A model generated the notes under the pieces. It had not been told where the DNA came from, did not search any database, and saw only the letters and a list, made by a program, of their open reading frames with translations. Source: Planctomycetota bacterium (GTDB taxonomy: Bacteria; Planctomycetota; B15-G4; JADJEK01). Taken from it: 60,617 bases of DNA. The position numbers were made by a program, and so were the translations under genes. The stretch is taken from positions 1 through 60,617 of the forward strand of contig JACQZJ010000055.1 of assembly GCA_016213895.1 (NCBI GenBank), written 5' to 3'. Below, one piece after another: positions 1 to 60,617 of this stretch (positions are counted from its first letter, which is position 1; every line of letters begins with the position of its first letter).

Positions 1-102
1 AAGGGCCCGCGCTTCGTTGGCGGCCGTGAGCCGGCGTGTGCGCTCGTCCAGCAGCGGCCAAAGGCTGGCCAGCTTCGACCGAAGTTCGCTGCATGTCCTC
101 AT
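1..102 (-). CDS. ISAzo13-family transposase, N-terminal 34 residues (runs off window)
   Basis: The minus strand from an ATG at 102-100 is open to the window edge. It reads a typical ISAzo13-type N-terminus, with a core SLWPLLDERTRRLTAANEAR that fits the family pattern 'L.PLLDER.RRLWAAAEARALG'. Only 34 codons are present, so the catalytic DDE domain lies outside. The family assignment is from memory of the conserved N-terminal segment and is not proven by a search. The partner gene on the plus strand appears to lose its own start at this edge, which fits an IS insertion. Confidence 0.65.
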   Translation of the reverse strand, partial: MRTCSELRSKLASLWPLLDERTRRLTAANEARAL

Positions 103-150
103 GCCTCACGATCATACGAGAAGCAGACACGTCACGCAACCGTTATTTAT
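1..150. mobile_element. Terminal part of a putative ISAzo13-like insertion sequence
   Basis: Contains the transposase start and about 48 bases of leader. Base composition drops sharply near 130-156 (AT-rich patch around 142-153) before the neighbouring coding sequence resumes. The exact inverted-repeat end cannot be fixed without the other end of the element, so the boundary is approximate. Confidence 0.45.
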
Positions 151-258
151 TTACGCGGCCTAACTGCGCAGGGTGGCTCGGTCGTCCACTCTCGCGGCCG
201 TTTCATCGATCTCCTTGTCACGCTCGTCGACCGCGATTCGGACGCGGAGCTGTCCGAC

Positions 259-1383
259 GTGGAGATCAGGGCCGTGCCGTTCGATCCATTCGCGGATCCC
301 GCCATCGGACGCTCCCGCTGTCGATCGGCGAGCGTATTGCTGCCGCCTCGCGACGATCCGCACCTCGAGATCTGGCGAAACGGCGTGCCGTCGCCCATCC
401 TGATTCACCGGAAGGAACTCGAAAGCTGGGACCTCATGGCCGTCTATGCGCACGCTCCTCGCCACGCCTGGTGCCCATTCGACCTCGAACAGAAGGCCAC
501 GTCGCAGGCGGTGAGCCTGCCTGCCGCAGCCGGACTCGCCGTGACCGTGTTGAATCCGCCCGTGAGACCGGAGTCCTTCCTGCGCCTGCGCTCGACCGCG
601 GAGGGCGAGACTCCGGGCCGGCTCATGCACGAGCAGCAGGTCGATGTCACGAAGCCTCGCATGGTCCTGGAAGACATCCAGCCGTTTCGTCTGGCGGCGA
701 GCGTCGAGCTGGGCTTCGACCAGCCGCTGGTTCTGGCGCAGGACGTGGTCGACCTCGCTCCCGGCCAGCTCACGAGCCTGGTGCTGCACTACTCTCCTGC
801 TCCGGAGCTGCCCGCCGCGGTCATCGTGGCGGGCACGCTCTTCGTGCCGCCGGCGTGGGGCGACGACCTCCGGCCGAGCCTGTCGCTCACGCTCGTCGAT
901 TGCGTCGCGGACGTGGAGGAGTCCAGCAGGACTATCCCGCCCGGGCGCATGCTCCGGGAGAGCACGCCCGGCATGTTCCTGTGGAAGTCGGAGCCGATCC
1001 TGCCGGGCCGGTGCCGGGCGTTTGTCAGTTGGTCCTCAGCCGCGGGACCGCAAGGATGGCAGGTGTTGATTGACATTTCGCCACAAGGCGATCCCGCGGT
1101 CCGCCTGGAGGTGCCGCCTCCGGCCGAGCTGATCGTCAACGTTTTCCTGGCTGAGAAGAAGGGCTACGGCCCTTACGGCGACCTCATGTGGTCCGCGGGG
1201 ACTGAGTCCAGCGGTGGGATGAGGGGAGGCGGGCTCTTCTTCGAAGAGCCGATCCGGATGCTGGTTCCCATCGGTCCAGTGCGCCTGAAGGCAACACGCT
1301 TTGAGTCGTCGGCTGTCAAGAAGGCCGAGCGGGTGGTGCAAGTCGGCCCGGGACGGAACGAGACGACCCTCGACCTGCGGTGA
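259..1383 (+). CDS. Carboxypeptidase-regulatory-like hypothetical protein, 5'-truncated
   Basis: The first usable start is GTG 259 (374 aa), but the same frame stays open leftwards and reads plausible protein from about 145 (IYLRGLTAQGG...), up to the IS edge. I therefore infer that the true N-terminus was removed by the insertion. There is no signal peptide left. The product is beta-rich and contains repeated polypeptide stretches resembling carboxypeptidase-regulatory or bacterial Ig-like domains, as in the protein at 8199-9738. Function is unknown. It is probably non-functional if the IS reading is right; alternatively it is intact, with a start upstream that I cannot recognise. Confidence 0.6.
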   Translation: MEIRAVPFDPFADPAIGRSRCRSASVLLPPRDDPHLEIWRNGVPSPILIHRKELESWDLMAVYAHAPRHAWCPFDLEQKATSQAVSLPAAAGLAVTVLNPPVRPESFLRLRSTAEGETPGRLMHEQQVDVTKPRMVLEDIQPFRLAASVELGFDQPLVLAQDVVDLAPGQLTSLVLHYSPAPELPAAVIVAGTLFVPPAWGDDLRPSLSLTLVDCVADVEESSRTIPPGRMLRESTPGMFLWKSEPILPGRCRAFVSWSSAAGPQGWQVLIDISPQGDPAVRLEVPPPAELIVNVFLAEKKGYGPYGDLMWSAGTESSGGMRGGGLFFEEPIRMLVPIGPVRLKATRFESSAVKKAERVVQVGPGRNETTLDLR

Positions 1384-1437
1384 GGCATCGTCCTGCGCGC
1401 GGACGGCGGCGAGCGCCTGCTGCCGCGCCGCGGCCGC

Positions 1438-2568
1438 TCAGACGTCCTTCTTCTCGGCCAGGTACAGGTCGGCGATCTCCTTCGCGCGCTTTCCCGTGGG
1501 AAGATCGATGCGGTTGGCCATGAGCACGACGGTCAGCCTGTCCTCGGGATAGCGGGCGATCTCGGTGCGGAAGCCGACCCAGCCGCCGCCGTGCGACAGG
1601 CAGCGCCGCCCCTTGCGCTCGCCGACGCCCCAGCCGAAGCCGTAGCTGCTCTGCTCGCCGCTGTTCAAGGTCGCGGGCGTGAACGCCTCCTCCAGCGTCT
1701 CCTTCTTCACCAGGCTGCCGCTCTCGAGCGCCTGGTCCCACTTGTACATGTCCTCGAGCGTGGTGTAGATGCCGCCGGCGCCGAACATCGTGTTGAGCGG
1801 GTGATCGTCGTTCAGCACGAAGCGGCCCGGGGCTGGCTGGTAGCCGTACGTGCGGTTCTCGAAGTGCTTCTCGGGGTGCTCGAGCACGAGCGACGCGTCC
1901 ATGCCGAGCGGCGCGAAGATGTCGTCCTTCATGAACGCGGCGTAGCTCCTCTCCGCCGCGCGCTCGATGATGAGGCCGAGCATCTCGTACCCGGGATTGC
2001 TGTACTCGAAGCGCTCGCCCGGAACGAAGCGCGGCTCTCCCCACTTCTCGTACACCTTGGCGCCGTCCGCGCAGACCGGCATCCGGTCCTTGGGGAAGTG
2101 GTCCATGGCCTCGTAGTAGTCGGGCAGGCCGGAGGTGTGGTTCAGGAGGTGTCGGACCTTGATGCCGTCGCCGTAGCGCGCCTTGAGTTCCGGAATGAAG
2201 CGCGACGCGGGATCGTCGTATGCGAGGGTCCCGCGCTCGGCCAGGATCAGGATTCCCAGGGCCGTGAACGGCTTGGTGGTCGAGTCCAGCCGCGACGGGA
2301 CGGCGGGTCCCATCTTCACCTTGCGCTCGAGGTCGGCCATGCCGTAGCCCTTGGCGTGGACCACCTCGCCCTTCAGGACGACCAGCACCGAGCAGCCCGG
2401 CGTCTTCTCGTTGCAGGACGCGAACAGGGCGTCGATGCGCGTGGAGCGCTCGTCCTGCGCCTCGGGCGTCTCGCCCGCGCCCGCCAGCGCGGCCCGGCAC
2501 AGGCCGAGCGCCAGCAGCAGGAGCAGGAGCAGGGGCAGGCGGACCCGGAGCCCTCTCGTTCGTGGCAT
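1438..2568 (-). CDS. Secreted serine hydrolase, beta-lactamase/penicillin-binding fold
   Basis: 376 aa from ATG 2568, preceded by a good Shine-Dalgarno (GGAAGGAA). An in-frame start at 2631 exists, but the ATG at 2568 gives a clean signal peptide (residues 1-30, a run of leucines). The class C beta-lactamase/DD-peptidase catalytic set is visible: STTK at 96-99 (nucleophile S96, K99), YSN at 189-191 and HGG at 326-328, with LLNHTSGLPDYY around 141-152 typical of the 'serine hydrolase domain-containing' family. Members hydrolyse peptides or esters in the periplasm, and the substrate cannot be predicted. The gene is followed 81 bases upstream on the same strand by the nucleoside hydrolase but has its own promoter-like element. 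Confidence 0.9.
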   Translation of the reverse strand: MPRTRGLRVRLPLLLLLLLALGLCRAALAGAGETPEAQDERSTRIDALFASCNEKTPGCSVLVVLKGEVVHAKGYGMADLERKVKMGPAVPSRLDSTTKPFTALGILILAERGTLAYDDPASRFIPELKARYGDGIKVRHLLNHTSGLPDYYEAMDHFPKDRMPVCADGAKVYEKWGEPRFVPGERFEYSNPGYEMLGLIIERAAERSYAAFMKDDIFAPLGMDASLVLEHPEKHFENRTYGYQPAPGRFVLNDDHPLNTMFGAGGIYTTLEDMYKWDQALESGSLVKKETLEEAFTPATLNSGEQSSYGFGWGVGERKGRRCLSHGGGWVGFRTEIARYPEDRLTVVLMANRIDLPTGKRAKEIADLYLAEKKDV

Positions 2569-2603
2569 CGTCGCGTTCCTTCCGAGTGGATGGGTGGCAG
2601 GGC

Positions 2604-2611
2604 ACGATAGC
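2604..2611 (-). promoter_or_regulatory. Putative -10 element (GCTATCGT) of the beta-lactamase-fold gene
   Basis: GCTATCGT on the minus strand, 36 bases upstream of the start codon at 2568. A TTGTGC hexamer 18 bases further upstream (2633-2628) can serve as -35. It matches the GCTAnnnT pattern seen before many genes here. Confidence 0.45.
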
Positions 2612-2649
2612 GTCCACCGCGCGCCGGGCACAAAGCCGTTCTCCGCCGC

Positions 2650-4086
2650 TCACTCTGCGTCTACGACGTCGAAGAGCTCGAGGCGGTGCCAGTTTTCCCA
2701 GATGTCCAGGCCGAGGCGCCGGACGCCGAGCCAATAGGCGTCGCTCTCGAGGGTGTGCTCGGCGAGCAGCGCCGCGATCTCGGCGCGGATGCGCTCCTCG
2801 TAGTCCGTTCGCAGTGCGAGGGTGATCGTGCGGCCGTTCATCTCGAAGGAGGCCCGCGCCGCGGCCGGCGTCTGCGGGGACAGCGCGAAGAGCCCCCTGC
2901 CTGGCGTGGCGCCGGTGGAGACGATGAGCCCATCGTTCAGGCACGAGGCCGGAGGCTCGGCGCCAGCCTCGGAGACCACGCGCAGTCCGTGCGACGGCGC
3001 GTTCAGGAGCTCGGCGGCGCGCACGCCCATCTTGACGCCGATGATCGAGTGGGCGCCGAGGTGCTCGTGCATCTCGCTGGCCAGGACCTGAGCGAACCAC
3101 TCCTCTTCGCCGTTCTTGGCCACGATCGCCGCGCGCCGCGCGCGCACGTCCTCCTGCAGGAGCGCGTCCGGCAGTGCGCCCGTGGCGAGCACCGCGTGCG
3201 GCTTGGCCTGCCGGCCCCGCACCAGCAGGCGCCGGATCCCCTCCGCCGCGGCCCGCGCCTCGCGCGGGACGAACGTGCCGGGCTCCTCCGTCTCCTGGAA
3301 GAACGCGGAGTCCGTGTAGTAGAGGAAGGCCAGCTCGTCATCGAAGCTCGCGCGGCCCTCCAGGTAGTGGCGTCGCATCTCCTCCGGCTCGAGCAGGCGG
3401 CGCAGGAAGGTCTCGCCGAGAGCAGTGCCCGGCCCGAGGCGGAAGGGCTCCTCGCTCCACTCCGCTGGCTTCTGCGCCGCGTTTCCCGGGTCCACGAACT
3501 CCACGCGCAAGCCGGAGGCAAGCACCGCGGCCAGGGCCTCCGGGTCGCGCCCCACGTTCCAGCTCCGCTCCGGATCCCCGGCGCCCGAGACGATGACCTC
3601 CTCGATGCCGGCGCGGATCTCGGGCTGCACGCGCAGGGCCGCGGCCAGGTTGGTGAGCGGACCGAGCACCAGGATGACCGTCTTCTTCCCCTCGCGCAGG
3701 TAGGCGCGCGGCGCAAAAGGCTGGCCGAGGGGTGGAGCTGCCTCGGGCAGGGCCCTGCGCAGGAACTGCTCCGCGCTCGCGCGAAATGGCGGCGCTTGGC
3801 TCTCCGCGTCCGTCTGCGCGGGAGCGAACAGAGGAACGTCCGCGCGGTTGAAGAACGCGAGCAGGCGCTCCAGGTTCGCCATACCCTGCTCGCGGCCGGC
3901 CGCGCCCTCGGCGGCCACGATCGCGGCCAGGTCGATGCCCGGGAGCTGGAGCGCCATGGCCAGGGCCACGGCGTCGTCGAGACCGACGTCCGTATCGATC
4001 ACCAGCGTGGGGTGGTCCTCGGCCACGTGGGCGGCCACCGGCACGACGAGCAGGAGCAAGAAGGCGGCGGCGAGCAGCGTGCGCAT
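2650..4086 (-). CDS. Secreted nucleoside hydrolase (inosine/uridine-preferring family)
   Basis: 478 aa from ATG 4086 with GAGGAA upstream and a signal peptide at 1-19. DTDVGLDDAV at 31-40 is the calcium-binding signature of ribonucleoside hydrolases (Asp cluster that coordinates Ca2+ and the ribose). The N-terminal about 310 residues correspond to the IUNH fold, which cleaves the N-glycosidic bond of nucleosides. The remaining C-terminal about 160 residues are longer than the usual family length and are not recognised by me; they include a block resembling a FmdE/CinA-type or formylmethanofuran-like metal site, but this is uncertain. A periplasmic location suggests nucleoside scavenging. Confidence 0.85.
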   Translation of the reverse strand: MRTLLAAAFLLLLVVPVAAHVAEDHPTLVIDTDVGLDDAVALAMALQLPGIDLAAIVAAEGAAGREQGMANLERLLAFFNRADVPLFAPAQTDAESQAPPFRASAEQFLRRALPEAAPPLGQPFAPRAYLREGKKTVILVLGPLTNLAAALRVQPEIRAGIEEVIVSGAGDPERSWNVGRDPEALAAVLASGLRVEFVDPGNAAQKPAEWSEEPFRLGPGTALGETFLRRLLEPEEMRRHYLEGRASFDDELAFLYYTDSAFFQETEEPGTFVPREARAAAEGIRRLLVRGRQAKPHAVLATGALPDALLQEDVRARRAAIVAKNGEEEWFAQVLASEMHEHLGAHSIIGVKMGVRAAELLNAPSHGLRVVSEAGAEPPASCLNDGLIVSTGATPGRGLFALSPQTPAAARASFEMNGRTITLALRTDYEERIRAEIAALLAEHTLESDAYWLGVRRLGLDIWENWHRLELFDVVDAE

Positions 4087-4113
4087 GGTGCGTTCCTCGG
4101 GAGATGAGCGGCG

Positions 4114-4119
4114 ATCCTA
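4114..4119 (-). promoter_or_regulatory. Putative -10 (TAGGAT) of the nucleoside hydrolase gene
   Basis: TAGGAT on the minus strand, 27 bases upstream of the start codon at 4086. No convincing -35 is seen, so this is tentative. It lies back to back with the plus-strand promoter at 4159-4187. Confidence 0.25.
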
Positions 4120-4158
4120 CCCGGGTCCGGCCGCAGCCGTCGCGCTCAGGCGCGGTCG

Positions 4159-4187
4159 TTGCCCGCGCGCGGGGCGGCCGCTACCAT
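4159..4187 (+). promoter_or_regulatory. Sigma-70-like promoter of the SGNH gene
   Basis: TTGCCC at 4159-4164, a 17-base spacer, then TACCAT at 4182-4187 in the recurrent GCTAnnAT context. It lies 72 bases upstream of the ATG at 4260. This is the best-formed promoter in the window and supports the GCTAnnnT motif as the local -10. Confidence 0.6.
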
Positions 4188-4259
4188 CTTGGCGGGAGGC
4201 GCGCTCCAGCCGGGGAGGGAGGATCCGCTGCTCCCCGCGAGGGCGATCGCCGAGGCTCG

Positions 4260-5795
4260 ATGAAGAAGCCGGTCAAGTACGTTCTGCTGACCCTCTTCGG
4301 ATGCGTGCTGTCCCTGCTGCTGCTCGAGGGTGGCCTGCAGGTCGCGGCCTTCCTGGTGACGCAGGCGGCGGAGTCGCGAGGCGCGCCTTCCGCGCCGCGC
4401 GGCGCCGGGGAGAAGGTCGTGTTGTGCGTGGGCGACTCCTTCACCTTCGGTGTGGGCGCGAGCGACGCCAGCAGGTCCTATCCGGGAATGCTGCAGCAGC
4501 ATCTCAACGAGAGTCCGGCCGGCGAAGCGGGCGCCGCGGCCGCGTGGCGCGTGGTCAACGGCGGCTGGCCCGGCCGGAACTCCGCGGAACTTCTGCAGCG
4601 CATGCCGCGCTTCCTGACCGACGAACGACCTGACTACGTCTGCGTCCTGGTCGGCAAGAACAACCGCTGGAGCCGCGACGAGATGGATCTCCCTCCTCCC
4701 GCGCTCGCCGAGGGCTCTGGCGAGAGCCGCGGCTTCCAGTGGCGCCTGCGTACGCTCCGGCTCCTCCAGACCCTGTGGGCCAACCTCGGCGAGCCGGATG
4801 CCGGATCCGCGCAGCCGCGGGCGAAGCAGGACGATCCCCAGGCGAGGAAGGAAGGCTCTCGGTCCGGGCAGAAGAGCCCCTTGCTTATCCCTGAGGCGCA
4901 GCAGACCCCCGAGTTCCGCGCGTTGAAGGACGCCGGCCGCAAGCTGCAGAAGGGCGACAGGGCCTTTGCCGAGCGCGCGGCCGCCGAGATGCGGGAGCGC
5001 GTGCGCGCGCTCGACGACCTGCCGACCGAGATGCAGTACGTGATGCTGCTCGTCGGCCTGTCGCGGCAGGAGGAGCTGATCGACGAGTGCTTCTTCGCCA
5101 GCGAGAAGTACGGCAAGAGCGCCGAGCTCTGCGCGCTGGTCATCTTCCCGCTGGCGCAGCTCGGCCGCTTCGACGAGGCGCTCTCGTGGGCGGACGAGGC
5201 CTTCCGCCTGCGCGGCCCGGGCGAGCCCAAGCCCTACGCGCACCGCGCGCGCGTCTACCGCAAGATGGGGCGGACGGTCGACGCGCTGCGGGACACGATC
5301 CAGGCCTTCGCGCAGGACCGGGACCGCACCTACCTCGAGAAGGAGCTGGTCAAGCTCTACATGAGGGACGCCGCCGTGCACGAGCAGCTCGAGGAGATGG
5401 CCGGGCCGCTCGGGCTGGCGCAAGAGGACCTCGAGACGCTTCGCGCCGTGGCGGCCGCGGCGCACGCGCAGCTCCTGGCCGAGCGCGCCGGTCCGGAGGA
5501 TTCCGACACGCGCGTGCGTCTCGAGCAGGATCTCAGGCACTTCGTCTCCCTCGTGCGCCAGAGCGGCGCGCAGCCGCTGCTCTTGACCTATCCGCGCAAC
5601 CTCGGTCCGATCCAGCAGGGGCTGCGCACCGTGGCCGAGGACGAGGGAGCGCTGCTCGTCGACCTGGAGCCGGTGTTCGCCGAGCTGCTCGAGACCGCGG
5701 CCGAGGAGGACTACTTCATCGCCGACGGCCACTGCAATGACGCGGGCTACGCGGTCATGGCGCGCGCGGTCGCGGCCGCGATCCGGGGGCGCTGA
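4260..5795 (+). CDS. Membrane-anchored SGNH/GDSL-type hydrolase with helical repeat middle
   Basis: 511 aa from ATG 4260; the open frame begins earlier (4104) but lacks coding character there. Residues 8-32 form an N-terminal membrane anchor. GDSFTFG at 58-64 (S60 as block I nucleophile), NGGWPGRNS (block II Gly) and GKNNRW (block III Asn) follow, and a C-terminal DGHCNDAGY provides the Asp-His dyad. The middle (about 210-400) is alpha-helical with TPR-like character. This architecture matches uncharacterised SGNH proteins of large-genome environmental bacteria that often act on acylated glycans at the cell surface. Esterase activity is inferred from motifs only. Confidence 0.8.
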   Translation: MKKPVKYVLLTLFGCVLSLLLLEGGLQVAAFLVTQAAESRGAPSAPRGAGEKVVLCVGDSFTFGVGASDASRSYPGMLQQHLNESPAGEAGAAAAWRVVNGGWPGRNSAELLQRMPRFLTDERPDYVCVLVGKNNRWSRDEMDLPPPALAEGSGESRGFQWRLRTLRLLQTLWANLGEPDAGSAQPRAKQDDPQARKEGSRSGQKSPLLIPEAQQTPEFRALKDAGRKLQKGDRAFAERAAAEMRERVRALDDLPTEMQYVMLLVGLSRQEELIDECFFASEKYGKSAELCALVIFPLAQLGRFDEALSWADEAFRLRGPGEPKPYAHRARVYRKMGRTVDALRDTIQAFAQDRDRTYLEKELVKLYMRDAAVHEQLEEMAGPLGLAQEDLETLRAVAAAAHAQLLAERAGPEDSDTRVRLEQDLRHFVSLVRQSGAQPLLLTYPRNLGPIQQGLRTVAEDEGALLVDLEPVFAELLETAAEEDYFIADGHCNDAGYAVMARAVAAAIRGR

Positions 5796-5803
5796 GCCGC
5801 CGG

Positions 5804-5869
5804 TCGCCGCAGGAATGACGCACGTGCGTCGTTTAAATGATTGACCGGTCATTCTTGAATGATACATCA
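5804..5869. repeat. Upstream copy of a 66-bp imperfect direct repeat flanking the AlbA_2 gene
   Basis: Aligns without gaps to 7613-7678 (offset 1809), with 53 of 66 positions identical by my count. It contains two palindromes whose centres are 21 bases apart: TCGTTTAAATGA (5829-5840, one mismatch) and TCATTCTTGAATGA (5849-5862, perfect arms). A third perfect palindrome, GAATGAT-AC-ATCATTC (5857-5872), overlaps the second and is not conserved in the other copy. Confidence 0.85.
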
Positions 5870-5872
5870 TTC
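5829..5872 (+). promoter_or_regulatory. Operator/promoter region of the AlbA_2 regulator gene
   Basis: Two or three TCATT/AATGA palindromes two helical turns apart overlap a candidate promoter: TTGACC (5841-5846), 16 bases, TACATC (5863-5868). Transcription would then begin near 5875, only a few bases before ATG 5879, so the mRNA would be nearly leaderless. No Shine-Dalgarno is visible, which agrees. Autoregulation by the downstream winged-helix protein is an inference from position. Confidence 0.6.
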
Positions 5873-5878
5873 TACGCC

Positions 5879-7627
5879 ATGAGGACCTCCATCGACCGCA
5901 AGGGCCTGCTGGGCAGGCTCGACGGCGCTCCGGCGGACGCGCTCGAATCCGAAACCCTCGAATGCAAGGGGTGGGACCAGGATCCTCGCCGCTGGAAGGT
6001 CCAGGTGAGGGAGACCCGAGAGGCCGTCGTGTGCCTGGCGAACCGCCGGGGCGGGACGATTCTCCTGGGGATCGCGGATGGCGCACGCACGCGGAAGGAG
6101 GCCATCGTCGGAGTTGGGGATCTCGATGCCGAGGCGTTGCGGCGTGAGATCTACCGCGGAACGGCGCCGCCGCTCCTGGTCGAGATCGAGGAGTGGGTCG
6201 AGCCCGAAGGACGGCTGCTCGCGGTTCACGTCCCGCGAGGCGTCCCTCCGCACACAACGACCGAAGGGATCGGCAAGATTCGGGTCGGGAAGGAATGTCG
6301 CCCGCTGACCGGCGCCGATCTCACACGCCTCGTCCTCGAGAGCCGCAGCGTCGATCTCACGTGGGAGGTGGTCGCGAAGGCCCGTCCCGCGGATCTGGAC
6401 CCAGTACAAGTGAAGGCGCTCCGCACGCTCCTCGCCCGCGAGGGAGGTAAGCCAGCGTTGGCTGCGCTTACGTCCAAAGAGATGCTTGCGAATCTGGGGC
6501 TCGTGCGTGACGACGGAGTGAGCCTCGCGGCGATCCTTCTGCTGGGCAGGGGAGCGGCCATCGCCCGCTTCGCGCCGCAGCACGAGGTCACCGTCATCCG
6601 CTACGATTCTCCGACGCACTTCGACAAGCGCTACGACCTGAAGGAGCCCTTGCTTGCTGTTCTCGACCGCATGCAGCGGATCCTCGAGGATCACATGCGC
6701 CTCACCAGCGTTCAGGAACGAGGTTTCGGCGAGCTCCTCTTCCCGGACATCTCGTGGCTCGCCGCGCGAGAGGCCATCTTGAACGCGCTGGCGCATCGCG
6801 ACTGGTTCCAGCACCAGTCCGTGTTCGTGGAGATGCGCCCTGGTCGGCTCGAGGTCGCAAGCCCAGGCGGGTTCCTCGGCGGTGTGACACCGGACAACAT
6901 CCTTCGCCACCCTCCGGTCCGCCGGAATCCTCTCCTCGCCGAGACGTTCCAGGCGATCGGCTTCGTCAATCGCGCGGGCTTGGGAGTGGACAGGATCTAC
7001 GAGGATCTGCTGCGCTCGGGGAAGGGAATCCCCAGCTACGAAGCGGACGAAGCGGGCGTGCGGCTGAAGCTGCCGACGCGCACGCACGAGGCGTTTGCTC
7101 GTTTCGTGGCGGAGGAGGAGCGCGCCCGCCGCCGGTTGGATCTCGACGATCTGGTCGTGCTGTGGACGGTCACCGCAAGGGGCGAGGCGAACCGCAAGTC
7201 TGCCGCCCGGAATCTCCAGCTTTCGGAGGACGATGCCAGCGACAAGCTCGCCGCCTTGCGTGGCAGAGGCCTTCTTGTCGCGCGCGGCAGAGGCCGTGGA
7301 ACTAGCTACCGTCTCGCGAGGCACCTGTCGGATCTCATACGAGGCCGCGCTGCCACGGACCTCGACATCGACCTGGACGAGGAGGCAGCCCGGCTGCGCG
7401 TGCAGTCGGTTCTTGCCGAGCGCGGGTCGCTGTCGAACGCCGATATCCGGGGGATGACGGGCTTGGCGCGCCAGGCCGCGGTTCGGCTGATGAATCGGCT
7501 GCGGGATGAGGACCTGGCAAGAGTCGCAGGTCGCGGCAGATCCGCGCGATGGCTGCCTGGGCCGACTCTCGTTGGCAAGTCGAAGCGGGGACGAGAACGG
7601 GGCGGGCGCCGTTCGCCGCGGGAATAA
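5879..7627 (+). CDS. AlbA_2 (Schlafen-like) / GHKL ATPase / winged-helix transcriptional regulator
   Basis: 582 aa from ATG 5879; an in-frame ATG at 5837 falls inside the operator palindrome and is unlikely. Residues about 20-145 are an AlbA_2 domain (ETLECKGW; CLANRRGGTILLGI at 52-65). About 210-410 is the COG2865-type linker and GHKL-like fold with REAILNALAHRDW (N302 as N-box Asn) and PGGFLGGVTPDNI. The C-terminal 150 residues hold two predicted winged-helix segments (about 415-475 and 500-565). Such proteins are described as ATP-binding transcriptional regulators with RecG-like C-terminal similarity. The gene stands alone between two copies of a 66-bp repeat bearing operator palindromes, so a self-regulating, possibly mobile unit is likely. 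Confidence 0.85.
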   Translation: MRTSIDRKGLLGRLDGAPADALESETLECKGWDQDPRRWKVQVRETREAVVCLANRRGGTILLGIADGARTRKEAIVGVGDLDAEALRREIYRGTAPPLLVEIEEWVEPEGRLLAVHVPRGVPPHTTTEGIGKIRVGKECRPLTGADLTRLVLESRSVDLTWEVVAKARPADLDPVQVKALRTLLAREGGKPALAALTSKEMLANLGLVRDDGVSLAAILLLGRGAAIARFAPQHEVTVIRYDSPTHFDKRYDLKEPLLAVLDRMQRILEDHMRLTSVQERGFGELLFPDISWLAAREAILNALAHRDWFQHQSVFVEMRPGRLEVASPGGFLGGVTPDNILRHPPVRRNPLLAETFQAIGFVNRAGLGVDRIYEDLLRSGKGIPSYEADEAGVRLKLPTRTHEAFARFVAEEERARRRLDLDDLVVLWTVTARGEANRKSAARNLQLSEDDASDKLAALRGRGLLVARGRGRGTSYRLARHLSDLIRGRAATDLDIDLDEEAARLRVQSVLAERGSLSNADIRGMTGLARQAAVRLMNRLRDEDLARVAGRGRSARWLPGPTLVGKSKRGRERGGRRSPRE

Positions 7628-7678
7628 TGCACCAGCGTCATTCGAATGATTGTCTGGTCATTCCGGAATGAGACATCA
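7613..7678. repeat. Downstream copy of the 66-bp direct repeat, with paired palindromes
   Basis: Begins just inside the 3' end of the AlbA_2 gene (its first 15 bases are coding) and ends at 7678. It carries TCATTCGAATGA (7638-7649, perfect) and TCATTCCGGAATGA (7658-7671, perfect), again with centres 21 bases apart. TTGTCT (7650-7655) occupies the place of TTGACC in the first copy. The palindromes here are better than in the upstream copy. Confidence 0.85.
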
Positions 7679-7732
7679 AAACTGGCCGAGAGAGCCTCCG
7701 AGAGCCAGAAACTGGCTTCAGAGAGCGTAGGG

Positions 7733-7740
7733 GCTATGCT
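7733..7740 (+). promoter_or_regulatory. Putative -10 element (GCTATGCT) of the lipoprotein gene
   Basis: GCTATGCT, 52 bases before the start codon at 7793 and within the recurrent GCTAnnnT pattern. The palindromes of the second repeat lie about 65 bases further upstream, so the AlbA_2 regulator could also act here. Confidence 0.35.
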
Positions 7741-7792
7741 GGGGCAGAACGCGTCGATCCGCGGGCAGCGAAGCGCGAAGGAGGTAGACATC

Positions 7793-8188
7793 ATGGGGTT
7801 CGAAAGCACGGGGCTTCGGCGCGGGGACGTGGTTGTCGCATGCGCCCTCGCCCTACTTGCGGCGCCGCTGCATGCGTGCGCCGGGAGGCAGGTCCAAGCG
7901 GAATCCGTCCCGGCGCCCGGGCTCACGATCACGAACGCGGACGCGTCCTGGCTGCAGGGGTTCGTCATCTACACGGGAGGCGTGTCGGGCTGGGACTCGG
8001 ACGGCGAGGAGTCCGTCATCAACCTCGGGACCTCGCGCGGAGCCGTGACCCTGCGCGGTTCCGAGGCGGGCCCCATCCGTGACATGGTGAAGAAGCAGGT
8101 CGACCGCGGCCTGATCGCCGGGAGCACCGATGTCTCGCTCGAGCAAACCTCGGGCGTGAGTATTCCCGAGGACGAGACTCCCGATTGA
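7793..8188 (+). CDS. Small lipoprotein of unknown function
   Basis: 131 aa from ATG 7793 with an excellent ribosome site (AAGGAGGT, 7 bases upstream). Residues 12-28 form the hydrophobic region, ending in the lipobox LHAC with C29 as the lipid-modified cysteine. The mature protein has no motif I recognise; it contains a short beta-rich middle (GLTITNADASWLQGF) and an acidic C-terminus. Its promoter region sits directly behind the second operator repeat, so it is a candidate target of the AlbA_2 regulator. The next gene starts 10 bases downstream, suggesting one transcript. Confidence 0.75.
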   Translation: MGFESTGLRRGDVVVACALALLAAPLHACAGRQVQAESVPAPGLTITNADASWLQGFVIYTGGVSGWDSDGEESVINLGTSRGAVTLRGSEAGPIRDMVKKQVDRGLIAGSTDVSLEQTSGVSIPEDETPD

Positions 8189-8198
8189 GGCGCGGGCG

Positions 8199-9311
8199 AT
8201 GACCAGGTTGCGCGCCGGAGCTTGGGCTTTGGCCGGGCTGCTCGGCCTGGCCGTGATTCTGCTCTTCGCGAACCGGTTCAGGCAGGAGGCCGAGAATGGC
8301 TCCTCGCCGCACGCGCAGGGGTCCGATTCCGGGGAGGCGCCGCTCGGGGAGGAGACCTCCTCGGCCTCCGAAGAGGCGGTGCACGCCGAGGAACCGATCC
8401 GCGAGGGCGCTCCGGAGGAGCTCGCCTGCGCAATCCACGGCGTGGTGTTCGACCTGCTCGGCGGCCCGATCGCGGGCGCGGAGGTGACGGCCCTCTGCTA
8501 TGGCGGCCCGGACGGCTTCCTGACTGGAGTCGGACTCCCGGTCGAAAGCGCGGGTCCGCGAACCGCCGGCTCGTGCACCACCGACGACCTCGGCCGCTTT
8601 CACATTCCGCTGCCGTTCGCGGCTGATCGACACTTCGTGCGGATCAAGGCTCCCGGCTACGCGGACGCGGAGGAATCGCGCAGCTTTTCTCTGTGGCCCG
8701 GCCAAGACATCGATCTGGGCCGTTTCGGACTGAAGCCCTGCGCGCGCCTCGCGGGCCGCGTCCTGGATGTCGCCGGCAGGGGGATCGCGGCCGCCTCGGT
8801 CCTGGTGAATGGAGAGCCATGCGCAATGACCGGCGAGGACGGCGGCTTCGACATCGCTGGCTCGCCCTCGGGGCGGGCGTGGCTGCTTGCGCTGGCCGCG
8901 GACGGCGCGACAGCGCCGGAGGACGTGCTGCTCCTGCGCGTGCGCGCGGGCGAGCGGCTGAGCGGCCTCGTCCTCATCGTGAGAGGGGCACCCGAGGTTC
9001 CGCGACTGTCTCGCTCTGGGTTGCACGAGCCTCGAAGGCCGCTACGAAATGGGTCCGCTTCCCGCCGGGCGCTACGCCCTGCGCCTGGCACTTCCGGACG
9101 AGAGCTGGGGCTTCGACCACTGCGTGGTCGACGTCCCGGCCGGGGCGGTAGCTCGCGCCGACTTCGTGCTCGCTCGCGCGCTGATCGAAGGAAGCATCGT
9201 GCGCGACACGAACTCGGCTCCGCTGGGCGATGCCTGGGTCGTCTTCACGCCGTGCGAGACTGCCGGCGCGCCCGGCCTGGAGGAGCTGGGTGTCTGCGTG
9301 GTGGAAGCTGA
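8199..9311 (+). CDS. Carboxypeptidase-regulatory-like membrane-anchored protein, N-terminal part (frameshifted)
   Basis: From ATG 8199 the frame encodes a membrane anchor (residues 8-27), an acidic Ser/Glu-rich linker, then two carboxypeptidase-regulatory-like beta modules (IHGVVFDLLGGPIAGAEVTA and LAGRVLDVAGRGIAAASVLV). Coding character ends near 8990, after LSGLVLIVRGAPEV. Past that point this frame gives low-complexity Arg/Pro sequence, while the natural continuation lies in the frame at 9049-9738. A single-base indel between about 8985 and 9045 would join them into a protein of about 510 aa. Function unknown; such modules act as periplasmic or surface scaffolds. Confidence 0.7.
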   Translation: MTRLRAGAWALAGLLGLAVILLFANRFRQEAENGSSPHAQGSDSGEAPLGEETSSASEEAVHAEEPIREGAPEELACAIHGVVFDLLGGPIAGAEVTALCYGGPDGFLTGVGLPVESAGPRTAGSCTTDDLGRFHIPLPFAADRHFVRIKAPGYADAEESRSFSLWPGQDIDLGRFGLKPCARLAGRVLDVAGRGIAAASVLVNGEPCAMTGEDGGFDIAGSPSGRAWLLALAADGATAPEDVLLLRVRAGERLSGLVLIVRGAPEVPRLSRSGLHEPRRPLRNGSASRRALRPAPGTSGRELGLRPLRGRRPGRGGSSRRLRARSRADRRKHRARHELGSAGRCLGRLHAVRDCRRARPGGAGCLRGGS

Positions 9312-9738
9312 CGAGAGGGGCCGCTTCCGCGAGATCCTGCCCGCGGGGCGCGACTACTCCTGCGAGGCATCGGACCCGACCGGAACGCTCCGCGCTCGCC
9401 GAATCGTGCGGCTCGAACCCGGACCAAACGACCTGACGATCCGCCTCGTTCCCTGCGGCGAGGTCGAGGTGCGGCTCGACTCCGGGTTGGTTCGAGCGGC
9501 CGGTCCGTGGCTCGATCGCGGCGCGGCGCCCGATGTTCTCGTCACGCCGAGCGTCTTCTACGACCAGGGGAGGATGTGGCGCCTCGCGCCGGTGCGCGAG
9601 GGAGTCCACCGCGTGTCCGTGGAGCGCCTCGGGCCCGAGGGGAAGCCCGTCCTGCTCGAGCAGGAGGTGCAGGTCTCGGCGGGCGGCGAAGCCGAAGCAC
9701 GCTTCGCCGCGCTGGTGGAGACCGCCCCGCCGCAGTAG
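9049..9738 (+). CDS. Carboxypeptidase-regulatory-like protein, C-terminal part of the frameshifted gene
   Basis: The first ATG in this frame is 9049 (229 aa), but coding-like sequence begins a little earlier (LGCTSLEGRYEMGPLPAGRY). This segment continues the module pattern of 8199-8990: GPLPAGRYALRLALP is a typical end of a carboxypeptidase-regulatory module, and IEGSIVRDTNSAPLGDAWV starts the next. No independent Shine-Dalgarno or signal peptide is present, which supports it being the rest of the upstream gene rather than a separate one. Confidence 0.7.
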   Translation: MGPLPAGRYALRLALPDESWGFDHCVVDVPAGAVARADFVLARALIEGSIVRDTNSAPLGDAWVVFTPCETAGAPGLEELGVCVVEADERGRFREILPAGRDYSCEASDPTGTLRARRIVRLEPGPNDLTIRLVPCGEVEVRLDSGLVRAAGPWLDRGAAPDVLVTPSVFYDQGRMWRLAPVREGVHRVSVERLGPEGKPVLLEQEVQVSAGGEAEARFAALVETAPPQ

Positions 9739-9770
9739 GCTGGTGCGTCGCCGCCGGGAGCGGATCGCGC

Positions 9771-12700
9771 ATGTCAGACAGCACGAATGACCCTCTGCTC
9801 GCCGACGTCGACGGCCTCGAGGCCCTCCTGCTCGGCAACGAGGCGATCGTGCGCGGCGCGCTCGAGGCGGGCGTGGCCTTTGCCGCGGGCTACCCGGGCA
9901 CACCGTCTTCCGAGGTCACGGACTCGTTCGCGCGCGTGGCAGGCCGCCTCGGCCTGGTCTTCGAGTACTCGGTCAACGAGAAGATCGCCCTGGAGATGGC
10001 GTTCGCCGCCTCGCTCGCCGGAGCGCGCTCCATCTGCGCGATGAAGCACCTCGGCCTCATGTACGCCGGCGACCCGATCTCCACCATCCCGTACGTGGGC
10101 GTGAAGGCGGGCATGGTCATCGTCAGCGCCGGCGACCCCTCCTGCGCCACCAGCCCGAACGAGCAGGACCAGCGCCACCTCGGGGCCATGCTGCACGTGC
10201 CGATCCTCGACCCGAGCACGCCGCGCGAGGCGCACTCCATGGCGCGGCTCGCCTTCGACCTGTCGGAGAAGAGCCGCCTGCCGGTGATCCTGCGCGCCAC
10301 CACGCGCGTGTGCCACTCGCGGGCCGCGATCCGCTGCGGCCGCCTCGGCGAGCGCACGGTCGCGGGCTTCGTGCGCGACCCCAAGCGCTACACGCCGATC
10401 CCCGTGAACGCCCGCGCCATGCGCCTGGAGATCCCCGGCAGGCTGGAGGCGGCGCGCGCTTTCATGTCCGAGGCCGGGCTCTTCCAGCGCACCGGAGCGG
10501 GGCGCCGCGCCGTGCTCGCGACCGGTGCGCCGGCGGCCGTCTGCCGCGACATCCTGCGCGAGGAAGGGCTCCAGGACAGCGTGGTCCTGGCGGTCATGGG
10601 CGGAGTCCATCCCCTGCCCGCGCCGGAGCTCTGCGCCCTGCTCGCCGAGGTCGAGACGCTGCTCGTGGTCGAGGAGCTGTCGCCCTTCGTCGAGGACGCG
10701 CTTTGCGCGCTCTGCCACGAGCACGGCCTGCGCACGCGCATTCTCGGCAAGCGCAGCGGCCACCTGCCGGTGGAGTTCGAGTATTCGCCCGCGATCATCC
10801 GGCGCGGCCTCTGCGCCGCCCTCGGCCTGGAGGTGCGCGCGCCCGTTGCGGCCAAGGCCCTCGACCCGGTCGTCCCGCGGCCGCCGAACCTCTGCGCCGG
10901 CTGCCCGCACCGCTCGACCTACTTCGCGGCGCGCGCGGCCTTCGGCAAAGAGCACCTCTACTTCAACGACATCGGCTGCTACACGCTCGGCTACGGCGCG
11001 CCGCTCGACACGGTCGACGGGCTCTTGTGCATGGGCGCGGGTTTCACGCTCGCGGCCGGGGTGGCGCGCGTGACGGGGACGCGCACCGTGGGCTTCGTCG
11101 GCGACTCCACCTTCTTCCACTCGGGCATGGCGCCGCTTTTGAACGCCATCAAGGAGGACGTGAACATGGTCGCGGTCATCCTGGACAACCAGGTGACCGG
11201 CATGACCGGCTTCCAGGAAAGCCCGACGGTGAGCATTGCGCAGGGCGCACCCGCGCGCAAGGTCTCCATCGAGGGCGTGGCGCGCGCGCTCGGAGCGCGG
11301 CACGTGGAGACCGTGCGCCCCTCCGACCTGGCCGCCACCATCCTGGCCTTCGAGCGGGCGCGCGCCGCCTCGGGCGTGAGCGTGATCATCGCCGAGGAGC
11401 CGTGCCCCATGTTCCTGGGGCGGCTGAAGGGCGGCGAGCGGTCCCGGCCGGCCGTGTACACCGTGGACCACGAGCGCTGCCAGACGTGCGGCCGGGAAGG
11501 GTCGGGCCAGCGCTGCCAGCAGCCCCGCACCCTCGGCCAGGAGCGCAGCATGGCGCGCAGCCGGGCGCTCTGCGCCAGCCCCGAGGGCGCGTCCTGCGAC
11601 GGCGGAGCGCGGCCCGCGCGCGTCGCGCCCTGCGCGCTCGCCTGCCCCCTCGGGCTCTGCGTCCAGGGCTATGCGGCGCACATCTTCGCCGGCCAGTATT
11701 GCTCGGCGTTCGAGCTCATCGCCAGCCGCTGCCCGCTGCCGCACTCGGTGTGCCGCGTCTGCCACCGTCCCTGCGAGACGACCTGCGTGCACGCCGCGAG
11801 CGGCGAGCCGGTGGCCATCAACGACCTGAAGCGCTTCGTCGCGGACTGGGCCGCGCGCGAGGGCGTCGAGGAGCGCGCTCCGCCGCGGCCGAAGCCAAAC
11901 GGCAAGAGCGCGGCCGTGGTCGGCGCCGGACCCGCGGGACTGGCCGCGGCGCACGACCTGGCGCTGCGCGGCTACGAGGTCACGCTCTACGACGCGGCGG
12001 ATGCGCCGGGCGGCCTGCTGCGGAGCGGCATCCCGCTCTTCCGCCTGCCGGTCGAGGCGCTCGAGCGCGACGTGGCGCGCATCCTGGCCCTCGGCGTGCG
12101 CTTCGAGGGCGGCAGGAGGCTCGGCCTCGACCTGAACCTCGACGACCTGCTCGCCAGGCACGACGCCGTGCTCGTGGCCCTCGGCGCGCACCACGCGCTC
12201 GGCCTCGGCGTCGCGGGCGGCGAAGCGGAGGCCGGCGGCGCGCCGCGCGTCGTGGACGCGCTCGCCTACCTGGAGGAGGCGCGCGCCGGCCTCGTGCCGC
12301 GGACGGGCGAGCGCGTGGCCGTGGTCGGCGGCGGGAACGCGGCGATCGACGCGGCGCGCACGGCGCTCCGCCTCGGCGCGCGCCAGGTCACGATCGTCTA
12401 CCGCAGGCGCCGCGAGGAGATGCCCGCGCTAAAGGACGAGATCGCCGAGGCGTTGCTCGAGGGCGTGGAGCTCTGCACGCAGCTCGATCCCGTGCGCCTC
12501 GTGCAAGCGGCCGCGGGAGCGCCTTGCGGCCTGGAGTGCGCGCGCACCGAGCCGGGCGAGCCGGACGCCTCGGGCCGGCGGCGGCCGCTGCGCGTCGTTG
12601 GCTCCGAGATCCTGGTCGAGGTGGACCAGGTGATCACCGCCGTGGGCCAGGCGCCCGAGACCGAGACGCTCCGCGTGGCGGGCGAGCTGCTCGCGCGCAA

Positions 12701-13223
12701 GAAGGACGGCAGCGTCGAGGTCGATCCCGAGACTGGGCAAACCTCGCACGCGCGCGTCTTCGCGGCGGGCGACGTGACGCCTGGCGAGCGCACCGTGACC
12801 AGCGCCATTGCCGCGGGACAGCGCGCCGCCTGGGGCCTGGACGTTGGCCTCCGCGGCCGCGCGGCCGCTGATTTGCGGCCGCCGCCCCAGCTCGCCGCCG
12901 CCGCGCGCGGGGCCGAGCAGCCGCACCTTGCGCGCGTCGATCGCGCCGCCCGCCGCCGGCCGCCGGAGCTCTCCGTCGAGCGGCGCGGCGGCTTCGACGA
13001 GAACGTGGGCGCATTGAGCGAGAGCCAAGCGCGCGCCGAGGCGGGGCGCTGCGCCGTGTGCGGCATGTGCGGGAACTGCCGCTCCTGCCTCGACCTCTTC
13101 GGTTGTCCCGCGTTCTACCTCGAGGAGGGACGGATCGAGATCGACCCGCTCCTGTGCAGCGGCTGCGGCGTATGCGCGGAGTTCTGTCCGAACAACGCGA
13201 TCGTGCCAAGGAGCGAGCCGTGA
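9771..13223 (+). CDS. iorA: Indolepyruvate:ferredoxin oxidoreductase alpha subunit fused to a GltD-type FAD/NAD(P) oxidoreductase
   Basis: 1150 aa from ATG 9771. Residues 1-560 are an IorA core: pyrimidine domain (GYPGTPSSEV 40-49), TPP pyrophosphate site (GDSTFFHSG 444-452, NQVTGMTG 473-480). IorA normally ends with a two-cluster ferredoxin. Here a module of about 500 residues is inserted first: a Cys-rich GltD N-terminal domain (CRVCHRPCETTC 661-672), FAD site GAGPAG (718-723), NAD(P) site GGGNAAID (853-860) and the closing FAD motif FAAGDVTPG (997-1005). Ferredoxin clusters follow at 1094-1106 and 1129-1139. The usual role is oxidative decarboxylation of aryl-pyruvates to aryl-acetyl-CoA. 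The fused module would let electrons exchange with NAD(P)H, an inference from domain order. Confidence 0.9.
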   Translation: MSDSTNDPLLADVDGLEALLLGNEAIVRGALEAGVAFAAGYPGTPSSEVTDSFARVAGRLGLVFEYSVNEKIALEMAFAASLAGARSICAMKHLGLMYAGDPISTIPYVGVKAGMVIVSAGDPSCATSPNEQDQRHLGAMLHVPILDPSTPREAHSMARLAFDLSEKSRLPVILRATTRVCHSRAAIRCGRLGERTVAGFVRDPKRYTPIPVNARAMRLEIPGRLEAARAFMSEAGLFQRTGAGRRAVLATGAPAAVCRDILREEGLQDSVVLAVMGGVHPLPAPELCALLAEVETLLVVEELSPFVEDALCALCHEHGLRTRILGKRSGHLPVEFEYSPAIIRRGLCAALGLEVRAPVAAKALDPVVPRPPNLCAGCPHRSTYFAARAAFGKEHLYFNDIGCYTLGYGAPLDTVDGLLCMGAGFTLAAGVARVTGTRTVGFVGDSTFFHSGMAPLLNAIKEDVNMVAVILDNQVTGMTGFQESPTVSIAQGAPARKVSIEGVARALGARHVETVRPSDLAATILAFERARAASGVSVIIAEEPCPMFLGRLKGGERSRPAVYTVDHERCQTCGREGSGQRCQQPRTLGQERSMARSRALCASPEGASCDGGARPARVAPCALACPLGLCVQGYAAHIFAGQYCSAFELIASRCPLPHSVCRVCHRPCETTCVHAASGEPVAINDLKRFVADWAAREGVEERAPPRPKPNGKSAAVVGAGPAGLAAAHDLALRGYEVTLYDAADAPGGLLRSGIPLFRLPVEALERDVARILALGVRFEGGRRLGLDLNLDDLLARHDAVLVALGAHHALGLGVAGGEAEAGGAPRVVDALAYLEEARAGLVPRTGERVAVVGGGNAAIDAARTALRLGARQVTIVYRRRREEMPALKDEIAEALLEGVELCTQLDPVRLVQAAAGAPCGLECARTEPGEPDASGRRRPLRVVGSEILVEVDQVITAVGQAPETETLRVAGELLARKKDGSVEVDPETGQTSHARVFAAGDVTPGERTVTSAIAAGQRAAWGLDVGLRGRAAADLRPPPQLAAAARGAEQPHLARVDRAARRRPPELSVERRGGFDENVGALSESQARAEAGRCAVCGMCGNCRSCLDLFGCPAFYLEEGRIEIDPLLCSGCGVCAEFCPNNAIVPRSEP

Positions 13224-13876
13224 CGCGGCCAGAAGCGGGGCGCGCCGCCGCTGCCGCGCGCCTGCGCATCCTGATCGTCGGCGTGGGCGGGCAGGGCGTC
13301 TTGACCGCGGCGCGCCACCTCGGCGAGGCCTGCCTGCGCACGGGACACGAGGCCGTGCTCGGGCAGCTCCACGGCATGTCGCAGCGCGGGGGCAGCGTCG
13401 AGTCGACCGTAGTCGTGGGCGGCGCGGAAAGCTCCTTCATCGAGGAGGGGGAGGCGGACGTGGTCCTCGGCCTGGAGCCGCTCGAGACGCTGCGCGCGCG
13501 GCCGCGCATGCACGCACAAACCAGGGTGGTGACCAGTACGACGCCGGTCGTGCCGCACCTGCTCTCGCAGATGGGCAAGCCCTATCCGCCCCTGCCGGAG
13601 ATCCTCTCCGCCATCCGTGCGGCCGCGCCCGACCTGACCACGCTCGACAGCGCGGCCATCGTCCGCCAAGCGGGGGCGCGGCGCGCGCTGAATGTCGCCA
13701 TGCTCGGGGCGCTCGCCGCTCTCGAGGTGCTGCCGTTTCCCGCCGCGGCCCTCTGGAGCGCGGTGGCGGCGCGCACGCCCGAGCGCTTCGTCGCGGGCAA
13801 CCGCCGCGCCTTCGAGCTGGGCGGGGCTGCGGCCAAGGCGCGCACGTCCCCCGCCCCCGGGAGGCCCGCATGCTGA
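13220..13876 (+). CDS. iorB: Indolepyruvate:ferredoxin oxidoreductase beta subunit
   Basis: 218 aa from GTG 13220, whose start overlaps the stop of iorA (GTGA), so translation is coupled. LRILIVGVGGQGVLTAARHL at 15-34 and HGMSQRGGSVES are characteristic of the gamma-domain fold of 2-oxoacid:ferredoxin oxidoreductases, here the IorB subunit. Length is close to the usual 190-220 aa. With IorA it forms the heterodimer that oxidises indolepyruvate and related transamination products of aromatic amino acids. No cluster-binding Cys motif is expected or seen in this subunit. Confidence 0.9.
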   Translation: MTRPEAGRAAAAARLRILIVGVGGQGVLTAARHLGEACLRTGHEAVLGQLHGMSQRGGSVESTVVVGGAESSFIEEGEADVVLGLEPLETLRARPRMHAQTRVVTSTTPVVPHLLSQMGKPYPPLPEILSAIRAAAPDLTTLDSAAIVRQAGARRALNVAMLGALAALEVLPFPAAALWSAVAARTPERFVAGNRRAFELGGAAAKARTSPAPGRPAC

Positions 13877-15302
13877 CGCGTCTCAAGGTCTCGGGCTTCA
13901 AGAATCTGGCGGGCGTCGAGGTGCGCTTCGGCCCGTTCACCTGTGTCGCGGGCGAGAACGGCGCGGGCAAGTCCAACCTCTTCGACGCCATCCTCTTCCT
14001 CGGCGCACTGGCCGAGAAGTCGCTCCTCGAGGCGGTCACCACGGTGCGCGGCGAGACGCGCGGCGCGGACGCGCTGCGCGTGTTCTCGCACTCGTCCCGC
14101 CCGACGCCGGCGACGACCTCGGGCAGAGCGCGCGCGCCGCCACGACGCTTCTGCGCTACTCCTTGACCATCAAGGCGCGCGCCGCGGGCGCGGGAGCGAT
14201 TCCACGTCTCGAGGTCGTCGACGAACGCCTGGACTACGTGCGGCGCAGCGGGCAGGGCCCGGTGCTGCCCTTCGCGCGCGGCAAGAAGGCGTGGCGCGAC
14301 TCCGTGCTGCGCGGCAAGAGAACAAGCCCGTTCATCTCCACCGAGCAGGCCGGCGGCGAGACCTTCATCCGCGTGCACGAGGACAGCGGCCATCAGGGGC
14401 GCGCGCGCAAGGTCAAGGCGGACGGGCTGGGCCGGACCGTGCTTTCCACCTTGAACACCGCGGAGACTCCCACGGCCCTGGTCGCGCGGCGCGAGATGCA
14501 GTCCTGGCAGCTCCTGCAGCTCGAGCCCGCGCGCCTGCGCGGCCCGGACGACCTGAAGGCCGGCGCGCGGCTCGGCCCGGACGGCCGCGGGCTCGCGGCC
14601 ACGCTGCAGCGGCTCCTCGCCGTAGACGGCGGCGCGGCGGCGGGCGCGGCGCGCGCGCGCCTGGCGCAGCGCCTGCTCGAACTCAACGACGACGTCGAGG
14701 ACGTGTGGGTCGACCGCGACGAGGGGCGCGAGGCGCTCACGCTCATGGCGCGCTCGCGCGACGGCGTCGAGTTCCGCGCGCGCGACCTCTCGGACGGCAC
14801 GCTGCGCTTCCTCGCCCTGGCCGTGCTCGAGCAGGACCCGACCTGGAGCGGCCTGCTCTGCCTGGAGGAGCCCGAGAACGGCATCCATCCCACGCGCCTG
14901 CCGGCCATGCTGGAGCTGCTCGGCGACATGGCCGCCGACCTCGACCGGCCCGCGGGCGCGGACAACCCGCTGCGCCAGGTGATCGTCAACACGCACAGCC
15001 CGCAGGTGGTCGGCCTCGCGCCCGACGACTGCATGATCTTCGCGGGCAGCGAGCCGGGCCTGGTGCAGGGCCAGCGCATCCGCTCGCTTTCCTTCCTGCC
15101 GCTCGACGGCACCTGGCGCGCCGCGGGCGGGGCGGCGCGCTCCGTGTCCAAGGAGGCGGTGCTGCAGTTCCTGAACGTGCTGCCGGCGGTACTCGAGGAG
15201 GAAGAGGGCGCGGCGCAGAAGGGCCGCGGCCGCCGCCCGCGCGTAGCCGAGCGCGACGGCATCCGGCAGATGCTGCTCTTCCCGGGTGAAGAGGCGCCTT
15301 GA
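13870..15302 (+). pseudogene. RecF/SMC-like AAA ATPase, interrupted by one frameshift
   Basis: Starts at ATG 13870, overlapping the end of iorB by 7 bases. The first frame (to 14166) encodes LTRLKVSGFKNLAGVEVRFG and Walker A GENGAGKS at 31-38. From about 14090 the coding pattern moves to the frame that ends at 15302 (PDAGDDLGQSARAATTLLRY...). This part has the ABC-like signature (DLSDGTLRFLAL), Walker B (GLLCLEEPENGIHP) and the H-loop (VIVNTHSPQVVG). Joined, the protein is about 475 aa, the size of stand-alone AAA_21-type ATPases related to OLD nucleases but with no TOPRIM domain visible. A single missing base near 14090-14115 explains the break, and assembly error is as likely as decay. Confidence 0.75.
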
Positions 15303-15308
15303 GGCATC

Positions 15309-15334
15309 GCGGCGCGACGCCCGGCGCGCGCCGC
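15309..15334. terminator. Possible bidirectional terminator stem between convergent genes
   Basis: GCGGCGCG (15309-15316) pairs perfectly with CGCGCCGC (15327-15334) across a 10-base loop, exactly between the convergent ATPase and symporter genes. There is no U-tract, so intrinsic termination is uncertain. Confidence 0.3.
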
Positions 15335-15335
15335 G

Positions 15336-17339
15336 TCACTCCCGCCGGATGCGGCCGTCGTCCGTCACGTCGTCGCGATGCGCCTCGAGGCGGCGGAACA
15401 TGTCGCGCAGGTTCGAGAAGCCGCCGATGGTGAACCAGACCATCACCACCGCGCCCGTGCCGAGCACGAACCAGGTCCAGCCGCGCCACCAGGCGAGCCA
15501 GGTCTGGTCGGAGACGCTCGCCACGACGTTGTAGGCCGTCCCGGCGAGGAACACGGCGGTCCAGAAGAGGGGCCAGGAGAGCGTGACGAACGTCACCCAC
15601 TTGTCCCTGCCGCTGAACTCGTTGGTGAAGCCGAGCTTCTTCAGCCACGAGGCGTGCTCGGTCCCCTGCTCCACGCGGTCCTCCTCGACCTCGTAGCGGC
15701 CGCGGTGCAGGAGCTTGTCCAGGTCGAACTCGCGCCGCGGGCCGAGCAGGGAGACGAGGACGTAGGCGCCGATGGAGACGGCGATGGCGATGAAGGTCAT
15801 GACCTGGCCGGTGATCCAGGGGTTCTCGTGGATGCGAAGCGCGCAACGTGCGAGCGGCGCGAGGAGGCTCCCCGGTGCGCAGGCGGCGAGCCATTCGCCC
15901 ACGAAGTCCTGCTTGACGATGATGCCGAAGCCGCTCGTGGTGAGCCCGAGGACCATCGCGCTCCAGGCCGCGGCCGTGGTGCCGCGCTTCCAGTAGAGGC
16001 CGCCGATGATGGCCGAGCCGGCGCCGCCGACGAAGACCGCGCCGGTCAGCGCCAGGAACATGGCGATGTACTGGCTGGGCTCGTACCAGGCGCTGAAGCA
16101 GAAGGCGAAGACCGCCACCCCGCAGATGGAGGCGCGCAAGAGAGCGAGGTGCGCGCGCGGCGAGAGCGGCTTCTTGCGGAAGGGCAGGATCACGTCCTGG
16201 ACGAAGATGGCTCCCCAGGAGTGCAGGTAGGTGTCGTGCGTGCTGATCGAGGCCGCGAGCATGGCCGCGCAGAACAGGCCGAGGAGCCCAGCGGGCAAGA
16301 GCACGGCGGTGGCGTAGGGAGTGCGCAGCTCGGAGCGCAGTGCGTCGGTGGGCAAGGGCGCGAGCGCGTCGTTCACCACCGCCGCCTGCGCGGCGTACTC
16401 GGGGTGATGCATGAGCGTGCGCACGCAGATCGGCAAGACGATGGTGATGAGCATGAGCACGCGGAAGCGCCAGCCGTTCAGGATGTTCGCCATCTGCGCT
16501 TCGTGGGCGTTTCTGGCCGCGGCGTTGTAGCCCTGGTCTCCCTGCCAGGCGCGCATGCCGTAGAAGAGCACGACGACGCTGATGACCCAGTACCAGACGT
16601 TGAAGTTCTCCTCGCCCTGCAGGCGGAAGGGGTGGACCATCGATTCCCCGGCGGCGGGCGCGGAGAGGAGCGTTTCCGCGACGTGCTCCCAGGGAATGGC
16701 GATGAGCAGGAAGAGGATGACCGCCAGGAAGACCATGTGGGCGAAGATCCCCTGCAGGAAGTCGGTCACCATCACCGCGATCTGGCCGCCGAGGAAGACG
16801 AGCAAGAGGGCGATGCCGAGCAGCACCGCCATGACCAGGGGCAGGGTGGCGAGGGTCAGGCCGAAGAGCTGGAAGTGTTCCGGCAGGCCGGCAAGCGCGA
16901 TGAAGAAGCGCGCGCCCACGCCCGGGAAGATGCCGTAGTTGATGATGCCGGAGATGAAGGCCACGACGCCGGCGAAGACGCGGAAGCGCTTGCTGTAGCG
17001 CATCTCGAAGAACTGGGCGAGGGTCAGTGCGCGCGTGCGGCGGAAGCGGTACACGACCCAGCCGGTGAGCGCGATGACGATCATGGCCGGGCCTTCCAGC
17101 AGGCCCCACCAGATCGACGTGTAGCCCACGTCGTAGTTCTGCTGGAAGTACCAGACCAGGGTGATGACCCCGAGCTGGGCCATGTTGAACGCCACCGAGA
17201 TGAGGTAGCGGCCGGCGCAGCGGTTGGCGGCGAGGAACCCCGAGACGCTCTTGCTGAAGCGCCGGGTGCGCGCCGCGGCCGCTGTCAGGACCGCGAGCAG
17301 GCCGGCGACGATCGCCCAGTCGAGAAGCCCGAGGTTCAT
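15336..17339 (-). CDS. Sodium:solute symporter (SSS family)
   Basis: 667 aa from ATG 17339, overlapping the stop of the mannosidase gene (ATGA). About 13-14 hydrophobic segments are visible, beginning with NLGLLDWAIVAGLLAVLTAA at 2-21. The FLAANRCAGRYLISVAFNMA region and GPAMIVIALTGWVVYRFRRT fit the LeuT-fold SSS family of sodium-coupled sugar or anion importers. The loop around 190-260 and the soluble segment HRGRYEVEEDRVEQGTEHAS before the last helices are family-typical. Cotranscription with GH38 suggests import of a mannose-containing sugar, which is inference. Confidence 0.9.
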   Translation of the reverse strand: MNLGLLDWAIVAGLLAVLTAAAARTRRFSKSVSGFLAANRCAGRYLISVAFNMAQLGVITLVWYFQQNYDVGYTSIWWGLLEGPAMIVIALTGWVVYRFRRTRALTLAQFFEMRYSKRFRVFAGVVAFISGIINYGIFPGVGARFFIALAGLPEHFQLFGLTLATLPLVMAVLLGIALLLVFLGGQIAVMVTDFLQGIFAHMVFLAVILFLLIAIPWEHVAETLLSAPAAGESMVHPFRLQGEENFNVWYWVISVVVLFYGMRAWQGDQGYNAAARNAHEAQMANILNGWRFRVLMLITIVLPICVRTLMHHPEYAAQAAVVNDALAPLPTDALRSELRTPYATAVLLPAGLLGLFCAAMLAASISTHDTYLHSWGAIFVQDVILPFRKKPLSPRAHLALLRASICGVAVFAFCFSAWYEPSQYIAMFLALTGAVFVGGAGSAIIGGLYWKRGTTAAAWSAMVLGLTTSGFGIIVKQDFVGEWLAACAPGSLLAPLARCALRIHENPWITGQVMTFIAIAVSIGAYVLVSLLGPRREFDLDKLLHRGRYEVEEDRVEQGTEHASWLKKLGFTNEFSGRDKWVTFVTLSWPLFWTAVFLAGTAYNVVASVSDQTWLAWWRGWTWFVLGTGAVVMVWFTIGGFSNLRDMFRRLEAHRDDVTDDGRIRRE

Positions 17340-20300
17340 GCCGGGCTCTGCTCCGGCGGCGCGAGGCCGATCTTCAGGGTGAGGATCTCGAAGGGGCTCA
17401 GGGTGACGGCGGTGGCGCGCGACTCGGGCCAGTGCTCGAGCGCGGCCACGGGCAGGTTCCAGTTGAGCCGCAGGCGCGTCAGGCCGCCGTGCCGCTCCAC
17501 CAGGCGCAGGATCAGGCCGGCGCCATTTTCGGCCGGCTTGAAGCAGGCGATCTCGGCGTCGCCGCCCTCGCGCACCGCCAGGCGGAAGGGCGCGCGGCGC
17601 GTTGGCTCGCTCGCCCCGGCCGGATCGGGCGCGCCGGGCGGCGCGGCGTCGCGAAGCGGCAGCACGATGGGCGGTTCCGCCAGCTCGTCGGCCTGGCGCG
17701 GGACATGGGCCGCGCGCCAGTCCCCGCCGTGCGGCATGAGCCCCAGGCGGAACTCGTGCTCGCCCCGGTCCGCGGTGGGATCCGGGAAGTTGGGGCTGCG
17801 CAGGAGCGTCAAGCCGAGGACGTTCCCCAGGCACGAGCGGCCGTACTTGCCGTCGTCGAAGAGGGCGAGCCCGAGGCCGGGCTGCGAGAGGTCCATCCAG
17901 CGCTGTCCCGGCACCTCGAAGCGCGCCTCGTCCCAGGAGGTGTTCTGGTGCGTGGCGCGCAGGAGGTGCCCGAACTGGATGCCTGAGGTCCAGTGCCGCG
18001 CGCGCACGTTGGCCGCGTTCAGCGTCCTCAAGACCGTGCGCTCCTCGCGCCAGTCGATGCGCCACTCGATCTCGACGCGGCGCGCGCCCGCGTCGAGCAC
18101 GTAGCGCTCTACGATGCGGCTCGAGCGGAAGCGGCGCAAGACCTCGAGCGCACCGCGCGTGAGCTGGTTCAGCGGGCAGAGCGCGCCGCCCGGGAAGACA
18201 GCGTTGACGGCGAGCGGCGCGGCTTTCTCGCGCAGCTCGGCGATGCGGCCGGCGTCGTCGAGCGTCAGCGAGAGGTGCGCGTTCGCGAGGGTGCGGCGGC
18301 CGACCGACACGGCGGCGCCGCCCTCCGCCTCGCGTGCGTTCGCGGCGCCGAGGAACGCCGCGGAAAGTGCGGGCAGATCCTCGATGAGCGCGAAGCGGCC
18401 GCCGAGGCGCGCCACTCCGGAGCGCGAGTGCGAGCAGGGGTTGAAGACGAGAAACGACGCGTTCTCCTCGCCCGCTTCCGCGGCGAGGGCGCGCGCCGCG
18501 GAAGCGAGGGCATCCTGCAGCTCCTCCTCGAGGTGGGCGTAGGCCGCGCGCGCGTCGTCGTAGACCGCGGTGATCGAGGAGCCGGGCAGGATGTCGTGGA
18601 ACTGGTGCAGGAGCACGGTCTTCCACAGGCGGTCGAGGCGCGGCAGGAGGGCGCGCGCCGTCGCGCTTTCCGGCGCGGCGGCGAGGAGCGCCTCGAGGGC
18701 GCGAAGCCGGCGCTCGGCCCGGGCGTTCGCGCGCTTCAGCCAGCCTTGCGTCGTGAGCGTGCCGCGGTGCCCTTCCATGTACAGCTCGCCGTCCCACACG
18801 GCGAGGTCGCGGCCGCTCTCCGCGCGCGCTGCGTCGCGCGCGGCGTGCAGCGCCGTGCAGAACTCGTCCACGCGCCCCTGCTCCACGCGCGGCAGGCCCG
18901 CGACCTGGGCCGCGACCTCGGCGCGAAGGGCGGACTCGGCCGTGGGGCCGCCGCCGCCGTCGCCGAAGCCGAAGGGCTGCAGCCAGCGCGGGATGAAGAG
19001 CGGGTTCGCGGCGATGGGGGAGTCGTCCTTGCGGACGATGTGGTCTTCGCCTTTCCGCAGTTCCTCGGGCTGCAGCGAGGAGTTGTAGTTCATGCCCGGC
19101 GTCAGGTGCGCCAGCACCTCGCTGCCGTCGATGCCGCGCCAGCGGAAGGTCACGTGCGGGAAGTCGTCCCGCTCGCACCAGGCCATCTTGTCGGTGATGA
19201 ACGTGTCGAGCCCGGCGAGCGCCATGATCTGCGGCAGCGAGGCCGGGAAGCCGAAGGTGTCGGGCAGATAGAGGAAGCGCTGCCGGCCGCGCTCGCCGAA
19301 GCGGTCGCGCCAGTAGGACGCGCCGTGCAAAATCTGGCGCACGAGCGCCTCGCCCGAGGGGCAGTTGGCGTCGCTCTCGACCCACATGGCGCCGCCCGCT
19401 TCCCAGCGCCCTTCGGCCACGCGCTCGCGCACGCGCGCGAACAGGGCGGGCGCGTCCTCTTCGCAGAAGGCGTAGTGCTGCGCCTGGCTCGCGAGGAAGT
19501 AGAGGCCGGGGAAGCGCTCCATGAGTTCGAGCACGTTGGCCCACGACCTCTGGATCTTGCGGCGCGTCTCGCCGATCGGCCAGAGCCAGGCGGTGTCGAT
19601 GTGGGCGTGGCCCACGGCCACGCAGGTGGTGGCGGGCGCGCCGCCCCGGCCGGCGAGCAGAGCCTCGAGGAGGGGCGCAGCGCGCTCCAGGCCGCGGCGC
19701 GGATCGGCGGCGGGCATGAGGTTCGTGATCTCGCGCAGGCCGCGGATGAGTTCGTTCGCGCGCGCCGAGCTCTCGGGCAGGCACAGGGCCAGGCGCCGCG
19801 CGAAGTCGTACTGCTCGCGGAAGCGCCATAGAACCGGATCGACGGCGACGAGCTCGCAGCATTCCAGCCGGCCCGGCCGCTCTTCGCTCCAGCGGCGCAT
19901 GAGCTCCGGGTGGTGCCACCAGAACATGGTCACGCCGAGCGGCGCGTTGCAGGCTGCCTCGATCAAGCACTCGATATCGGCGCCGCCCTGCGCGCAGGGG
20001 AGAAGCAGGCAGGTGTCGCGGTTCTCGTCGAAGCCCTGCTTCCGCGCGCCCTGCCACCAGAGAAGCGCCTCGGTCCCGCTCGAGAAGCGCAAGGCCACCG
20101 GCCAGCCCGCCATCTCGGGCGGGACCTGGCCTCGCACCTTGAACCAGGCGGTCGACCAGGCCGGGCCCCAGCGGAAGCCCGGCGCGACCGGCGTGTACGC
20201 GGCCTGCTCCGCGAGCGCGAGCGTGACGCGCTCGGGCGTCTGGAAGACCTCGACCTGCAAGGGCGCGCGGAGCGGATGGACAGCGGGCGCGAGCACCTCG

Positions 20301-20356
20301 TTGCCGAAGGCCTCGAAGCGTAACGCGGCGAAGTCGCGGTCGGAGATGCCGATCAT
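17336..20356 (-). CDS. Alpha-mannosidase, glycoside hydrolase family 38
   Basis: 1006 aa from ATG 20356; a further in-frame start at 20377 adds 7 residues, but the -10 element at 20363-20370 places transcription start at about 20356, so the transcript would be leaderless. GHAHIDTAWLWP at 249-260 provides zinc ligands (His and Asp254), and FLYLPDTFGFPASLPQI carries the nucleophile D366. QFHDILPGSSI further on is another GH38 hallmark. Full length matches the family. No signal peptide, so it acts in the cytoplasm on imported oligosaccharides and releases mannose. It is the first gene of an operon with the symporter. Confidence 0.93.
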   Translation of the reverse strand: MIGISDRDFAALRFEAFGNEVLAPAVHPLRAPLQVEVFQTPERVTLALAEQAAYTPVAPGFRWGPAWSTAWFKVRGQVPPEMAGWPVALRFSSGTEALLWWQGARKQGFDENRDTCLLLPCAQGGADIECLIEAACNAPLGVTMFWWHHPELMRRWSEERPGRLECCELVAVDPVLWRFREQYDFARRLALCLPESSARANELIRGLREITNLMPAADPRRGLERAAPLLEALLAGRGGAPATTCVAVGHAHIDTAWLWPIGETRRKIQRSWANVLELMERFPGLYFLASQAQHYAFCEEDAPALFARVRERVAEGRWEAGGAMWVESDANCPSGEALVRQILHGASYWRDRFGERGRQRFLYLPDTFGFPASLPQIMALAGLDTFITDKMAWCERDDFPHVTFRWRGIDGSEVLAHLTPGMNYNSSLQPEELRKGEDHIVRKDDSPIAANPLFIPRWLQPFGFGDGGGGPTAESALRAEVAAQVAGLPRVEQGRVDEFCTALHAARDAARAESGRDLAVWDGELYMEGHRGTLTTQGWLKRANARAERRLRALEALLAAAPESATARALLPRLDRLWKTVLLHQFHDILPGSSITAVYDDARAAYAHLEEELQDALASAARALAAEAGEENASFLVFNPCSHSRSGVARLGGRFALIEDLPALSAAFLGAANAREAEGGAAVSVGRRTLANAHLSLTLDDAGRIAELREKAAPLAVNAVFPGGALCPLNQLTRGALEVLRRFRSSRIVERYVLDAGARRVEIEWRIDWREERTVLRTLNAANVRARHWTSGIQFGHLLRATHQNTSWDEARFEVPGQRWMDLSQPGLGLALFDDGKYGRSCLGNVLGLTLLRSPNFPDPTADRGEHEFRLGLMPHGGDWRAAHVPRQADELAEPPIVLPLRDAAPPGAPDPAGASEPTRRAPFRLAVREGGDAEIACFKPAENGAGLILRLVERHGGLTRLRLNWNLPVAALEHWPESRATAVTLSPFEILTLKIGLAPPEQSPA

Positions 20357-20362
20357 CGCGGG

Positions 20363-20370
20363 AGTGTAGC
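20363..20370 (-). promoter_or_regulatory. Putative -10 element (GCTACACT) of the mannosidase operon
   Basis: GCTACACT on the minus strand ends 7 bases before the start codon at 20356, so the first transcribed base would be the A of ATG or close to it. No Shine-Dalgarno is present. Together these suggest a leaderless mRNA. Confidence 0.45.
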
Positions 20371-20377
20371 AGAGCAC

Positions 20378-21017
20378 TCCGCCGCCTTTGCCCGGCGCAC
20401 GTTCCGATGCGCGGCGCCCCGGCCGAATCCTGGACGGCGGCCAGCGAAACCGGTGCTCTTGCCCTTCCCCTTCGCTACACTCGTCTGCAAGTCAGGGATT
20501 ACCATGCTGGCGATGGCGCCTCGAGGAAGACCGTTCCGTCCAGCCCTGCTTCGACCGGCTCCATGGGAAGCGGAGAGGCCAGGGGGCGGGGCCAGCATGG
20601 CCCTGCAGTGGGGTGTACCGGGCCACGCGCGCCTACCTGGACCGGGCGACCGGGGAGCGGCGTCGCCAACACCTGCTCGAGACCGTCCTACCGCACGCGG
20701 TGCGGCTCGCGGTCCCGGCCGCCGGCGTTCCCAGGCGAGCTACCTGCTACACACAGCGTCCTTCTCTCGCCGAGCGCTTCCTGGACCGCGGCCCAGCCTG
20801 CGCCGTCAGCCTGCCGGACCGCCTGCTTGGATGCTGGACGCCACGAAAACGGGACATGAGAAGCTGGCAAGGGGAGAAGACAGGAAGGCCAGGAAGCGGC
20901 CCGAGCGGGAGCAGATGCACCGTGAGCATGACTTCGACGACCCGAAAGCCGCTCGAAGCTCGGACACGGTGAACGAAGCCCCTCGGTCGTTGCGGCAGAT
21001 GTCCGAGGCCAGCCGGC
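20378..21017. other. Gene-poor stretch before the cassette array
   Basis: About 640 bases with no gene I can support. Three overlapping plus-strand frames are open, but none keeps a convincing protein composition from end to end. A short patch near 20610-20720 (reading YRATRAYLDRATGERRRQHL) looks protein-like and may be a fragment of a lost gene. A TACACT hexamer in GCTA context lies at 20474-20481. The stretch may be the decayed first cassette of the array that follows. Confidence 0.4.
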
Positions 21018-21072
21018 GAATCACATCTCGCAGCAGCGGGCGAACGCCCGCCGCTGAGGGCAGGAGCTGAAC
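21018..21072 (+). repeat. attC-like site 1 (weak)
   Basis: A GCAGCGG arm (21033-21039), a short loop and CCGCCGCTGA (21048-21057), then 8 bases and GCTGAAC (21066-21072), which fits GYTRRRY. The layout equals attC-like site 2, but the stem has a 3-base bulge and the 5' R'' box is degenerate. Confidence 0.4.
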
Positions 21073-21073
21073 C

Positions 21074-21163
21074 ATGCGGAATCCACGAACGCGCGCAGCC
21101 CGCCGCCTCTGGAATCGGAAGGCACACGCCCGCTGCGATCTCGGCATACGGAGAACAGGATGA
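21074..21163 (+). CDS. Possible 29-codon leader peptide
   Basis: ATG 21074 begins two bases after the presumed attC end and stops at TGA 21161-21163, overlapping the ATG of the next gene (ATGA). The peptide is basic (MRNPRTRAARRLWNRK...). Translational coupling to the zinc-ribbon gene is plausible, but there is no other support. Confidence 0.25.
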   Translation: MRNPRTRAARRLWNRKAHARCDLGIRRTG

Positions 21164-21603
21164 CCAGACACATCTCCGGAGAGCGCAAGACCGCATACTA
21201 CTTCGGCATGGGGTTGATGATCCTGGGCGGGATCCTGTTCGCCTCCGCGTTCGTGACGGTCGCCATGAGCGTCGGGGACTTGCCGAGCTCTCAGCCAAGC
21301 ATCGAGTCGATGGCGTTCCGAGCCTTCGGCGGCATGGCTCTTCTCATAGTGGGCGGGATCATCCGTGGAATCGGAGCCCGAGGGCTGGCCGGTTCCGGGA
21401 TTGTCCTGGACCCAGAGAAGGCGAGGCAGGAACTTGAGCCCTACCTCCGCATGGCGGGCGGAATGGTCAAAGACGCCTTGGACGAAGCCAACGTGAATCC
21501 TGGGGGACGACCGCAGAAGGTCGTCATGATCAAGTGCCCAACCTGCGGCAAGCTGAACGAGGAGGACTCCAAGTTCTGCCAGGAGTGTGGAAAGGAGATC
21601 TGA
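21160..21603 (+). CDS. Two-helix membrane protein with C-terminal zinc ribbon (cassette gene)
   Basis: 147 aa from ATG 21160 (GGAGAACAGG upstream). Two membrane segments (about 12-36 and 55-72) are followed by a helical linker and a rubredoxin-like zinc ribbon: C126, C129, C140 and C143 in CPTCGKLNEEDSKFCQECG. The arrangement resembles 'zinc-ribbon domain-containing' membrane proteins of unknown function that are frequent in environmental gene cassettes. It ends directly at attC-like site 2 (R'' begins at the base after the stop codon), as expected for a cassette gene. Confidence 0.75.
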   Translation: MTRHISGERKTAYYFGMGLMILGGILFASAFVTVAMSVGDLPSSQPSIESMAFRAFGGMALLIVGGIIRGIGARGLAGSGIVLDPEKARQELEPYLRMAGGMVKDALDEANVNPGGRPQKVVMIKCPTCGKLNEEDSKFCQECGKEI

Positions 21604-21663
21604 GCCGAACCACGGCATGCAGCGGACGGCGCTCCGCGCCGCCGCTGACGCGGACCGTTATCC
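21604..21663 (+). repeat. attC-like site 2
   Basis: R''-like GCCGAAC (21604-21610), then a near-perfect hairpin: CAGCGG-A-CGGCGC (21620-21632), loop TCC, GCGCCGCCGCTG (21636-21647), with a single unpaired A at 21626. R'-like GTTATCC ends the site (21657-21663). A bulged base in one arm of a GC-rich stem flanked by R boxes is the hallmark of integron attC recombination sites. Confidence 0.7.
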
Positions 21664-21681
21664 GGCCAAAGACCAGGTTTG

Positions 21682-21915
21682 ATGAACATCCTGTTAGGTT
21701 GGCTGAAGAAGATGAGAGCCTCCTTCGGAGCGGTTGCTTTTAGCGCCACGTTGGCGGATGCTCTTCTTTCAAGAGAGCTTCTATCGGACGATCCATTTGT
21801 GATCGGCTGGGCCGTGGCGTGTCTTATGGCGCCAACGGTAGTCTTCGTCTGCTGGGCCTTGGGAAGTACCCACCTGGTGACGTACTGGCTTGTAGTGCGG
21901 TTTGCCATGCGGTGA
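21682..21915 (+). CDS. Small membrane protein (cassette gene)
   Basis: 77 aa from ATG 21682; a TTG one codon earlier is in frame. The ATG lies 18 bases after attC-like site 2. Two hydrophobic segments (about 14-28 and 39-73) fill most of the protein; it has no recognisable family. GC content is visibly lower than in the flanking chromosome. It may be a small integral membrane protein or part of a two-gene cassette with the next membrane protein. Confidence 0.55.
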   Translation: MNILLGWLKKMRASFGAVAFSATLADALLSRELLSDDPFVIGWAVACLMAPTVVFVCWALGSTHLVTYWLVVRFAMR

Positions 21916-22016
21916 GCAGTCTTGATGGTCGAGGTGACTGAGCTTCGGTCCGCCGGTGAAGGACGTTCGGGTAGGTCGACACCGCGACTCACGCGGCGGA
22001 TGAGGAGGCAGCTGTC

Positions 22017-22613
22017 GTGGTTCTATTGAATGTCGGGATTCCGTTCTTTCAGACGGATCCGCGCGCCATCGCCATGCTGCTCGTGCCCGTTATTGCCGTC
22101 GAGGCCATCGTCGTTCGACGTCTGACGAGAATCCCGTGGGGAAAGGTCGTAATCACGGGCGTGGTTGCCAACGCCTACACGACGCTCGCCGGATACCCGA
22201 TTGGATGGGTGTTCATGCGAGGCATCCGGGCTTTAGCTGGTCACAAGTACTACGGGGGCTCTTGGTTTCAGTTCCCTTGGGACGAACTGGTCAACTCCGC
22301 CTTCTACGACACGTGGCTGTCGCAGTCGATGGGCAGCTTGGCCATATGGGCGGTCTATGCCGGTGCACTCCTGCTCCTGGTGCTGACCTTCCTTTTCTCG
22401 GTCTGGATCGAGACGCTCGCATGCGCTTCCATGCTTAAGCGACCTGTCGCAGAGCTTCGGGTGGCTATTAGGAAGGCCAACCTCCTTTCCTACGGTCTCC
22501 TCGCGGTGCTGATGATCTGGCTTGGAGTCGCCAACGCGATTCAGGTCACGGGTTGGCAGACTGATCACAAGCCCTTCGGTGAGTCAGAGCCGGTGATGCT
22601 GGAGTCCCACTAG
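22017..22613 (+). CDS. Integral membrane protein of unknown function (cassette gene)
   Basis: 198 aa from GTG 22017, chosen because GAGGAGG lies 8-9 bases upstream. Four to five hydrophobic segments: about 2-10 with 16-33, 43-62, 106-135 and 154-173. No conserved motif is recognised. Codon and base composition are less GC-rich than the chromosome on either side. No attC-like site separates it clearly from the 77-aa gene, so the two may share one cassette; a second, closely following hairpin array sits right behind it. Confidence 0.65.
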   Translation: MVLLNVGIPFFQTDPRAIAMLLVPVIAVEAIVVRRLTRIPWGKVVITGVVANAYTTLAGYPIGWVFMRGIRALAGHKYYGGSWFQFPWDELVNSAFYDTWLSQSMGSLAIWAVYAGALLLLVLTFLFSVWIETLACASMLKRPVAELRVAIRKANLLSYGLLAVLMIWLGVANAIQVTGWQTDHKPFGESEPVMLESH

Positions 22614-22622
22614 CGACGCGGG

Positions 22623-22696
22623 ACCCAACATGCCGGTGCACCTGAGGAAGGCGCCGCATGCGCGGCGCCGTCGCAGGTGAACGGTGGTCGTTGAGG
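22623..22696 (+). repeat. attC-like site 3
   Basis: R''-like ACCCAAC (22623-22629, fits RYYYAAC) and a terminal GTTGAGG (22690-22696, one position off GTTRRRY). Between them CACCTG (22639-22644) pairs with CAGGTG (22674-22679), and GGCGCCGC (22650-22657) pairs with GCGGCGCC (22662-22669), giving an interrupted hairpin. The SEC-C gene starts 17 bases later. Confidence 0.6.
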
Positions 22697-22712
22697 CGGC
22701 GAGGGAACGCGG

Positions 22713-23204
22713 GTGAATGAGAGGCAGATGATGGCGCGAATCGGCAGGAATGAGGCTTGCCCATGTGGCAGCGGGCGGAAGTTCAAGGTGTGCTGCGGTG
22801 GGGCTTCCGAGGGCTCTCGTGCGGGCGGCCGCGAGGGTTCAGGGGGTCTTGGTGAGGTCGGCGTGACGGGAGCCACGGGCGGCAGCTTTCGATTCGAGCC
22901 TGGGAGCTACTTTCTCGCGGGAGCGTACTTGCCGTCGATCGCGTGTCTCAGGCCGGATGGTCGGGTTGAATGGGCGTATCACTTCGTCCTCGTCATCCCT
23001 GGTGCGGTTCGCGATGACGCGGAGGTGGCGGCGCTCGAGGCGACGGAGCACCTGGTCGACGCGTTTGAGGGCGGCGCCGTGCCCGAGACGGTTGCGTTGC
23101 GACTGAGGAGCGCCGGGTACGTGAGCGTCACCCACTTTCGCGTGGTGGGCGGGGGCTCACGGCATGGTGAAGGGTTCGTGCCGGGAGTGAGTGAGTGCGA
23201 CTGA
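22713..23204 (+). CDS. SEC-C motif protein (cassette gene)
   Basis: 163 aa from GTG 22713 (ATG alternatives at 22728 and 22731). The N-terminus carries the SEC-C zinc motif, residues 16-28 (CPCGSGRKFKVCC), which in SecA binds zinc and contacts SecB and the ribosome and occurs widely as an accessory module. The rest (about 60-163) is unlike SecA and has no known fold I can name. Function is unknown. The gene sits between attC-like sites 3 and 4 in the cassette orientation. Confidence 0.75.
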   Translation: MNERQMMARIGRNEACPCGSGRKFKVCCGGASEGSRAGGREGSGGLGEVGVTGATGGSFRFEPGSYFLAGAYLPSIACLRPDGRVEWAYHFVLVIPGAVRDDAEVAALEATEHLVDAFEGGAVPETVALRLRSAGYVSVTHFRVVGGGSRHGEGFVPGVSECD

Positions 23205-23216
23205 GGACGGTTCCGG

Positions 23217-23276
23217 GTCGGGGAGCAAGACGCGGCGGGCGGCGCCTGGCGCCGCCGCTGATGCTGAGCGCTAGGC
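23217..23276 (+). repeat. attC-like site 4
   Basis: CGGCGG-G-CGGCGCC (23233-23246) pairs with GGCGCCGCCGCTG (23248-23260), with a single bulged G at the same position as the bulged A of site 2. An 8-9-base spacer and GCTAGGC (23270-23276) follow, fitting GYTRRRY. R'' is not recognisable. The right half shares 22 of 28 bases with the right half of site 2. Confidence 0.6.
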
Positions 23277-23280
23277 GGTC

Positions 23281-23844
23281 ATGATGCCCGGATTGGAGAC
23301 GAAGGAGATGTCGGCGAAGGCGAGACAGAGGCCCCTGACCGCTGTTCAGAAGCGCTACCTTCGGTTCATCCAGCGGTACTCGGCGGCGCGGGGCGTTGCG
23401 CCGTCATTCTCGGACATCGAGCACGGACTGTGCGTCACGTCACCGTCCGCTCATCGGATGGTCCTGACGCTCGAGAAGCGGGGTGCGCTGGGGCGCGTGC
23501 CCGGACGCGCTCGCTCCCTGCAGCTTCTGCTGCCGCCCGAGGCGTTCGCTGAGGACTCTGGAGAGCCGGCCGTCCCTGAGCGAGGTCATGGGTATCTGCG
23601 CAATGCGCTGCGGCAGGCGGTCGACGCGGGCACCGCGGGGCGTCATCTCGCAGTTGCCCTCGGGATTCTGAGGCCTGGGTCGGAGAGGCGGCGGCCCAGT
23701 GCGGGGTACCGCGACCTGGGTCGGCGTCTCCGGCCGGTGCTCGTGGCGCTCGCGAGCGCCGGTGTGCTTCTTCGGGACGGCGACAGGTACAGGTGGAACG
23801 ATGAGTACTCGTCGGGGAAGGCCGGGCGCACGGGGCGGGCGTGA
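23281..23844 (+). CDS. LexA-type winged-helix DNA-binding protein without peptidase domain (cassette gene)
   Basis: 187 aa from ATG 23281, 4 bases after attC-like site 4; an ATG at 23308 is an alternative start with a Shine-Dalgarno that is very close. Residues about 18-80 match the LexA N-terminal DNA-binding domain (LTAVQKRYLRFIQRY, SFSDIEHGL, HRMVLTLEKRGAL). The C-terminal half lacks the LexA Ser/Lys autoprotease motifs, so it would not self-cleave. The remainder (about 100-187) is basic and helical and could be a second winged helix. A transcription factor role is inferred. Cassettes with LexA-like regulators are uncommon. Confidence 0.8.
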   Translation: MMPGLETKEMSAKARQRPLTAVQKRYLRFIQRYSAARGVAPSFSDIEHGLCVTSPSAHRMVLTLEKRGALGRVPGRARSLQLLLPPEAFAEDSGEPAVPERGHGYLRNALRQAVDAGTAGRHLAVALGILRPGSERRRPSAGYRDLGRRLRPVLVALASAGVLLRDGDRYRWNDEYSSGKAGRTGRA

Positions 23845-23887
23845 TCGCGGTGTCGTGCGGGCGCCGGCAGGCGTTACCGCGGCGAGG

Positions 23888-24294
23888 ATGGTGGCGACGG
23901 GCGACCCGAACTGGTGCAGGGGGATGTTGGATCGGTCCCTTCGGCGCGGCCGTGGGTGGGTTGGCACGAGGCTGCATGTCGTGATGGTGCGCGGTGCCGA
24001 GGAGGTGGAGCCGGTCTGCTGTGCATCTTTGACGTGGAACGCTGCGTCTCTGGGAGGGTGCTCGCTGGAAGGCAGAGGAGCGGTGTCGGAAGGCAGCCAA
24101 GCGATGATGTTCGACCTCTGCGTCGAGCGGAATGGGAGAGTCCGGCGGCGGTTGGGGAGGTCGGCCGGGCTGGCCGCACGCTGAGCGTTTGCGCGGCAGA
24201 GGCGCAGGCGCATCTCGCGGGCCAGGAAACGGTGATTGCGGTCATGCAGGATTCGATGACGGCCGTTGGAGGTAACTCCGGTCTGAAAGACTGA
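23888..24294 (+). pseudogene. Possible frameshifted small gene after the array
   Basis: From ATG 23888 (GCGAGG upstream) the frame reads MVATGDPNWCRGMLDRSLRR and continues to stop at 24184. The third-from-last stretch (MMFDLCVERNGRVRR) is followed in another frame by GRTLSVCAAEAQAHLAGQET, which runs to a stop at 24294. One indel between about 24135 and 24175 would merge them into a protein of about 135 aa. Without homologues this remains a guess. It may be a further, decayed cassette. Confidence 0.35.
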
Positions 24295-24603
24295 CGGTCG
24301 GCTGGGTGTTCGCCGGTGGATTCCGGGTTGTTCCGCGCTGGCGAAGCCGTGAGAACCGAAAGGGCGGTCGTAGACGCGTACGTCGTGCTTTGGTCGGAAG
24401 AGGCCTGGGACCGTGTCGGGGCTTCTTCGCGCGCTTCGCTGCGCGGACGCGGCTCGCGGTCAAGTGGCAGGCGCGGCGGCGACCCGGGGATTCGGGAGGT
24501 GCGTGTCACGCGCGACGAGTTCATCTCGATCGCCCTCAAGTCGGGAGCCACCCCGGCCGATCAGAAGGACGGTTTCCCGCCCCTTCGCCAGAGGAACTGT
24601 CGC
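24295..24603. other. Stretch with no clear gene
   Basis: An open frame runs through this stretch into the sulfotransferase-like gene (from 24316), but the strong Shine-Dalgarno at 24604 argues that translation starts later. The reading near 24370-24420 (AVVDAYVVLWSEEAWDRVG) looks protein-like, so an earlier start cannot be excluded. Confidence 0.3.
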
Positions 24604-25326
24604 ATGCGGCCGCCGGTTACCATCCTGAACGACACGAATGGCTGCCCCGGCCGGGCGACGCTCGTCGTCTTCGGCCACTACCGTGGCGGCACGTCGATGA
24701 TGGCCGGCCTGCTGCGGATCTTCGGGATCTTCATGGGCGACAGGGTCGAGTTCGGCAGCAACGAGGATCTGACGCTACGTTCCGCCTCGGCCGCGGAGGC
24801 CGTCCGCATCATCCTGGAGCGCAACCGCGCCCACGACCTCTGGGGCTTCAAGGACCCGGGCGTCTACGACCGGATCCACGAGTGGTACCACGCGCTCCGA
24901 AACCCCCGCTTCCTGTGCATCTTCCGCGACCTGCTCGCGTGCGCGCACGGGGAAGTGCTGCGCGGCCCGTTCGACGACGTCTTCCTCGCCATGCGGGACA
25001 AGCAGGAGCGCCAGTCACGAATGATGGCCTTCCTCCAGGTCCTGATAGAGGAGAAGGTCCCCGTGCTGCTCGCGAGCTACGAGCGCGCGCTGCAGAGCCC
25101 CGGCCCGCTGGTGGACGCCGTGGCGCGGTTCATCGGCTTCGCGATCGACGAGGAGACCCGCGAAAGAGCCGTCCGCTACGTGGTGCCGGAGCGGACGCAC
25201 GGCGAGCCGTCCCTCCCCAAGCTGTCGGACGAGGAGACCCGGCGCATCGCGAACGGCTGGAACGCCGACCTGGCTCGGCGGACCGGCTGCGTCGTGGACG
25301 GTTGGCGCGCTGAAGACGACGCGTGA
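24604..25326 (+). CDS. Sulfotransferase-like protein
   Basis: 240 aa from ATG 24604, preceded by AGAGGAAC at the right distance; the frame is open from 24316, so the protein could be up to 336 aa. FGHYRGGTSMMAGLL (23-37) matches the 5'-phosphosulfate-binding loop (PSB loop) of PAPS-dependent sulfotransferases. GFKDPGVYD and FLCIFRDLLA correspond to the following conserved blocks (3'-PB-like 'FRDL'). A short, cytosolic enzyme that may sulfate a glycan or lipid. It may be the last gene acquired with the cassette region or the first of the chromosomal flank. Confidence 0.7.
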   Translation: MRPPVTILNDTNGCPGRATLVVFGHYRGGTSMMAGLLRIFGIFMGDRVEFGSNEDLTLRSASAAEAVRIILERNRAHDLWGFKDPGVYDRIHEWYHALRNPRFLCIFRDLLACAHGEVLRGPFDDVFLAMRDKQERQSRMMAFLQVLIEEKVPVLLASYERALQSPGPLVDAVARFIGFAIDEETRERAVRYVVPERTHGEPSLPKLSDEETRRIANGWNADLARRTGCVVDGWRAEDDA

Positions 25327-25972
25327 CCTGCAAGGCACGAGCCCGGCGCGGGCAGACTTGCCCGACGTCAACCACTCTTCCCCATCAACGACGACTACAC
25401 CTCCCCGCCGCGAGGGTGCGATTCCGGCGCGGTGGAGTTCATCCGGGGGGAAGGCGTTGACGGTGGGAGGGACGCCACCATGCCGAGGGGGAGCCGTGCG
25501 AAGGAGGTTGGGGGGCGTGGGGGGAAGGGGCTGAGCAGCTTCCCACAGGTTCTCGGGCTGTGGAAAACGAGCCGTGAGACGGCCACCCCTTCGGCGCGGT
25601 GCACTCCTTGGCCGTGGGCTACGGCGGAGGCGGCGGCTCGACGTGGTCGTCTCTCATTGCTGCCCCGTTGGGCTTCACCTTCCACCTGAACGTCGTCTCG
25701 GTCCCGGCAGCGTTCGCGGCCGAGGTCACGGAGCCGCTGACGCTCGGCGTCTGCGCCGCTCCGGCAGCCGCCAGGATCAGGACCGCGGCGCACCAGGCCA
25801 TGAGCCGGCGTGGAACCGGCGGAATCCCTGGCGCCGGGCGCACCGGCGCGGGTTTCAGGCGCGGATCCTCCGGCGCCGGACAGGCCGGTTCCTCGCCAGG
25901 CACCTGCCGGTCGCGGAGGTACCATGAGATAATGGGGTCCGCAGCGGAGCGAGGACGGCTGGAGGGCGGCGC
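25327..25972. other. Intergenic stretch with a gene remnant on the minus strand
   Basis: About 650 bases without an intact gene. On the minus strand, 25801-25619 reads a 60-residue peptide that looks like the start of a secreted protein (MAWCAAVLILAAAGAAQTPS, followed by beta-type sequence), without Shine-Dalgarno and ending abruptly. Near 25920-25925 a TACCAT hexamer stands about 50 bases before the kinase start. Confidence 0.35.
25619..25801 (-). pseudogene. Remnant of a signal-peptide-bearing secreted protein
   Basis: 60 codons from ATG 25801 (the + strand cat at 25799). The first 20 residues form a convincing signal peptide with an AQT cleavage context; the next 40 are Ser/Thr-rich, ending in a proline run (EPPPPP). 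No ribosome site and no continuation beyond the stop. Probably the 5' end of a gene lost by deletion; it could also be a short genuine protein. Confidence 0.3.
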
Positions 25973-28900
25973 ATGGCGGCCGATGAAGTGATGCCTTTGC
26001 CTCGGTGGTTCGCGGGTTGCCTGGTGGCGGCGGCGCTGCTGGTCCTGGCGGGCGGGGCGTGGTTCTACTACGGCCAGAGGAGGGAGGTGCGGGACTCGGT
26101 CGCAAGGAACCTGATGGCCATCGCGGAGCTCAAGGAGGAGCAGATCGCGGCGTGGCGGCGGGACCAGTTGACGGATGCGGCCCTCCTGCGGGACGATCCG
26201 ATCCTGCGCGAGAGCACGGCGCGCTTCCGGGCGGAGCCGACTGCGGAGAAGGCGCGGGAGTTGCGCGGGCACTTCGGCGTCCTGGCGAAACTGCACGACT
26301 ATGCCGACGTCCTGCTCGTGGACGCAGAGGGGACTCGGCTGCTTTGCCTGACGGAGCCCGGCGAAGGGCACGTTTCGGACGGAGCGGCTCTGGCGGAGGC
26401 TCTTCGCGCCCGCGAACCTGTCTTCTGCGACATTCACGTCGAAGGGGCGGAAGGCAGCCCGCACGTGTCGGTCGTGGCGCCCTTGTACGCGGACGCGGAG
26501 CGCCGTGAGGTGTTGCTCGGTGCGCTCGTTCTGGTCAGCGATGCATCGCAGTTCCTCTACCCGCTGGTGCAATCCTGGCCGACGCCGAGCGAGAGCGCGG
26601 AGACCCTGCTCGTCCGCCGCGACGGCGACGACGTCCTCTTCCTGAATGACCTCCGTCACCGGGCCGATGCGGCGCTGAAGCTGCGCATTCCGGTGACGCA
26701 GGTGGATGTTCCAGCGGTCATGGCCGTGCTCGGCCGGCGGGGCCTGGTGGAGGGCAAGGACTACCGCGGCGTGCAGGTCGTGTCGGTCTTGCTGCCGATC
26801 GCCGAGTCGCAGTGGTTCATGGTGGCCAAGCAGGATGCGGAGGAGGTCTTCGGCGAGTGGCGGTCCCGCTCTCTGCTGATACTGGGAACGCTGGCGGCGC
26901 TGCTCTGCGGTCTCGGCGCCCTCGGGCTGGTGGCGTGGCAGCAGCGGGAGAAGGCCAGCTACCAGGCGCTCTACCGCGCAGAGGCTCGGCTGCGCGCGGC
27001 CGCGGAGCGGCACAGCGTGACGCTGAGGAGCATCGGCGACGCCGTCATCGCCTCCGATTCCCAGGGGCGCGTGGAGCTGTTGAACCCGGTGGCGGAGACG
27101 CTGACCGGGTGGCCCGAGGCGGAGGCCCGGGGCCGCCCCTTGGAGGAGGTTTTCCACATCGTCAGCGAGGAGACCGGGAGAGTGGTGGAGAACCCCGTGG
27201 CGAAGGTCCTGCGGGAAGGCGTGGTGGTCGGGCTGGCGAATCACACCCTGCTCGTCGGCAGGGATGGCAAGGAACGGCCCATCGCGGACTCGGGGGCGCC
27301 GATTCGCGACCAGGAGGGCGCGACCGTCGGGGTGGTGCTGGTCTTCCGCGACCAGACGGCGGAGCGCGCGGCGGCTCGCGCCCAGCGAGAGAGCGAGGCG
27401 CGGTACCGGCGGACGTTGGACGGGATGCTCGAAGGCTGCCAGATCATCGGTTTCGACTGGCGGTACGTGTACATGAACGCCGCCGCGGAAGAGCACAATC
27501 GCCGGCCGAAGGAGGAGCTGCTCGGGAAGCGATGCGGGGACGTCTGGCCGGGCATCGAGGAGACGGAGGTGTTCGAGAGGATCCGGCGGTGCCTCGAGGA
27601 GCGGGTTCCCGCGGGAATGGAGAACCTGTTCGTCTTTCCCGATGGCAGGTCAGGTTGGTTCGACCTGAGGATCGAGCCGGTGCCCGAAGGGGTCTTCATC
27701 CTCTCGATGGACGTCACCAAGCGGAAGCTCGCGGAGGGGAGGCTCAGGCACTTGACCGACGTTCTCCGTGCCATGCGGGACGTGAACCAACTGATCGTGC
27801 ACGAGGACGATGCGGAGACGCTGGTGGGGAGGGCCTGCGAGACCCTGACCGAGACCCGCGGCTATCGCTCCGCGTGGATCGCGCTGCGGGACGCGGCGGG
27901 AGGCCTGATCGTGGCGGCGGAGTCGGGGATCGGCGAGGCGGTGGCCCCGCTGCGCGAGGCCGTGGCGCGCGGGGACGGGCCCGGGTGCTGCCGGGAGGCG
28001 CTGGCGGCGCCCGGCGTGGTCGTGACGCACGGTGCGGACGTGAACTGCGTCAAGTGCCCCTTGGCGGGCACGTACCGCGACGCGGCGGCTCTGGCCTGCG
28101 CGCTGCGGTACGGCGAGCGAGAGTACGGCGTGCTCGTGGTCGCCCTGCCGGCAAACGTGTCGGACGATCCGGAGGAGCAGTCGCTGTTCGAGGAGCTTGC
28201 GGGAGACATCGGCTTCGCCCTGCACGGCATCGAGATGAGGGCCGAGCAGCGGAAGGCCGAGGAGACCGTGCGGGCGATGTTCAACGGCATCTACGACGGC
28301 ATCCTGCTGGCCGACCTCGAGACGCGGCGCTTCCTGGACGCGAACCCCGCGATGTGTCGGATGCTGGGGCGCTCCCTCGAGGAAGTTCGAGCGCTGTCCC
28401 TCGGCGACATCCACCCGGCGGAGAGCGTCGAGGCCGTGGCCAGGGAGTTCGACCGCCAGGCGCGCGGGGAGATGGCGCTGGCGACCAACATCCCGGTGCT
28501 CTGCAGCGACGGGAGCGTGTTCCCGGCGGACGTCAGCAGCGCCCGGCTGGAGGTGGATGGCCGGCGGTGCATGCTGGGGGTCTTCCGCGACATCACGCCG
28601 CGGCTCCGGCTCGAGTCGCAGCTCCAGCAGGCGCAGAAGATGGAATCGGTCGGCCGGCTGGCGGGCGGGGTGGCGCACGACTTCAACAACCTCCTCATGG
28701 GCATAATGGGTTACGCGGAGCTGTGCCGGGGAAGCGTCGCCGCGGACCACCCCATTCGCGAGTGGCTGGATGAAATCCTGCGGGACGCGCAGCGGTCGGC
28801 CAACCTGACGCGGCAACTGCTCGCCTTCGCCCGCAGGCAGACGATCGCCCCGAAGGTGCTGGACATCAACGACGCAGTGGCCGGCATGCTGAAGCTTCTC

Positions 28901-29761
28901 AGGCGCCTGATCGGCGAGGACATCGTCTTGACGTGGGTGCCGGGCGCGACCGTGTGGCCGGTCAAGGTCGATCCGGGCCAGGTGGATCAGCTGCTGGCCA
29001 ACCTGTGCATCAACGCGCGCGACGCCATACCGGGCGCCGGGCGAATCACCATCGAGACGGGGAACGCGACGATCGACAGGGACTACTGCGAGGTGAACAC
29101 GGAGGCGAGGCCCGGCGAGTACGTGCTGCTGGCGATGAGCGACGACGGCTGCGGCATGGACCGCGGGACGCTCGCTCACATCTTCGAGCCCTTCTTCACG
29201 ACCAAGCCGGTGGGTCAGGGCACGGGGCTCGGACTGGCGACGGTGTACGGCATCGTCAAGCAGAACGATGGGTTCGTGAACGTCTACAGCGAGCCGGGAA
29301 AAGGCACGACGTTCCGCATCTACCTCCCGCGGCATGAAGGGTCGGCTGGCGCGAAGGGGGCGGCGGAAGGGCTGCTGGCGACGCAGGGCGGCACGGAGGC
29401 GGTCATGCTGGTCGAGGATGAGAAGAGCGTCCGCGTGACCACGGCCCTGTTTCTACAGGTGCTCGGCTATACCGTCCTGACGGCCGCGAGCCCGGATGAG
29501 GCCCTGCGGGCGGCGGCGGAGCACTGCGGCACGATACACCTGCTGATCACCGACGTGGTCATGCCCGGCATGAGCGGTCGTGAGCTGGCCGCGAAGCTCC
29601 ATGAGACGTACCCGGACATGAAGTGCCTGCACATTTCCGGCTACACGGCGAACGTCATCGCGCATCGAGGCATCCTGGACGAGGGCGTGCACTTCCTGGC
29701 CAAGCCGTTCACCCGCGACGAGATCGCGCGGAAGGTGCGGGAGGTGCTGGACGGTGGGTAG
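25973..29761 (+). CDS. Hybrid sensor histidine kinase with Cache-like, PAS, GAF and receiver domains
   Basis: 1262 aa from ATG 25973 (GGAGGG upstream). Membrane helices at about 9-33 and 299-323 enclose a periplasmic Cache-like sensor. Then PAS 1 (about 345-465, SIGDAVIASDSQGRVELLNP), PAS 2 (about 478-590), GAF (about 600-750, with a C-x2-C pair, NCVKC), PAS 3 (about 765-880), HisKA with H902 in GGVAHDFNN, HATPase with N1014, DDGCGM and GTGLGLATVYGIV, and a receiver whose phosphoacceptor is D1194 (LLITDVVMPGMSG). A complete kinase with its own receiver but no output domain; the response regulator target is elsewhere. Signal unknown. Confidence 0.92.
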   Translation: MAADEVMPLPRWFAGCLVAAALLVLAGGAWFYYGQRREVRDSVARNLMAIAELKEEQIAAWRRDQLTDAALLRDDPILRESTARFRAEPTAEKARELRGHFGVLAKLHDYADVLLVDAEGTRLLCLTEPGEGHVSDGAALAEALRAREPVFCDIHVEGAEGSPHVSVVAPLYADAERREVLLGALVLVSDASQFLYPLVQSWPTPSESAETLLVRRDGDDVLFLNDLRHRADAALKLRIPVTQVDVPAVMAVLGRRGLVEGKDYRGVQVVSVLLPIAESQWFMVAKQDAEEVFGEWRSRSLLILGTLAALLCGLGALGLVAWQQREKASYQALYRAEARLRAAAERHSVTLRSIGDAVIASDSQGRVELLNPVAETLTGWPEAEARGRPLEEVFHIVSEETGRVVENPVAKVLREGVVVGLANHTLLVGRDGKERPIADSGAPIRDQEGATVGVVLVFRDQTAERAAARAQRESEARYRRTLDGMLEGCQIIGFDWRYVYMNAAAEEHNRRPKEELLGKRCGDVWPGIEETEVFERIRRCLEERVPAGMENLFVFPDGRSGWFDLRIEPVPEGVFILSMDVTKRKLAEGRLRHLTDVLRAMRDVNQLIVHEDDAETLVGRACETLTETRGYRSAWIALRDAAGGLIVAAESGIGEAVAPLREAVARGDGPGCCREALAAPGVVVTHGADVNCVKCPLAGTYRDAAALACALRYGEREYGVLVVALPANVSDDPEEQSLFEELAGDIGFALHGIEMRAEQRKAEETVRAMFNGIYDGILLADLETRRFLDANPAMCRMLGRSLEEVRALSLGDIHPAESVEAVAREFDRQARGEMALATNIPVLCSDGSVFPADVSSARLEVDGRRCMLGVFRDITPRLRLESQLQQAQKMESVGRLAGGVAHDFNNLLMGIMGYAELCRGSVAADHPIREWLDEILRDAQRSANLTRQLLAFARRQTIAPKVLDINDAVAGMLKLLRRLIGEDIVLTWVPGATVWPVKVDPGQVDQLLANLCINARDAIPGAGRITIETGNATIDRDYCEVNTEARPGEYVLLAMSDDGCGMDRGTLAHIFEPFFTTKPVGQGTGLGLATVYGIVKQNDGFVNVYSEPGKGTTFRIYLPRHEGSAGAKGAAEGLLATQGGTEAVMLVEDEKSVRVTTALFLQVLGYTVLTAASPDEALRAAAEHCGTIHLLITDVVMPGMSGRELAAKLHETYPDMKCLHISGYTANVIAHRGILDEGVHFLAKPFTRDEIARKVREVLDGG

Positions 29762-29774
29762 AGACGGGGCCGCG

Positions 29775-29782
29775 GCTACGAT
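29775..29782 (+). promoter_or_regulatory. Putative -10 element (GCTACGAT) of the CBM9/GH130 operon
   Basis: GCTACGAT, 18 bases upstream of ATG 29801 and immediately after the kinase gene. No -35 is evident. One of the GCTAnnnT series. Confidence 0.4.
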
Positions 29783-29800
29783 GCCGGCGGAGGTGACGTG

Positions 29801-30901
29801 ATGAAGAGCATGGCTCTTCCGCTGGTGGTTCTCGGCGCGTGCTCGCTCATGCAGGGCGGCGAGAGCGGCGATGGGCCGTGGCAGGGCGACGGCGGGCGGC
29901 AAGGGTACGTGTGCCTGCGCGCGGCCGAACGGCCGGTCATCGACGGCCGGCTCGACGACGCCTGCTGGCGAGGCGCGCCGTCCACCCGGGACTTCGTGGA
30001 CATCCGAGGCGGCGGCCTGCCCGCACCCCGCTTCGCCACGCGGGCGAAGCTGCTCTGGGATGACCGCTGCCTGTACGTGGCCGCGGAGCTGGAGGAACCC
30101 CACGTCTGGGCCACGCTCGCCGATCGGGATGCGGTCATCTACCACGACGACGACTTCGAGGTGTTCATCGATCCGGACGGCGACACGCACCGCTACGTGG
30201 AGCTGGAGGTGAACGCGCTCGCGACCGAGTGGGACCTGCTGCTCGCGCGACCGTACCGGGACGGCGGCCCGGCCATCGACGCGTTTGACCTCGCCGGACT
30301 CGAGACCGGGGTCTTCGTGGACGGCACGCTGAACGACCCGGGCGACGTGGACCGCGGCTGGAGCGTGGAGATCGCCATGCCCTGGGAGGCGCTCGCGGAC
30401 GTGGCCGGCGCTGCGGCGCCGCCCGCGCCGGGCGACACCTGGTGGGTGGACTTCTCCCGCGTCGAGTGGCGGGTGCGCGTGGAGGACGGGCGGTACGTCA
30501 AGGAAACCGACCCCGCTACCGGCAAGCCGCTCCCGGAGGACAACTGGGTCTGGTCGGCGCCGGGAGTCGTGGACATGCACCGTCCGGAGACGTGGGGGCT
30601 GGTGCGCTTCTCGGCCGTGGTCTCCGGCGAGGGCGAGGAGGAGTTCGTTCCCCCGGACGACCTCGCGGCGCGCCGCCTCCTGCGGCGCATCTACGACGCG
30701 CAGCAGGCCTCTTTCCGGGAGAGCGGCTTCTACACCCTGAGCGCGGCCGCGCTCGGCATCGACAACCCGGGGCTCGCGGGATGGCGCTGGCCGCCGCAGA
30801 TGTGGCGCACGCCTTCCCTGTTCGAGGCGGTGCTGTTGCGGGAAGGGGGCGGGCGCCTGCACATCACCCAGGACGGACGCATCTGGCAGGTCGCGGAGTG
30901 A
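29801..30901 (+). CDS. CBM9-like secreted sugar-binding lipoprotein
   Basis: 366 aa from ATG 29801 with GGAGGTGA upstream. The start is a short lipobox signal (VLGAC, C14). RPVIDGRLDDACWRGAPST opens the family 9 carbohydrate-binding module (the 'DG.lde..W' pattern), and DDFEVFIDPDGDTHRYVELE is its second conserved block. Such proteins bind sugar or glycan ends at the cell surface. It ends 4 bases before the GH130 gene, so a shared transcript is likely. C-terminal about 100 residues are outside the module and unknown. Confidence 0.75.
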   Translation: MKSMALPLVVLGACSLMQGGESGDGPWQGDGGRQGYVCLRAAERPVIDGRLDDACWRGAPSTRDFVDIRGGGLPAPRFATRAKLLWDDRCLYVAAELEEPHVWATLADRDAVIYHDDDFEVFIDPDGDTHRYVELEVNALATEWDLLLARPYRDGGPAIDAFDLAGLETGVFVDGTLNDPGDVDRGWSVEIAMPWEALADVAGAAAPPAPGDTWWVDFSRVEWRVRVEDGRYVKETDPATGKPLPEDNWVWSAPGVVDMHRPETWGLVRFSAVVSGEGEEEFVPPDDLAARRLLRRIYDAQQASFRESGFYTLSAAALGIDNPGLAGWRWPPQMWRTPSLFEAVLLREGGGRLHITQDGRIWQVAE

Positions 30902-30905
30902 CGTG

Positions 30906-31874
30906 ATGCTCGCGCGGTCCCCGGCGAACCCCATCCTCACGCGCGCGGACGTCCCGCCGATCCCGCCGCGCCTGGTCGATCCGACCTCGGTCTTCAACCC
31001 GGGCGCGGTGCACTTCCGCGGCCGCCACCGGCTGCTCCTGCGCGTGCAGGCGCGCTCGCGCGAGACCTTCCTCGTTCCGGCCGAGAGCGAGGACGGCGTG
31101 CGCTTCACGGTCGCGCGGCGCTTCGTGGAGCTGCCCGGTCTGGAGCGCGCCGGCCGGCCCATCTACCACGTCTACGACCCGCGGCTCACCTGCGCCGGGG
31201 ACGACTGCTACGTCCTCTTCGCCGCGGACACGGACGGCGCCTGCCTCACGGGCGTGGCCAGGACGCGCGACTTCGAGCGCTTCGAGCTGCTCGGGATCGA
31301 CGCCGGGCAGGACACCCGGAACGCCGTGCTCTTCCCCGAGAAGGTCGGCGGCCGCTTCCTGCGCCTCGAGCGGCCGAACCGCCCCCAGGCGCCGGGCGAG
31401 CCCCCGTCCGGGGACGAGATCATCCTGGCCGAGTCGGAAGACCTCGTGCGCTGGACGGTGGTCGGACCGGTGCTCTGCGGGCGGCCGCACTACTGGGACG
31501 AGAGGATCGGGTCCGGGCCGCCGCCGGTGAAGACGCGCGCCGGCTGGCTGCACCTCTACCACGGCGTGGCCACGCACTTTCAGAGCGTGAGCATCTATCA
31601 GGCCGGCGCCGTGCTCCTCGATCTCGAGGACCCGGCCAGGGTGCTGGCGCGCACCTGGAACAACATCCTGGAGCCGCGCGAGAGCTACGAGCTGGTGGGG
31701 CAGGTGCCGAACGTCGTGTTCCCGAGCGGGATGATCGTGGATGCGTTCGACGCCGGAGGCTTCGCCCTGCCGGAGGCGCGCGTGCTCGTCTACTACGGCG
31801 CGGCCGACACCTGCGTCGGCCTGGCCACGAGCACGGTGGAGCGGCTCATCGCCGCGTGCCGCGAGGGTGCGTAG
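30906..31874 (+). CDS. GH130-family mannosylphosphorylase/hydrolase
   Basis: 322 aa from ATG 30906 (a GTG one codon earlier is in frame). Five-bladed beta-propeller signature pieces are present: NPGAVHFRGRHRLLLRVQ, HVYDPRLTCAGDDCYVLF, and YYGAADTCVGLAT with the 'VYYGAADT' C-terminal motif. Members either phosphorolyse beta-mannosides (releasing mannose-1-phosphate) or hydrolyse them. Cytoplasmic, no signal peptide. The preceding CBM9 gene and the kinase-like gene downstream suggest a small glycan-use cluster. Confidence 0.85.
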   Translation: MLARSPANPILTRADVPPIPPRLVDPTSVFNPGAVHFRGRHRLLLRVQARSRETFLVPAESEDGVRFTVARRFVELPGLERAGRPIYHVYDPRLTCAGDDCYVLFAADTDGACLTGVARTRDFERFELLGIDAGQDTRNAVLFPEKVGGRFLRLERPNRPQAPGEPPSGDEIILAESEDLVRWTVVGPVLCGRPHYWDERIGSGPPPVKTRAGWLHLYHGVATHFQSVSIYQAGAVLLDLEDPARVLARTWNNILEPRESYELVGQVPNVVFPSGMIVDAFDAGGFALPEARVLVYYGAADTCVGLATSTVERLIAACREGA

Positions 31875-31895
31875 CGGGCCGGTGCGGCGCGACCT

Positions 31896-32477
31896 TCAGC
31901 TATCCACGCTCCAGAAGCGGTAGGGCGCGTCGAGCGCGCGGCGGTCTTCCCGGTTGTAGCCCCAGAAGCACTGCGGATACTGCACGCGGTCCCGCATGCC
32001 GTTCTTGTCGCTGTACTGGTCGCCCTTCAGCACGGTCAGCACGACCTTGAACTCGAGCACGACGTTGTTCAGATGCCGGATCGCGAAGGGAAGCGGCATC
32101 CCCCCCCCCCCCCCTCTCTCTCTCTCTCCGTACTGTCCGGGACGGATCACGTAGTGCAGCTCGTCCCAGCGGAGCATCCCGGCTATGCCCGTGAACCAGA
32201 GATGGGGATAGAGGATGAAGAAGTGCTCCCACTGCGTCTCGGTGTAGTAGTTCACGTGCCCCATGAGGAAGCCGATGTTGTTCCTCGCGTGCGGCACCCA
32301 GATCTCGACCTTCGCGCCCTCGCGGCCCGTGCGGATGATCTCGCGCAGGATCGGAGTCGGGTCGCGAACGTGCTCGAAGAAGTGGCTGGAGAAGTACGCG
32401 TCCACCGAGCCGTCCGGGAAGGGGAAGCCCTCGCGCTTGTAGCCGCCGCAACCGATATCGACTCTGAGTTCGCTCAC
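31896..32477 (-). CDS. SAM-dependent methyltransferase with an internal deletion and a C15-(TC)7 tract
   Basis: 193 aa from GTG 32477. The motif I region (VDIGCGGYKREGF, 6-18) is followed at once by PFPDGSVDAYFSSHFFEHV, whereas relatives have about 30 residues between them, including the acidic residue that binds SAM ribose. This in-frame shortening probably inactivates it. The coding strand carries (GA)7 followed by G15 (plus-strand C15 at 32100-32114 and (TC)7 at 32115-32128), reading GERERGGGGGMP in frame. Slippage there would shift the frame. It ends 22 bases from the convergent GH130 gene. Confidence 0.75.
   Translation of the reverse strand: MSELRVDIGCGGYKREGFPFPDGSVDAYFSSHFFEHVRDPTPILREIIRTGREGAKVEIWVPHARNNIGFLMGHVNYYTETQWEHFFILYPHLWFTGIAGMLRWDELHYVIRPGQYGERERGGGGGMPLPFAIRHLNNVVLEFKVVLTVLKGDQYSDKNGMRDRVQYPQCFWGYNREDRRALDAPYRFWSVDS
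32100..32128. repeat. C15 plus (TC)7 simple sequence tract inside a coding region
   Basis: Fifteen cytosines (32100-32114) followed by seven TC units (32115-32128), inside the methyltransferase gene. A tract of this length in an otherwise high-complexity gene is typical of slippage-prone contingency loci, but could also be a homopolymer assembly artefact. Confidence 0.8.
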
Positions 32478-32711
32478 CGTTTCCAGGCTGCTCCTGTCTG
32501 AAGCATGGCTGTCTCCGCGCGCGGGCGCGCGCCGCAGGAAGGACGCGCCGGGCTCCTGCGCGGAGGCTACGCCAGCCCCGGACGCGGTCAAGGAAGTTCG
32601 GCGAGCGGCCCGAGGCGGCGCAGGCGGCGCGGGAGGGGAGAAGGGGCCTCCGGCGTGGTAGCATCCCCGCCCGGTTCGTGCGCGTTTCCCCGTGACCGAG
32701 GGTGATCGACC

Positions 32712-33866
32712 GTGAAGAAGGCGACAGCGGCCGACGCGGCAGCCGCGGTGCGGTGCTTCGAGATCGAGGGCGAGCTGATGCAGGTCGCGCCCTACGAGCG
32801 CGGCCACATCCACGACACGTTCATCTCGGTGTGGCGGCAGGAGTACGGCGTGCGCCGCTACCTGCACCAGCGCATGAACGACACGGTGTTCCGGGATGTC
32901 GCCGGGCTGATGCGGAACATCGAGCGCGTCACCGAGCACGTGCGGAAGAAGATCGCGGCCGAGGGCAGCTCCTGGTTCCGCACCCTGCGCCTGGTGCCGG
33001 CGCGCGGCGGCGGCACCTCCTTCGCGCACTCGAGCGGCCCCTGGCGCACCTACCGCTTCATCGAGAACACCGAGAGTTTCGACCAGTGCCGGGGCGAGGA
33101 GCAGGCGCACGAGACCGCGCTCGCCTTCGGCCGCTTCCAGCGCTGGCTCGCCGATCTCGACGTGAGCCGGCTCGGCGAGACCATCCCGCTGTTTTTCAGC
33201 ACGCCGCACCGCCTGCGCCAGTTCGAGGAGGCGGCAGCGCAGGATGCCCCGGGCCGCGCCAGCGCGGCGCGCGCCGAGATCGAGTTCGCGCGCGCGCGCG
33301 CCGCCATGGCCAACGTGATCGAGGAGCACTTGGCCGCGGGCCGCTTCCCGCGGCGCGTGGTGCACGGCGACACCAAGCTCAACAACGTCCTCTTCGACCG
33401 CGACTCGGGCCGGGCCGTGGCCATCGTCGACCTCGACACGTGCATGCCGGCCTACTCGCTCTACGACTTCGGCGACCTGGTGCGCTTCACCGCGGCTACC
33501 TCGGCCGAGGACGAGACCGACCTGGAGCGCGCCGGCATGGATCTCGGCCTCTACCGCGCGCTGGTCGAGGGCTACCTGGAGGGAGCGGGGGACTTTCTCT
33601 CCGCGCAGGAGGTCGAGCTCATGCCCTTCTCGGCGCGGCTCGTGACCTTCACCATCGGCTTGCGCTTCCTCGCCGACTTCCTCGCCGGCGACGTCTACTT
33701 CAACACCACGCGGCCCGCGCAGAACCTGGACCGCGCGCGCGTGCAGTTCCGCATGGTGCGCCACATGGAAGAGCTGGAGACGGAGATGGCGGCGGCCGCG
33801 CTCAGCGCTCCGCGCCGACCTGGAGGTCGATCGCCCGGGAGGTCATCGTCCCGAAACGGCCCGTGA
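32712..33866 (+). CDS. Phosphotransferase of the APH fold, resembling N-acetylhexosamine 1-kinase
   Basis: 384 aa from GTG 32712 (GAGGG upstream). HGDTKLNNVLFD (Brenner motif, catalytic Asp) and IVDLDTCMPAYSLYDFGDLV (metal-binding Asp) are the eukaryotic-like kinase motifs of NahK-type enzymes, which phosphorylate N-acetylgalactosamine or N-acetylglucosamine at C1. FRTLRLVPARGGGTSF is also family-like. It has no membrane segment. The last about 30 residues are basic low-complexity sequence and overlap 65 bases with the convergent gene at 33802, so the natural end may be earlier. Substrate assignment is inferred from motifs only. Confidence 0.8.
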   Translation: MKKATAADAAAAVRCFEIEGELMQVAPYERGHIHDTFISVWRQEYGVRRYLHQRMNDTVFRDVAGLMRNIERVTEHVRKKIAAEGSSWFRTLRLVPARGGGTSFAHSSGPWRTYRFIENTESFDQCRGEEQAHETALAFGRFQRWLADLDVSRLGETIPLFFSTPHRLRQFEEAAAQDAPGRASAARAEIEFARARAAMANVIEEHLAAGRFPRRVVHGDTKLNNVLFDRDSGRAVAIVDLDTCMPAYSLYDFGDLVRFTAATSAEDETDLERAGMDLGLYRALVEGYLEGAGDFLSAQEVELMPFSARLVTFTIGLRFLADFLAGDVYFNTTRPAQNLDRARVQFRMVRHMEELETEMAAAALSAPRRPGGRSPGRSSSRNGP

Positions 33867-34695
33867 CCTCGGCCACGAGGCGGATCGCGCCCGAACCCGT
33901 TGTGTAGAGGCGCCACGCGCCGTCCTCGCGGCGCTCGACGTATCCCTGGCCCGGGCCGCCCACGATCCACTCCACGTGGTAGGGTCCGCCCGCCGGGTCC
34001 TCCACGGCGAGGTCGAGACGCAGGACCTCGCCGGCGCGGCACTCGAAGCGCTCCGCGGCGAAGCTCTGGATCGCGGGCCGCGGCAGGGGCGCGTCCTCGG
34101 CGAGCGGCGGCTCCTCGGCGATCTTCTCGTCGAGGGTGCGCGCCACGAGCGTCAGGTCAGGACGGGGAGTCTGGCGCGGGTCGTCGGCCAGGATCCTCAC
34201 CGCCACGTTGGCGCGCGCGAACGCGATCCAGGACATGGCGCCCTCGCCGGCCGCGGACAGGCCGACATAGCCCGCGTCCCCGACCGGCGCGCCCAGGTCG
34301 AGCGCGCGCGGCGCGGGATCGACGGACGCCAGCGTGGCGAGCCAGGTGAGGAGCAGGCGCTGAGCGTCCTTGGCGGTGTCGCATACCACGGCCTCGACCG
34401 TGAAGGGAGGCAGCTCCTCTTCCGCGCCCGCGTAGCGCCGCTCGATCGTCTCGCCCGCGGCGCGCAGCGGCTCGCCGCGGTACCCCTGGATGTCGATCTC
34501 GCCCAGGGCCAGTCCGGCGCGCCGCGCGCTTTGCGGCCATTCCGCGGGCGCGTACAGCTCAGCCGCGCGTGCGAGCTGCGCCTCGAGGCCGGCCTCCTCC
34601 GCCGGCTCCTGGGCGGCCAGGAACGGCGCCGCGCAGAAGACCCAGAGGGCGGCCGAGACAAGGGTCCCGCTCAAGGTGATTCGGGTGCGCTTCAT
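33802..34695 (-). CDS. Secreted protein of unknown function
   Basis: 297 aa from ATG 34695 with signal peptide 1-28 ending AQEP. The mature part has an N-terminal helical segment, a middle that reads like a DUF4136 or lipid-binding type alpha/beta fold, and a C-terminal beta domain (GPYHVEWIVGGPGQGYVERR) that resembles an Ig-like module. Its last 65 bases overlap the convergent kinase gene. The next gene on this strand begins 16 bases upstream, so a two-gene operon is probable. Confidence 0.7.
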   Translation of the reverse strand: MKRTRITLSGTLVSAALWVFCAAPFLAAQEPAEEAGLEAQLARAAELYAPAEWPQSARRAGLALGEIDIQGYRGEPLRAAGETIERRYAGAEEELPPFTVEAVVCDTAKDAQRLLLTWLATLASVDPAPRALDLGAPVGDAGYVGLSAAGEGAMSWIAFARANVAVRILADDPRQTPRPDLTLVARTLDEKIAEEPPLAEDAPLPRPAIQSFAAERFECRAGEVLRLDLAVEDPAGGPYHVEWIVGGPGQGYVERREDGAWRLYTTGSGAIRLVAEVTGRFGTMTSRAIDLQVGAER

Positions 34696-34711
34696 GGTCT
34701 CGTCCTCGCTC

Positions 34712-36412
34712 TCACTTCAGCTTCGGCAGGGTTTCGACCGTCTTGCTGACGTTGTTGCTGGCCGCCAGGTACATGTAGCCGCTCGTGCCCGTCCAGATGC
34801 GGTCGCAGTTGTAGCCCGGCGTGCCCGGCAGGGTCGTGGGGCTGCCGTCCTCGTCCACGCACATGCAGGCGTCGGAAACATGCGTGGCGTTGTCGCGCGT
34901 GATGATGTGGTGGTAGCTGAACGCGTGGGAGGAGCCCCACAGGTTCAAGGTGTAGCCCGGGCAGCCGATGCCCCAGATGGCCTTCAGGTTCATGTAGCCG
35001 AGCATGACCATCTTCACGTTCGTCACGCCGACCATGGCGATCATCACCGAGCTGGTGCCCGCGCAGTCGGAGCAGTTGACGTACTTGCCCTTGGCGTGGT
35101 TGTTGAGCAGCGCGGAGAGGTCCATGGTCGTGGTGCCGAACGAGTAGTAGTGCGTGGCTCCGCCGTCTCCGCCCATGATCGGGCAGTCGTAGCACACGCC
35201 CTCGATCGCCGTGGGCAGTGCGCCTTGCTGGCCGAAGATGCCGAGGACCATCACCTCGTTCGTCGTGGCCTGATTGAGGGCGCGCTTGACCAGCCCGATC
35301 CTCCACGTGTTCAGGTACTCCGCGACCTCGACCCAGGGGCCGCTGTACTGCGTGCCGCTCGCGCCGCTCGCGAACTGCGGGGCGGCGACGATGGTGTAGA
35401 AGCGGTGCGCGGTGGCGAAGGAGCCGGGGACAGCCAGCCACTCGGCGGCTCCGGTCGCGCGGTACTGCCAGCGCCAGGTCACGTCCACGTCGCTGCGCAT
35501 GGCCTCGTTCGGCAGGGCCGGGCCGGTGAACTCGGCCCTGCTGCCGGGCGCGATGGACGTCACCGTGCTCGTCCAGGCGCCATCCCCGTCCTCTCCGCGC
35601 GCGCGGATCTCGTAGCCGGGGACGGGGTAGCCCGCCGGCACCGCCGTTCCGGTCGCGGCCGACGTGCCTTCCGCGCCAAACGTCAGCTCGAGGATCGGCT
35701 GGGTGTTGATCAGGTAGCAGAGAGGGTAGTTGTACTCGTCGTCTTCGTAGTTGGCGCCTTCCATGACCGGCTCGTGGGTCGCGGCGTGGACCGGCACGGC
35801 CGGGCGGGGCGAGCCGTCGTTCAGGTCGAGGTCGGAGACCTCGCCAGTGTCCTTGATCGACAGATACTCGTGGATGGCCGGCGTGGCGTAGAAGGCGTAG
35901 GTCGTGGCCTTGCGGAAGTAGACCATCTGCCATTCGTTGGTGCCGCCGTTCGGCCGCGCCTCGATCTCCGTGATGCCGAGGCGCACGATGGTCACTGGGT
36001 AGAGAAGCGGCCCGCTGCCGCTGTCCGGAGCGCTGATGCGGACCGTGTAGTCCCCGGGGTCGACGAAGACGCCCGTGCCGTTCCTGCCGTCCCAGAAGAG
36101 CTTTATGGCGCTCGTCGAGCCGTGCACCACGCTGTCGTTCAGGGTGCGGATCACCGCGGCGCCCTGCAGCACCTCGGCGATCACCCGCCAGCGCCCGCTG
36201 GCCGGCTTCAGGAAGTAGCGCAGGTGGACTCCGCCGTGCGCGAGCTTGGGATCGGCGATGCGCGTGCTGGCCCCCTGAATGAGCCTGCCCGTGACCTTCT
36301 TCGGCAGCGCCTGGCCAAGGCCGGGCGAGGCGAGGAACGGCAAGAGAGCGGCTGCGCCCAGCAGGGCTCGGCACGAGGCGGTCCCAAGGAACCTCCGAGA
36401 CGTTTCTCTCAC
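34712..36412 (-). CDS. Tat-type exported protein with FlgD-like Ig domain
   Basis: 566 aa from GTG 36412, chosen for the AAAGGAGG at 5-bases spacing; an upstream ATG (36511) lacks one. The N-terminus SRRFLGTASCRALLGAAALL is a twin-arginine-like signal. Residues about 60-145 include a FlgD-type Ig-like fold (LFWDGRNGTGVFVDPGDYTV) used for extracellular structural parts. The middle and C-terminus hold papain-like or transglutaminase-like patches (YPLCYLINT, GKYVNCSDCAG...MIAMVG), so a structural or cross-linking surface role is possible. Function is not proven. Confidence 0.75.
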   Translation of the reverse strand: MRETSRRFLGTASCRALLGAAALLPFLASPGLGQALPKKVTGRLIQGASTRIADPKLAHGGVHLRYFLKPASGRWRVIAEVLQGAAVIRTLNDSVVHGSTSAIKLFWDGRNGTGVFVDPGDYTVRISAPDSGSGPLLYPVTIVRLGITEIEARPNGGTNEWQMVYFRKATTYAFYATPAIHEYLSIKDTGEVSDLDLNDGSPRPAVPVHAATHEPVMEGANYEDDEYNYPLCYLINTQPILELTFGAEGTSAATGTAVPAGYPVPGYEIRARGEDGDGAWTSTVTSIAPGSRAEFTGPALPNEAMRSDVDVTWRWQYRATGAAEWLAVPGSFATAHRFYTIVAAPQFASGASGTQYSGPWVEVAEYLNTWRIGLVKRALNQATTNEVMVLGIFGQQGALPTAIEGVCYDCPIMGGDGGATHYYSFGTTTMDLSALLNNHAKGKYVNCSDCAGTSSVMIAMVGVTNVKMVMLGYMNLKAIWGIGCPGYTLNLWGSSHAFSYHHIITRDNATHVSDACMCVDEDGSPTTLPGTPGYNCDRIWTGTSGYMYLAASNNVSKTVETLPKLK

Positions 36413-36514
36413 GTCAGCCTCCTTTCCAGGCGGCGCGATCGCGGCTCTGTCTGGCAGCGGCTTTGGGCCGGGCGGCAGCGGTGGCGGACAGGCCCGGACC
36501 TTGCAGTCCAAGAA

Positions 36515-36522
36515 ATAGTAGC
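36515..36522 (-). promoter_or_regulatory. Putative promoter -10 (GCTACTAT) of the 34712-36412 gene
   Basis: GCTACTAT on the minus strand, 103 bases before the start codon at 36412, with TTCGCA at 36543-36538 and a 17-base spacer as -35. One of the better members of the GCTAnnnT series. Confidence 0.5.
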
Positions 36523-36592
36523 AGATGAAAGGGCCGCTGCGAAGGCGGGATTCCCCGCCGCGCGGTCGCGTCCCGCCCGATCCCGGGGCGGG

Positions 36593-37486
36593 TCAGCCGA
36601 GCGAATCGAGGAGCTTGACGATCTCTTCGCGGCGCGCGAGGAGCGATTCCATCTCCTGCAGGGCCACGATCGGGGGATCGTTCGCCGGGTGCGCGCGCAG
36701 GTCGTCTTCGCAGAGGTTCGTTTGCCCGCTCGCCAGATGCGCGAGGTCATCGGCGATGCGCACGAGCGCCGCGTGCTGTGGCTCCTGCGGCGCCGCCCTG
36801 GGATCGTGGTGAAAGCGCACGGCCTCGGCAAGCTGCGGCGTGAGCTGCCAGCTTCCGATCAGGTCTGCGCCGACCTCGCAGTGGAACTCCACGGCGAGCG
36901 CCTCGATGTCCTCCCTGGGAATCACGAGCATCCTGCGCGCCTTGACGCCCATCCGCGCCTTCAGGTCGACGATGGCCTGCAGCAGGACCGGCTTGCCCAC
37001 GTCGTGCAGCAGGCCGCAGAGGAACGCCTCGTCCGCGCTCCACCCGCGCAGCCTGGCGATCTCCTGGCTGAAGGCGGCCGTGGCCACCGAGTGGCGCAGC
37101 ATCTCATGCACTGGCTCGTCGAAGCCCGCGACCTTGAACACCCTGCTCTCGCAGGAGACGAGGATCGCGATCTCGCGAATGCGCGCGAGCCCGAGCCGGC
37201 TCAGGGCCTGCTGCAGCGAGTCGATGCGCGCCGCCGCGCCGTACAGAGCGGAGTTCGCGATGCGCAGAACGTGGCCCGTCATGAAGGGGTCGCGGCCGAT
37301 GACCTCGGCGAGTCGCGCAAGGTCGCAGTCCTCGTCGAAGCTCGCGGAGATCACCTGGTTCGCGGCGTCGGGGAGCACCGGCAGCTCGAGCCTGCCGGCC
37401 TCGATGAGGCGGATCAGGTTCTCGCGCAGCGCTTCGGGAAGAAGGTCGGTCGTGCTGTCCGGCGTTCCCAAAGGCGGTGTCTCCAC
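36593..37486 (-). CDS. HDOD-domain signalling protein
   Basis: 297 aa from GTG 37486. ELPVLPDAANQVISASFDED, DPFMTGHVLRIANSALYGAA, and FLCGLLHDVGKPVL are the signature blocks of the HDOD superfamily, here with a LLHDVGK histidine-aspartate pair. HDOD proteins are regulatory relatives of HD phosphohydrolases and often lack catalytic activity; they link to two-component and chemotaxis signalling. No receiver domain is attached. Stand-alone gene, flanked by a gene on the same strand about 180 bases downstream. Confidence 0.88.
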   Translation of the reverse strand: METPPLGTPDSTTDLLPEALRENLIRLIEAGRLELPVLPDAANQVISASFDEDCDLARLAEVIGRDPFMTGHVLRIANSALYGAAARIDSLQQALSRLGLARIREIAILVSCESRVFKVAGFDEPVHEMLRHSVATAAFSQEIARLRGWSADEAFLCGLLHDVGKPVLLQAIVDLKARMGVKARRMLVIPREDIEALAVEFHCEVGADLIGSWQLTPQLAEAVRFHHDPRAAPQEPQHAALVRIADDLAHLASGQTNLCEDDLRAHPANDPPIVALQEMESLLARREEIVKLLDSLG

Positions 37487-37690
37487 CTATGATTGAACTC
37501 GGTTTCCGAGGCGGACGGTTCGACTCCGAGGGAGGCGAGCCTTGGTTCGCATACGGCGGTTTCCGGCCTTTCCCCTATCGGCGATCGCCGCCCCTCGCTT
37601 TGAGGCGCGCCAGGGGGCATTCCAGCGCGGCCTGGGAAGATCCGCGCCTCCACGTTTTCGACCGGGTGCGGCGCCTTGCCGCCGTAGCGC

Positions 37691-37972
37691 GGCACCCGGG
37701 GCAGGGGGATCGCGTTCTTCTTCATCGGCACGGGCGCTGCTTGCCCGGCGCCGCTGTTCTGGGGCTGCCCGATCCTGGTGGCGCCGATCCCCGTGATCAT
37801 CGGGCCGATCCCGGTGCCCGCGGGCGGAGGCTTCACCATCCCTGCGGCCATTCCCGGAGGCTTCGGCGGCCTGGGTGTGTCCGCGTACCTGCAGTGGATC
37901 GTGGCAAGGCCCCTGCCTCTCGGAGGCTACCAGACCACGCAGGGCCTGGAGATGACCCTCGCGGCGCCGTGA
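37691..37972 (+). pseudogene. C-terminal remnant of a large secreted protein
   Basis: A plus-strand frame from about 37691 to TGA 37972 encodes an FFFIGTGAACPAPLFWG block and a GPIPVPAGGGFTIPAAIPGG segment ending EMTLAAP. This matches the closing domain of the FG-GAP protein at 50116-51606 (its GVPAFLVATFYP...PAGLPPATFWVQ end) in style. There is no start, signal peptide or repeat domain upstream, so only a tail survived. Confidence 0.5.
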
Positions 37973-38015
37973 CGCCAGAGCGGCGCCGGCTGCATCGCCG
38001 CCAGAATACGACTGA

Positions 38016-39033
38016 TCAGTTCAGGCGCTTCTTGGTCCTGATCGTGCCCTCGAGCACGGCACCGCTGTTCGACAGGTGAAGGGTTCCTTTCGCCCGCTTC
38101 AGGTCGAAGAAGGAGCCCTTCTTCCTCTTTTCTTTCAGGGTGAGGGCGATGTGCGCGCGCGGCTCGCCCGTGGCCACGCGCGGCCGCTGGTGGCCGCTGA
38201 AGAGCCGGAGGGCCTTCTTGGGGTTGTGCTGCTCGTAGCCGTGGAAGACGACCGCGCCGCCTTGGAACGCTCCCGGGCCAGCATCGAGTTCGAGGTAGAC
38301 GACGATGTCACCCGGGAAGTACGAGAGGATCCCGCTCCGCTCGACCTTGCCCGCGGCGCCCGAGAGGCTGCCCTTGATCTCGACGCGGAAGCGCCAGGGA
38401 GCGCGGGCCAGGCCGATTGGGCCCGAGCCTGCTTCCTCGAACAGGACCTGCTCCGGATAGGGACTGGGTGGAGGTCTGGCTGACCGGATGTCCCTCCAGC
38501 GAGTACTCGACCAGGTTGTCGGAGAAGTACGCGGCCGCGATCAGGCGGCCATCCGGGGAGAGGGTGACGCCGGTCGGGCCGTCCAGGTTGGCGAACCACG
38601 GGTTGGCCTCGTACCTCTTGCCGGACGTCACGTCCACGACCGAGTCGAGGTGCGTTGAGGCCACGAACAGGCTGCCGCCCGGGCCGAAGGCCAGGCCCTG
38701 CGGGCCGTCGACGCCGCTGGCCGGGACGTACTGGGTCTCCTCGTATCCGTTCAGATCGGCGCGGAAGGCGGCGATGCGATCGTCGTTCCGGGAGGATGCG
38801 AACAGACGCCCGTCCGGGGCGAAGCACAGATCCCACAGGCCGTTGAACGCCTTGTCCTGGCCGAAGGAGCGCACTTCGCTGCCGTTCCGGTCGAGCTCCA
38901 CGATGCGGCCCTGGTTCTTGAGCGCCACGAAGAGGTGCCCGGCGGTGAACTCGGTCGTGCCGGCGCCCATGAGCGGCGCGGACCCGGCGAGGAACGCGGC
39001 CGCGGCGAGAAGGGGAGGGCGGAGAACGCGCAT
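38016..39033 (-). pseudogene. NHL-type beta-propeller secreted protein, one frameshift
   Basis: From ATG 39033 (CGGAGG upstream) the frame encodes a signal peptide (1-23), then beta-propeller-like repeats (GHLFVALKNQGRIVELDRNG, GPQGLAFGPGGSLFVAS, GPTGVTLSPDGRLIAAAYFS). At about 38460 the coding pattern moves to another frame: SPYPEQVLFEEAGSGPIG..., continuing to RTKKRLN and TGA at 38018-38016. The tail (KGTLHLSNSGAVLEGTIR) parallels the end of the neighbour at 39051-40325, with its HAANQDVVFHCTVETVKALN end. Joined, about 338 aa. Tandem paralogue; a one-base indel explains the break. Confidence 0.75.
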
Positions 39034-39050
39034 CGATTCTGCCTCCGGGT

Positions 39051-40325
39051 TCAGTTGAGCGCCTTAACGGTCTCCACCGTGCAGTGGAACACGACGTCCT
39101 GGTTCGCCGCGTGGAAGCTGCCGGAGGCCTTCTCCACGTCCTGGATGCGGCCCGCGGCGTTGCGCTTCACGTCGATCTCGAGGCCGATCGAGGCGAAGCC
39201 GAAGTGCGTGAAGGCGTTCGAGTAGGCCGGCCGCTGCGTGCCGTGGAAGCGGACCGGACCCGTGCCCCAGTCCGGGTCCTGGAAGCCCTGCAGCACGAAG
39301 GCGTCGCCGAGCCGCGAGGCGATCTCCCCGGAGTACTTGAAGGAGAGCATGGCCTGCGGCGTGTGGGGGAGGATCGACAGGACCGCATTCTCGTCCACCT
39401 TGGTGCGAACGCTCGACTCGAGGAGCGTCCCGCGCACGCGCACCTGCAGGCGCTTCGGCGCCACGACGAGCGCACGCGGCGACTGCAGCGGGGACGCGGA
39501 GGTGAAGACCTCGCCGTCCGCGCCCTGGAGCGAGGGATCGGGGAAGCGGGCGACTTGGTGCTGCGTGTAGCTGCTCGCCAGCAGGGCGCCGTCCATGGCG
39601 AAGGCGATCCCGCTCGCGTTCCTGAGGACCGCGGCGTTCGCGATCTTCGCGCTGGCGAGCTCCGCGTAGTCGGGGCCGAACACGTGCACGCTCCAGTCGT
39701 CCCAGTCCGCCACCAGGTAGCGGCCGTCGGCGTCCGGGAGGATGGCCGTGGCGCGGAAGTAGCCGGTCACGGTCTTCTCCAGCAGCCCCGCCTCGTCGAA
39801 CGCGTGGAACGTCTGCGTCGCGCCCTGGTTCGCGAACAGGAGCACGTGGCCGTCGACGCTGAGCGCGCCGTGCCGCGGCGCGAAGAGAGTCGCGTCGTTG
39901 GCCGCGTTTCCGAGCGCCACGCCCGTGCGGCCGAAGATGTACACGACGTCGTCCGCGGGCGAGGTGACCCAGAGCGTGCCGCCCGGCCCCATCCAGAGGC
40001 CGCCTGGCTCGTAGGCGAGCGGGATGTCGCGAACCTGCACCCACGAGGAGTCGTAGGCGACGAGCCCGGGCTCGCCGGGCAAAGAGCCGCCGCGGATCAT
40101 CCAGAGGAGGCCGTCCGGGTCGAAGGCCGGAGTGTGGGGCGGTCCGACGTACAGGTCCCCGACCTTTCCCACGAACACGCCCTTCCGGTCGAACTCGAGG
40201 AGCTCCTGAGCGCCCTCCGACACCACGAAGACGTGGCCGGCCTTGTAACCCCCAGCTAGCGCCTGGGATGGGGCGAAGGCGACGAGAGCGAAGAGGAGAG
40301 GAAGGACAAGTGGACCGCGGCTCAT
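39051..40325 (-). CDS. NHL-type beta-propeller secreted protein
   Basis: 424 aa from ATG 40325 with a strong AAGGAGGAGCC ribosome site and signal peptide 1-24. Six-bladed propeller repeats: GHVFVVSEGAQELLEFDRKG, HTPAFDPDGLLWMIRGGS, YEPGGLWMGPGGTLWVTSP, and others. The last about 130 residues form an additional beta domain (LQVRVRGTLLESSVRTKVDE...) shared with the frameshifted paralogue just downstream. Likely a cell-surface or periplasmic binding protein; ligand unknown. Both genes lie in the same direction with 17 bases between them. Confidence 0.8.
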   Translation of the reverse strand: MSRGPLVLPLLFALVAFAPSQALAGGYKAGHVFVVSEGAQELLEFDRKGVFVGKVGDLYVGPPHTPAFDPDGLLWMIRGGSLPGEPGLVAYDSSWVQVRDIPLAYEPGGLWMGPGGTLWVTSPADDVVYIFGRTGVALGNAANDATLFAPRHGALSVDGHVLLFANQGATQTFHAFDEAGLLEKTVTGYFRATAILPDADGRYLVADWDDWSVHVFGPDYAELASAKIANAAVLRNASGIAFAMDGALLASSYTQHQVARFPDPSLQGADGEVFTSASPLQSPRALVVAPKRLQVRVRGTLLESSVRTKVDENAVLSILPHTPQAMLSFKYSGEIASRLGDAFVLQGFQDPDWGTGPVRFHGTQRPAYSNAFTHFGFASIGLEIDVKRNAAGRIQDVEKASGSFHAANQDVVFHCTVETVKALN

Positions 40326-40347
40326 GGCTCCTCCTTCGGCTGCCGGT

Positions 40348-40380
40348 CTGTTGAGATAGCACGACCGTGGAGGCCCGGGT
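40348..40380. repeat. 33-bp imperfect repeat, copy 1
   Basis: 28 of 33 bases equal 42729-42761. Includes the upstream region of the NHL gene (its -10-like TATCTC on the minus strand) and the first codons of the cyclase fragment. The repeated unit frames the radical SAM insertion. Confidence 0.7.
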
Positions 40381-40873
40381 GTCCAAACCTCGATGGCGCC
40401 GGAGGGTCAAGCTGGCGCGGCAACGCATCATCGACATCACGCGGCCGCTGGAGCCCGAGACGGCGGTCTGGCCCGGCGATCGGCCGTTCTTGCTCTCCTG
40501 GCAGGCGCGGATCTCGTCCGGGGCACAGGCGAACGTCTCCGCCCTCTCCGGCAGCCCGCACGCCGGCACGCACGCGGACGCTCCGCTGTACGTCCTGCTG
40601 GAGCAGCACCAGCCCCTATCCAAGGAGTACATTCGCGCGAGATGGGATCTTGGTGAATGGAGGAATGCCGTTCTAGGCGGTGCTTCGGGGCTTCATCCGG
40701 TCCTGGCGGCTCTCGCGGCCGCGAGTAAGCGCAATTGTCGGAAGGGACCGGGTGGCCGGTCCCGGATTCCGGCGGATGGCCAGCGTTTGCCCCGCAGGTA
40801 TCGTGAGCCTCGCGTGGACGCCCAGTCAAGGCGAGAGGGAGAGAGCACGGTTAGAGGGGCGGGTGCTGATTGA
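40367..40873 (+). pseudogene. N-terminal fragment of a cyclase/arylformamidase-family enzyme
   Basis: Open from GTG 40367 to 40873. Real homology is limited to about residues 15-80: IIDITRPLEPETAVWPGDRP and HAGTHADAPLYVL, where the HxGTHxDxP motif provides the metal ligands of the cyclase family (kynurenine formamidase-like). After about 40606 the sequence is unrelated low-complexity coding (Arg-rich). The matching C-terminal half is found 2.2 kb downstream at 42747-43226, so the gene was split by insertion. Confidence 0.75.
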
Positions 40874-40909
40874 GCCTGGAGGCGAGGGGCCTTCGGAAGT
40901 GCTTGTGGG

Positions 40910-41665
40910 CTAATCCTCCCGAAGGCACCAGGGGTGGTCTACGGAAACGCGCACGTCGCCGCAGTCCGGTCCGGACAGATCGGCCAGTATCCGCAAATCG
41001 CAGGCTCCGTGCAGTCCACGAGTCTCGAGTTCGCAAGTCGCCGTGACCGGCCGATCCGTGCGGAACGACTCGCTGCGGACGACGAGGGAGTCGGCCGAGC
41101 GGACGAGGTCGATGGCGATCGCGAGCTGAGACGGACGTGTGAATGCGGCCGAGACTTCCAGCTCGATCTGGGAGACGGAGTCGACCAGGAGCTGGCAGAA
41201 GGCGATGCCGGCTACGGCCTTGCGCGCACGGAAGGTGACACGCTCGGCGATGCTCCAGTCGGCATCGTCGAGGCCGATGGGCCGGAGGGAAGGGCGCTTC
41301 CCTTCGCAGCACCGCTTGTCGAGGCCTCCGTGGCCGTCCCATCTCGCGCCGTGGAGCACGACGTCGCGGATGTAGTGCCGCCTGAAGTCCCACAGAGAGA
41401 TGACGGGCTTGTTGTTGCAGCTCTGGCATTCGGCGTCGAGCTTCCCGGTGAGAAGCCGGGAGCGCAGCTTCCTCACGGGCGGTCCGTTCAGGATGTCGGC
41501 AAGGGTCTGGCCCTGCGACAGCGCGCCCACGGCGGAGTGCACGCAGCAGGGCTTGACGCGCCCGTCCGATGCGATCTGCACCAGGTACCAGGGATCGAGG
41601 CAGTCTCTGGTTTCACCGGGAGCTGGAAGCGAGACGAGGGCTGCCTCGCGCAAGGGCTGGGTCAT
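40910..41665 (-). CDS. SPASM-domain protein, partner of the upstream radical SAM enzyme
   Basis: 251 aa from ATG 41665, which overlaps the stop of the radical SAM gene (ATGA). Cysteines in a SPASM-like order: C22, C40, C41, C80, C83 (DCLDPWYLVQIASDGRVKPC and ECQSCNNKP). It lacks a CxxxCxxC radical SAM motif of its own. The C-terminal half (about 125-251) has no family I can name. As SPASM domains normally sit behind a radical SAM domain to bind auxiliary [4Fe-4S] clusters, the two adjoining genes probably work as one split enzyme. Confidence 0.75.
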   Translation of the reverse strand: MTQPLREAALVSLPAPGETRDCLDPWYLVQIASDGRVKPCCVHSAVGALSQGQTLADILNGPPVRKLRSRLLTGKLDAECQSCNNKPVISLWDFRRHYIRDVVLHGARWDGHGGLDKRCCEGKRPSLRPIGLDDADWSIAERVTFRARKAVAGIAFCQLLVDSVSQIELEVSAAFTRPSQLAIAIDLVRSADSLVVRSESFRTDRPVTATCELETRGLHGACDLRILADLSGPDCGDVRVSVDHPWCLRED

Positions 41666-42606
41666 GGCGCGGAGTCCCTTCGAACGTCGGGCTGAGCCTC
41701 GGATCGGCATGAGGCGGCCTCGATCCTGGATGCGAGGGCATCGAGGAGGTCGCCTGCGGCAGTGACTTCGATTCCGGCTCGATGGAGGATCTCCATGGCC
41801 CGAAGAACGCTCTGCAGGACCTCCGTTTGCTCGGCGATCGACAGAGCCGAGACAGGGAGAGCGTTCTCGGCCGTGGGGACCGTGGCGTAGGGCACGTAGT
41901 TCCAGAAGTCGACCTTGACGAAGCCCGCCTCTTGAAAGAGGTGCGCGAGCTCGGACAGCAGGCGCGAGTTCTGGGCGTAGATGCCGCAGCTTGCCGCGAA
42001 GCGCGGGGGAGTCGTGCCGAGGAGGCGGGAGCGGGCTCGGATTCGGAGGATGTTCGCGAGGATCGTGCCGAGATCCACGCGCCTTCGCATTCTCCTCAAG
42101 AGTCCCGGGTCAGCGGTGTCCACGCTCACGCGGATCGTGTGGAAGCGGGCCAGCACGCCAAGCTCCTCGTCCTGCAGATGGCGGGAGAGGTTGCTCGTGA
42201 TGTGAACCTGGAAGCCCGCGTCCAGGACGTTCCGGGCGAAGGCCACCCAGTCGTCGCGCAGGAGGGTCTCGCCGTGTCCGTTCAGGGCGACGGTAGGCAT
42301 GCCCAGCTTGGCGAGATCCTGGACCACCGCAAAGGCGTATTCGGGGGCAAGATCGGAGCCGACGTAGTCGGGCTGGCTGACGGCGCAGTAGACGCAGCGG
42401 AGGTTGCACCGGGACGTGAACTCGATGGCGGCGTGAAGGAGCCACGTGCTGGCGAGCGCATCTCCGGCGCCCGAGTCCATCAGCGCCGCGAGCGAAGGCA
42501 GACTGAGGGCCTGCGGGAGCAGTTCCCTCGAGAGGGTCGCCGACGGAGAATCGCCCACAGGCTTGCCTCCAGCGCGGTTTGGCGAATCGATCTCTTTTCG
42601 GAGCAT
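41662..42606 (-). CDS. Radical SAM protein
   Basis: 314 aa from ATG 42606. CNLRCVYC at 67-74 is the [4Fe-4S]/SAM motif (C67, C71, C74). GMPTVALNGHGETLL (about 95-110) corresponds to the conserved GGE-type loop. There is no SPASM or other cluster motif after about residue 260; this is supplied by the next gene. Such pairs are known in peptide or cofactor maturation, but no precursor peptide is evident nearby. Both genes lie between two halves of an interrupted cyclase gene, so the pair was probably acquired by insertion. Confidence 0.85.
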   Translation of the reverse strand: MLRKEIDSPNRAGGKPVGDSPSATLSRELLPQALSLPSLAALMDSGAGDALASTWLLHAAIEFTSRCNLRCVYCAVSQPDYVGSDLAPEYAFAVVQDLAKLGMPTVALNGHGETLLRDDWVAFARNVLDAGFQVHITSNLSRHLQDEELGVLARFHTIRVSVDTADPGLLRRMRRRVDLGTILANILRIRARSRLLGTTPPRFAASCGIYAQNSRLLSELAHLFQEAGFVKVDFWNYVPYATVPTAENALPVSALSIAEQTEVLQSVLRAMEILHRAGIEVTAAGDLLDALASRIEAASCRSEAQPDVRRDSAP

Positions 42607-42728
42607 GGGTGACGGATCTTGAGCGCTTCGGCAGGCTTCCCCCTCCCGACTTCGAGCCTCCGAGTCACGGCGGCGCCGAGGCGCTTTCGTGGCGACCCTG
42701 ACGAGTTCGGTTGCGGCGCCGCGGCGAT

Positions 42729-42761
42729 CTGTTGAGATACCGCGGCCGTCGAGGTCCGGGT
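42729..42761. repeat. 33-bp imperfect repeat, copy 2
   Basis: Second copy of the repeat at 40348-40380. It lies 122 bases upstream of the radical SAM start codon and directly before the C-terminal cyclase fragment. Confidence 0.7.
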
Positions 42762-42769
42762 CGGGCCGC

Positions 42770-42823
42770 GCGGCGCGCTGCTTGTCGGCATCGACACTCC
42801 GGGGGTGGACCCGGCCGGCGCGC
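42770..42823. repeat. 54-bp perfect direct repeat, copy 1
   Basis: Identical to 42982-43035. It corresponds to the GALLVGIDTPGVDPAGA part of the cyclase gene, copied 212 bases upstream of its proper place. Confidence 0.85.
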
Positions 42824-42981
42824 CGCGGCCGGCGGCCTCATTCCCGCCGAAGCCTTCCTCGGGCTCGACCTCGCCGACCCGCCGCGCATCCTGCTCAAGA
42901 CCTCGACCCACCCGGACGGCCGGCGCCAGCCCGAGGCGTTCGCCGCGCTCTCGCCAGATGCGGCGCTCGCCTTGGCGCAGG

Positions 42982-43035
42982 GCGGCGCGCTGCTTGTCGG
43001 CATCGACACTCCGGGGGTGGACCCGGCCGGCGCGC
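42982..43035. repeat. 54-bp perfect direct repeat, copy 2
   Basis: The copy in the natural context of the C-terminal cyclase fragment. Confidence 0.85.
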
Positions 43036-43218
43036 GTGAGCTGGCCGCGCATCTCATCCTGGCGAGTGCGGGCGTGCGCTGGCTGGAGAACCTCGACCTG
43101 TCGCGAGTCGAGCCAGGCATCTATGAGCTGATCGCCCTGCCGCTCAGGATCCCGGGCGCGGACGCGAGCCCGGTGCGCGCCGTGCTCGTCGAGCATCCGC
43201 TGCCAGCGAGGAAACCGC

Positions 43219-44634
43219 ATGCGTGATCGCCTGGCGCGTTCTCTCGTTCTGGCGGCCGGGGCGCTTCTCTGCGGGCTCGCGCCGGCGCGGGAAGAGGCCG
43301 CCGCGCCCCTGCCGCGCACCTGCGCCGAGTGGGAGCCGGCCCTCGGCACGCTCATCGCCTGGCCGCTCGCTCTGCCAAGGGACCTGGTCGTCGAGCTGGC
43401 GCGCGAGGCGCGCCTCTACGTGCTGGTGAAGGACGGCCCGGCCGAGGAGGATGCCCTCGATCAGTTCGAGGAGTGGGGCATCGACCTGACGCGCGTGGAG
43501 ATCATCCCCTCGACGGTGCAGACCTGCTGGACCAGGGACTACGGCATGCACCTGGTCTTCGGCGCGGACGGCGTCCTTCGCGGCGTGGACCCCATCTACA
43601 TCGACACTCCGATGTTCCAGGCGCCCGACGGCTGCGGCAAGTGCCAGTACCTGAGCCGCTATCCCGGCGACGATCGGGCGAACGAGGCGGCCGCGGCGCA
43701 CCTCGGCCTGCAGCTGATCAAGATGGAGGCCTACCTCACCGGCGGGAACTTCCTGGTGGACGGCCACGGCGCGGCCTTCTCCACCTGCGCCGTGGTGGGC
43801 GAGAACCAGCCGCTCATGAGCGAGGGGCAGATCCTCGAGCTGGTGCGGCAGCTCCTCGGCGTGGAGCGCTACCACCTGCTCGGCTGGACCGAGGAGTACG
43901 GCATCCAGCACATCGACTGCTGGTTCAAGCTGCTCGACCCGGAGACCATGCTGGTGAAGCGCGCTCCGACGGACCATCCCGAGCACGCGCGCGTCGAGGC
44001 CAACGTCGCGGTCCTGGAGAAGCTGACGAGCAGCTTCGGCCGTCCGTATCGCATCGTGCGCATCGACTGCCCGCGCTTCCGCGGGGACGCGATCGCGGCC
44101 TACACCAACTCGTACATCCTGAACGACACGGTGCACGTGCCGCTCTTCGGCGTGGCGGGCGACGAGGAGGCGCTCGACGTCTACCGGCGGAGCATGCCCG
44201 GGTACCGCGTGTTCGGCTGCCCCTGGCAGGGATGGCGGGAGTTCGACGCCCTGCATTGCCGCACGCGCGCGGTCTTCGACCCGCACATGATCCGCATGAG
44301 CCATGCGCCGCTGCGCGCGCCGCCGCCCGCGCCCGAGCCGTGCGAGGTGGCGGCGCTGATCGACGATCGCAGCGAGAGCGGGCTCGTGCGGGAGGCACTC
44401 TTCGTCGCCTGGCGGCGCTCCGGGCAAGCGGACTGGACGCGGGTCCCCTTCCTGGAAGGCGGCGCTCCCGACTTCTATCAAGCGGTCATTCCCGGCCAGG
44501 CGGATGGCGCGGCCGTCGAGTACTACATGCACGCGCAAGACGAGAGCGGCCGGGTGGCGACCCTGCCTCCGTCCGCCCCTGATGGCTTCTATACTATTCC
44601 CGCTGCGGGTGCGCCCGCGCACGAGAAGGAGTGA
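43219..44634 (+). CDS. Secreted agmatine-deiminase/peptidylarginine-deiminase family protein
   Basis: 471 aa from ATG 43219 (GAGGAAA upstream), signal peptide 1-23. Core of the PAD_porph family: CWTRDYGMHLVFG, YLTGGNFLVDGHG, YGIQHIDCWFKLL and DALHCRTRAVFD with H346-C347, the catalytic cysteine. Members deiminate guanidino groups (agmatine to N-carbamoylputrescine, or peptidyl arginine). The signal peptide favours an extracytoplasmic protein-modifying or degrading form. Extra residues after about 380 form a small Ig-like domain (AALIDDRSESGLVREALFVA). It may belong with the following lipoprotein gene. Confidence 0.85.
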   Translation: MRDRLARSLVLAAGALLCGLAPAREEAAAPLPRTCAEWEPALGTLIAWPLALPRDLVVELAREARLYVLVKDGPAEEDALDQFEEWGIDLTRVEIIPSTVQTCWTRDYGMHLVFGADGVLRGVDPIYIDTPMFQAPDGCGKCQYLSRYPGDDRANEAAAAHLGLQLIKMEAYLTGGNFLVDGHGAAFSTCAVVGENQPLMSEGQILELVRQLLGVERYHLLGWTEEYGIQHIDCWFKLLDPETMLVKRAPTDHPEHARVEANVAVLEKLTSSFGRPYRIVRIDCPRFRGDAIAAYTNSYILNDTVHVPLFGVAGDEEALDVYRRSMPGYRVFGCPWQGWREFDALHCRTRAVFDPHMIRMSHAPLRAPPPAPEPCEVAALIDDRSESGLVREALFVAWRRSGQADWTRVPFLEGGAPDFYQAVIPGQADGAAVEYYMHAQDESGRVATLPPSAPDGFYTIPAAGAPAHEKE

Positions 44635-44637
44635 GCG

Positions 44638-45789
44638 ATGAAGACGAGAACGTGGACCACGGCGGCGGCTCTCCTCGCCGTCCTGTGCGCGGTTGCCGGG
44701 TGCATCGTGCTCTCCGGCCAGCGCATCACCATCTTCCACGACCAGGCGGCCGACCGGCTGACGTTCCTGGTTGAGTACGACGGGGTGTTCGACTCGAAGG
44801 AGGCCGCGGAGGAAGGCGCCGAGGAGAAGCTGCGCGCGTTCCTGACCAACGGGGATGTGCTGCTCATCGACTGGTTCGGCCACATCCAGCGCGAGTTGAT
44901 GGAGAAGACGGCGGGCGAGCCCTCGACACCGCCGCTCCGGCGCGAGTTTCTGGCCGTGCTGCTCGAGAACCTGTCCGTGAAGACGCTCGGCCGCTATCGC
45001 GATCCGGAAGGCCGGGTGGGCGTGGCACAGGAGGTGTCGTTCGAGCAAGTGAGCCGCGTGCTCGCGGCCGCCAACGCGGCGATCAGCGAGGGAATCCTCC
45101 TGGACGAGTCCGTGCCGCCCGAGGATTGGCGCCGCACGGTAGATCGCCTGCGCGCTGCGGCGAAGGAGGGGCGGCAGTGGCTCAGGCTCGAAGGCCACTC
45201 GCTGGCGCTCGCCTTCCCCGTCCACCCGGCCGAGTGGGCGCGTCACGCGCGCGAGGGCCTGCTCGAGATGTTCGAGGACTGGGCGGACCACAACGCGAAG
45301 GAGGAGCGCGCCGCCGAGGAGGCGGATCCCGACTGGTTCCTGCGGCTGATCTCCTCCGGCCCGGTCTCCCTGCTGCAGAGTATGGGGGAAGTGACGCTCC
45401 GCGCCGGCGATCCGGATGGGCCGACCACCTTCCGCGTCGACCTGCGCGAGGGCTACCGGCCGAACCTCGAGCCGCAGATCGCCGCACTGGTGGAGGCCGA
45501 CCTCGACCGCGCGCAGGCGCAGGTGCTCCTGGCGCAGGCTGCCGAGAACGAGCCGCCGGTCGCGGTGCTTCCGTCGTGGGCTCCTCCCGAGGACGCGGTG
45601 CGCGCGGTCCTGGCCGTGCTTCAGGGCGTGGAAGGGGAAGAGCGCGAGGCGGCCGCGGCCTGGCTTGCGGCCTTCGCGGCTTCCTGGAACGGCGCCGAGG
45701 GTTTCCCGGCGGCGCCCGAGAGGGGCGCGGACGACGCGGCCTGGGCAGCGGCCTGGGCCGCCTGGTATCTGGACGTGTCCGGCCGATAG
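44638..45789 (+). CDS. Lipoprotein of unknown function
   Basis: 383 aa from ATG 44638 (GAAGGAG upstream), 3 bases after the deiminase stop. Lipobox VAGC with C22. The mature part is helix-rich and acidic, with no family I recognise; the segment FHDQAADRLTFLVEYDGVFD resembles the end of a lipid-binding sheet. Coupled to the deiminase gene by proximity. Confidence 0.75.
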   Translation: MKTRTWTTAAALLAVLCAVAGCIVLSGQRITIFHDQAADRLTFLVEYDGVFDSKEAAEEGAEEKLRAFLTNGDVLLIDWFGHIQRELMEKTAGEPSTPPLRREFLAVLLENLSVKTLGRYRDPEGRVGVAQEVSFEQVSRVLAAANAAISEGILLDESVPPEDWRRTVDRLRAAAKEGRQWLRLEGHSLALAFPVHPAEWARHAREGLLEMFEDWADHNAKEERAAEEADPDWFLRLISSGPVSLLQSMGEVTLRAGDPDGPTTFRVDLREGYRPNLEPQIAALVEADLDRAQAQVLLAQAAENEPPVAVLPSWAPPEDAVRAVLAVLQGVEGEEREAAAAWLAAFAASWNGAEGFPAAPERGADDAAWAAAWAAWYLDVSGR

Positions 45790-45835
45790 TGCGTTCTCCT
45801 CGCGCCCGTATTGCCGAGCGGAGTCCCGGGCCGCC

Positions 45836-45843
45836 GCTATGAT
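45836..45843 (+). promoter_or_regulatory. Putative -10 element (GCTATGAT)
   Basis: GCTATGAT, 68 bases before ATG 45912. A TTGCCG at 45811-45816 is the only -35-like hexamer but would need a 21-base spacer. Confidence 0.45.
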
Positions 45844-45911
45844 CCGGGCGGCGGCCGGGCGCGGATTCCGACCGGATCAGCGGTTTCGACACGGAAGGAG
45901 GCTTTTCAGCC

Positions 45912-46526
45912 ATGAAGTCGTGGAAGAGTGTGATCGGCGCGCTGGCGTGCGTGGCGCTTTGCGGCTCATTGACGGCGTGCCGGACGGAAGGGCTGGGCAA
46001 GGTGCCCCCGAAGCTGGTCGAGCTGTACGACCAGGGCGCGCCGGCGGGCGTGCTGGAGCTGGAGATCAGCCGCTCCGGCAGCATCGCCGAGATGGAGGTG
46101 GACATCCCGGTCGAGGCCCTGCCCGAGGCAGTGAGGAAGGCGGCGGAGGCGCGCGCGCCGGGCGCGGTCATCACGGGCGCGGAGCGCGAGATCCAGCTGA
46201 CGGGCGACGCCTGGGAGGTCAAGCTGCGCCACGAGGAGCGCGACTGGGAGTTCGTCATCGACGGGAGCGGCGCGATCCGCGAGACCGAGAAGGAGCTGCG
46301 GCGTGAGGAGACGCCCGAGGCCGTGCTCTCCGCGGCCGCGGCGGCGGTGCCGGGCGCGGAGTTCAAGAGCGTGGAGCTGATCGAGCACGGCCCCTTCCAG
46401 GAGTACCACGTCAAGCAGACCAAGGACGGCGCGAGCTACAAGGTCGTCCTGTCTCCCGATGGCAAGGTGAAGCGCGCGGTGCGCGAGGCGCGCGCCGAGA
46501 TCGAGATCCCGCTCAAGCAGACCTGA
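45912..46526 (+). CDS. PepSY-like lipoprotein
   Basis: 204 aa from ATG 45912 with AAGGAGG upstream. Lipobox LTAC (C23). The mature part contains two similar alpha/beta blocks: AVRKAAEARAPGAVITGAER...AWEVKLRHEERDWEFVIDG and AVLSAAAAAVPGAEFKSVEL...EYHVKQTKDGASYKVVLSP, each with the layout of a PepSY-like (BLIP-fold) domain. Such domains sit in envelope proteins and often inhibit or sense periplasmic enzymes. Function unknown. Confidence 0.78.
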   Translation: MKSWKSVIGALACVALCGSLTACRTEGLGKVPPKLVELYDQGAPAGVLELEISRSGSIAEMEVDIPVEALPEAVRKAAEARAPGAVITGAEREIQLTGDAWEVKLRHEERDWEFVIDGSGAIRETEKELRREETPEAVLSAAAAAVPGAEFKSVELIEHGPFQEYHVKQTKDGASYKVVLSPDGKVKRAVREARAEIEIPLKQT

Positions 46527-46612
46527 GCGGGCCGACCGGTCCTTCAGGCCGCGCGCCAGCGCATCCGATGTAGCCGGGATACGGCCGCCCGAGCCGCGGC
46601 CGCGAGGACGTA

Positions 46613-47686
46613 TTGCCCGTGGGGGACGGTCGCGAAGAGAGGACTGGCAGCGGCAGGCTCCGGCCGGCGAGGGCGGCGTTGGCCGCGTTCCTCGTCGCGC
46701 TGGCCGCCGCGCTGTTGCTGTGCTTCTCCGTGCCGCTCGTCGAGATCCACCACGCGGCCGAGACCTACGCGCGCCGCTCCGGCGACTTCACCGTGAACAT
46801 CACGGGTTCGCTCGGTCCGCACGCGACCGGCGCGAAGTACCGGCTCAACGGTGCGTCCTGGCGAGATCTGCGCTGCAGGGCCCCGCGCGTTCCGCCGCCG
46901 CGCTTCACGATCGAGCTGGACGCGGAAGAGCTGCGAAGCGGGAGGAACAGCCTGGAGATCGAGGCCAGCCTGCTCGGCATGGCGCGGCGCCTCACGGCGC
47001 TCTGCTTCGTCTACGACCCCGCGCCCGTGGTTCTGCCGCGGGTCGAGGACTGGTCGAGCAGCGACCTCGACGTGCAGGACGGCTGCTGGGAGACCTTCCA
47101 GCTCGACGGCCAGAGGCGCGTCCGCCCGAGGGTCGGCCACGAGGGCTACGACCGCATCGCCGTGGTCACGGGCGCGTTTTCCGGCGGCCGCAGGGTCGAG
47201 ACGGACGTGATCTTCCGCGGCAACGGCATGGATGGCCCCTTCGGCTTCGGCGTGCTGCCGCTCTGGGGCGGCCGCCCCGACGAGGAGAACGTGCTGCCGC
47301 GCCGCGGCTGGAACTTCAGCCTCGCCTGGTACTACTCCTACTACGAGGCGGTCGGGCAGGAGTTCTCCTACAAGCGCGGGGCAGAGCCGCCCGCGTGGGT
47401 CGCCACGTACCGCAACCTGGACCTGGAGCGCGACGTCAGGTATTTCGTGATCGTAGAGTGCTGGCCGCGGGCGGGCGAGACGGGCGAGCACGCGGGCTTC
47501 GAACAGAGGATGAAGTGGTGGCGCGAGGGCGAACCCGAGCCAGGAGAATGGATGGCGCTCTCCGACGCTGCGGGCGCCCCCCTGCCGCCGGGAGAGTTCT
47601 GCGTGGCGCTGATCTCGCACCGCAGCCAGGTCGACTTCGGCCCGGTCACGGTGAAGCCTCTTGGCCCGGGCGGCGCGCCGCGCTAG
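46613..47686 (+). CDS. Membrane-anchored protein of unknown function
   Basis: 357 aa from TTG 46613 (GAGGA upstream); GTG 46619 is an alternative. A single N-terminal membrane helix (about 20-42) precedes a beta-rich extracytoplasmic part, with FTIELDAEELRSGRNSLEIE and EDWSSSDLDVQDGCWETFQL typical of jelly-roll (LamG/DUF1080-like) domains. Function unknown; overlaps the start region of the next gene by about 139 bases in another frame. Confidence 0.65.
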   Translation: MPVGDGREERTGSGRLRPARAALAAFLVALAAALLLCFSVPLVEIHHAAETYARRSGDFTVNITGSLGPHATGAKYRLNGASWRDLRCRAPRVPPPRFTIELDAEELRSGRNSLEIEASLLGMARRLTALCFVYDPAPVVLPRVEDWSSSDLDVQDGCWETFQLDGQRRVRPRVGHEGYDRIAVVTGAFSGGRRVETDVIFRGNGMDGPFGFGVLPLWGGRPDEENVLPRRGWNFSLAWYYSYYEAVGQEFSYKRGAEPPAWVATYRNLDLERDVRYFVIVECWPRAGETGEHAGFEQRMKWWREGEPEPGEWMALSDAAGAPLPPGEFCVALISHRSQVDFGPVTVKPLGPGGAPR

Positions 47687-49881
47687 CGGCGGTCCTGGCC
47701 GCTGTCCTCTGGGCTGGTTGCTCGGACGGCGGCGGCGAGGAGGAAGGGCTGTTTCGCCGGCGCGTCATCGACGCGAGGCCGCCGGGCGGGGCGGACTGCT
47801 GCACCGACGTCCTCTGCCTGGGCGATATCAACGGCGACGGCCGCCTGGACGTGGTCATCGGCGCGGAGCACGCCTCCGACTTCGGCCTGGTGTGGTACGA
47901 GTACCCCACCTGGCGCAGGCGGCCCATCGCCGCGGGCGAGTTCACCACGGACGCCCAGACCGGCGACGTGGACCAGGACGGCGATTTCGACGTGATCGCC
48001 GGCAGCCTGGGCCAGGGGATCTGCTGGTACGAGAACCCGGGCGGCGCGCGCGCCGAGGCCTGGACCGCCCGCCTGATCGGCGCGGCGTACGGCCATGACC
48101 TCGAGGTTGGGGACGTCGACCAGGACGGCGACCTCGACGTCGTCACCTGCGATAAGCAGCGGGTCGTGCTCTGGCGGCAGGAAGAGGGCGCGCGCTGGAG
48201 CGAGGTCAAGGTCGTGGAGCGCGCCGGCGAGGGGATCGCGCTCTCTGACCTGGACGGCGACCGCGACCTGGACCTCGTGTACGGAGGCTCGTGGTTCGAG
48301 GCGCCGGAGAAGGCCGGCGCCGCCTGGCGCGAGACGTCCATCGACGGCTCCTGGCATCCCGAGACCCGAGCGAGAACCGGGGACATGAACGGCGACGGCC
48401 GGACGGACGTGGTCCTGTCGGTCTCAGAGGGGGCCGGGCCGCTCGCGTGGTTCGAGGCGCCGCTCGATCCCAGGGACGGCGGCTGGATCCGTCACGTGAT
48501 CGACGGCGAGGCGCTCGAGGGCGCGCACTCGCTGCAGCTCGCCGACCTCGACCTGGACGGCGTCCTTGACGTGGTCACGGCCGAGATGCACACCTCGGCG
48601 CGGCGCCGCGTGTTCGCCTACCTGAACGAGGGCGCGGCGTGGCGCAGGCTGCTTCTTTCCAGCGAGGGATCGCACAACCTGCGGGCCGGCGACCTCGACG
48701 GCGACGGCGACCCGGATCTCGTGGGCAAGAACTTCGCCGGCGAGGCGCGCGCGCTCGAGCTGTGGGAGAATCAGACGCGTTCAGCCGGCTGGCCCTGCGT
48801 TTTGGTCGACGGGGAGCGCCCGCAGACCCAGATGGGGAAGATGGGACTGGTCTTCGCCGATGCCGACGGCGACGGGCGGACCGACATCGTCGCGGGCTCG
48901 TACCTCTACCTGAATCCGATCGACGCGGCGCGCGAGCGCTGGCAGCGCGTCAAGCTGCCGGGCAACGTCGACGTGCACTTCCAGATCGACGTGGACGGAG
49001 ACCGCTGCTGTGACCTGATCGGCATCAGCGCCAACGACATCGTCTGGCTGGAGGCGGCGGACGGCGACGCCCGCGCGTGGCGCTCTCTGGTCGTCGGCTC
49101 GCTGCCCGAGGGCCGCACGCAGGGGTACGCGACGGCAGAACTCGTCGCCGGCGTACGCCCCGGCCTCCTGTTCACGCGCGGCCAAACGCTCCAGTTCCTG
49201 CAGGTGCCGGAGTCCGCTCCCGAGGAGAGCAAATGGCCGCGCTTCGTCGCTTCCACCGAGACCGGGGAGGACGGCATCGCGGCCGGCGACGTCGACCGGG
49301 ACGGTGACGTCGACGTGGCCGCGGGCTCGGCGGATGGACACCGCCTCCTGTGGCTGGAGAACCGCGGGGGCCTCGGCGCGCCGTTTCCCGCTCACGTGGT
49401 CGGTCACACGCGGCAGTGGCTGGACCGCATCGCGCTCGCCGACGTGAACGGCGATTCCCGCCTCGACATCGTCTCCGCCGAAGAGTCGCAGGACTGGGAG
49501 TACAACGCCGCGATCTCTTGGTGGGAGGCGCCTCTCGACGCCGCGGCGTCCCCGTGGACGCGGCACGAGGTGGCGCTCCTGAGATCGGTCAACAGCATGG
49601 ACGTCCGGGACCTGGACGGAGACGGCGACGCGGACATCGTCGCCGCGGAACACACCGATCAGCGCGACCCGGAGGCCGCGCCCGACAACCTCACCGCGGT
49701 GTTCGAGAACCGCGATCAGGGCAGCATCTGGGTCGTCCATCCCGTGGACATCTCGCACCGCTCCAGCCACCTCGGTGCGCGCCTCTGCGACGTCGATCAA
49801 GACGGCGACCTGGACATCGTCTCCATGGGCTGGCGCCAGTTCGCCTGCCTGCGCCTCTGGCTGAACCCGGAACGCGACTGA
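47548..49881 (+). CDS. FG-GAP/VCBS-repeat lipoprotein
   Basis: 777 aa if ATG 47548 is used; the real start is uncertain, since coding character and the lipoprotein signal (AALAAVLAAVLWAGCS) begin near 47650 and no ATG, GTG or TTG lies close by in this frame. About 13 FG-GAP/VCBS calcium-binding repeats of about 45-60 residues follow (GDINGDGRLDVVIG, GDVDQDGDFDVIAG, GDMNGDGRTDVVLS, DVNGDSRLDIVSAE and so on), each with the DxDxDGxxD loop. They form a beta-propeller that mediates surface adhesion or ligand binding. No catalytic domain is seen. Confidence 0.85.
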   Translation: MDGALRRCGRPPAAGRVLRGADLAPQPGRLRPGHGEASWPGRRAALAAVLAAVLWAGCSDGGGEEEGLFRRRVIDARPPGGADCCTDVLCLGDINGDGRLDVVIGAEHASDFGLVWYEYPTWRRRPIAAGEFTTDAQTGDVDQDGDFDVIAGSLGQGICWYENPGGARAEAWTARLIGAAYGHDLEVGDVDQDGDLDVVTCDKQRVVLWRQEEGARWSEVKVVERAGEGIALSDLDGDRDLDLVYGGSWFEAPEKAGAAWRETSIDGSWHPETRARTGDMNGDGRTDVVLSVSEGAGPLAWFEAPLDPRDGGWIRHVIDGEALEGAHSLQLADLDLDGVLDVVTAEMHTSARRRVFAYLNEGAAWRRLLLSSEGSHNLRAGDLDGDGDPDLVGKNFAGEARALELWENQTRSAGWPCVLVDGERPQTQMGKMGLVFADADGDGRTDIVAGSYLYLNPIDAARERWQRVKLPGNVDVHFQIDVDGDRCCDLIGISANDIVWLEAADGDARAWRSLVVGSLPEGRTQGYATAELVAGVRPGLLFTRGQTLQFLQVPESAPEESKWPRFVASTETGEDGIAAGDVDRDGDVDVAAGSADGHRLLWLENRGGLGAPFPAHVVGHTRQWLDRIALADVNGDSRLDIVSAEESQDWEYNAAISWWEAPLDAAASPWTRHEVALLRSVNSMDVRDLDGDGDADIVAAEHTDQRDPEAAPDNLTAVFENRDQGSIWVVHPVDISHRSSHLGARLCDVDQDGDLDIVSMGWRQFACLRLWLNPERD

Positions 49882-50115
49882 CAACGCACGCCAACCAGGC
49901 CTCGTTCCATTGCGGGGACGCGGTGCGCATGGGACTTGAGCGCAGAAACCATTCAAAGTCAGTGACTTACAGCGTTTCTCGCTCGGTCCAGCCGATACAG
50001 CCAATGCCCGCCGCTTGCAAGTCATGACGGGATCTCCATCCCAGGGAACCCACGCGGCCGTCCGATCGTCTAAAATCTGGCCTGGAGGGTCGGGGACCAT
50101 CTTGGAGCAGCAGCG
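49882..50115. other. Intergenic region with promoter-like element
   Basis: 234 bases without a gene. TAAAAT at 50071-50076, preceded by TC, stands 39 bases before the TTG start of the FG-GAP gene and may be its -10; no matching -35 at normal spacing is seen. Confidence 0.3.
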
Positions 50116-51606
50116 TTGACGAGCACCGTCCTTGCCGGCCTGCGCCTCTCGGCGTGGACATTGGTTTTGATCCTCCTTCCGGGCGTCTCCGCGTTGGGGC
50201 AGGTCTCCTTCGTCAAGTCCACGATCGACGTCAACGCCGGCGACCTGAAAATGGTCGGCGACATCGATCTCGACGGCACCGTGGACGTCGTGCTGGGCGG
50301 CTCCCCAGGCGAGAACCTGAACTGGTACCACTACCCGTCCTGGACGAGGACGGTCCTCGCCGTGCCGGTGACCGAGTACACGACCGACGGGGAACTGGGC
50401 GACGTGGACGGCGACGGCGATCTCGACATCGTCACGCCCGACGGCGCGAGCGGCACGAACCTGCAGTGGTTCGAGAACCCGGTCAGGACCGCGGGCGGAC
50501 CGGGCGGCGACCCGTTCCAGCCGGCGCAATGGACGCAGCACGTCCTCGGCGCCATCGGCTCCTGGGGGAAGGATATCGAGCTGGCGGACTTCGACAAGAA
50601 CGGCCTGCTCGACGTCGCGACGCGCACGAACGGCGGCGCGATGATCTTCTTCCAGACCGCGCCGGGAACGTGGCTCAAGGTCGCCCTCAGCATCGTCAAG
50701 CTCGGCTACGAGGGCATGGGCAGCGGCGACGTGGACGACGATGGCGACGCGGACCTGGTGTTCTGCGGCTCCTGGCACCAGAACCCGGGAGGCTCGGCCG
50801 CGCGCACCGGCGCTGCGTGGAAGGAGTTCTTCATCAACGTCAGCGGCGTGGTGAGCAACACGTTCAAGGCGCTGGTCGCGGACGTCGACCAAGACGGCGT
50901 CGCGGACGTGCTCTTCACCAGCTCCGAGGCCACTGCCGCGGTCATCTGGTGCGAACCCGTGGCGGGCGATCCCATGGACGTATGGGTGACGCGCACCATC
51001 GCGCCGTCGCTGGAGAAGGCGCACACGCTGCTGGCGGGCGACATGGACCTGGACGGCGACGTGGACGTGGTCGTGGGGCAGATGCACACCTCGCTCGCCA
51101 AGGAGCTGATCATCTTCATGAACCAGGACGGCTTCGGCCTTTCCTGGTCGAAGGTGGTGATCGACAGCGGCTCCGGGGTGCACAACGGCCGGCTCGTGGA
51201 CATTGGTGCGGACGGCGACCTCGACGTGGTGGGCGCCAACTGGACCGGCCATCCGCCGCTGCACTACTGGGAGAACCTGATCCCGCAGGACCATCTCCTG
51301 CTCGACATCGGCCCGGTCGTGGGCGGAGAGCAGACGCTCTTGCGCACCACGAACTGCACCGCCGGCGTTCCGGCGTTTCTCGTCGCCACCTTCTATCCCC
51401 TCCTGTCGCCGTACTACTTCGCGCCGCTCGGCGTCACCCTCGAGCTCGGGCTGCCCTTCTTTCTGCTGGGAATGCCCGCGGTCGGTCAGAACGGCGTGGC
51501 CGATCTCGCGGTCCAGGTGCCGGCGGGGCTGCCTCCGGCCACGTTCTGGGTGCAGACGCTTCAGGCCGGCAGGACGTCGAACGTCGAGGTGGTCCAGATC
51601 CCCTGA
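50116..51606 (+). CDS. Secreted FG-GAP repeat protein with C-terminal beta domain
   Basis: 496 aa from TTG 50116. Signal peptide about 1-28 (LVLILLPGVSALGQ). Seven FG-GAP repeats (GDIDLDGTVDVVLG, GDVDGDGDLDIVTP, DFDKNGLLDVATRT, GDVDDDGDADLVFC, DVDQDGVADVLFTS, GDMDLDGDVDVVVG, DIGADGDLDVVGAN), then a C-terminal domain from about 395 (DIGPVVGGEQTLLRTTNCTA...PAGLPPATFWVQ). That tail recurs at 37691-37972 and looks like a sorting or exposure domain of this lineage's secretome. Adhesive or structural role inferred. Confidence 0.85.
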   Translation: MTSTVLAGLRLSAWTLVLILLPGVSALGQVSFVKSTIDVNAGDLKMVGDIDLDGTVDVVLGGSPGENLNWYHYPSWTRTVLAVPVTEYTTDGELGDVDGDGDLDIVTPDGASGTNLQWFENPVRTAGGPGGDPFQPAQWTQHVLGAIGSWGKDIELADFDKNGLLDVATRTNGGAMIFFQTAPGTWLKVALSIVKLGYEGMGSGDVDDDGDADLVFCGSWHQNPGGSAARTGAAWKEFFINVSGVVSNTFKALVADVDQDGVADVLFTSSEATAAVIWCEPVAGDPMDVWVTRTIAPSLEKAHTLLAGDMDLDGDVDVVVGQMHTSLAKELIIFMNQDGFGLSWSKVVIDSGSGVHNGRLVDIGADGDLDVVGANWTGHPPLHYWENLIPQDHLLLDIGPVVGGEQTLLRTTNCTAGVPAFLVATFYPLLSPYYFAPLGVTLELGLPFFLLGMPAVGQNGVADLAVQVPAGLPPATFWVQTLQAGRTSNVEVVQIP

Positions 51607-51624
51607 GGCCGGGCGCCTGCGCCT

Positions 51625-51632
51625 GCTACCAT
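51625..51632 (+). promoter_or_regulatory. Putative -10 element (GCTACCAT)
   Basis: GCTACCAT, 33 bases before ATG 51666, identical to the -10 of the promoter at 4159-4187. No -35 is evident. Confidence 0.45.
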
Positions 51633-51665
51633 GCCCGCCGCGAACCTCCCAGGGCGGGCCGGCAC

Positions 51666-52490
51666 ATGCACACCTCGAACGCCGCCGCGCGCGCGCGCCG
51701 CCTCCTCGACTGGACGAGGAGCCGCTTCTCCACGGCAGCCGCGGAGGAGAGCCTGGGCCGCTCGGCCGTGCTCTTCGCGCCGCACCCGGATGACGAGACG
51801 CTTGGAGCCGGGGGCACGATCATCCGCAAGACCGACGCCGGCGCGCCCGTCACGCTGGTCTTCATGACCGACGGCAGCCGTTCCCACCGCCATCTCATGC
51901 CCGTGGGCCAACTCCGGGAGCTGCGTCTCTCCGAGGCGCGCGCCGCGGGAATGGCGTTGGGAGTACGGGACACGGACATGCTCTTCCTCGGGCACGAGGA
52001 CGGCGCGCTCGAGAGCTCGTTCGACGCGGCGCGGGCGCAGGTCGCGGCGCTCCTGCGGGAGCGGCGTCCGGACGAGGTCTTCCTGCCGTACGCGCGCGAG
52101 ACACCGGCCGACCATCGCGCCACGCGCGCCATCGTGCTGGCCGCGCTCGGAGAGGTGCGCGCGCGCGCCGTGCTCCTCGAGTATCCGGTGTGGTTCTGGG
52201 CGCACTGGCCCTTCGCCCCGGTCGCGGCCCGCTGCCGCCGCGAGCTGCTGAGGAGCTGGCTGGACGGCGTCCTCGCCAGCGCGCGCTACGTCGGCGAGCT
52301 GCGCCACGAGGTGGACGTCCGCGGCGTGCTGGAGCGCAAGCGGGCGGCGCTCGAGAAGCACCGCTCGCAGGTGGCGCGGCTCGTCGATGACCCGCGGTGG
52401 CTCACGCTCGCGGACGTGGCCGGCGGCGCCTTCCTGCGCTGCTTCTTCCAGGAGCGAGAGGTCTTCCGTCGCAGCAGTTTCGCGCCGTAG
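51666..52490 (+). CDS. PIG-L family deacetylase
   Basis: 274 aa from ATG 51666. FAPHPDDETLGAGGTI (38-53) is the zinc-binding signature (H40, D42, D43) of PIG-L N-acetyl deacetylases, which remove acetyl groups from N-acetylglucosamine-type substrates, as in GPI, mycothiol and bacillithiol synthesis, and in glycan tailoring. PYARETPADHRATRAIV carries the second histidine pair. No signal peptide, so cytoplasmic. Neighbours on the same strand suggest polysaccharide or glycoconjugate modification. Confidence 0.88.
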   Translation: MHTSNAAARARRLLDWTRSRFSTAAAEESLGRSAVLFAPHPDDETLGAGGTIIRKTDAGAPVTLVFMTDGSRSHRHLMPVGQLRELRLSEARAAGMALGVRDTDMLFLGHEDGALESSFDAARAQVAALLRERRPDEVFLPYARETPADHRATRAIVLAALGEVRARAVLLEYPVWFWAHWPFAPVAARCRRELLRSWLDGVLASARYVGELRHEVDVRGVLERKRAALEKHRSQVARLVDDPRWLTLADVAGGAFLRCFFQEREVFRRSSFAP

Positions 52491-52542
52491 CGGCGCTGCG
52501 CGGCCTACGGCCCGCGTCGCGGCGAGAGAGAGGGCGGTGTCC

Positions 52543-53646
52543 ATGACCTTTCCGGAGTGGCTCGCGGGCGTGGGCGGCGTCGAGCCGCTCGAACAGGCCG
52601 AGGGCGCCATCCTGCAGGTGCTGCTCGCTGAGTTCAACCTGGTGCGCGAGCAGGGCGGCGTGCGCCTGCGCGTGGCCTTCGGTCCGGAGTCGCCGGCGAT
52701 AAGGCGGCGCGAGACCCGATCCGCGCTCCGGGGGCGCATGCCGGGATTCGGCTCCGCGCCGGAGGTGCAGCGCGCGCTCGAGGAGGTGCTGCTGGACGGC
52801 ACGCGCGAGCGCTACGACCACCAGGACCACGGCTTTCCATTCCGCTACGCGAGCGGCGGCGCGCTGCCGCTGATCGTCCACGCGGGGAAAGAGCACTACG
52901 GGCTCTTCTACCGCGACATCCACCCCCAGGGCTGGAACATCGCCAACGGCTCGTGCGACTCGCTGGGCGAGCTCATCGATCCGCGGCGCACGATCGAGCG
53001 CGAGTTCCGCGAGGAGTTGATCGTCCTCGAGCCGGCCGCGCACCGCGAGCACGTCCCTGCCTGGCAGGGAGCCTGGCCCGCTCCCTGCCCGGAAGCCGAC
53101 CTGGCGCGCGTCCTGTGGCGGCCGCGCCTCGGCGACGCCGCGCCGCGCGCGCCCGCGGCGCCCATCGAGGTGGAATGGCTGGGCGGCGGGGACTCGCTCA
53201 CCGTGTGCTGGGCTGGACGCGAGTTTCCACCGCTTGGCGACTGCCTGGTCAACGTCAACGCCCTGGACTTCGGGATCGAGGTGGACCGCATCGCGCGCTT
53301 CCGCTTGCCGGACGGCGCGTTGCTCCTCGACGGCGAGGTGAGCGGCGGGCGGCTGCTCGACCGGCCGATCGGGCTGTTCGAACGCGGCCGCCTCGAGAGC
53401 CTGGCGCGCGCGCCGGGGCCGCAAGACCTGCTGCCGGACGTGCTGTTCTTCGCCGGCGCCAGGCGCGCGCCGGAGCGCCTGGAAGCGCTCGTCCTGGACG
53501 AGTTCCTGCCCGCGCTCATCGCCGCGGGGCTCAGGCCGCCCGAGAGCCGCGCGCGCTTCCGCGCGCTCGCGGCGAAGTACGGTCTCTGTCCGGTGACGCG
53601 CCAGCTCGTGCTCCGGCGGGCGTCTGCTCAGGCGATCTCGCGGTAG
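52543..53646 (+). CDS. Nudix-like protein
   Basis: 367 aa from ATG 52543 (GTG 52537 is also possible). The Nudix-box pattern is visible in GSCDSLGELIDPRRTIEREFREEL: a Gly, an Ala/Gly-Glu, then REFREEL, the metal-binding glutamates. The flanking beta structure (ALPLIVHAGKEHYGLFYRDI) fits. The large extra N- and C-terminal regions are unassigned. Function is inferred only as pyrophosphate hydrolysis. Its end overlaps the convergent glycosyltransferase gene by 19 bases. Confidence 0.65.
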   Translation: MTFPEWLAGVGGVEPLEQAEGAILQVLLAEFNLVREQGGVRLRVAFGPESPAIRRRETRSALRGRMPGFGSAPEVQRALEEVLLDGTRERYDHQDHGFPFRYASGGALPLIVHAGKEHYGLFYRDIHPQGWNIANGSCDSLGELIDPRRTIEREFREELIVLEPAAHREHVPAWQGAWPAPCPEADLARVLWRPRLGDAAPRAPAAPIEVEWLGGGDSLTVCWAGREFPPLGDCLVNVNALDFGIEVDRIARFRLPDGALLLDGEVSGGRLLDRPIGLFERGRLESLARAPGPQDLLPDVLFFAGARRAPERLEALVLDEFLPALIAAGLRPPESRARFRALAAKYGLCPVTRQLVLRRASAQAISR

Positions 53647-54863
53647 AGAGCGAGCAGCTCGCCGGCCACGCGCTGCCAGGAGTAGCACGCTTCGGCGCGC
53701 GCGCGCCCGCGCACGCCCATCTCACGCCGCCGCCCGGGGTCGCCGAGCAGGTCGAGGATCGCGGCGGCGAGCGGCTCGGGCTCGCCCGGCTCCACCAGGA
53801 GGCCGGTCTCGCCCGCGGCGATGACCTCGGGCATGCCGCCGGCGCGCGCGCCGATCACCGGCGTGCCGCAGGCCATGGCCTCGATGAGGCTCATGCCGAA
53901 GGACTCGCTCAAGGACGGGTTCACCAGGAGGTCGGCTTGGCGATACAGGCCCGGCAGCTCGGTGTGCGGCACCGCCCCGGCGAAGCGCACCCTGCCGGCG
54001 AGCGCGGGAGCGAGGGAATCCCTCAGGCGTGCCGCGTAGCCGCCGGCATAGAGGGGAGCGAGGCGCGCCACGCACTCGGGCGGCGCCGCCGCGGCCAGGA
54101 ACTCGAGCGGCGTGGGCGCGTCCGGCCCGACGATGAGCAGGCGCGCGCCGTCGTGCCGCGCGGCCACGAGGCGGAAGGCGTCGAGCAGGACGTGCAGGCC
54201 CTTTTCGGGCGTGATCCGGCCGACGAACAGCAGGAGCGGCGCGTCCTTCCGGGACGCGCCGCGCGGCGCGGCAAGCGGGGAGAAGAGCTTGGTGTCCACG
54301 CCGTTCGGGACCGTGCGGCAGCGCGCGGCCGCCTCCGGCAGAGCCGCGCGCGCGCCGTTCGTGACGTGCTCGCTGCAGCCGAGGATCAGGTCGGCCGCGG
54401 CCGCGCGGCCGCGCACGACGCGCGGTTCCAGGCGCTGCAGCCACTCGCAGTGCATGTGCAGCACGAGCCGCGCGCCGCGCGCGCGCCGCTTGATGGCCGG
54501 GACCATCTGCGAGAGGTTGTGCACGTGAATGACGTTGCACTGCTGGTCCGCGAGCCAGCGCCCGACCTGCCGCGTGTACGAGGAGAAGTACCAGCGCGTG
54601 GCGAAGAAGGGCGCGCCCAGCAAGGGAGCGGCGCGCCGCAGGAGCGGCAGGAGGCGCGTGTCGCGCGCGGTGGGGAAGCGGCGGTAGGCGAGCCCGTCCC
54701 GCGTCTCGGCGGCGGGCGCGCCGCGCGAGGCGCGCGCGCAGATCTCGACCTCGCACGCCGCTGCCAGCTCGCGGGCGACGCGGTAGTTCCAGATGGCGAT
54801 GGAACCGGCCCGAACCGGCGGCTCCGCGTCGTTCCACGGCTGGTTGACCAGGGCGACCTTCAC
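53628..54863 (-). CDS. Glycosyltransferase family 4
   Basis: 411 aa from GTG 54863, overlapping the stop of the ABC gene (GTGA). N-terminal Rossmann (KVALVNQPWNDAEPPVRAGS) and the C-terminal nucleotide-sugar-binding block: LLLFVGRITPEKGLHVLLDA, RVRFAGAVPHTELPGLYRQA and PSLSESFGMSLIEAMACGTP, which contain the GT4 E-x7-E pair. It transfers a sugar from a nucleotide donor to a growing O-polysaccharide. Cytoplasmic, membrane-associated. Confidence 0.9.
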   Translation of the reverse strand: MKVALVNQPWNDAEPPVRAGSIAIWNYRVARELAAACEVEICARASRGAPAAETRDGLAYRRFPTARDTRLLPLLRRAAPLLGAPFFATRWYFSSYTRQVGRWLADQQCNVIHVHNLSQMVPAIKRRARGARLVLHMHCEWLQRLEPRVVRGRAAAADLILGCSEHVTNGARAALPEAAARCRTVPNGVDTKLFSPLAAPRGASRKDAPLLLFVGRITPEKGLHVLLDAFRLVAARHDGARLLIVGPDAPTPLEFLAAAAPPECVARLAPLYAGGYAARLRDSLAPALAGRVRFAGAVPHTELPGLYRQADLLVNPSLSESFGMSLIEAMACGTPVIGARAGGMPEVIAAGETGLLVEPGEPEPLAAAILDLLGDPGRRREMGVRGRARAEACYSWQRVAGELLALYREIA

Positions 54864-56116
54864 GCCGCCCCCGGGCCCTTGCCTCCCGGCAGCCGGAACG
54901 AGCACGGCAGCAGGACGATGCCGTAGCGGCTCTCGACGCCGCGGCCGGAGCCGTAGTAGTTCGAGGGCTCCACGTCCAGGATGGCGCAGCGGTCCAGCAC
55001 GTCGTAGTGGATCGGGCCCATGCCCTCCGCCCAGAGGGAGACGTAGTAGCGCCCGGGCATGAGGTTCAGGGACTCGATGACCAGGTCGATGGCGCCGCTC
55101 CCCGGCTCGACGCAAGGCACGGCGAAGCCGGTGCTCCAAGTGCTCACCTCGGTGACCGTGGTGCCCATCTCCGTGCTGATCTTCACGCCGAAGTGCGGGT
55201 CCGGGATGCGCTGCGCCGCGCGGTAGTGCAGCCTCATGGTCAGGTGCTGGCCGCTTTGCGCCAGCGGACCGTGTTCATGATCCGCGCTCAGGTACTCGAT
55301 GCGCGTGAAGCGCACCAGGCCGTTCCCCTGGCGGCCGGCGACCGCGTCCAGCCCGATGCCGTCGCGCGTGGCCTCGCCGAAAGTGGCGAAGTAGGCGCGG
55401 ATCACCTCGCGCGCCTCGCCGTCCCGGACGAGGCGCCCTTGGTCGATCCAGATGGCGCGCGAGCAGAGGTTCTCCACCGCCGCCATGTTGTGCGACACGA
55501 ATATCACCGTGCGGCCGCCGCTCTGCAGCTCGCGCATGGCCGAGAGGCACTTCTTCTGGAAGCCGGCGTCGCCCACGGCGAGCACCTCGTCCACCAAGAG
55601 CACGTCCGGATCGAGGTGCGCGGCCACGGCGAAGCCGAGGCGCAGCTTCATGCCCGAGGAGTAGCGCTTGAGCGGCGTGTCCAGGAAGCGCGCCACGTCG
55701 GCGAAAGCGACGATGGCGTCCAGCTTGCCGTCGATCTCGCGCTTGTGCATGCCCAGGATCGAGCCGTTCAGGTAGATGTTCTCCCGGCCGGTCAGCTCCT
55801 GGTGGAAGCCCGTGCCCACCTCGAGCAGCGAGGCGACCTTGCCGGTGACGCGGTAGGAGCCCGCGGTCGGGTCGGTGATGCGCGAGATGACCTTGAGCAT
55901 GGTGCTCTTGCCGGCGCCGTTGCGGCCGATCAGGCCGACGACCTCTCCGGCCTCGATGCCGAAGGAGACGTCGCGCAGCGCCCAGATCGTGTCGTCCACC
56001 TGCAGCGGGCGGCGGCGGAGAAGGCTCATGAGGTACTCGCGCAGCATCATGTGCTTGTACAGCTCGCCGAGCCGGTACAGCTTGGAGACGTTCGAGACTT
56101 CGATCGCGCGCGCCAT
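54860..56116 (-). CDS. wzt: O-antigen/polysaccharide ABC transporter ATP-binding subunit with carbohydrate-binding C-terminus
   Basis: 418 aa from ATG 56116. Walker A GRNGAGKST (64-72), signature motif YSSGMKLRLGFAVAAH, Walker B DPDVLLVDEVLAVGDA and switch His VSHNMAAVE are complete. The C-terminal about 160 residues after the ATPase form the Wzt-type beta-sandwich (WSTGFAVPCVEPGSGAIDLV) that recognises the modified end of the polysaccharide in some exporters. Start overlaps the permease stop (TGATG). Confidence 0.92.
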   Translation of the reverse strand: MARAIEVSNVSKLYRLGELYKHMMLREYLMSLLRRRPLQVDDTIWALRDVSFGIEAGEVVGLIGRNGAGKSTMLKVISRITDPTAGSYRVTGKVASLLEVGTGFHQELTGRENIYLNGSILGMHKREIDGKLDAIVAFADVARFLDTPLKRYSSGMKLRLGFAVAAHLDPDVLLVDEVLAVGDAGFQKKCLSAMRELQSGGRTVIFVSHNMAAVENLCSRAIWIDQGRLVRDGEAREVIRAYFATFGEATRDGIGLDAVAGRQGNGLVRFTRIEYLSADHEHGPLAQSGQHLTMRLHYRAAQRIPDPHFGVKISTEMGTTVTEVSTWSTGFAVPCVEPGSGAIDLVIESLNLMPGRYYVSLWAEGMGPIHYDVLDRCAILDVEPSNYYGSGRGVESRYGIVLLPCSFRLPGGKGPGAA

Positions 56117-56907
56117 CAGATGAGGTCCGCGAAGGTCCGCTCGGTCTTCTGGAAGTAGGCGCCGCCGGCGAGGAAGAGGAGGAGGGTGGCCGCGGCGGAG
56201 ATGCCGAGGGAGAGCCAGTCGACCGGGCAGTTGGGGTTGATCGAGTCGCGGAACGCCTGCAGCACGCCGCCCAGCGGGTTGAGGGCGGCGAGCACGCGCC
56301 AGCGCGGCTCCTCGACGCTGTTCAGCGTCCACATCGTCGGGCTGGCGAACATCCAGACCTGGACGACGAAGGGGAGGGCGTACTTGACGTCGCGGAAGTT
56401 GACGTTCAGCGCGGCGAAGAGCATGCCGGCGCCGAGCGCGAGCAGGACGAGGAGCAGCAGGAGGAGCGGCCAGAGGAGCATCTCGAGGCTGGGAGGGACC
56501 GCGTAGTAGAGGAGCATGCCGGCCAGGAAGAGGAAGGCGACCGCGAAGTCGAGCAGGCCGGCGAGCACGGCCGAGGCGGGGAGCGCCGCCCGGGGGAAGT
56601 AGACCTTGGTCAGGAGGTCGATGTTCGCCACCAGGCTGTTGCCCGCGTTGGTGAGCGCGCTGGCGAAGTAGGTCCAGGGCACGAGCACGCTGAAGAAGAA
56701 GAGGGGATAGGCCAGGCCGTCGCGCGGGAGCTCCGCGTAGCGGCCGAAGATGACGGTGAACACGGCCATGGTGAGGAGCGGCTGCAGGAGCGCCCAGCTC
56801 GCCCCGAGCGCGGTCTGCTTGTAGCGCACCTTGAGCTCGCGCCATACCAGGAAGAGGAACAGCTCGCGGTAGCGCCAGAACTCGCCGATCCACTCAGAGC
56901 GCTTCAT
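56116..56907 (-). CDS. wzm: O-antigen/polysaccharide ABC transporter permease
   Basis: 263 aa from ATG 56907. Six membrane helices and the ABC-2 type signature (FRDVKYALPFVVQVWMFASP) of Wzm/TagG-like permeases, which together with Wzt flip undecaprenyl-linked polysaccharide. The N-terminal ELFLFLVWRELKVRYKQTAL coupling segment is typical. It overlaps the glycosyltransferase gene upstream by 14 bases. Confidence 0.93.
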   Translation of the reverse strand: MKRSEWIGEFWRYRELFLFLVWRELKVRYKQTALGASWALLQPLLTMAVFTVIFGRYAELPRDGLAYPLFFFSVLVPWTYFASALTNAGNSLVANIDLLTKVYFPRAALPASAVLAGLLDFAVAFLFLAGMLLYYAVPPSLEMLLWPLLLLLLVLLALGAGMLFAALNVNFRDVKYALPFVVQVWMFASPTMWTLNSVEEPRWRVLAALNPLGGVLQAFRDSINPNCPVDWLSLGISAAATLLLFLAGGAYFQKTERTFADLI

Positions 56908-57820
56908 GACGCTTCCCGCGTTTGCAGAGACAGCGCGCGGCCACGGCCACGTCCCGGGCCAGCGCGCGGCGCACGTGGAAGAAGTGGCGCGCCAGGTGCG
57001 CCGTGCAGCGGGCCTTCTCGGCGGGCGGCAGCGGCGCGCGCAGGATCGCCCGCAGGAACTCGAAGTGGTGCCTCCAGTTGGTCATCAGGTAGCGGCGCCG
57101 CGAGCCCGGGTCGTAGAACTCGATTTGCCGGCGGTAGCGCTTGTCCGAGCTGGAGGCGGCCGGGTGGTCGCGGCGGTAGAAGCAGGACCCGGCGATCTGG
57201 TGGAAGCCGCCGTAGAGGCAGAGCTCGCCGAGGAGCACCACGTCCGACCCGATGTAGCGCGCGATGCGCGCCGTGCGGAGCAGGACCTCGCGCCGGATCA
57301 ACCCGAACACGGCGTTGCATTCCCCGGTGAGCGAGAGCACGCGCAGGAAGCGGTCGGAGGCGCGCGCCGCGCCGGCCGCGATGCGGTCGTCGTACTCGCT
57401 CACCACGCGCGAGGCGGCGTCGATGATCCTGGTCTGCGGGTAGCAGAGCACCGCCTCGTGCCTTTCCTCGAGCTGGGCCAGGCAGCGCTCGACCACGTCC
57501 GGGTCGATGAGGTCGTCGTCCGCGTTCCACTTGAAGAAGCGCCCGCGCGCCAGCTCGACCGCCAGGTTGTAGTTGTGCGCGGCGCCGCGGTTGCGCTCCT
57601 GGCGCTGGTAGAGCACGCGCCGGTCGCGGGCGGCGTAGCCGCGGCAGATCTCCTCGGTGGCGTCCGTCGAGGCGTTGTCCGTGATGATCAACTCGAAGTC
57701 GCCGCAGGTCTGCGCGAGCAGCGACTCGAGCGTCTCGCGCAGGTACTGCTGGCCGTTGAAGACGGGCAGTCCGATGCTGACTGGAGGTGCGGCGCTCGTC
57801 GTCGCGTGCTCCTGTTCCAC
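56894..57820 (-). CDS. Glycosyltransferase family 2
   Basis: 308 aa from GTG 57820. VSIGLPVFNGQQYLRETLES (14-33), LIITDNASTDATEEICRGYA and FFKWNADDDLI are the GT-A signature, with ADDD the DxD metal site that binds the nucleotide sugar. It transfers a glycosyl unit in polysaccharide assembly. The C-terminal third is basic and helical, perhaps a membrane-associating region. Stop overlaps the permease start region by 14 bases. Confidence 0.9.
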   Translation of the reverse strand: MEQEHATTSAAPPVSIGLPVFNGQQYLRETLESLLAQTCGDFELIITDNASTDATEEICRGYAARDRRVLYQRQERNRGAAHNYNLAVELARGRFFKWNADDDLIDPDVVERCLAQLEERHEAVLCYPQTRIIDAASRVVSEYDDRIAAGAARASDRFLRVLSLTGECNAVFGLIRREVLLRTARIARYIGSDVVLLGELCLYGGFHQIAGSCFYRRDHPAASSSDKRYRRQIEFYDPGSRRRYLMTNWRHHFEFLRAILRAPLPPAEKARCTAHLARHFFHVRRALARDVAVAARCLCKRGKRHEAL

Positions 57821-57835
57821 AGTCCGCGCGCCGCC

Positions 57836-59014
57836 TCAGACCGACACGAGCGCGGCGCGCACCCCGAACTGCTGCATGGTACCGCGGATCTCCTCGAGGT
57901 AAGCGCTGTTCATCACCAGCACCACGTCGGGCGGCTCGTCGCGCAGGCGTTCGGGCGGGTCGATGCGCTGCCCGGTCAGGGCGACGTGCCGGCCCTGCTT
58001 CCTGGGGTTGAGGTCGAAGACCTGGAGCTGCAGGGCGGCGGCGCCGAGGGCGTTGAGGAACATCACGCCCTTGGTGCCCGCCCCCCAGAGGGCGACGCGC
58101 CGTCCGGCCCGGGTGAGCCGCGCGACCTCGCCGCGCCAGCGCGCGACGGCCCCCTGGTAGGCCGCGGCGAAGCGCCGCGCGCTCTCCTGCGGGCCGGGCT
58201 CATCTCCGGCCGATGGCGGCGCCGCGGGGCCGGCGGCGGGAACGGCCTCGGCGGCGAGGAACTGGCCGAAGAAGGCCGCTGCGACGCTGAGCGCGCGCCA
58301 CCCGGTCTCGGCCAGGAGGCGGGCCAGGGAGGCGGCGGTGAAGTAGGAGCAGTGCTCGTAGAGGATGTCGAAGACCGCCCCGCGCTCGAGAAACGCGCGC
58401 GCGTCCGGGATCTCGAGGTAGAGCACGGTATCCGCGGCGCGCGCGGCCAGTCCCCGGATTCCCGCCAGGAACGCGCGCGGGTCAGGGACGTGCTCGAGCA
58501 CGTGGCGGCAGCAGACCATGCGCGCCGCGCCCGGCACGAGCGAGGGCGAAAAGGGGCCGCGCACCAGCTCGATGCCGCTCTCTGGCGCGCGCACCGAGTC
58601 CGCGGAGAGACCCGGATCGAAGCCCATGCCGCGGCAGCCCGCTTCCCGGCAGAGGAGAGAGAGGAAGTGTCCGTCGCCGCAGCCGATCTCGACGATCGTC
58701 CCTCCCTGGATGCCGTGCTCCCTGACAAGACGGGCGGCCTGCTCCCGCGCGTAGCGCGCGAAGGCCGGCGACCAGTGCAGGGCGTTCTCGTAGCCGGCGC
58801 CGTAGCGGAGCAGCTCGGGCCGAAACGCAGCGTTCCAGATCATGCCGCAGGCGCGGCACAGGGCGAGGCGCAGATCGCCGCGCGCGGCGGCCTGCGCCTG
58901 CGCACGCGTGTCGTGCTGGATGTTGCAGTGCACGGGCACGCCCGTGAGCTCGAAGAAGACCTCCGGGCCGGCGCTGCGGCAGACTGGGCAAGTGAAGTCC
59001 AGGCCGTGCTGCAT
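57836..59014 (-). CDS. Class I SAM-dependent (sugar C-)methyltransferase, copy 1 of 3
   Basis: 392 aa from ATG 59014. N-terminal zinc ribbon CPVCRSAGPEVFF plus CRACGM, then SAM site VEIGCGDGHFLSLLC, and a C-terminal GSSG-type Rossmann half (VALWGAGTKGVMFLNALGAA; QLQVFDLNPRKQGRHV) as in the TDP-sugar C-methyltransferase (Methyltransf_13/14) family. Such enzymes add a methyl to C3 of a deoxy-sugar. 41% or so similarity to the next gene was judged by eye only and should be treated as unquantified. Confidence 0.88.
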   Translation of the reverse strand: MQHGLDFTCPVCRSAGPEVFFELTGVPVHCNIQHDTRAQAQAAARGDLRLALCRACGMIWNAAFRPELLRYGAGYENALHWSPAFARYAREQAARLVREHGIQGGTIVEIGCGDGHFLSLLCREAGCRGMGFDPGLSADSVRAPESGIELVRGPFSPSLVPGAARMVCCRHVLEHVPDPRAFLAGIRGLAARAADTVLYLEIPDARAFLERGAVFDILYEHCSYFTAASLARLLAETGWRALSVAAAFFGQFLAAEAVPAAGPAAPPSAGDEPGPQESARRFAAAYQGAVARWRGEVARLTRAGRRVALWGAGTKGVMFLNALGAAALQLQVFDLNPRKQGRHVALTGQRIDPPERLRDEPPDVVLVMNSAYLEEIRGTMQQFGVRAALVSV

Positions 59015-59023
59015 CGCGTCCCG

Positions 59024-60244
59024 CTACACCGCGACCAGCTCGGCGTCGATTCCCAGGGAGCGCAGCATGCGGCTGACCTCCTCGCGATAGACGGCGTTCA
59101 TGAGCAGCACGACGCGCGGCCGGTAGCTCTCGAGGAACGCGGGCGCGACGACCTCGTGCCCGGTGCCCGGCAGGTACTTGCCCTGCTTGTGCGGGTTGAC
59201 GTCCACCACGTACTCGATCTCGCGGCCGATCCCGAGCGCCGTGAAGAACGCCACGCACTTCGAGCCTCCGCCCCAGACGACCGGCCTGAGCCCGTCGCCG
59301 GCGAAGGCGCGCACGCGCCGGCGCCAGGCGGCGGCCTGGCCGGGGAACTCGCGCTCGAACAGCTCGACCTCGCGCCGCGTCTGCGCGAGGTCGTCCTCGA
59401 GGGGGAAGCGGGGAGCGGTCGGCCCGGGCGCGGGCCGCGCCATGAGCAGGATGTACTGGCCGGCGAAGTCCAGCTCGAGCTCGAGGATCTCGAACCCGCA
59501 GGAGCGAAACAGCCGCGCCAGGGAGCCGGGCGTGAAGTAGGAGCAGTGCTCGTAGTAGACGTCCCAGAAGGCCTGCTCGCGCAGCACGCGGCCGGTGTCC
59601 GGCACCTCGAAGAAGACCAGGGCGTCCGGGCGCGCGCCCACGTACTCGCGCACCGCGGAGACGAACTCGCGCGTCTCGCCGGCGTGCTCCAGGGTGTGGC
59701 GGCAGACGAAGACGTCGTGCGGGATGGGGCGGAAGCCGCGCGCGAACCAGTCGCGCACCAGGGTGAAGCGCTCGAGCGCCTCGGCCGAGAAGCGCTCCGG
59801 CCGCGCGCCGGGGTCGATGCCGACGCCGCGATTGCCGCCCAGACGGCACAGTACGTCGAGGAACTCGCCCTTGCCGCAGCCGACCTCGAGGATGGTCCGG
59901 CCGCGCACGTCGAAGCGCTCGATCAGGCGGCGCGCCAGGTCCTCGGCGAAGGCGTTGAAGAGCGGCGAGAAGTGCTGGGTCTCCTCGTACTGCGGCGAGT
60001 ACTCCTGCGCGGCCGGATCGAAGATCAGGTTGCTGATGAACCCGCACGAGGCGCAGAAGGCGAGGTCGATGCCGCCGGTCGGGTAGCTCGCCGCCTGGGC
60101 GGCGCTCGCCATGAGCAGGCAGCTATGCACCGGGGCGCTCTCGACCCGGTGGAACGAGCGCGGGCCGGGCGCGCCGCAGCCGGGACAGGTCTCGCGCCGC
60201 TTCGGCTGCGGCGCGCGCGCGGTGTCGGCCGACATGTTCTTCAC
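59024..60244 (-). CDS. Class I SAM-dependent (sugar C-)methyltransferase, copy 2 of 3
   Basis: 406 aa from GTG 60244; an ATG at 60235 is also in frame. GTG is chosen because it overlaps the stop of the gene upstream (GTGA), as elsewhere in this operon. CPGCGAPGPRSF and CASCGF form the zinc ribbon; ILEVGCGKGEFLDVLCRLGG is the SAM site, followed by VVWGGGSKCVAFFTALGIG and VDVNPHKQGKYLPGTG. Parallel to copies 1 and 3, so it arose by tandem duplication. Presumed substrate is a nucleotide-linked ketosugar. Confidence 0.88.
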   Translation of the reverse strand: MKNMSADTARAPQPKRRETCPGCGAPGPRSFHRVESAPVHSCLLMASAAQAASYPTGGIDLAFCASCGFISNLIFDPAAQEYSPQYEETQHFSPLFNAFAEDLARRLIERFDVRGRTILEVGCGKGEFLDVLCRLGGNRGVGIDPGARPERFSAEALERFTLVRDWFARGFRPIPHDVFVCRHTLEHAGETREFVSAVREYVGARPDALVFFEVPDTGRVLREQAFWDVYYEHCSYFTPGSLARLFRSCGFEILELELDFAGQYILLMARPAPGPTAPRFPLEDDLAQTRREVELFEREFPGQAAAWRRRVRAFAGDGLRPVVWGGGSKCVAFFTALGIGREIEYVVDVNPHKQGKYLPGTGHEVVAPAFLESYRPRVVLLMNAVYREEVSRMLRSLGIDAELVAV

Positions 60245-60617
60245 GCGATCTCGGGGTGTGGGATGGGAATGATGAACTTGCCGCCGCGGCGGCGGAATTC
60301 CGCTTGCTGGCGCAGGATCTCGTCCTTGAGGTTCCAGGCCAGGAGCAAGACGTAGTCCGGGGGATCGGCCGCGAGAAGCCGCTCGGGCGCGGCGATGGGA
60401 AGGCGCGAGCCGGGCAGGTACTTGCCCTGCTTGTGCACGTTGCGGTCGACCACGTAGTCGAGCGTCTCCGCGCCGATGCCGGCGGAGTTCAGGAGGGTCG
60501 CGCCCTTGGCCGCCGCGCCGTAGGCGGCGATCTTCGCTCCGGCGCGCTTCAGCTTTGCGAGCAGGTCGAGGAGCGCCTGCTGCAGCGCACGCACGCGCGC
60601 GGCGAAGTCGCGGTAGT
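60241..60617 (-). CDS. C-methyltransferase-type protein, copy 3 of 3, C-terminal part (runs off window)
   Basis: About 125 residues are visible, open to the window edge. KIAAYGAAAKGATLLNSAGI and LDYVVDRNVHKQGKYLPGSR match the C-terminal Rossmann half of the other two copies, with the same HKQGKYLPG core. It ends GGKFIIPIPHPEIA. The rest lies beyond the window. Confidence 0.8.
   Translation of the reverse strand, partial: YRDFAARVRALQQALLDLLAKLKRAGAKIAAYGAAAKGATLLNSAGIGAETLDYVVDRNVHKQGKYLPGSRLPIAAPERLLAADPPDYVLLLAWNLKDEILRQQAEFRRRGGKFIIPIPHPEIA

What the first reader, a model, noticed from the sequence alone, without database searches (positions are those of the whole stretch)
5804..7678. AlbA_2/GHKL/winged-helix regulator framed by 66-bp direct repeats with paired palindromic operators
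Bases 5804-5869 and 7613-7678 align without a gap (53 of 66 identical by my count), one on each side of a single AlbA_2-type gene. Each copy has two TCATT...AATGA palindromes whose centres are exactly 21 bases apart, two helical turns, as for cooperative binding by a dimer pair. The downstream copy even has more perfect palindromes. The upstream copy overlaps a TTGACC-16-TACATC promoter that would give a leaderless message starting at ATG 5879. A direct repeat at both ends of a one-gene unit can mean (a) an autoregulator that controls its own and the next gene, the lipoprotein at 7793, or (b) a one-gene mobile cassette whose integration or excision uses the repeats. I know of no described system with this exact layout.
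Basis: partly seen in the sequence, partly recalled or inferred. Interest (0 to 1): 0.82.

Follow-up and report, generated by a model that had tools for sequence, protein, structure and literature searches.

The report
Defence-type regulator flanked by own operators
A bacterial gene related to anti-phage 'Schlafen' regulators carries the same cluster of short palindromic binding sites just before its start and just after its stop; many relatives also keep such sites right behind the gene, which suggests a little-noticed way these defence genes control themselves and the gene that follows.

Summary
In detail: 53 of 66 bases identical, palindrome centres 21 bp apart, one AlbA_2-HATPase_c_4-winged-helix gene between the copies. 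Each copy is an array of alternating AATGA/TCATT half-sites. Half-sites are conserved while spacers vary (p=0.003), and such palindromes are almost absent elsewhere in the 5.5-Mb genome. The upstream array covers the region's only sigma-70-like promoter, placed for a leaderless message, and is kept in another genus at the same distance from the ATG. The downstream array overlaps the stop codon.
Relatives show that the downstream site is part of a wider pattern: many Schlafen-GHKL-winged-helix genes, in several phyla and on plasmids and phages, carry a gene-specific repeat array from the stop codon onward. Proteins about 81% identical except in the last ~60 residues have unrelated arrays, so the C-terminal winged helix probably reads the array. 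In defence operons the array sits before the next gene (hsdR, hsdS, DruE-like helicase). I conclude: operators of an orphan defence-type controller, acting on itself and probably on the next gene. The mobile-cassette reading is not supported. The 3' array is not universal: one of two blind tests failed.

The parts
5804..5871 (+). Upstream operator array: half-sites AATGA 5814-5818, TCGTT 5829-5833, AATGA 5836-5840, TCATT 5849-5853, AATGA 5858-5862, TCATT 5867-5871
   Evidence: Sequence; 53/66 identity to downstream copy; conserved in G001 and, at the same spacing to ATG, in G002
5841..5870 (+). Promoter TTGACC-18-CATCAT inside the array, placed for a leaderless mRNA starting at about ATG 5879
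   Evidence: Only sigma-70-like match in 5700-7900; relatives have TATTAT 6-8 nt before the start codon
5879..7627 (+). Regulator gene, 582 aa, SLFN_AlbA_2 + HATPase_c_4 + two winged helices
   Evidence: Pfam, fold model, 3LMM match
5945..6307 (+). SLFN_AlbA_2 domain (residues 23-143); E23, E28, D67 align with the Schlafen carboxylate triad
   Evidence: triad described in PMC5862951
6815..7069 (+). HATPase_c_4 (GHKL ATPase) domain, residues 313-397
   Evidence: Pfam E=1.3e-15
7379..7558 (+). C-terminal winged helix (residues 501-560), predicted reader of the arrays; recognition helix 531-543
   Evidence: Fold model; weak DIP2311-like_C match, below cut-off; co-variation with arrays in relatives
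7613..7678 (+). Downstream operator array: half-sites AATAA 7623-7627 (contains the stop codon), TCATT 7638-7642, AATGA 7645-7649, TCATT 7658-7662, AATGA 7667-7671
   Evidence: with the upstream array the only spots in 30 kb where an 80-bp window holds five AATG/CATT
7793..8188 (+). Next gene: short lipoprotein-like ORF (LHAC box) with its own ribosome-binding site, possible second target
   Evidence: no Pfam or NCBIfam match for the longer reading of this ORF, 7646-8188

Best explanation
The two repeats are operators read by the gene's own product, a Schlafen-AlbA_2 / GHKL-ATPase / winged-helix controller. The protein binds the alternating AATGA/TCATT half-sites as cooperating dimers through its C-terminal winged helix. 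At the 5' end this shuts its own leaderless promoter. The 3' array is the family's second operator: in relatives inside restriction and BREX-like operons it lies directly behind the controller gene and in front of the next gene. Here the controller has become an orphan, and the 3' array is kept either to act on the next gene (lipoprotein-like, 7793) or to pair with the 5' array across the gene. Shown: the arrays, their conservation, the promoter match, the domains, the 3' arrays of relatives and their co-variation with the C-terminal domain. Inferred: binding, repression, the effect on the next gene, any looping.
For: Half-sites conserved while spacers vary. Sites are almost confined to this locus in two genomes. 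The 5' array and leaderless geometry are conserved across genera. 3' arrays occur in G304, G029, G229, G390, Aeromonas and rhizobial plasmid homologs; scored against 196 control gene ends, homolog groups give p 0.0014, 0.0029, 0.0020, 0.025. Blind set 1, p=0.001. In the MloB-type clade, TTGAY-N6-TTGAY found in a first set recurs 11 times in 3.2 kb after stops of a second set against once in 191 kb elsewhere, p=3e-19. The element is shared between unrelated replicons at 58-61% protein identity. Aeromonas and rhizobial proteins are 81-83% identical in the core but 42-47% in the last 62 columns and have unrelated arrays; Caballeronia (core 73-74%, C-term about 60% to rhizobia) keeps the rhizobial type. 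Defence-operon positions: MTase - array - homolog - array - DruE-like helicase in G304; hsdM-mloB-hsdS, mloB-hsdR and others.
Against: No binding data. The 3' array is not universal: absent behind G002, the own-genome paralog and G356, and blind set 2 showed no excess with the general statistic (p=0.47). The downstream copy in the window lacks a recognisable promoter, so control of the lipoprotein-like gene is unproven. Several relatives have 3' arrays facing a convergent gene (phage Musica, Sinorhizobium M14, G390), so 'operator of the next gene' cannot hold everywhere.
Confidence: 0.62

Rival explanations
1. The arrays act as RNA: the 3' array is a structured element behind the stop codon that the Schlafen-type domain or the winged helices bind or cut to control the messenger.
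For: Inverted half-sites can fold; some downstream regions fold better than shuffles (G304 z -5.1, G029 -3.2, NGR234 -3.5). One stem pair in the rhizobial element changes on both sides (G-C, G-U, U-A) in the sense strand. SelB winged helices, which bind an RNA hairpin, appear among weak fold matches.
Against: The same array lies upstream of the leaderless start in the window clade, where it would not be transcribed from that promoter. Folding gains are inconsistent and not sense-specific. MloB-type elements are direct repeats.
Confidence: 0.13
2. One-gene mobile cassette whose integration or excision uses the 66-bp repeats.
For: Direct repeats at both ends; the family is patchy (8 of 392 genomes of the phylum) and sits in different neighbourhoods.
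Against: Same locus with both, already diverged, repeats in the sister species; no other copy of the repeat found in the genome; half-site-only conservation; 3' arrays of most relatives are not copies of a 5' array. Empty sites could not be tested because the GDSL neighbour is not found in G002 or G003.
Confidence: 0.05
3. The downstream copy is only a relic of a local duplication of the 5' operator, without function.
For: No recognisable promoter in the downstream copy; spacers diverge quickly.
Against: In the window's downstream copy, 11 core differences from the sister species' copy fall 10 outside and 1 inside half-sites (p=0.002), and that one change (TGA to TAA) keeps the stop codon. Unrelated 3' arrays in relatives show that the position itself matters.
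Confidence: 0.15

Closest known systems
DIP2311 of Corynebacterium diphtheriae (PDB 3LMM), COG2865-type regulators
   Same: Same domain order; sequence match E=4.7e-30 with one protein and 1e-47 with the profile; best fold match
   Different: Structure only; no operators or function described in the papers I could search
Schlafen RNase + minimal histidine kinase (GHKL) + wHTH proteins of BREX and BREX-related loci (PMC12839542, which cites a 2025 preprint that bacterial Schlafens mediate anti-phage defence)
   Same: Same architecture; closest sampled homologs sit in such loci (G304 between MTase and DruE-like helicase; G029 near PtuAB-like genes and PglX)
   Different: The paper treats them as backup RNase effectors; a text search for inverted repeat and operator gave none. 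The window gene is not in such an operon.
MloB, a gene found in type I restriction loci
   Same: AlbA_2/GHKL/winged-helix gene beside hsdM, hsdS or hsdR; 3' element with TTGAY-N6-TTGAY in many
   Different: Direct rather than inverted half-sites; no 5' array noted
TrlG of Photorhabdus temperature restriction locus (PMC7554251)
   Same: Same Pfam pair AlbA_2 + HATPase_c_4; loss-of-function mutants relieve a growth restriction
   Different: In an operon with trlR and trlF; arrays not examined
Controller (C) proteins of restriction-modification systems (own knowledge)
   Same: Paired palindromic operators, autoregulation plus control of an effector gene
   Different: Small single-domain HTH proteins, unrelated fold; operators upstream only

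Membership tests
Schlafen-AlbA_2 / HATPase_c_4 / winged-helix regulators (COG2865, DIP2311-like) | SLFN_AlbA_2 domain at N-terminus | tested here: met
   PF04326 E=1.5e-14
Schlafen-AlbA_2 / HATPase_c_4 / winged-helix regulators (COG2865, DIP2311-like) | HATPase_c_4 domain | tested here: met
   PF13749 E=1.3e-15
Schlafen-AlbA_2 / HATPase_c_4 / winged-helix regulators (COG2865, DIP2311-like) | C-terminal winged helices | tested here: met
   Model shows H-H-H-E-E at 422-479 and 501-560; DIP2311-like_C match is below cut-off
Schlafen-type RNase | Three-carboxylate triad E/E/D | tested here: met
   E23, E28, D67 align with Slfn13 residues (PMC5862951); E-x4-E/D-x-K and D also conserved in A1 and in the MloB alignment A2
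Schlafen-type RNase | RNA cleavage activity | not testable with these tools
   Needs biochemistry
BREX / restriction-linked defence component | Gene lies in a defence operon | tested here: not met
   Direct neighbours are a GDSL lipase and a lipoprotein-like ORF; a HEC-01A-like ATPase is 6 kb away. Homologs G304 and G029 do meet it.
Mobile one-gene cassette | Empty site or several copies; recombinase | tested here: inconclusive
   No second copy of the repeat found in the genome and no recombinase domain; empty site not testable
Autoregulator with operator at its own promoter | Conserved palindromic sites overlapping the promoter | tested here: met
Autoregulator with operator at its own promoter | Protein binds the sites and changes expression | not testable with these tools
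   Needs EMSA, footprint, reporter

The most novel reading that the evidence does not exclude
Recombination at the 3' end then replaces both together and re-targets the controller in one step without breaking its circuit, as the Aeromonas and rhizobial types suggest. The window gene is a case in which the unit's array was also placed at the promoter.
Probability: 0.3. Interest if true: 0.78.

Novelty: new variant of a known kind. Interest (0 to 1): 0.6.

Why it matters
Schlafen-GHKL-winged-helix genes are reported beside BREX and related loci in more than a thousand taxa (PMC12839542), yet what they bind and how they are switched is open. Gene-specific arrays right behind these genes give, for many members, a predicted target site that can be read from the genome and tested directly. 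If the reader domain and the array are exchanged together, that explains how such controllers move between defence operons and stay functional.

Tried and rejected
Mobile cassette: looked for further repeat copies, for gene copies in plasmids, phages and viral contigs (only distant relatives) and for an empty site through the GDSL neighbour (not found in G002 or G003). A regulon elsewhere: the palindrome hardly occurs elsewhere; the extra sites (G000:C214, G001:C3) overlap predicted ORFs with no array. RNA structure: z-scores mixed and not strand-specific. A first repeat score based on exact hexamer pairs was dominated by GC-rich background and was replaced by a copy-number score with stop-anchored controls. 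Universality of the 3' array: rejected by the second blind set under the general score and by homologs without it (G002, paralog, G356, own L004, L006). Several IMG/VR relatives instead share one conserved element near TTTATTTAAGGC, without repeats. The neighbours of the own-genome paralog and of the G002 homolog gave no Pfam match.

Full report
1. Observation. The two 66-bp stretches are real and aligned as described: 53 of 66 identical, palindrome centres 21 bp apart in both. Reading the four copies available (window and sister species G001, contig DYIW01000202.1 = L013) shows that each is an array of five alternating half-sites, AATGA / TCATT / AATGA / TCATT / AATGA, at offsets 0, 15, 22, 35, 44. 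In the sister species the first pair is part of a perfect 20-bp palindrome, AATGACGCACGTGCGTCATT. Variable columns avoid the half-sites (2 of 25 against 11 of 24; p=0.003). TCATTN{2,4}AATGA is found four times in the 5.5-Mb genome, three of them here, and six times in the sister genome, four of them here; the reversed pattern gives none. The sister species has both arrays at the same locus with the same flanking genes.

2. The gene. ATG 5879 to TAA 7627 encodes 582 residues with SLFN_AlbA_2 and HATPase_c_4. The fold model (mean pLDDT 79) shows two C-terminal winged helices, residues 422-479 and 501-560. The closest solved structure by sequence and fold is DIP2311, 3LMM. A profile of seven homologs also finds vertebrate Schlafens. 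E23, E28 and D67 fall on the carboxylate triad needed for Slfn13 RNase activity (PMC5862951), and E-x4-E/D-x-K and the aspartate are conserved in both clade alignments. Activity is not shown.

3. The 5' array. It covers the only sigma-70-like promoter of the region, TTGACC-18-CATCAT. In another genus of the family (G002, 59% identity) the upstream region has the same design at the same distance: GGAATGAC..GTCAATGGAATGA..ACATTC..AAATGA..TATTATTC..ATG. The own-genome paralog (54%) and G304 (54%, another family) keep parts of it. This is what an autoregulatory operator would look like.

4. The 3' array. In the window and sister species the stop codon lies inside the first half-site of the downstream copy. 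Other relatives have an array at the same place but with a half-site of their own: G304 GAAATGAACC, G029 and G390 GAATGGC, G229 GCATTGA, a second G029 homolog AACGCAC, Aeromonas plasmids CTATCG, rhizobial plasmids TTTGGC. Counting AATG/CATT, the 80 bp after the stop are among the densest windows of the whole locus in six homologs (fractions 0.001-0.011). With a general copy-number score and ends of 196 other genes as controls, four homolog groups score higher (p 0.0014, 0.0029, 0.0020, 0.025), while five other AlbA_2/GHKL-related loci of the same genome do not (p 0.41). Several of the highest 'controls' were themselves arrays of this family (a G029 paralog remnant, and 5' arrays of G304 and G001). 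Homologs within a group are related, so these p-values are optimistic.

5. Blind tests. Set 1 (12 homologs from plasmids and phages, chosen before looking) was positive, p=0.001. Set 2 (16 scored IMG/VR relatives) was negative with the same score, p=0.47, and p=0.25 with a longer stretch. A specific element read from set 1, TTGA[CT]-N6-TTGA[CT], was then tested on set 2: 11 hits within 200 bp after the stop in 5 of 16 loci, against one hit in 191 kb elsewhere, p=3e-19 (hits within one locus are not independent, and I had seen the set 2 sequences before fixing the pattern, although the pattern itself is present in set 1). The 3' element is therefore strong but limited to certain lineages.

6. 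Who reads the array. Between Aeromonas and rhizobial proteins the core is 81-83% identical, but the last 62 columns, the second winged helix, only 42-47%; their arrays are unrelated. Caballeronia is less similar in the core (73-74% to the rhizobia) but keeps 60-62% in that region and keeps the rhizobial type of half-site. In this clade array similarity follows the C-terminal domain (Spearman 0.88) better than the core (0.67). Related arrays persist between unrelated replicons: TTGATCGGGTTTTGAT in phage Musica and three alphaproteobacterial plasmids (61% protein identity to Musica), about 22 of 25 bases between Aliarcobacter and Providencia (59%), about 17 of 20 between Picosynechococcus and Acidovorax (58%). 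The C-terminal winged helix is the likely reader.

7. Context. The best-placed relative, G304, stands between a type IIG/DrmMI-like methyltransferase and a DruE-like helicase-nuclease, with one array on each side. G029 has a cluster of homologs and array remnants beside PtuAB-like genes and PglX. Others lie between hsdM and hsdS (Aliarcobacter), before hsdR (Picosynechococcus, Acidovorax), in a DUF1156/phospholipase D anti-phage operon (Desulfosarcina), or between a methyltransferase and a DEAD-box helicase (Sulfitobacter, Phaeobacter). There the 3' array lies in the gap before the next gene. A 2026 survey reports this architecture beside BREX and related loci in at least 1017 taxa as presumed backup RNases; a search of its text for inverted repeats or operators gave none (PMC12839542).

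8. Conclusion. The window gene is best read as an orphan member of this controller family. The 5' array shuts its own leaderless promoter. The 3' array is the family's second operator, here before a lipoprotein-like gene. Binding, repression and any effect on the next gene are inferred. The lack of a recognisable promoter in the downstream copy, and the relatives whose 3' array faces a convergent gene (Musica, Sinorhizobium M14, G390), leave open whether the 3' array mainly serves the next gene, pairs with the 5' array by looping, or serves another purpose. A mobile cassette is unlikely.

9. Limits. No binding data; small numbers of close relatives (8 of 392 phylum genomes hold one); related sequences inflate the statistics; only open-licence papers could be searched, so an earlier description elsewhere cannot be excluded.

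Noticed in passing
window 13692-15302: AAA_21 ATPase resembling candidate defence protein HEC-01A (PADLOC 6.8e-66); its N-terminus appears in another frame (13870-14166), so it is frameshifted or misassembled.
   Followed up: partly
window 8199-9738: CarboxypepD_reg-type protein read in two overlapping frames (8199-9311 and 9049-9738), suggesting a frameshift near 9030.
   Followed up: no
L041 (G029:C152:102000-121000): Cluster of AlbA_2/GHKL homologs and 3'-end remnants, each with its own array, beside PtuAB-like genes and PglX: a defence island with repeated controllers.
   Followed up: partly
L072 (Klebsiella plasmid NZ_ON925022.1): Fragment with only the last 104 codons of the Aeromonas-type controller plus its complete 3' array, about 1.7 kb from an OXA-48-family gene: the C-terminal reader and array travelled together.
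   Followed up: no
L017/L047 (G001:C11): The sister species' copy of the own-genome paralog seems to have lost promoter and start codon: probably a pseudogene.
   Followed up: no
L102, L104, L105, L108: Four IMG/VR relatives share a conserved element after the stop (three: TTGTTTATTTAAGGCTTTCCCC; L108: TTGCTTATTTAAGCTTATCCC) instead of a repeat array.
   Followed up: no
L089 (Streptococcus satellite phage Javan328): A homolog stands next to the integrase of streptococcal satellite phages, where it may act as the element's regulator.
   Followed up: no
L043 (G390): The G390 homolog has a frameshifted or missing N-terminus but a complete 3' array.
   Followed up: no
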